Part shown: positions 1 to 13,417 of the stretch, in pieces | Numbering within the stretch: the stretch's first letter is position 1 | Layout: every line of letters begins with the position of its first letter | Source of the DNA: a bacterium | GTDB lineage: Bacteria; Chloroflexota; Dormibacteria; UBA8260; Bog-877 | NCBI GenBank assembly: GCA_021791455.1 | Contig: JAJYWM010000411.1 | Location: forward strand, 7,086 to 20,502 | Length of the DNA: 13,417 bases | Reading direction: 5' to 3' | Notes under the pieces: generated by a model | Seen by the model: only the letters and a program-made list of their open reading frames with translations | Told to the model about the DNA's origin: nothing | Databases searched by the model: none | Program-made: the position numbers and the translations under genes

Positions 1-10
1 CATATCCAAA

Positions 11-1132
11 ATGACCCGCCGAGGTCACGGTGAGGGCTCGATCTACCGGCGGCAGGATGGCCGCTGGGCAGCAGCTATCACACTGCCAAACGGACGGCGA
101 CAAGCCTTTTACGGCCGATCTCGTGCAGAAGTCGCCGCCAAGCTCAGCTCGGCCATGAAGGCTCGGGATGCGGGTAGGAGCCTGCCATCCGGCAGGGAGA
201 CGGTCGCCCACTTCCTGGAACGCTGGCTCGATGTGGTGAAACCTCAGCTCCGGGAGCGAACGTGGCGACGGTATGAGCAGCTGGTGCGTAATCAAGTCGT
301 CGAAGAACTGGGCAGTCGCCGACTCTCATCACTCCAAGCACCTGACCTCCAAGCCCTCTACTCCCACTTGTTGGGCGGCGGGCTGTCACCCACCACGGTC
401 CGCCACGTGCACATGCTGCTCCACAGGGCACTGGGGCAGGCGGTCAGATGGGGGCTGCTCCCTAGGAACGTTGCCAGCCTGACCGACCCTCCGCGCATGG
501 CCGTGCATGAGATGCAGACCCTCAGCCCAGAGGAGGTCCGCAAGTTCTTGGCAGTTGCTGCAGAGGACCGCCTAGCGGCGCTTTGGCTCCTGGCTGTCAC
601 CACCGGGATGCGGCAGGGTGAGCTGCTGGCTTTGCGCTGGTCCGATCTCGACCTGGATCACGGGGCCCTCCAGGTGACAGGCACCTTGCAGAGGCTCCCG
701 CACCAAGGAATGGTCCGAACCGAGACCAAGACAGCCCGGTCGCGGCGGCGCGTGCTCCTGGGCGAGTCCGCCATCGCCGCTCTGAGACAGCGAAAGGCGG
801 AGCAGGCCGCAGACCGCCTCAGTGCCTCGACCGACTGGCAGAAGACTGACCTGGTGTTCACGAACGCCGTTGGCAAACCGCAGGACCCCTCTGAACTCCT
901 CCGGCTCTTCAAGACACTCCTCGCAGCCGCGGGCTTGCCGCGGATCCGGTTTCATGACCTGCGGCACACAGCCGCGACCCTGATGCTTCGGCACGGCGTC
1001 CATCCGAAGGTCGCGGCGGACATGCTGGGGCACTCTACGGTCGCGATCACCTTGGACCTCTACTCTCACTCGACCGAGCCAATGCATCGTGAGGCAGCCG
1101 ACATCCTGGAGGGTGTCGTCCGGGGCGCCTGA
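11..1132 (+). CDS. Tyrosine recombinase (phage/ICE-type integrase)
   Basis: This 373-residue protein is a site-specific recombinase that would integrate and excise a mobile element. The N-terminus (about residues 5-50, GHGEGSIYRRQDGRW) is the arm-binding AP2-like domain typical of actinobacterial integrases. Residues about 62-155 form the SAM-like core-binding domain and 168-370 the catalytic domain. All catalytic residues are visible: R201 in TGMRQGELLAL, K240, H315 and R318 in FHDLRHTAATL, H341 in GHSTVAI, and nucleophile Y351 in LDLYSHS. The length is normal for the family and nothing is truncated. The ATG at 11 gives the usual family N-terminus, but the ribosome binding site would lie at or beyond the window edge. 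It reads toward the 3' end of the tRNA-Ser gene, which marks it as the integrase of an element inserted there. Which mobile-element class it belongs to cannot be told from this window. Confidence 0.95.
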   Translation: MTRRGHGEGSIYRRQDGRWAAAITLPNGRRQAFYGRSRAEVAAKLSSAMKARDAGRSLPSGRETVAHFLERWLDVVKPQLRERTWRRYEQLVRNQVVEELGSRRLSSLQAPDLQALYSHLLGGGLSPTTVRHVHMLLHRALGQAVRWGLLPRNVASLTDPPRMAVHEMQTLSPEEVRKFLAVAAEDRLAALWLLAVTTGMRQGELLALRWSDLDLDHGALQVTGTLQRLPHQGMVRTETKTARSRRRVLLGESAIAALRQRKAEQAADRLSASTDWQKTDLVFTNAVGKPQDPSELLRLFKTLLAAAGLPRIRFHDLRHTAATLMLRHGVHPKVAADMLGHSTVAITLDLYSHSTEPMHREAADILEGVVRGA

Positions 1133-1139
1133 GATCGAT

Positions 1140-1161
1140 TGCTGTCGTTCTGCTGTCACTC
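1140..1161. repeat. Tandem 11-bp repeat between integrase and tRNA-Ser
   Basis: Two adjacent 11-bp units, TGCTGTCGTTC and TGCTGTCACTC, match at 9 of 11 positions and share the exact 7-mer TGCTGTC. They start 8 bp after the integrase stop codon. Direct repeats one helical turn apart beside an integrase gene are what arm-type integrase binding sites look like, and that role is inferred here. Chance cannot be excluded with only two copies. The rest of 1133-1215 shows no gene and no U-tract terminator. Confidence 0.4.
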
Positions 1162-1215
1162 ACCAGTCGGCTCTCCCTATGCAATGGTCCTTGGGAGGAA
1201 CATTTGATCTCAAGA

Positions 1216-1305
1216 TGGCGGAGGGAGAGGGATTCGAACCCCCGGAAGCGTTGCCGCCTCAGCGGTTTTCAAGACCGCCGCAATCAACCGCTCTGCCATC
1301 CCTCC
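1216..1305 (-). tRNA. tRNA-Ser(UGA)
   Basis: The minus strand folds as a class II tRNA of 90 nt including an encoded CCA. The acceptor stem is GGAGGGA (1299-1305) paired with TCCCTCC (1220-1226), followed by discriminator G (1219) and CCA (1216-1218). The anticodon loop CTTGAAA places anticodon TGA at 1269-1271 between the GGCGGT and ACCGC strands. A long variable arm and the T-arm with loop TTCGAAT are present, as expected for tRNA-Ser, which reads UCA and other UCN codons. The 3' end faces the integrase gene at 11-1132, so this tRNA is the likely integration site, and the intact 3' half would have been restored by the element. It lies on the same strand as serS, downstream of it. Confidence 0.97.
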
Positions 1306-1318
1306 TAGCTACTAGGAA

Positions 1319-1345
1319 ATCGTACACGGACGAAGTGAAAGGCAA
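1319..1345 (-). promoter_or_regulatory. Possible tRNA-Ser promoter
   Basis: On the minus strand a TACGAT -10 element (1319-1324) lies 13 nt upstream of the first tRNA base. A TTGCCT -35-like element (1340-1345) sits 15 bp further upstream, which is shorter than the ideal 17. The distance fits transcription starting a few bases before the mature tRNA. The call rests on motif match and position only. Confidence 0.4.
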
Positions 1346-1382
1346 CACCCGGGCACAACGTTGGCCAAAGGCACTAGCAGAA

Positions 1383-1805
1383 ATGGGTAATGCCGGTCCT
1401 GGGAGTGCCACCCTGTTCGACTCCGTGGATGCCGCGAGCGGCGCGGTCACCGACCCTGACGCTGGGCTTGCCTTCTACGGAGATGCGCTCGGACACAGTC
1501 TGCTTTGGCGAGATGACGACATCGGCCAGGCCGGGACTGAACTCCCAGGGTCCGCCATCGAGCACGTGCTCAGCACCCGGTAACAGTACGGACCGAGCTG
1601 GAAGGGGGAGTCAGCCGCCCACGCCGCAGTGGCGGTTCGAGCACCTGGTGATCGGGTGGTTTCGGGGCCAGCCAACACGACTGCTGTGCCCGTCGCCGTT
1701 GTCGAGGATCCATCCGGCAACTTGCTCGTCATCCTCGACTCGTTGAACGCCGGGCACAAGACCGGCGACCCCCGGATGGTGACGGGTGGACCCAGCGCCC
1801 AGTAG
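1383..1805 (+). pseudogene. VOC/glyoxalase-family protein broken by an in-frame stop
   Basis: One reading frame runs from ATG 1383 to TAG 1803-1805 and is interrupted only by TAA at 1581-1583, giving 66 codons, the stop, then 73 codons. The first half contains DPDAGLAFYGDALGHSLLWR, and the second half contains QYGPSW, then GDRVVSGP and VAVVEDPSGNLLVILD. These are the two halves of a single vicinal-oxygen-chelate domain of the small bleomycin-resistance/glyoxalase-like type, in the right order and with normal spacing. The stop falls about where relatives as I recall them have a Gln or Glu before the EY/QY-PSW segment, so a single C-to-T or G-to-T change could have produced it. No strong Shine-Dalgarno sequence precedes the ATG. 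Substrate unknown. Read-through or sequencing error are alternatives to true decay. Confidence 0.7.
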
Positions 1806-2009
1806 ACCAGGGCAGCTATCCCGGGCGAATCCAGGGAGGCCGGCCAACGGCCGCGGTATTGGAGCGGGCGGCCGCGATGGTTGAGGCAGCGATCCTCACG
1901 TTCTCTGACCATCGATGCGCTCGCGGCGCATGGAGTCGTGCCCCCTACCATGCCCATCGCCCCATGCGCTGGGCCCCACGAGCGACATGGGTAACCCTGA
2001 TGTCGTGCG
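1806..2009. other. Intergenic stretch after the VOC pseudogene and serS
   Basis: This 204-bp gap separates the convergent ends of the VOC pseudogene and serS. I see no convincing gene and no hairpin followed by a U-tract on either strand. The only structure noted is a small inverted repeat, ATGCGC-N5-GCGCAT, at 1915-1931. It has no T-run and is not a clear terminator. Confidence 0.5.
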
Positions 2010-3281
2010 TCAGTCGAGTTCGGTCATCCCACCAAGGTACGGTCTCAGCCGCTCTGGAATGACGACGGACCCGAGTTCCGTCTGGTACGTCTCGAGGAGG
2101 CAATCAAAGGTTCTGGGAAGCGCCAGGGCGCTGCCGTTTAGGGTATGCACGAACTCTGGCCGGGAGCCGGGCGTGCGGAACCGAATCCCAGCCCGACGGG
2201 CCTGGAAATCACCGAAGGCGGAGCAGGACGACACCTCCAGATACCGGCCGAGACCAGGGGCCCACGCATCGATGTCATACTTCTTCCACTGCGCGAACCC
2301 CATGTCACCGCTGCACATGAGGCGCACTCGGTAGTGCAGACCGAGGGCTCTGAGCACCGACTCGGCGTCACTCACGAGACTCTCCAGTTCGTCCAGAGAC
2401 CGCTCGGGGTGGACGAACTTTACCAGCTCCACCTTGCTGAACTGGTGGAGACGAATGTAGCCTCTGGTGTCACGTCCAGGGGCCCCTGCCTCGCTGCGCC
2501 AGCACGGCGTCCAAGCCACGTGTCGGATCGGCAGTTGGGACGCCTCCAGGATCTCCTCACGATAGAGGTTGGTCAGAGGAACCTCCGCCGTCGGGATGAG
2601 GAAGCGATCCCCCTCCACCACATGAAAGGCGTCCTCTTCGAACTTGGGAAGGTTGGCTGTGCCCACCATGCAGTTGCGGTTGACCAGATACGGTGGCGCC
2701 ACCTCCTGATAGCCGTGTTCTGCCGTGGCCATGTCCAACATGAAGGTGCTGAGAGCGCGTTCCAGCCGGGCGCCCTTCCCCCTCAGCACGGCGAAGCGAC
2801 TGCCCGATATCTTGACCGCTCTATCGAAATCGAAGATTCCCAGTGCCTCACCCAGGTCATAGTGAGGCCGCGGGCTGAAGGGGAAGGAGGGAGGCTCTCC
2901 CCAGGTGCGGACGACCCGGTTGTCATCGTCGGAGGTGCCGTCGGGGACCGACTCGTGAGGAGGGTTGGGGACCGTCAGCAAGAGCTGGTCGAGCCCCTCC
3001 TCCATCTCCTTGCGGCGCTGGCCCGTCGTCTGAATCCGCAGCTTCAGATCCGCAAGTTCGCTCCGCAGTTGCTCCACCGGAGCCGCCTTGTCCCCCGCGA
3101 TCTGCTGAAACCGGAGGGAGCTCGCCTTGAGCTCGGCTCTGAGCGACTCCTCCTCGCCCAGTGCCAGCCGGTGTTCCCGGTCGAGGGCCAGGATCTCGTC
3201 TATCGGAGCGGTCTCTCCCTTGCGCAGCGCACCCGCCCGCACCAGATCTGGGTGGTCGCGGATGTACTGGAGCGCGAGCAT
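2010..3281 (-). CDS. serS: Seryl-tRNA synthetase
   Basis: This class IIa synthetase charges tRNA-Ser with serine in the cytoplasm. The 423 residues match the usual length. Residues 1 to about 110 form the long antiparallel coiled-coil arm that grips the tRNA-Ser variable arm, rich in E/L/R/Q. The catalytic domain follows, with TAEVPLTN, motif 2 (CWRSEAG followed by [14 protein letters not shown]) and motif 3 ([22 protein letters not shown] region) near the C-terminus. It is the last gene of greA-lysS-serS, 28 nt after lysS. No Shine-Dalgarno sequence precedes the ATG. A TAACCT hexamer lies 8 nt upstream, so an internal promoter giving a nearly leaderless message is possible but lacks a good -35. 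A tRNA-Ser gene lies about 0.7 kb downstream on the same strand. The function is secure. Confidence 0.97.
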
Positions 3282-3309
3282 AGAGATAAAGGTTAACGGT
3301 TGACCGCGC

Positions 3310-4788
3310 CTATCCTTCCCGGGGTCGCAGGGTGGGGAAGAGCAGCACGTCGCGAATGCTCGGCGCCCCGGTGATCAACATGACGAGACGGTCAACCCCG
3401 AGACCGATTCCTCCGGCCGGTGGCATCCCGTGCTCCAGCGCCTCGACGAAGTCCTGGTCGAACGGCTGAGCCTCTGGATCCCCGGCTCGGCGGCGCCGAG
3501 CCTGCTCCTCCAGGCGCTCCCGTTGCTCAATCGGGTCGTTCAGCTCGGAGAAGGCGTTGGCCAGCTCGCGGCCGGCCACGACCAGCTCGAAGCGCTTGGC
3601 GAAGCGCGGGTCCTCCTCCCGCCGCGCGAGTGGGGATACCTCCACGGGATGGCCGGTCACGAATACGGGACTGTCCAACCTGCGCTCCACCAACTGGTCG
3701 TAGACCTCGAAGAGAATCCGCCCCGGACCGGCTCCCGCCGGCAGCACGGCTCCCAGCTCCCTCGCCTGCCGCGCCATCTCCGCCGCGTCATCCCAAGCGG
3801 CGACGGCGTCGAACCCCGCGAGCTCTTTGACCAGCGAGGCCATGGTCCTGACCTGGTACGGCTGGCTCAAGGCGGGGGATGGTGTAGCGCCCAGGGCCTC
3901 TGCCGCCCGGCACGCCCCCGCCACCATCGCCTGGCACAGGTCCATCATCGATCCGAGGTCACCGTAGGCCTCGTACGCCTCTAGCAGGGTGAACTCCGGG
4001 TTGTGCCTGGGCGAGACGCCCTCGTTGCGGAAGGTACGGCCGATCTCGAAGACTCGCTGGAAGCCGCCGACCAGAAGCCGCTTGAGGTACAGCTCCAGGG
4101 CTATTCGCAGGTAGAAGTCGGTGTCCAGCGCGTTGTGATGGGCCACGAACGGGCGCGCGTCCCCGCCGCCTGGGATCTCCTGGAGAACCGGAGTCTCCAC
4201 CTCCAGGTATCCTCTCGCCTCCAGGACCTGGCGCAGGGAGGAGACTATCGCCGACCGCTGGCGGAAGCGCTGGCGCCGCTCTGGGTCCGATAGCAGATCC
4301 AAATACCGTCTGCGGTAGCGCAGTTCCGGGTCGACCACCCCACGGTGCTTTGCAGCCGGAGGCCGGAGTGCCTTCGCCAGCAGGGTGAGCTCCTCCACCT
4401 CAAGACTGGGCTCCCCAGCCTTGGTCCTGGTCAGGTGACCCGCGGCCCCCACTATGTCCCCAAGGTCCAGCTCCGCCAGCAGGTTGAGAGCGCCAGGAGT
4501 CCTTCTGGTCACCAGAAGCTGGAGCCTACCTGACTCGTCATAGCAGTCGGCGAAGCCGATGCCGCCAGAGCGGCGGATTCGCAGCAGCCGGCCGGCAACG
4601 GAGGTCGTGGTGCCCACAGCCCCCGGTGCCTCAGGGGCGGCCTCGTGGGCCCGCTCGCAGGTCATCTGTGGGTGAAAATCGACTCCCCAGGGCGGAGTCC
4701 CCATCTTCGCCAGAGCGAGAGCCTTGCGCCGGCGGTCCCCGAGGACGTCCCCACCGTGTTCTACGCCCTCACCCGGCCCGCGGTTCAC
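3310..4788 (-). CDS. lysS: Lysyl-tRNA synthetase, class II
   Basis: This enzyme charges tRNA-Lys with lysine. The 492 residues are the normal class II LysRS length. Residues about 60-140 form the OB-fold anticodon-binding domain ([20 protein letters not shown]). The catalytic core follows, with [10 protein letters not shown] at about 157, motif 1 around YLEVETPVL (194-202), motif 2 [11 protein letters not shown] then [10 protein letters not shown] (247-271), and motif 3 [16 protein letters not shown] (459-474). The start is GTG at 4788, whose GTGA overlaps the TGA stop of greA, so the two are translationally coupled. A weak AAGG lies just upstream. The N-terminal 20 residues ([15 protein letters not shown]) do not resemble the usual helix and the true start could be slightly downstream, but the coupled GTG is preferred. 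The call rests on all three class II motifs. Confidence 0.96.
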
Positions 4789-5252
4789 GCCACCTTGAGA
4801 ATCTGGACCCGACGGGCTCCACCGGGAGTCTCGACCTCCACCTCGTCCCCGGTGCGGCGGCCCATCAGGGCCTTGCCCACGGGGGACTCGAGGGAGATCT
4901 TTCCAGATCCAGCGTCGGCCTCGGCGGGGCCGACGATGGTGTAGCTCGTCTCTCCGAACTCGTCCTTCACCTCGACCCGAGAGCCCAGGTGGACAAACCC
5001 ATCTACCTTCTCCTCGGTGTCGATCAGGCTGGCGTTGCGGATCATCTGCTCGATGGTCATGATCCGCCCCTCGATGAACCCCTGGTCGTTCTTGGCGTCG
5101 TCGTATTCGGCATTCTCGCTGAGGTCGCCGAACTCCTTGGCGTGCTTGATCCTCTGCGCTATCTCCGGTCGCCTCTCATTGATGAGGAAGTCGAGCTCCT
5201 CCTGCAGCTTCTGCAGCCCCTCAGGCGTCAGGAGTACCGGCTTGTCCTGCAT
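4785..5252 (-). CDS. greA: Transcription elongation factor GreA
   Basis: GreA inserts its coiled coil into the secondary channel of backtracked RNA polymerase and stimulates cleavage of the RNA 3' end. The 155 residues are full length. The N-terminal coiled coil spans about 10-75 with the tip GDLSENAEYDDAK; the acidic tip residues D43 and E46 that hold the catalytic magnesium are present, so this is a true Gre factor and not an inhibitory Gfh-type paralogue. The C-terminal FKBP-like domain (about 80-155) includes SRVEV and ESPVGKALMGR. An AAGGAG Shine-Dalgarno lies 10 nt before the ATG. It is the first gene of greA-lysS-serS and has a good promoter at 5336-5364. Confidence 0.97.
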   Translation of the reverse strand: MQDKPVLLTPEGLQKLQEELDFLINERRPEIAQRIKHAKEFGDLSENAEYDDAKNDQGFIEGRIMTIEQMIRNASLIDTEEKVDGFVHLGSRVEVKDEFGETSYTIVGPAEADAGSGKISLESPVGKALMGRRTGDEVEVETPGGARRVQILKVA

Positions 5253-5335
5253 TGCTCACCCGCTCCTTACCGGCGTCAACCGGCCTCATTGGCACCGCCC
5301 GCGCCGAATCCAATGGGCACAGGTCGGGAAATGGA

Positions 5336-5364
5336 AGTCTACCTAAACCTTGACGCCCTCGCAA
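5336..5364 (-). promoter_or_regulatory. Probable greA-lysS-serS promoter
   Basis: On the minus strand, TTGCGA (5359-5364) and TAGACT (5336-5341) are separated by exactly 17 bp, close to the housekeeping sigma consensus. The predicted transcription start is near 5329, giving a leader of about 75 nt before the greA ATG. No riboswitch or T-box structure was recognised in the leader. Confidence 0.6.
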
Positions 5365-5410
5365 GCTGCGCTTCGACACAGCCGTAGCCGAACCTTCACC
5401 AGTTCGGAAT

Positions 5411-5439
5411 TTGCCCGCCCCTCGCAGTGGTGCTAACCT
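5411..5439 (+). promoter_or_regulatory. Candidate plus-strand promoter of an orphan short transcript
   Basis: TTGCCC (5411-5416) and TAACCT (5434-5439) are 17 bp apart, and the -10 element is preceded by TGC, making an extended -10 (TGnTAnnnT). It points away from greA toward the terminator at 5493-5523. There is no plus-strand protein gene of ordinary size behind it, so its product would be a short RNA. Confidence 0.45.
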
Positions 5440-5445
5440 AGCCTT

Positions 5446-5523
5446 GGTCGCGAGAGTGGATCTCCTGACCCTCAACTAGCCCCCCCCTCTCGGGGCGTCC
5501 CTTTCGGGGGGCGCCCTTTTTTT
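5446..5523 (+). ncRNA. Candidate small RNA or orphan attenuator leader (about 78 nt)
   Basis: The predicted transcript starts 6-7 nt after an extended -10 and ends at a strong intrinsic terminator. Inside it, GTG at 5456 opens a 7-codon frame to TAG at 5477-5479 that reads V/M-D-L-L-T-L-N, three of seven codons being leucine. The frame is followed by a run of eight C and a small CCCC-TCTC-GGGG hairpin (5484-5495), whose GGGG is also needed for the terminator stem. The two folds are mutually exclusive, as in leader-peptide attenuators. However, the next gene, coaX, is on the opposite strand, so no operon is left to control. An sRNA, a decayed attenuator, or a chance arrangement are all possible. 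No RNA family was recognised. Confidence 0.4.
5493..5523 (+). terminator. Rho-independent terminator, plus strand
   Basis: GGGCGTCCC (5493-5501) pairs with GGGGCGCCC (5508-5516) over 9 bp including one G-U pair, with a 6-nt loop, followed directly by seven T (5517-5523). The T-run is on the plus strand, so it ends a plus-strand transcript and not coaX, which comes from the other side. On the minus strand the hairpin is followed by a G-rich stretch with no U-tract. Confidence 0.85.
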
Positions 5524-5527
5524 ATGC

Positions 5528-6298
5528 TCAGGCCCGCGGTCTGTTCATCTCCTCCAGGACCCTGAGTCCCTCCAGCAGCACCAGGGGATCGATCACATCC
5601 ACCCCGTCCACCAGGGGCGCGACCAGTGGGGAGAGGCCCCCGGTGGCGACCACCCTGGCGGCCTCCCCAATCTCCCCTCTGATCCTCTTGATGAGACCCT
5701 CGGCCTGGGCCGCCGCACCGTACATGATCCCCGCCTGCATCGAGGACACTGTGGTCCGGCCCAGCACCCGGTCGGGGGCCACCAGGTCCACTCGGGGCAA
5801 CCGGGCGGCACGAGAAAAGAGGGCGTCCACCGAAAGCTGTAGCCCGGGGGCGATGGCGCCCCCCAGGTAGTTGCCGCGGGCATCAATGGCGTCGAAGACC
5901 GTGGCCGTGCCGAAGCTCACCATGACCGCCGGCCCTCCGTAGCGATGCCGGACCCCGACCGCCGTCGCGATCCTGTCAGCGCCCACGTCCCGGGGAGGGT
6001 CGTAGTGGATCTCCATGCCGGTTCTGGTTCCCGGCCCCACCATCATGGGCTCGACCCCGAGGTAGGTGTGAGCCATCTCCACCAGTGCCTGGTTCAGGGT
6101 GGGGACCACGCAGGAGACGGCAACCGACCCGATCTCGGTGGGAAACCCGCGCTGCTGCAGAAAGCTCAGCACCTGTAGCCCCAGCTCGTCCGGGGTGGCG
6201 TCGCGCCTGGTGGCAAACCGCCCATGGGCCAGCAGGCCCTGATCTCGGAAGACCCCGATCGTCAGGTTGGAGTTACCCACATCGATCGCCAGCAGCAA
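5528..6298 (-). CDS. coaX: Type III pantothenate kinase
   Basis: CoaX phosphorylates pantothenate in the first step of coenzyme A synthesis. The 256 residues fit the family (about 250-270). The ASKHA-fold phosphate loop is LAIDVGNSNLTIGVF (D6), followed by the GADRIATAVG motif at 106-115 and then FGTATVFDAI and GNYLGGAIAPGLQLSVDAL. The start is TTG at 6298, because the protein begins with the phosphate-loop strand and GGGAGGAA (6304-6311) sits 5 nt upstream. The open frame continues to 7498 but that extension is antisense to the dihydrouridine synthase gene and is not coding. At residue 128 this protein has Ser (VMVSFGTAT) where family members usually have Asp (vDfGTAT), a residue implicated in catalysis. 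It is transcribed divergently from the neighbouring synthase gene; a palindrome covers its promoter region. Confidence 0.93.
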   Translation of the reverse strand: MLLAIDVGNSNLTIGVFRDQGLLAHGRFATRRDATPDELGLQVLSFLQQRGFPTEIGSVAVSCVVPTLNQALVEMAHTYLGVEPMMVGPGTRTGMEIHYDPPRDVGADRIATAVGVRHRYGGPAVMVSFGTATVFDAIDARGNYLGGAIAPGLQLSVDALFSRAARLPRVDLVAPDRVLGRTTVSSMQAGIMYGAAAQAEGLIKRIRGEIGEAARVVATGGLSPLVAPLVDGVDVIDPLVLLEGLRVLEEMNRPRA

Positions 6299-6347
6299 GC
6301 GTGTTCCTCCCAGGGGATGCCGCGCCGAAGCTCCGATTGCGCTGCCG

Positions 6348-6383
6348 ACTATATCGGGGTTCGAGGGCCCGCCGTCGAACCCC
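6348..6383 (-). promoter_or_regulatory. coaX promoter region with operator-like palindrome
   Basis: A minus-strand -10 element TATAGT (6348-6353) lies 50 nt before the coaX start. Directly upstream, GGGGTTCGA (6356-6364) and TCGAACCCC (6375-6383) form a perfect 9-bp inverted repeat with a 10-bp spacer, centre-to-centre 19 bp. It covers the -10/-35 spacer and the -35 position, where a repressor would block. No good -35 hexamer is seen, so either the promoter is weak or an activator is needed. The binding protein is unknown. The site is also in the gap shared with the divergent synthase gene. Confidence 0.4.
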
Positions 6384-6475
6384 TGCGAGCCGGTCCCGCG
6401 GCATGTCCGATACTGAGACCAAGCGCACCCCATATCCGCCCTCCACCCGCGGGAGCACCACCAAGTGGCTCGAAG

Positions 6476-7537
6476 TTGACAACTGCCGCCCAGACCAGGA
6501 CCACAAGACCCGGGATCTCTCTGCGCATCGGGACGGTGGAGCTGGACAACCCCATCTTCATCGCTCCGATGGCGGGGATCACCGATCGCCCGTTCCGAGA
6601 TCTCGCCAGGGAGTTGGGCGCCGGCCTGACCTGCACCGAGATGACCGCCGCCGCCGCCGTCGTGAGGGCCCCGGAGGACGCCGTCGAGCGGGTCCTGGAC
6701 CTGCGGGGTGATGAACACCCGGTGGCGGCCCAGTTGGTCGGCTGCGATCCCAAGATGATGGCGGACGCCGCCCAGATCTGCGTCGCCAAGGGCGCGGACA
6801 TCATCGACATCAACCTCGGCTGTCCTGTTTCCAAGGTGGTGCGGCTCGGTTCCGGCGCCGCCCTGGCCCGCGAGATCCGTGCGACCGCGGCAGTGCTGGA
6901 GGCGATGGTGCAGGCGGTGCCGGTGCCGGTCACCGCCAAGATGCGTCTCGGCTGGGACCACCAGAGCATCAACGCACCGGAGCTGAGCCGGGCGCTCGAG
7001 GATGTCGGAGTTCAGGCGGTCACGATCCACGGGAGGACCAGGGCTCAGCGCTATACGGGATTCGCCGACTGGGCCGAGATCGGCAGGGTGAAGGAGGCGG
7101 TCCGAGCGATCCCGGTCCTGGGTTCTGGCGACGTGCGCGACCCGGCCCAGGTGGAGGCCCGGATCCGCCAGGGAGTGGTGGACGGGGTCGTCATCGCCCG
7201 CGGGATGATGGGCGATTGGCACCTTCTGCAGCAGACCGTGAGCCAGCTCCGCCACGGCGACCCTGGGCCGGACCCCAGCTTCGAGGAGAGGGTGCGCTTG
7301 GCGCGCCGTCACTGGCTCTCTGTGGTGGATCACCACGGCGAGCGCCGGGGCGTACGGCTGGCGCGCAAGTACCTGGTCTGGGCCATCAAGGGTTGCAGCG
7401 GCGCCGCGCGCCTGCGGGCCAGAGTGGCGGACCTCTACACCAAGGCCGACTTGGAGGAGCTCTACTTTGAGATCGTGGCCGCCGGCGAGGGTCCCCACGG
7501 CTGGCAGCGGCCCATCTTCGTCAGCGGCGAGGGGTGA
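6476..7537 (+). CDS. dusB: tRNA-dihydrouridine synthase (DUS family)
   Basis: This flavoenzyme reduces specific uridines of tRNA to dihydrouridine. With a TTG start it has 353 residues. The FMN-binding TIM barrel shows IAPMAGITDRPFR, CTEM, QLVGCDP, the catalytic Cys in INLGCPVSKV (about residue 116), KMRLGWD (K155), TIHGRTRAQRYTG (H185) and VLGSGDVRDP followed by VVIARGMMGD. The C-terminal helical tRNA-binding domain covers about 265-350. The start is uncertain. Homologues usually begin near RIGTVEL, i.e. around 6521, where only CTG and ATC codons are available. TTG 6476 is the nearest conventional start, without a clear Shine-Dalgarno. The gene faces away from coaX and is followed 7 bp later by a zinc-ribbon gene. 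The subfamily symbol dusB is the usual bacterial one and less certain than the family. Confidence 0.93.
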   Translation: MTTAAQTRTTRPGISLRIGTVELDNPIFIAPMAGITDRPFRDLARELGAGLTCTEMTAAAAVVRAPEDAVERVLDLRGDEHPVAAQLVGCDPKMMADAAQICVAKGADIIDINLGCPVSKVVRLGSGAALAREIRATAAVLEAMVQAVPVPVTAKMRLGWDHQSINAPELSRALEDVGVQAVTIHGRTRAQRYTGFADWAEIGRVKEAVRAIPVLGSGDVRDPAQVEARIRQGVVDGVVIARGMMGDWHLLQQTVSQLRHGDPGPDPSFEERVRLARRHWLSVVDHHGERRGVRLARKYLVWAIKGCSGAARLRARVADLYTKADLEELYFEIVAAGEGPHGWQRPIFVSGEG

Positions 7538-7544
7538 TGTTGCC

Positions 7545-7931
7545 GTGACCGCTGGAAAGCGGCACCTGGTCTGTCCTTACGGCTGTCAGCCAGGCCGCTT
7601 CGAGCTTATCGGCGGAGCGGTCTTCGTGGATCCCCGCGGCCTCTACCTGAGCCACGAGGAGAGGCTGGCGTCCTTCCGCTGCGAAAGCTGTGGGTCGGTG
7701 GCTGTGGACCTGGCCGAGGCCGCCGCCGCACGCGCCCGTGAGAGTGGATCGGCGGGGCAGCTGACGGTCACCTGCCCCGCCTGCGGCACACGGTTGTTGC
7801 CCCCTTTGGAGATGGACCCTGGATCCCAGCTGGAGTGTCCCAACTGCGGAGCGGTCTTCTCCTTCGAGGAGGGGTCCCAGCACCTCCTGGGCAACTTCAG
7901 CGAGGCGCCGGAGGACCTTTCCGCCCCCTGA
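7545..7931 (+). CDS. Small protein with two zinc ribbons, function unknown
   Basis: The GTG at 7545 gives 128 residues and follows GAGGGG by about 10 nt; it lies 7 bp after the synthase stop codon, so the two are very likely cotranscribed. Eight cysteines fall in four pairs: C10-x3-C14, C46-x2-C49, C77-x2-C80 and C98-x2-C101, which would build two zinc-ribbon sites. The second pair set (CPACG ... CPNCG) is the classic ribbon, the first (CPYGC ... CESC) is atypical. An Ala/Arg-rich helix (about 55-72) links them, and the C-terminus is acidic. No catalytic domain or membrane segment is seen. A nucleic-acid or protein-binding role beside a tRNA-modification enzyme is plausible but is inference only. 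Confidence 0.85.
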   Translation: MTAGKRHLVCPYGCQPGRFELIGGAVFVDPRGLYLSHEERLASFRCESCGSVAVDLAEAAAARARESGSAGQLTVTCPACGTRLLPPLEMDPGSQLECPNCGAVFSFEEGSQHLLGNFSEAPEDLSAP

Positions 7932-8007
7932 CCGGTCGATCGGTGGGGCCCCAATCCATCACCGGACGCCGCTTCGCGCCCTAGCAAGGCTCGCTCAAGT
8001 CATAAAG

Positions 8008-8030
8008 ACCGACTGGTCAGTCGTTATACT
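8008..8030 (+). promoter_or_regulatory. tetR-clc promoter with overlapping TetR-type operator
   Basis: A good -10 element TATACT (8025-8030) ends 6 nt before the ATG at 8037, so the transcript should start at or next to the start codon. Just upstream, ACCGACTG-GT-CAGTCGTT (8008-8025) is a near-perfect palindrome with 6-bp perfect inner arms (CGACTG/CAGTCG) around a 2-bp centre. It has the look of operators bound by TetR-family regulators and fills the -35/-10 spacer, so binding would block polymerase. No clear -35 hexamer is seen. Confidence 0.65.
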
Positions 8031-8036
8031 CGCGAT

Positions 8037-8633
8037 ATGCCGAAGGTCGGTGAGGAGCACCGGGCCGCCCGGCGCCAGCGACTCATCGACGCCGGCTGGC
8101 GCTGTCTTGCCCACACCGGCTACCGCGACCTCACTGTCGACCAGGTGTGCCGGGAGGCGGCGGTCAGCAAGGGCTCCTTCTACGGCTCCTTCGCTCACAA
8201 GCGGAGCCTGCTGCTGGCGCTGCTGGAAGACGACTCAGCTTCCCTGAGGGCCGCCATGATGGATCTTGAGACCGGGGAGCCCGACCCCAGCCGAAGGTTG
8301 CGCGCGTTCGCCGCCCACATGTTGGCGCGCGCCGAGTCCCCTGAGCATGTGCAGATGCTGGCGGACCTCTGGGCCGCGATGCTGACCGACCCCGCGGTGC
8401 GGGAGACCCTGAGGCACACCATTGCGGAGAGGCGAGCGATCCTGCGCTCCTGGGTGGAGGACGGCATCGCCAGCCACCGGATAACCCCGACTCCCGCAAA
8501 CGCTCTGGCGTCCCTGATGCTGGCGCTGGGGGAGGGGCTCACCCTGCATGCCGGACTCGACGAGGCGGGATTCCGCTGGGAGAACATCCGCCTCACGGTC
8601 GACCTTATCCTGGCCGCGCTCGAACCCTCATGA
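8037..8633 (+). CDS. TetR-family transcriptional regulator, probably leaderless
   Basis: This is a 198-residue ligand-responsive repressor. The N-terminal helix-turn-helix spans about 12-58 (RLIDAGWRCLAHTGYRDLTV, then VCREAAVSKGSFYGSF with the recognition helix around 43-52). The C-terminal helical domain (about 65-195) would bind the ligand and dimerise. The ATG follows the -10 element by 6 nt and has no Shine-Dalgarno, so the message is predicted to be leaderless. Its stop overlaps the start of the downstream ClC gene (ATGA), so both sit in one operon with an operator-like palindrome upstream. Autoregulation and control of the channel gene are inferred. The ligand is unknown. Confidence 0.92.
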   Translation: MPKVGEEHRAARRQRLIDAGWRCLAHTGYRDLTVDQVCREAAVSKGSFYGSFAHKRSLLLALLEDDSASLRAAMMDLETGEPDPSRRLRAFAAHMLARAESPEHVQMLADLWAAMLTDPAVRETLRHTIAERRAILRSWVEDGIASHRITPTPANALASLMLALGEGLTLHAGLDEAGFRWENIRLTVDLILAALEPS

Positions 8634-10957
8634 GACCCGGATGGCGTTCTCTGGTGGCGCGGGTCCGAAGGCGCCCACCAGGTGGGCCACGCCCCGGAGA
8701 CCCCGAGCCAAGAGCGGCCCGGGGATGGCTTCGGGCGGCGGGGCACCTGGCCCGTCGGGTGCGGCACACCCAAAGGTGGACAAGGCGGCACGACCGACCC
8801 GAGCCCACCCCGGTCAGACCTCCGCGCCGTGGTCTGAACAACGCGCGCCTCACCTGGGAGGGACCATTCTTTGAGGCGGGTTGGACCAACTGGCGCATCC
8901 TCGGGAGCCGGCTGGGCGCCCGCATCAGCCGCCTCCCTTACGCCACCAAATGGCTGGTCCTCGGGGCCGCGATCGGAGTGGTGGCTGGCCTCGGCGCCAT
9001 TCTCTTCTACACGGCGCTGCAGGTGGGCACCCACCTATTCCTCAGTGATCTCGCCGGGTACCACATCCCCACCCCCGGAGGCGAGGGCAACGCTCCGGGG
9101 TCCTCGGGGTTCGCGAGACCTTGGGCGATTCCGCTCGTGGTCGGGTTGGGCGGCCTCATCTCCGGCCTGCTCATCTTCACCTGGGCGCCCGAGGCTGAGG
9201 GCCATGGCACTGACGCCGCCATCGAGGCTTTTCATCGCAACCCCCGGGGCATCCGGCTGCGCGCGGTGGCGGTCAAGATTGTCGCTTCCGCAGTCACCAT
9301 AGGCTCAGGAGGGTCAGGGGGCAGGGAGGGGCCGACGGCCCAGATCAGCGCCGGGTTTGGATCGCTCTTGGCCAGGACGCTCGACCTCTCCCCGGACGAT
9401 GGGCGGCTGGCCGTGGCGGTTGGCATCGGGTCAGGCATCGGGGCTATCTTCAGCGCCCCACTGGGAGGGGCCGTGCTGGCGGCCGACATTCTGTATCGAG
9501 ATGACTTTGAGTTCGCGGCCCTCTTCCCTGGTCTGGTCGCCTCGGTGATCGCCTACCTCATATTTGGAGCGGTCGAGGGCTATCGCTCACTCTTCACCGT
9601 GAGTGGTGGATACCACTTCTCGAGCCCGGGCCAGCTTCTGTGGTTCGCCGTGATCGGGATCGCGGCGGGCCTGATCGGGCTCCTGTATGCGAAGGGCTTC
9701 TATCGAGTGGTGGCCCTGAACGCGCGGCTGCCGTTCAGTCGCAAGCTGCGTCCCGCCTTGGGCGGACTTCTGGTGGGCTCGATCGCCCTGGCGCTCCCGG
9801 AGGTGCTGGGCACCGGATACGGCTGGGTCCAGAAGGGATTGGGACCAAGCCTGCTGGCAATCCCGCTCTACGCCGTGCTGCTGCTTCCGTTCGCCAGGAT
9901 CCTGGCCACCTCCCTATCCATCGGCACCGGCGGGTCGGGCGGAGTGTTCGGTCCCGGGATGGTCATCGGCGCGTTCACCGGAGCCGCCGTCTGGAGGGTG
10001 CTGGAGCCGTTCGCTCCCTTCGTGCCCCACGATCCGGCCTCGTTCGTGGTGGTCGGGATGATGGCGTGCTTCGGTGGGATCGCCGGGGCACCCCTGGCGG
10101 TCATGCTGATGGTGGCGGAGATGACCGGGACCATCTCCCTGCTGGTCCCCGCCATGGTCGCGGTCGCCATCGCCACCTTTATCGTGCGCCGCTTCGACGA
10201 CAGCATCTACAGAAGCCAGCTTCGCACCCGCGCCGACTCTCCCGCCCAGAGGCTGCAATTCGGCCTGCCGCTGCTGGGCGGGATCCAGGTGAGCACGGTG
10301 GCCTCGGAGCCGCTGGTAATCGTCAGGGATTCAATGAGGGCGGCGGAGGCTTTACAGCTGCTTCGCTCCCACACGGTGCCCGGGGCCCCGGTCGTGGATG
10401 GGGAGGAAATCTACCTGGGCACGGTGACGGAAGAGGTCATCGCGGGCGCACTCGCCCAGGACGCCTCACCCTCGCTATCGGATTTGGTCGACTTCACCAC
10501 GCCGACGGTCGCCGCCACGGCCCACCTGGACACGGCCCTCGACTCCATCACCCAGGCCGGGGGACATTGGGTGACCGTGACAGATGGTGCGCGGCACGTG
10601 CTCGGTGTGCTCACCTTCGGGGACCTCGTGACCGGCTACCAGCGCGCGCTGTCCAGCAACCTCGGGGTCATGACCCAGGTGAGCGGTCACATCATGAGCC
10701 TGGAGGAGCGCATCGGGGAGGGCTCACCGCTCATCGGCCGACCGCTCCGCGATGTGACCATGCCCTCTGGATGCATCGTGGTGACAGTGCTGCGCGGCAC
10801 GGAGCTGACGTTCGCCACGGCCAGCACGGTGCTGGAGGCCGGCGACGTGGCCAGCGCCCTCGCCTCCCCGGAGGAGGCGGAACGCATGCGCCAGCTGATG
10901 CGCGGTGCTGAGGGACCGATCAACCCCTCGGTGGAACGCGGCAGCCAACTCATGTGA
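8630..10957 (+). CDS. ClC-type anion channel/transporter with CBS pair and TrkA_C-like domain
   Basis: This 775-residue membrane protein would move chloride or a related anion. After a roughly 105-residue Arg/Pro-rich cytoplasmic tail, the ClC membrane domain spans about 107-520. Its signatures are GHGTD (191-195, in place of GSGIP), GREGP with gating Glu E233 (231-235), GVFGP (438-442), and a Tyr at 527 in the position of the central pore Tyr. Where ClC-ec1 has the E202-E203 pair, with E203 relaying protons, this protein has D286-I287, which fits a channel or non-proton-coupled transporter. Two CBS domains (about 555-610 and 618-672) and a TrkA_C/RCK_C-like domain (about 690-755) follow and probably sense nucleotides or ligands. 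The ATG overlaps the tetR stop. The start could be later because the basic tail is poorly conserved in character, but no better ribosome binding site is seen in frame. Confidence 0.93.
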   Translation: MRPGWRSLVARVRRRPPGGPRPGDPEPRAARGWLRAAGHLARRVRHTQRWTRRHDRPEPTPVRPPRRGLNNARLTWEGPFFEAGWTNWRILGSRLGARISRLPYATKWLVLGAAIGVVAGLGAILFYTALQVGTHLFLSDLAGYHIPTPGGEGNAPGSSGFARPWAIPLVVGLGGLISGLLIFTWAPEAEGHGTDAAIEAFHRNPRGIRLRAVAVKIVASAVTIGSGGSGGREGPTAQISAGFGSLLARTLDLSPDDGRLAVAVGIGSGIGAIFSAPLGGAVLAADILYRDDFEFAALFPGLVASVIAYLIFGAVEGYRSLFTVSGGYHFSSPGQLLWFAVIGIAAGLIGLLYAKGFYRVVALNARLPFSRKLRPALGGLLVGSIALALPEVLGTGYGWVQKGLGPSLLAIPLYAVLLLPFARILATSLSIGTGGSGGVFGPGMVIGAFTGAAVWRVLEPFAPFVPHDPASFVVVGMMACFGGIAGAPLAVMLMVAEMTGTISLLVPAMVAVAIATFIVRRFDDSIYRSQLRTRADSPAQRLQFGLPLLGGIQVSTVASEPLVIVRDSMRAAEALQLLRSHTVPGAPVVDGEEIYLGTVTEEVIAGALAQDASPSLSDLVDFTTPTVAATAHLDTALDSITQAGGHWVTVTDGARHVLGVLTFGDLVTGYQRALSSNLGVMTQVSGHIMSLEERIGEGSPLIGRPLRDVTMPSGCIVVTVLRGTELTFATASTVLEAGDVASALASPEEAERMRQLMRGAEGPINPSVERGSQLM

Positions 10958-10978
10958 CCCGGCAGATCCCCAGCCGGG
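10958..10978. terminator. Hairpin between convergent genes, possible weak terminator
   Basis: CCCGGC (10958-10963) and GCCGGG (10973-10978) form a 6-bp stem with a 9-nt loop starting at the first base after the ClC stop codon. It lies in the 44-bp gap between two convergent genes. There is no U-tract on either strand, so it does not qualify as a canonical intrinsic terminator. Confidence 0.3.
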
Positions 10979-11001
10979 ACGGCGGCTAACCCTGGAGCGG
11001 T

Positions 11002-13050
11002 CTAGCGGGGCTCCTCAGCGACCGGGCCAGGTACGGCGCTGGTCAGTGTCCGCTCCACTTCGGAGGCAAGCTCCGGGTTGGCGTGAACGGGACATCTGGC
11101 GGCGGCGGTACCGGCGTCGGCGGGGGTGGCGGCCAGCGCTTCAACGACCGCCGCCTCCAGCTGGGGGTTGGCATGCACCGGGCATCCACCTCGCGTCGCA
11201 TTCCCTTCCGACTCACCATCTGAGGCGGCTGGCGCCACGAATCCAGGCGTGGTGCCCTCCTCTCGGGGACGCAGGCGGGCGACGGTGGGAGAGGCCTCCC
11301 TGGGCACGTAGCGCCCTCCAGTGCCCCCAGCGGCATATGTCAGGAGCGCCCGGTCAACATCGTCACCCTCCTGGAAGGATTCGTCGAATCCATTTTGGTC
11401 GCGCGGCTGGCGGTCCGGGTCGAGGTCGTCCTGCAACGGTGTGCGGTGGGGCTGAGCGTTGGCGGACCGGCCCAACTCCGGTTCGATCAGGGGACCCGCG
11501 ACCTGCAGGGTGACCACGGTCAGGCGGCGCATCCTGGCGACCTTCTCGACCTTCGCCTTGATCCGGCGGCGCAGATACCCGGCTGGCATTTCATGGAGAA
11601 GGTTTCGGGCCTCGGTCGACCATCCGATCTTGCGGTTGTCGAAGGTGAGCTCCTCGGTCACCTCGCCCTCGGACTCGGCCTCCCGCATCAGGGTCTCGTG
11701 GTCCACCTGGGAGAAGCCGTCCTGGGTTCCCCCGCAGACCGGGCAGGAGACCGGACGCACTCCGTGAGCTGTGTAACCGCACTCGCGGCAGATGTGCACC
11801 TCGCGCTCGTTCTTGACCACCGCGGCAGCCTCTCGCTGGATGCCAATGGCCGAGGACGCCTCGGGAGGCAGGATGTCGCCCAAAGCTGCGGTCACCAAAT
11901 CCTGGGAGATTATGGAGTGCCCCCGCTCCATCGACCAGCGCAGCACAGCGGTCCTGGCCAATCCCTGGGCCGAGCATGGGATCCTCTCCAGCACCTCGTT
12001 CGCCTCCGGGGTCCAGACCACGGACGCCGCTCCCTGGACGTCGATGGGCGGCACATAGGTGCGGGAGGAGAGCATCACACTGCAGGGGGCAAGTCGCAGC
12101 AGGTTCTCACTGTTGCCGCCGATGTCCATGCCCTGGTCCGAGTGCACCCCGATCCGGCCGCAGACGAGCAGGGACGCGTCCTTCTCCCGCACGTAGCGCA
12201 GAACCTGCTCGAAGGCCTTGCCATCCAGGAGGGTGATGGGCAGGTCGTAGCCCTCGGCACGCGCCACCTCCTTGGCCACCTTCAGATGCGACGAGTAGAT
12301 CATCGCCAGACCGGTGTCGATGATCTCCTCATGCAGGGCCTCCTGCTCCTTGAAGCGGAAGACCTTGCTCGCCTTCTCCGAGAGGACTCCCACGATGCCG
12401 TTGAACAGGACGTAGTGCAGGTACGGGTCATAGACGGACACGGCCTCGACGGGGAGGTCCAGGGCTCGCCCCATCTCCAGCGCCGAGCGCAGACCGGCGA
12501 AGGACTGGGGAGAGCCGTCTATGGCGACTACGATTGGTCCGTCCAGCGTCTGCCGCCCCTCGCGGTGGCGGACCACGATGGTGTCGCGGTGGGCCCGCCG
12601 AACCACGCGATCCACACAGGTCCCGATCTGGGTCTCCTTGACCTGCCCCAGCCCGCACGCCCCCATGATCACCAGGTCGTAGTCCGACTCCTCGATGTCC
12701 TTGACCAGCACCTCCCAGTTCTTCCCGTCGAAGGTCTTGGGGGTGAACGGCACGCCCTCCTGCAGGCAGAGCCTCTGCGTCTCCTCAAGGTAGGAATCTG
12801 AAATCAGCCCCAGCCCGGTGGTGATCAGGCTGTCGTGGATCTTGCGCTGACGCTCCAGCTCAACCTCGTCCTGATACTCCTCAGGCAGGGTGTACTCCAT
12901 CTGCTTGAAGCGGTAGTCGTGCAGCCTTGCGGCGTACACGTGGCTGCCCACGAGCTCAGCTCCGCTCGCCTTGGCCAGACGGATTCCGAACTCGGAGGCG
13001 GCGGTGGAATGATCGGAATTGTCCAGCGGCAGATAGATCTTGCGGTACAT
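11002..13050 (-). CDS. Tandem UspA / PCP_red-like / rubredoxin-like ribbon fusion protein
   Basis: This 682-residue cytoplasmic protein has no signal peptide or membrane segment. Residues 1-162 are a UspA domain with the ATP-binding pattern G130-x2-G133-x9-G143-T144. Residues 171-330 are a second UspA domain whose pattern ends G311-G312 instead of G-S/T. Residues 345-391 (VWTPEANEVLERIP ... GHSIISQDLVTAA) resemble the PCP_red helical domain known from protochlorophyllide reductase subunit B. Residues 419-441 are a four-Cys ribbon (CRECGYTAHG ... CPVCGG) of the rubredoxin/rubrerythrin type. Residues 476-515 (IGWSTEARNLLHEMPAGYLRR) are a second PCP_red-like segment. The tail after 520 is polar and disordered and ends with two CPVHANP repeats (623-629, 653-659). 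The start ATG has only a weak GGGA upstream. It lies 59 bp after argH. Role unknown; a nucleotide-binding stress sensor with redox or metal input is inferred. Confidence 0.88.
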   Translation of the reverse strand: MYRKIYLPLDNSDHSTAASEFGIRLAKASGAELVGSHVYAARLHDYRFKQMEYTLPEEYQDEVELERQRKIHDSLITTGLGLISDSYLEETQRLCLQEGVPFTPKTFDGKNWEVLVKDIEESDYDLVIMGACGLGQVKETQIGTCVDRVVRRAHRDTIVVRHREGRQTLDGPIVVAIDGSPQSFAGLRSALEMGRALDLPVEAVSVYDPYLHYVLFNGIVGVLSEKASKVFRFKEQEALHEEIIDTGLAMIYSSHLKVAKEVARAEGYDLPITLLDGKAFEQVLRYVREKDASLLVCGRIGVHSDQGMDIGGNSENLLRLAPCSVMLSSRTYVPPIDVQGAASVVWTPEANEVLERIPCSAQGLARTAVLRWSMERGHSIISQDLVTAALGDILPPEASSAIGIQREAAAVVKNEREVHICRECGYTAHGVRPVSCPVCGGTQDGFSQVDHETLMREAESEGEVTEELTFDNRKIGWSTEARNLLHEMPAGYLRRRIKAKVEKVARMRRLTVVTLQVAGPLIEPELGRSANAQPHRTPLQDDLDPDRQPRDQNGFDESFQEGDDVDRALLTYAAGGTGGRYVPREASPTVARLRPREEGTTPGFVAPAASDGESEGNATRGGCPVHANPQLEAAVVEALAATPADAGTAAARCPVHANPELASEVERTLTSAVPGPVAEEPR

Positions 13051-13086
13051 CAGGGTTCCCGTTAAGCGGATGGTCGCTCTGCTGTG

Positions 13087-13092
13087 ATCCTA
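13087..13092 (-). promoter_or_regulatory. Possible -10 element of the Usp-fusion gene
   Basis: TAGGAT on the minus strand lies in the 59-bp gap between argH and the fusion gene, 36 nt before its ATG. No good -35 hexamer is found at 16-18 bp, so an independent promoter for the fusion gene is only a possibility. Read-through from argH is the alternative. Confidence 0.3.
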
Positions 13093-13109
13093 GCAACTTT
13101 GGCTGGGCT

Positions 13110-13417
13110 TCAGATGCGGGGAGGGGATCCCCCGAGCTGGTCCTGTTGCTCAAGCCACCGTCTCGTCGCCGCCAGCCGACGGCCGCAGCTTCGCAGCGCC
13201 CGGGATGTGGCCCTTGGGCCCGGCGCCCCTACCTGCTCGCGCCGCGCCAGGGACGCGCGCGCGCTGAAAAGGTCTTGCTGGCAAGGGTCGCAGGGCAGCC
13301 CGAGCTCCTGCCAGGAGGAGTGCAGCCAGGAGTCCAGGGGCAGGCCCACCTCTCGGGATCGGTGGACCGCCAGGCCGACCATCTCATGGGCCTGCCGGAA
13401 CGGCATCCCCGATGCCA
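13110..13417 (-). CDS. argH: Argininosuccinate lyase, C-terminal part (cut by window edge)
   Basis: The visible 101 or so codons begin inside the gene at the right window edge. They start with ASGMPFRQAHEMVG, the hallmark of the C-terminal domain (ASL_C2) of argininosuccinate lyase, which splits argininosuccinate into arginine and fumarate in the last step of arginine synthesis. The rest matches that domain in character: helices, then a Pro/Gly-containing segment (VGAPGPRATSRALR) where relatives have the Gly-rich turn before the last helix. Catalytic residues lie outside the window. The stop is TGA at 13110-13112. An internal ATG at 13406 exists but is not the start. The gene reads toward the Usp-fusion gene on the same strand. 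Confidence 0.85.
   Translation of the reverse strand, partial: ASGMPFRQAHEMVGLAVHRSREVGLPLDSWLHSSWQELGLPCDPCQQDLFSARASLARREQVGAPGPRATSRALRSCGRRLAATRRWLEQQDQLGGSPPRI

Follow-up and report, generated by a model that had tools for sequence, protein, structure and literature searches.

A Widespread Family of Tandem Universal Stress Proteins With a Rubredoxin-Like Ribbon Between Two PCP_red Domains and Its Linkage to Oxidase-Type Genes

RESULTS AND DISCUSSION

The Gene and Its Surroundings

The window, by which we mean the whole stretch of 13,417 nucleotides analyzed here, contains on its minus strand an open reading frame (11002-13050) for a 682-residue protein with the domain order Usp-Usp-PCP_red-ribbon-PCP_red. 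Its features are as follows.

11002..13050, minus strand: Usp-Usp-PCP_red-ribbon-PCP_red gene, 682 residues, stop codon included
12568..13050, minus strand: Usp domain 1, residues 1-161 (Pfam; fold match)
12790..12921, minus strand: helical insert of Usp 1, residues 44-87, HDYRFKQMExTLPExY... (conservation; model)
12619..12663, minus strand: ATP motif of Usp 1, G130, G133, G143 and T144 (120-member alignment)
12064..12540, minus strand: Usp domain 2, about residues 171-329 (Pfam; fold match)
12286..12432, minus strand: helical insert of Usp 2, residues 207-255, YDPYLHY...KEQExLHEEIIDTGLA (conservation; model)
12115..12159, minus strand: ATP motif of Usp 2, G298, G301 and G311 (120-member alignment)
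11866..12033, minus strand: PCP_red 1, about residues 340-395 (Pfam; profile and fold matches)
11707..11799, minus strand: rubredoxin-like ribbon, residues 418-448, with C421, C424, C436 and C439 (profile; Cys in 120/120)
11500..11622, minus strand: PCP_red 2, residues 477-517 (Pfam; profile)
11164..11184, minus strand: first CPVHANP motif of the tail, residues 623-629 (sequence; enrichment)
11074..11094, minus strand: second CPVHANP motif of the tail, residues 653-659 (sequence; enrichment)

The gene lies beside the C-terminal part of argininosuccinate lyase (13110-13415, minus strand), and in 12 of the 80 loci described below, all from the window clade, an argH homologue directly precedes the Usp gene (neighbor cluster 43). 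On its other side two genes (8037-10957, plus strand), one for a TetR regulator and one for a CLC chloride channel that has CBS and TrkA_C domains, separate it from a dihydrouridine synthase gene, and the two look like an insertion because the corresponding gap in three relatives (L002, L009, and L016) is too short for both. The dihydrouridine synthase gene is followed by one (7467-7931, plus strand) whose small product contains several CxxC pairs and matches zinc-ribbon models weakly. At the far end of the window a phage-type integrase gene (11-1132, plus strand; Pfam Phage_integrase, 4.2e-30) adjoins a gene for tRNA-Ser (TGA) (1216-1305, minus strand), with serS close by, and this is likely an element integrated at the tRNA. 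A preliminary description of this DNA had remarked that no photosynthesis gene lies near the Usp gene, and indeed none was seen among the window genes identified, so that a photosynthesis island was rejected.

Domain Architecture and Conservation

The domain order claimed in the preliminary description is borne out by Pfam and family-profile matches. The Usp model (PF00582) matches two stretches (1.4e-36, 126.6 bits against a cut-off of 24), giving two domains above the gathering score as in a tandem-type Usp, and the fold matches agree. Both UspA domains contain the ATP motif, defined here as G-2x-G-9x-G-(S/T), and its glycines are invariant in both domains among 120 aligned members. In Usp 1 the motif is complete, with the three Gly in 120/120 and Ser or Thr at position 144 in 119/120, while in Usp 2 position 312 is Gly in the window protein and Ser in 100/120 members. 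The tandem Usp pair is thus predicted to bind ATP.

Each Usp domain is interrupted by a long helical insert, and among the segments measured these inserts are the most conserved of the protein. In Usp 1 the mean conservation of the insert is 0.92 compared with 0.70 for the rest of the domain, with 24 of 44 columns invariant, and the structure model has helices at residues 41-54 and 62-97 across this region; in Usp 2 the corresponding values are 0.92 and 0.76, with 27 of 49 columns invariant. The PCP_red domains and the ribbon have values of 0.61-0.69. Invariant His, Asp, Glu, and Tyr residues are numerous in both inserts, which could form a metal, nucleotide, or partner site.

The PCP_red model (PF08369) also matches in two stretches (56.7 bits for the whole protein against a cut-off of 32.5), and a profile search matched each segment separately to a PCP_red structure, which confirms both of the preliminary assignments. 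The BchB model TIGR01278 gave 32.9 bits against a cut-off of 490.35 with an alignment confined to the C-terminal domain, and we therefore rejected the protein as a BchB homologue. Fold searches with the C-terminal part of the model also matched RuvB and other AAA+ proteins, matches that we read as a common small helical fold. The rubredoxin-like nature of the four-Cys ribbon, also part of the preliminary description, holds at the level of the family: the single-sequence Pfam score for RUBY_RBDX (19 bits) is below the cut-off of 26.5, the family profile matches rubrerythrin at 3.6e-8, and C421, C424, C436, and C439, arranged as CxxC...CxxC, are conserved in 120/120 aligned members, a pattern compatible with Fe and Zn alike.

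Distribution of the Family

A protein search scored 7999 candidates, 5572 of them reaching an E value of 1e-3, and of the best 120 homologues listed 119 have both Pfam domains, the other being a partial sequence with Usp only. A scan of genome contigs found 149 relatives, the best 80 of which were retained as loci, and by their record titles these come from Dormiibacterota, Chloroflexi, organisms given simply as 'bacterium', Rhodothermales and other Bacteroidota, Rokubacteria, Methylomirabilota, Entotheonella, Tectomicrobia, and a few others. Hence the view of this fusion as an oddity is not sustained by either search: it defines a large family that spans several phyla. A named relative, Rhodocaloribacter litoris, which we take to be in culture, has both the Usp protein (P0304) and the small partner protein described below (P0193).

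Gene Neighborhoods of the Relatives

Neighbors were counted in the 80 loci, which were grouped by record titles and similarity, and the names of neighbor clusters were checked with Pfam using one representative each. The loci are pieces of contigs with genes called as simple reading frames, and absences are therefore partly due to truncation. Many apparently conserved clusters (e.g., 1, 2, and 4) were disregarded because, judged by eye, they resemble antisense frames in high-GC genes. The window clade (n = 16) has none of the radical SAM, Mrp, CydA-like, small-partner, or COX neighbors found elsewhere. In the second Dormi clade (n = 8) a CydA-like gene is present in all 8 loci and a gene for a double-PCP_red protein in 5. 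The Rhodothermales-type loci (n = 16) contain a radical SAM gene with its own PCP_red (15), Mrp (16), a CydA-like gene (14), a small ribbon-CPF-PCP_red protein (14), and COX1 (3), and those of Rokubacteria and Methylomirabilota (n = 33) contain the radical SAM gene with PCP_red (26), Mrp (25), COX1 (23), COX3 (27), COX15-CtaA (24), a UbiA-type gene that we read as CtaB (24), and the small partner (1), with no CydA-like gene. Mrp (4), the small partner (4), and COX3 (3) are found in the Tectomicrobia/Entotheonella-type loci (n = 4); the remaining loci are single (L021, L028, and L048), and L028 has none of these neighbors.

In the Rhodothermales locus L030 the gene order is CydA-like, three cytochromes c, radical SAM, a small protein with no Pfam match, Usp, Mrp, and the ribbon-CPF-PCP_red protein, with a CDVHSW-motif protein and a COX1-cluster gene further along. 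One product of this CydA-like cassette (L030 4483-6144, plus strand) is a cytochrome c protein with a haem b domain of the ethylbenzene-dehydrogenase/DMSO-reductase type. The Mrp protein of L030 is a clear NUBPL-type P-loop protein (2.3e-70) and scores below the MrpORP cut-off. The closest models of the radical SAM protein, both in L030 (NirJ2, 339 bits; AhbD, 302 bits) and in the Rokubacteria locus L074 (NirJ2, 302 bits; AhbD, 298 bits), are the haem-synthesis models NirJ2 and AhbD, all four scores being below the 500-bit cut-offs, and each protein has its own PCP_red domain (2.5e-9 and 4.5e-13, respectively).

These neighbors raise the possibility that the family takes part in an enzymatic route to a modified haem used by the linked oxidases, in which the radical SAM protein would be the catalyst, Mrp would supply iron-sulfur clusters, and the Usp protein would present the substrate. 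The frequency with which the NirJ2/AhbD-like gene adjoins the Usp gene (15/16 Rhodothermales-type and 26/33 Rokubacteria/Methylomirabilota loci), the accompanying Mrp, and the action of NirJ and AhbD on haem d1 and haem precursors, as given in an excerpt of PMC7242693, are all consistent with such a system. The window clade argues the other way, in that the PCP_red matches in 12/12 of its genomes are confined to the Usp frame or to frames of 240-299 residues, and no radical SAM protein with PCP_red was seen among them. We consider a system of this kind unlikely.

Co-occurrence With CydA-Like Genes

Among 100 genomes sampled from the class of the L030 genome (Rhodothermales), the Usp gene, the radical SAM gene, and the CydA-like gene have one and the same distribution, each being present in the identical 16 genomes. 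All three are on one contig there, the other two matches starting at distances of 1.8-4.2 kb and 6.6-8.7 kb from that of Usp. The second sample was the class of the L024 genome, to which the closest relatives of the window belong and which is referred to here as the Dormi class, with 110 genomes including 12 of the window clade, for which the thresholds were 1e-40 for Usp-PCP and 1e-20 for the CydA-like gene. Both genes were found in 48 genomes, Usp-PCP only in 1, the CydA-like gene only in 4, and neither in 57, so that 48 of the 49 Usp-PCP-positive genomes have the CydA-like gene (Fisher 3e-25, uncorrected for kinship). The two genes are on the same contig in 25 of the 48 genomes and on different contigs in 23, including all 12 of the window clade, these contigs being fragments. 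By comparison, COX1 is present in 42/49 Usp-positive and 55/61 Usp-negative genomes, a control of low power as nearly all carry COX1, and an association with haem-copper oxidases inside this class was dropped after it.

In genomes of the window-clade type the CydA-like gene heads an operon of its own, which also contains Rieske and cytochrome b genes (L113 by Pfam; L114-L116 by reading), and from these relatives we infer that the genome of the window has one as well. The CydA-like partner is divergent, and its match covers no more than about positions 5-240 of the Pfam model, which has 418. A putative second CydA-like frame in the Dormi operon has no Pfam match in its L024 and L115 versions and is identified by a protein match of 26-35% in some genomes.

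The linkage of the family to oxidase-type genes is thus strong. A general stress protein or scaffold, with PCP_red as a helical repeat for protein-protein contacts and a gene that travels with respiration genes in an ancestral or mobile cassette, would give an all-or-none cassette such as that in the Rhodothermales class sample, and the window gene does lie among argH, the CLC channel, and housekeeping genes. However, a traveling cassette does not readily explain why Usp-PCP and the CydA-like gene are both retained in 12/12 window-clade genomes in which they are on different contigs, nor is the extreme conservation of the Usp inserts expected of a scaffold, and we regard this explanation as unlikely.

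CP Motifs and Further PCP_red Proteins

The C-terminal tail of the window protein contains CPVHANP twice. Counting as a CP motif any CP followed by V, F, I, L, M, W, Y, or A, the tails of 196 aligned family members have 164 such motifs among 237 Cys, compared with 8.0 in shuffled tails, and they occur in 110 of these proteins; when each 70% cluster is represented by a single sequence, there are 8 motifs in 4 of 17 sequences against 0.5 expected. The motif is present in 12 of 16 window-clade loci (three of the four exceptions are cut by contig ends) and in 6 of 8 of the second Dormi clade, and in 0/16 Rhodothermales-type and 0/40 other loci. The small ribbon-CPF-PCP_red partner has its CPF motif in 21/21 copies at the loci, and its homologues have a CP motif in 120/120 of the best 120 of 1422 (14/14 at 60% identity), compared with an average of 14.5/120 in shuffles. 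In Irr the CP motif GCPWHD is a haem-binding site, as described in an excerpt of PMC11442138, and the similarity of the CPVH motif of the window protein and the CPF motif of the small partner to haem-regulatory motifs is suggestive, with haem ligation at these enriched motifs being putative.

At an E value of 1e-3, PCP_red matches four times in every one of the 12 window-clade genomes, the Usp frame and the frame of 240-299 residues accounting for two matches each. This double-PCP_red protein starts with CP motifs (CPFP, CPYP, or CPVP) in all five of the genomes viewed out of the 12, and it matches the C-terminal part of Usp-family members of 838-880 residues (P0110 and the L100 version, 53% over 178 residues; P0039 and the L024 version, 50% over 180). 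Their fusion in some relatives argues that the double-PCP_red and Usp proteins act together. Two Rokubacteria/Methylomirabilota genomes (G029 and G030) have a PCP_red frame of 169 or 206 residues on another contig. More PCP_red matches, in frames of 431-537 residues away from the Usp gene, were seen in G019 (C23), G021 (C72), G023 (C3), G026 (C1), and G031 (C56), and these could be radical SAM or BchB-like proteins.

The main rival to a role in haem chemistry is a regulator of redox and energy state that involves no tetrapyrrole, in which the Usp pair would read ATP, the ribbon would read redox state or a metal, and PCP_red would dock on the oxidase or its assembly proteins. The invariant ribbon Cys and ATP-motif Gly are what such a regulator would need, its tail could dispense with the CP motifs that are absent from the Usp proteins of 56/56 Rhodothermales-type and remaining loci, PCP_red also has the fold of generic helical lid domains, and the linkage to oxidases would be accounted for equally well. 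What it leaves unexplained is the recurrence of PCP_red with CP motifs in two other proteins and the presence of PCP_red on a haem-type radical SAM protein. We regard it as a possible but somewhat doubtful alternative.

Proposed Function

We tentatively propose, at rather less than even chances, that members of the family bind ATP and carry, sense, or protect haem or a similar tetrapyrrole on behalf of terminal oxidases. In such a mechanism the tandem Usp domains would bind ATP and thereby set the state of the protein, and a tetrapyrrole or some other redox cofactor could be bound by a module made up of the two PCP_red domains around the ribbon together with the CP-motif tail. The clients would be terminal respiratory oxidases, in the protein's own class the CydA-like protein encoded with Rieske and cytochrome b, and the protein would hold, deliver, or protect haem, or report haem or redox state, during oxidase assembly or stress. 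The direct observations that this proposal would bring together are the domains and their conservation, the CP motifs, and the occurrence of the gene beside and together with genes of the oxidase type. That the protein binds ATP and haem, that it acts on the oxidase at all, and in which direction it does so are what we infer from them. The case for haem binding is moderate, as judged by motif and type of partner. The preliminary description had suggested a stress protein combining ATP sensing with a redox or metal switch, which is possible, and the genomic data direct attention more narrowly to terminal oxidases and to the chemistry of haem or tetrapyrroles.

A broader and more doubtful extension of this proposal is that PCP_red is a general tetrapyrrole-handling module used beyond chlorophyll synthesis. 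The Usp-PCP_red-ribbon, ribbon-CPF-PCP_red, double-PCP_red, and radical SAM-PCP_red proteins might then constitute an undescribed system for haem delivery or modification that serves bd-like and haem-copper oxidases in several phyla, with the ATP-binding Usp part as a stress-responsive switch. If right, the proposed function would assign a role to a large family whose members bear only the name 'universal stress protein,' show where a domain of a chlorophyll enzyme is used outside photosynthesis, and provide candidate factors for haem assembly or protection in CydA-like oxidases.

Comparison With Known Systems

A literature search, with sparse coverage of subscription journals, found no publication on the family, its link to oxidases, or its CP-motif partners among the matches listed, and PF08369 was likewise absent from those listed in a broader search. 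The preliminary statement that no characterized system has this arrangement is in keeping with this result, but the combination of Usp with 'LI-POR_suB-like_C' has already been noted in Methanomicrobiaceae, from automatic annotation, in an excerpt of PMC12159084. There too Usp is joined to a DPOR-type C-terminal domain, and its description in that excerpt includes no ribbon, duplication, or oxidase link. The nxr cluster of Kuenenia includes uspA (kustd1706) and a cydA-like gene (kustd1712), according to a section of PMC6423088, and kustd1706 is a candidate relative of the family.

The protein differs from the tandem universal stress proteins TTHA0350, Rv2623, and UspE in having highly conserved helical inserts in both domains, where invariant His, Asp, and Glu occur, and in some 350 additional C-terminal residues. 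Its PCP_red domains correspond to the C-terminal domain of BchB/ChlB (2kru, 2xdq, and 3aek), but here the domain is duplicated, the nitrogenase-like BchB core has no match, and the window genes identified are unrelated to photosynthesis. Rubrerythrin and nigerythrin likewise have a CxxCG...CPxCG ribbon, the one matched by the family profile, whereas in the window protein Pfam found no diiron domain and the ribbon is flanked by PCP_red on both sides. The radical SAM partner of L030 and L074 resembles NirJ and AhbD (302-339 bits for NirJ2 and 298-302 for AhbD), from which it is set apart by scores below the cut-offs and by the additional PCP_red. Finally, the CydA-like partners, as divergent CydA-like proteins encoded near cytochrome c or Rieske and cytochrome b genes, resemble the OR-N/CydAA' bd-like oxidases (excerpts of PMC10839748 and PMC12342949), and they may be members of the OR-N family, referred to as 'yet uncharacterized' in the former.
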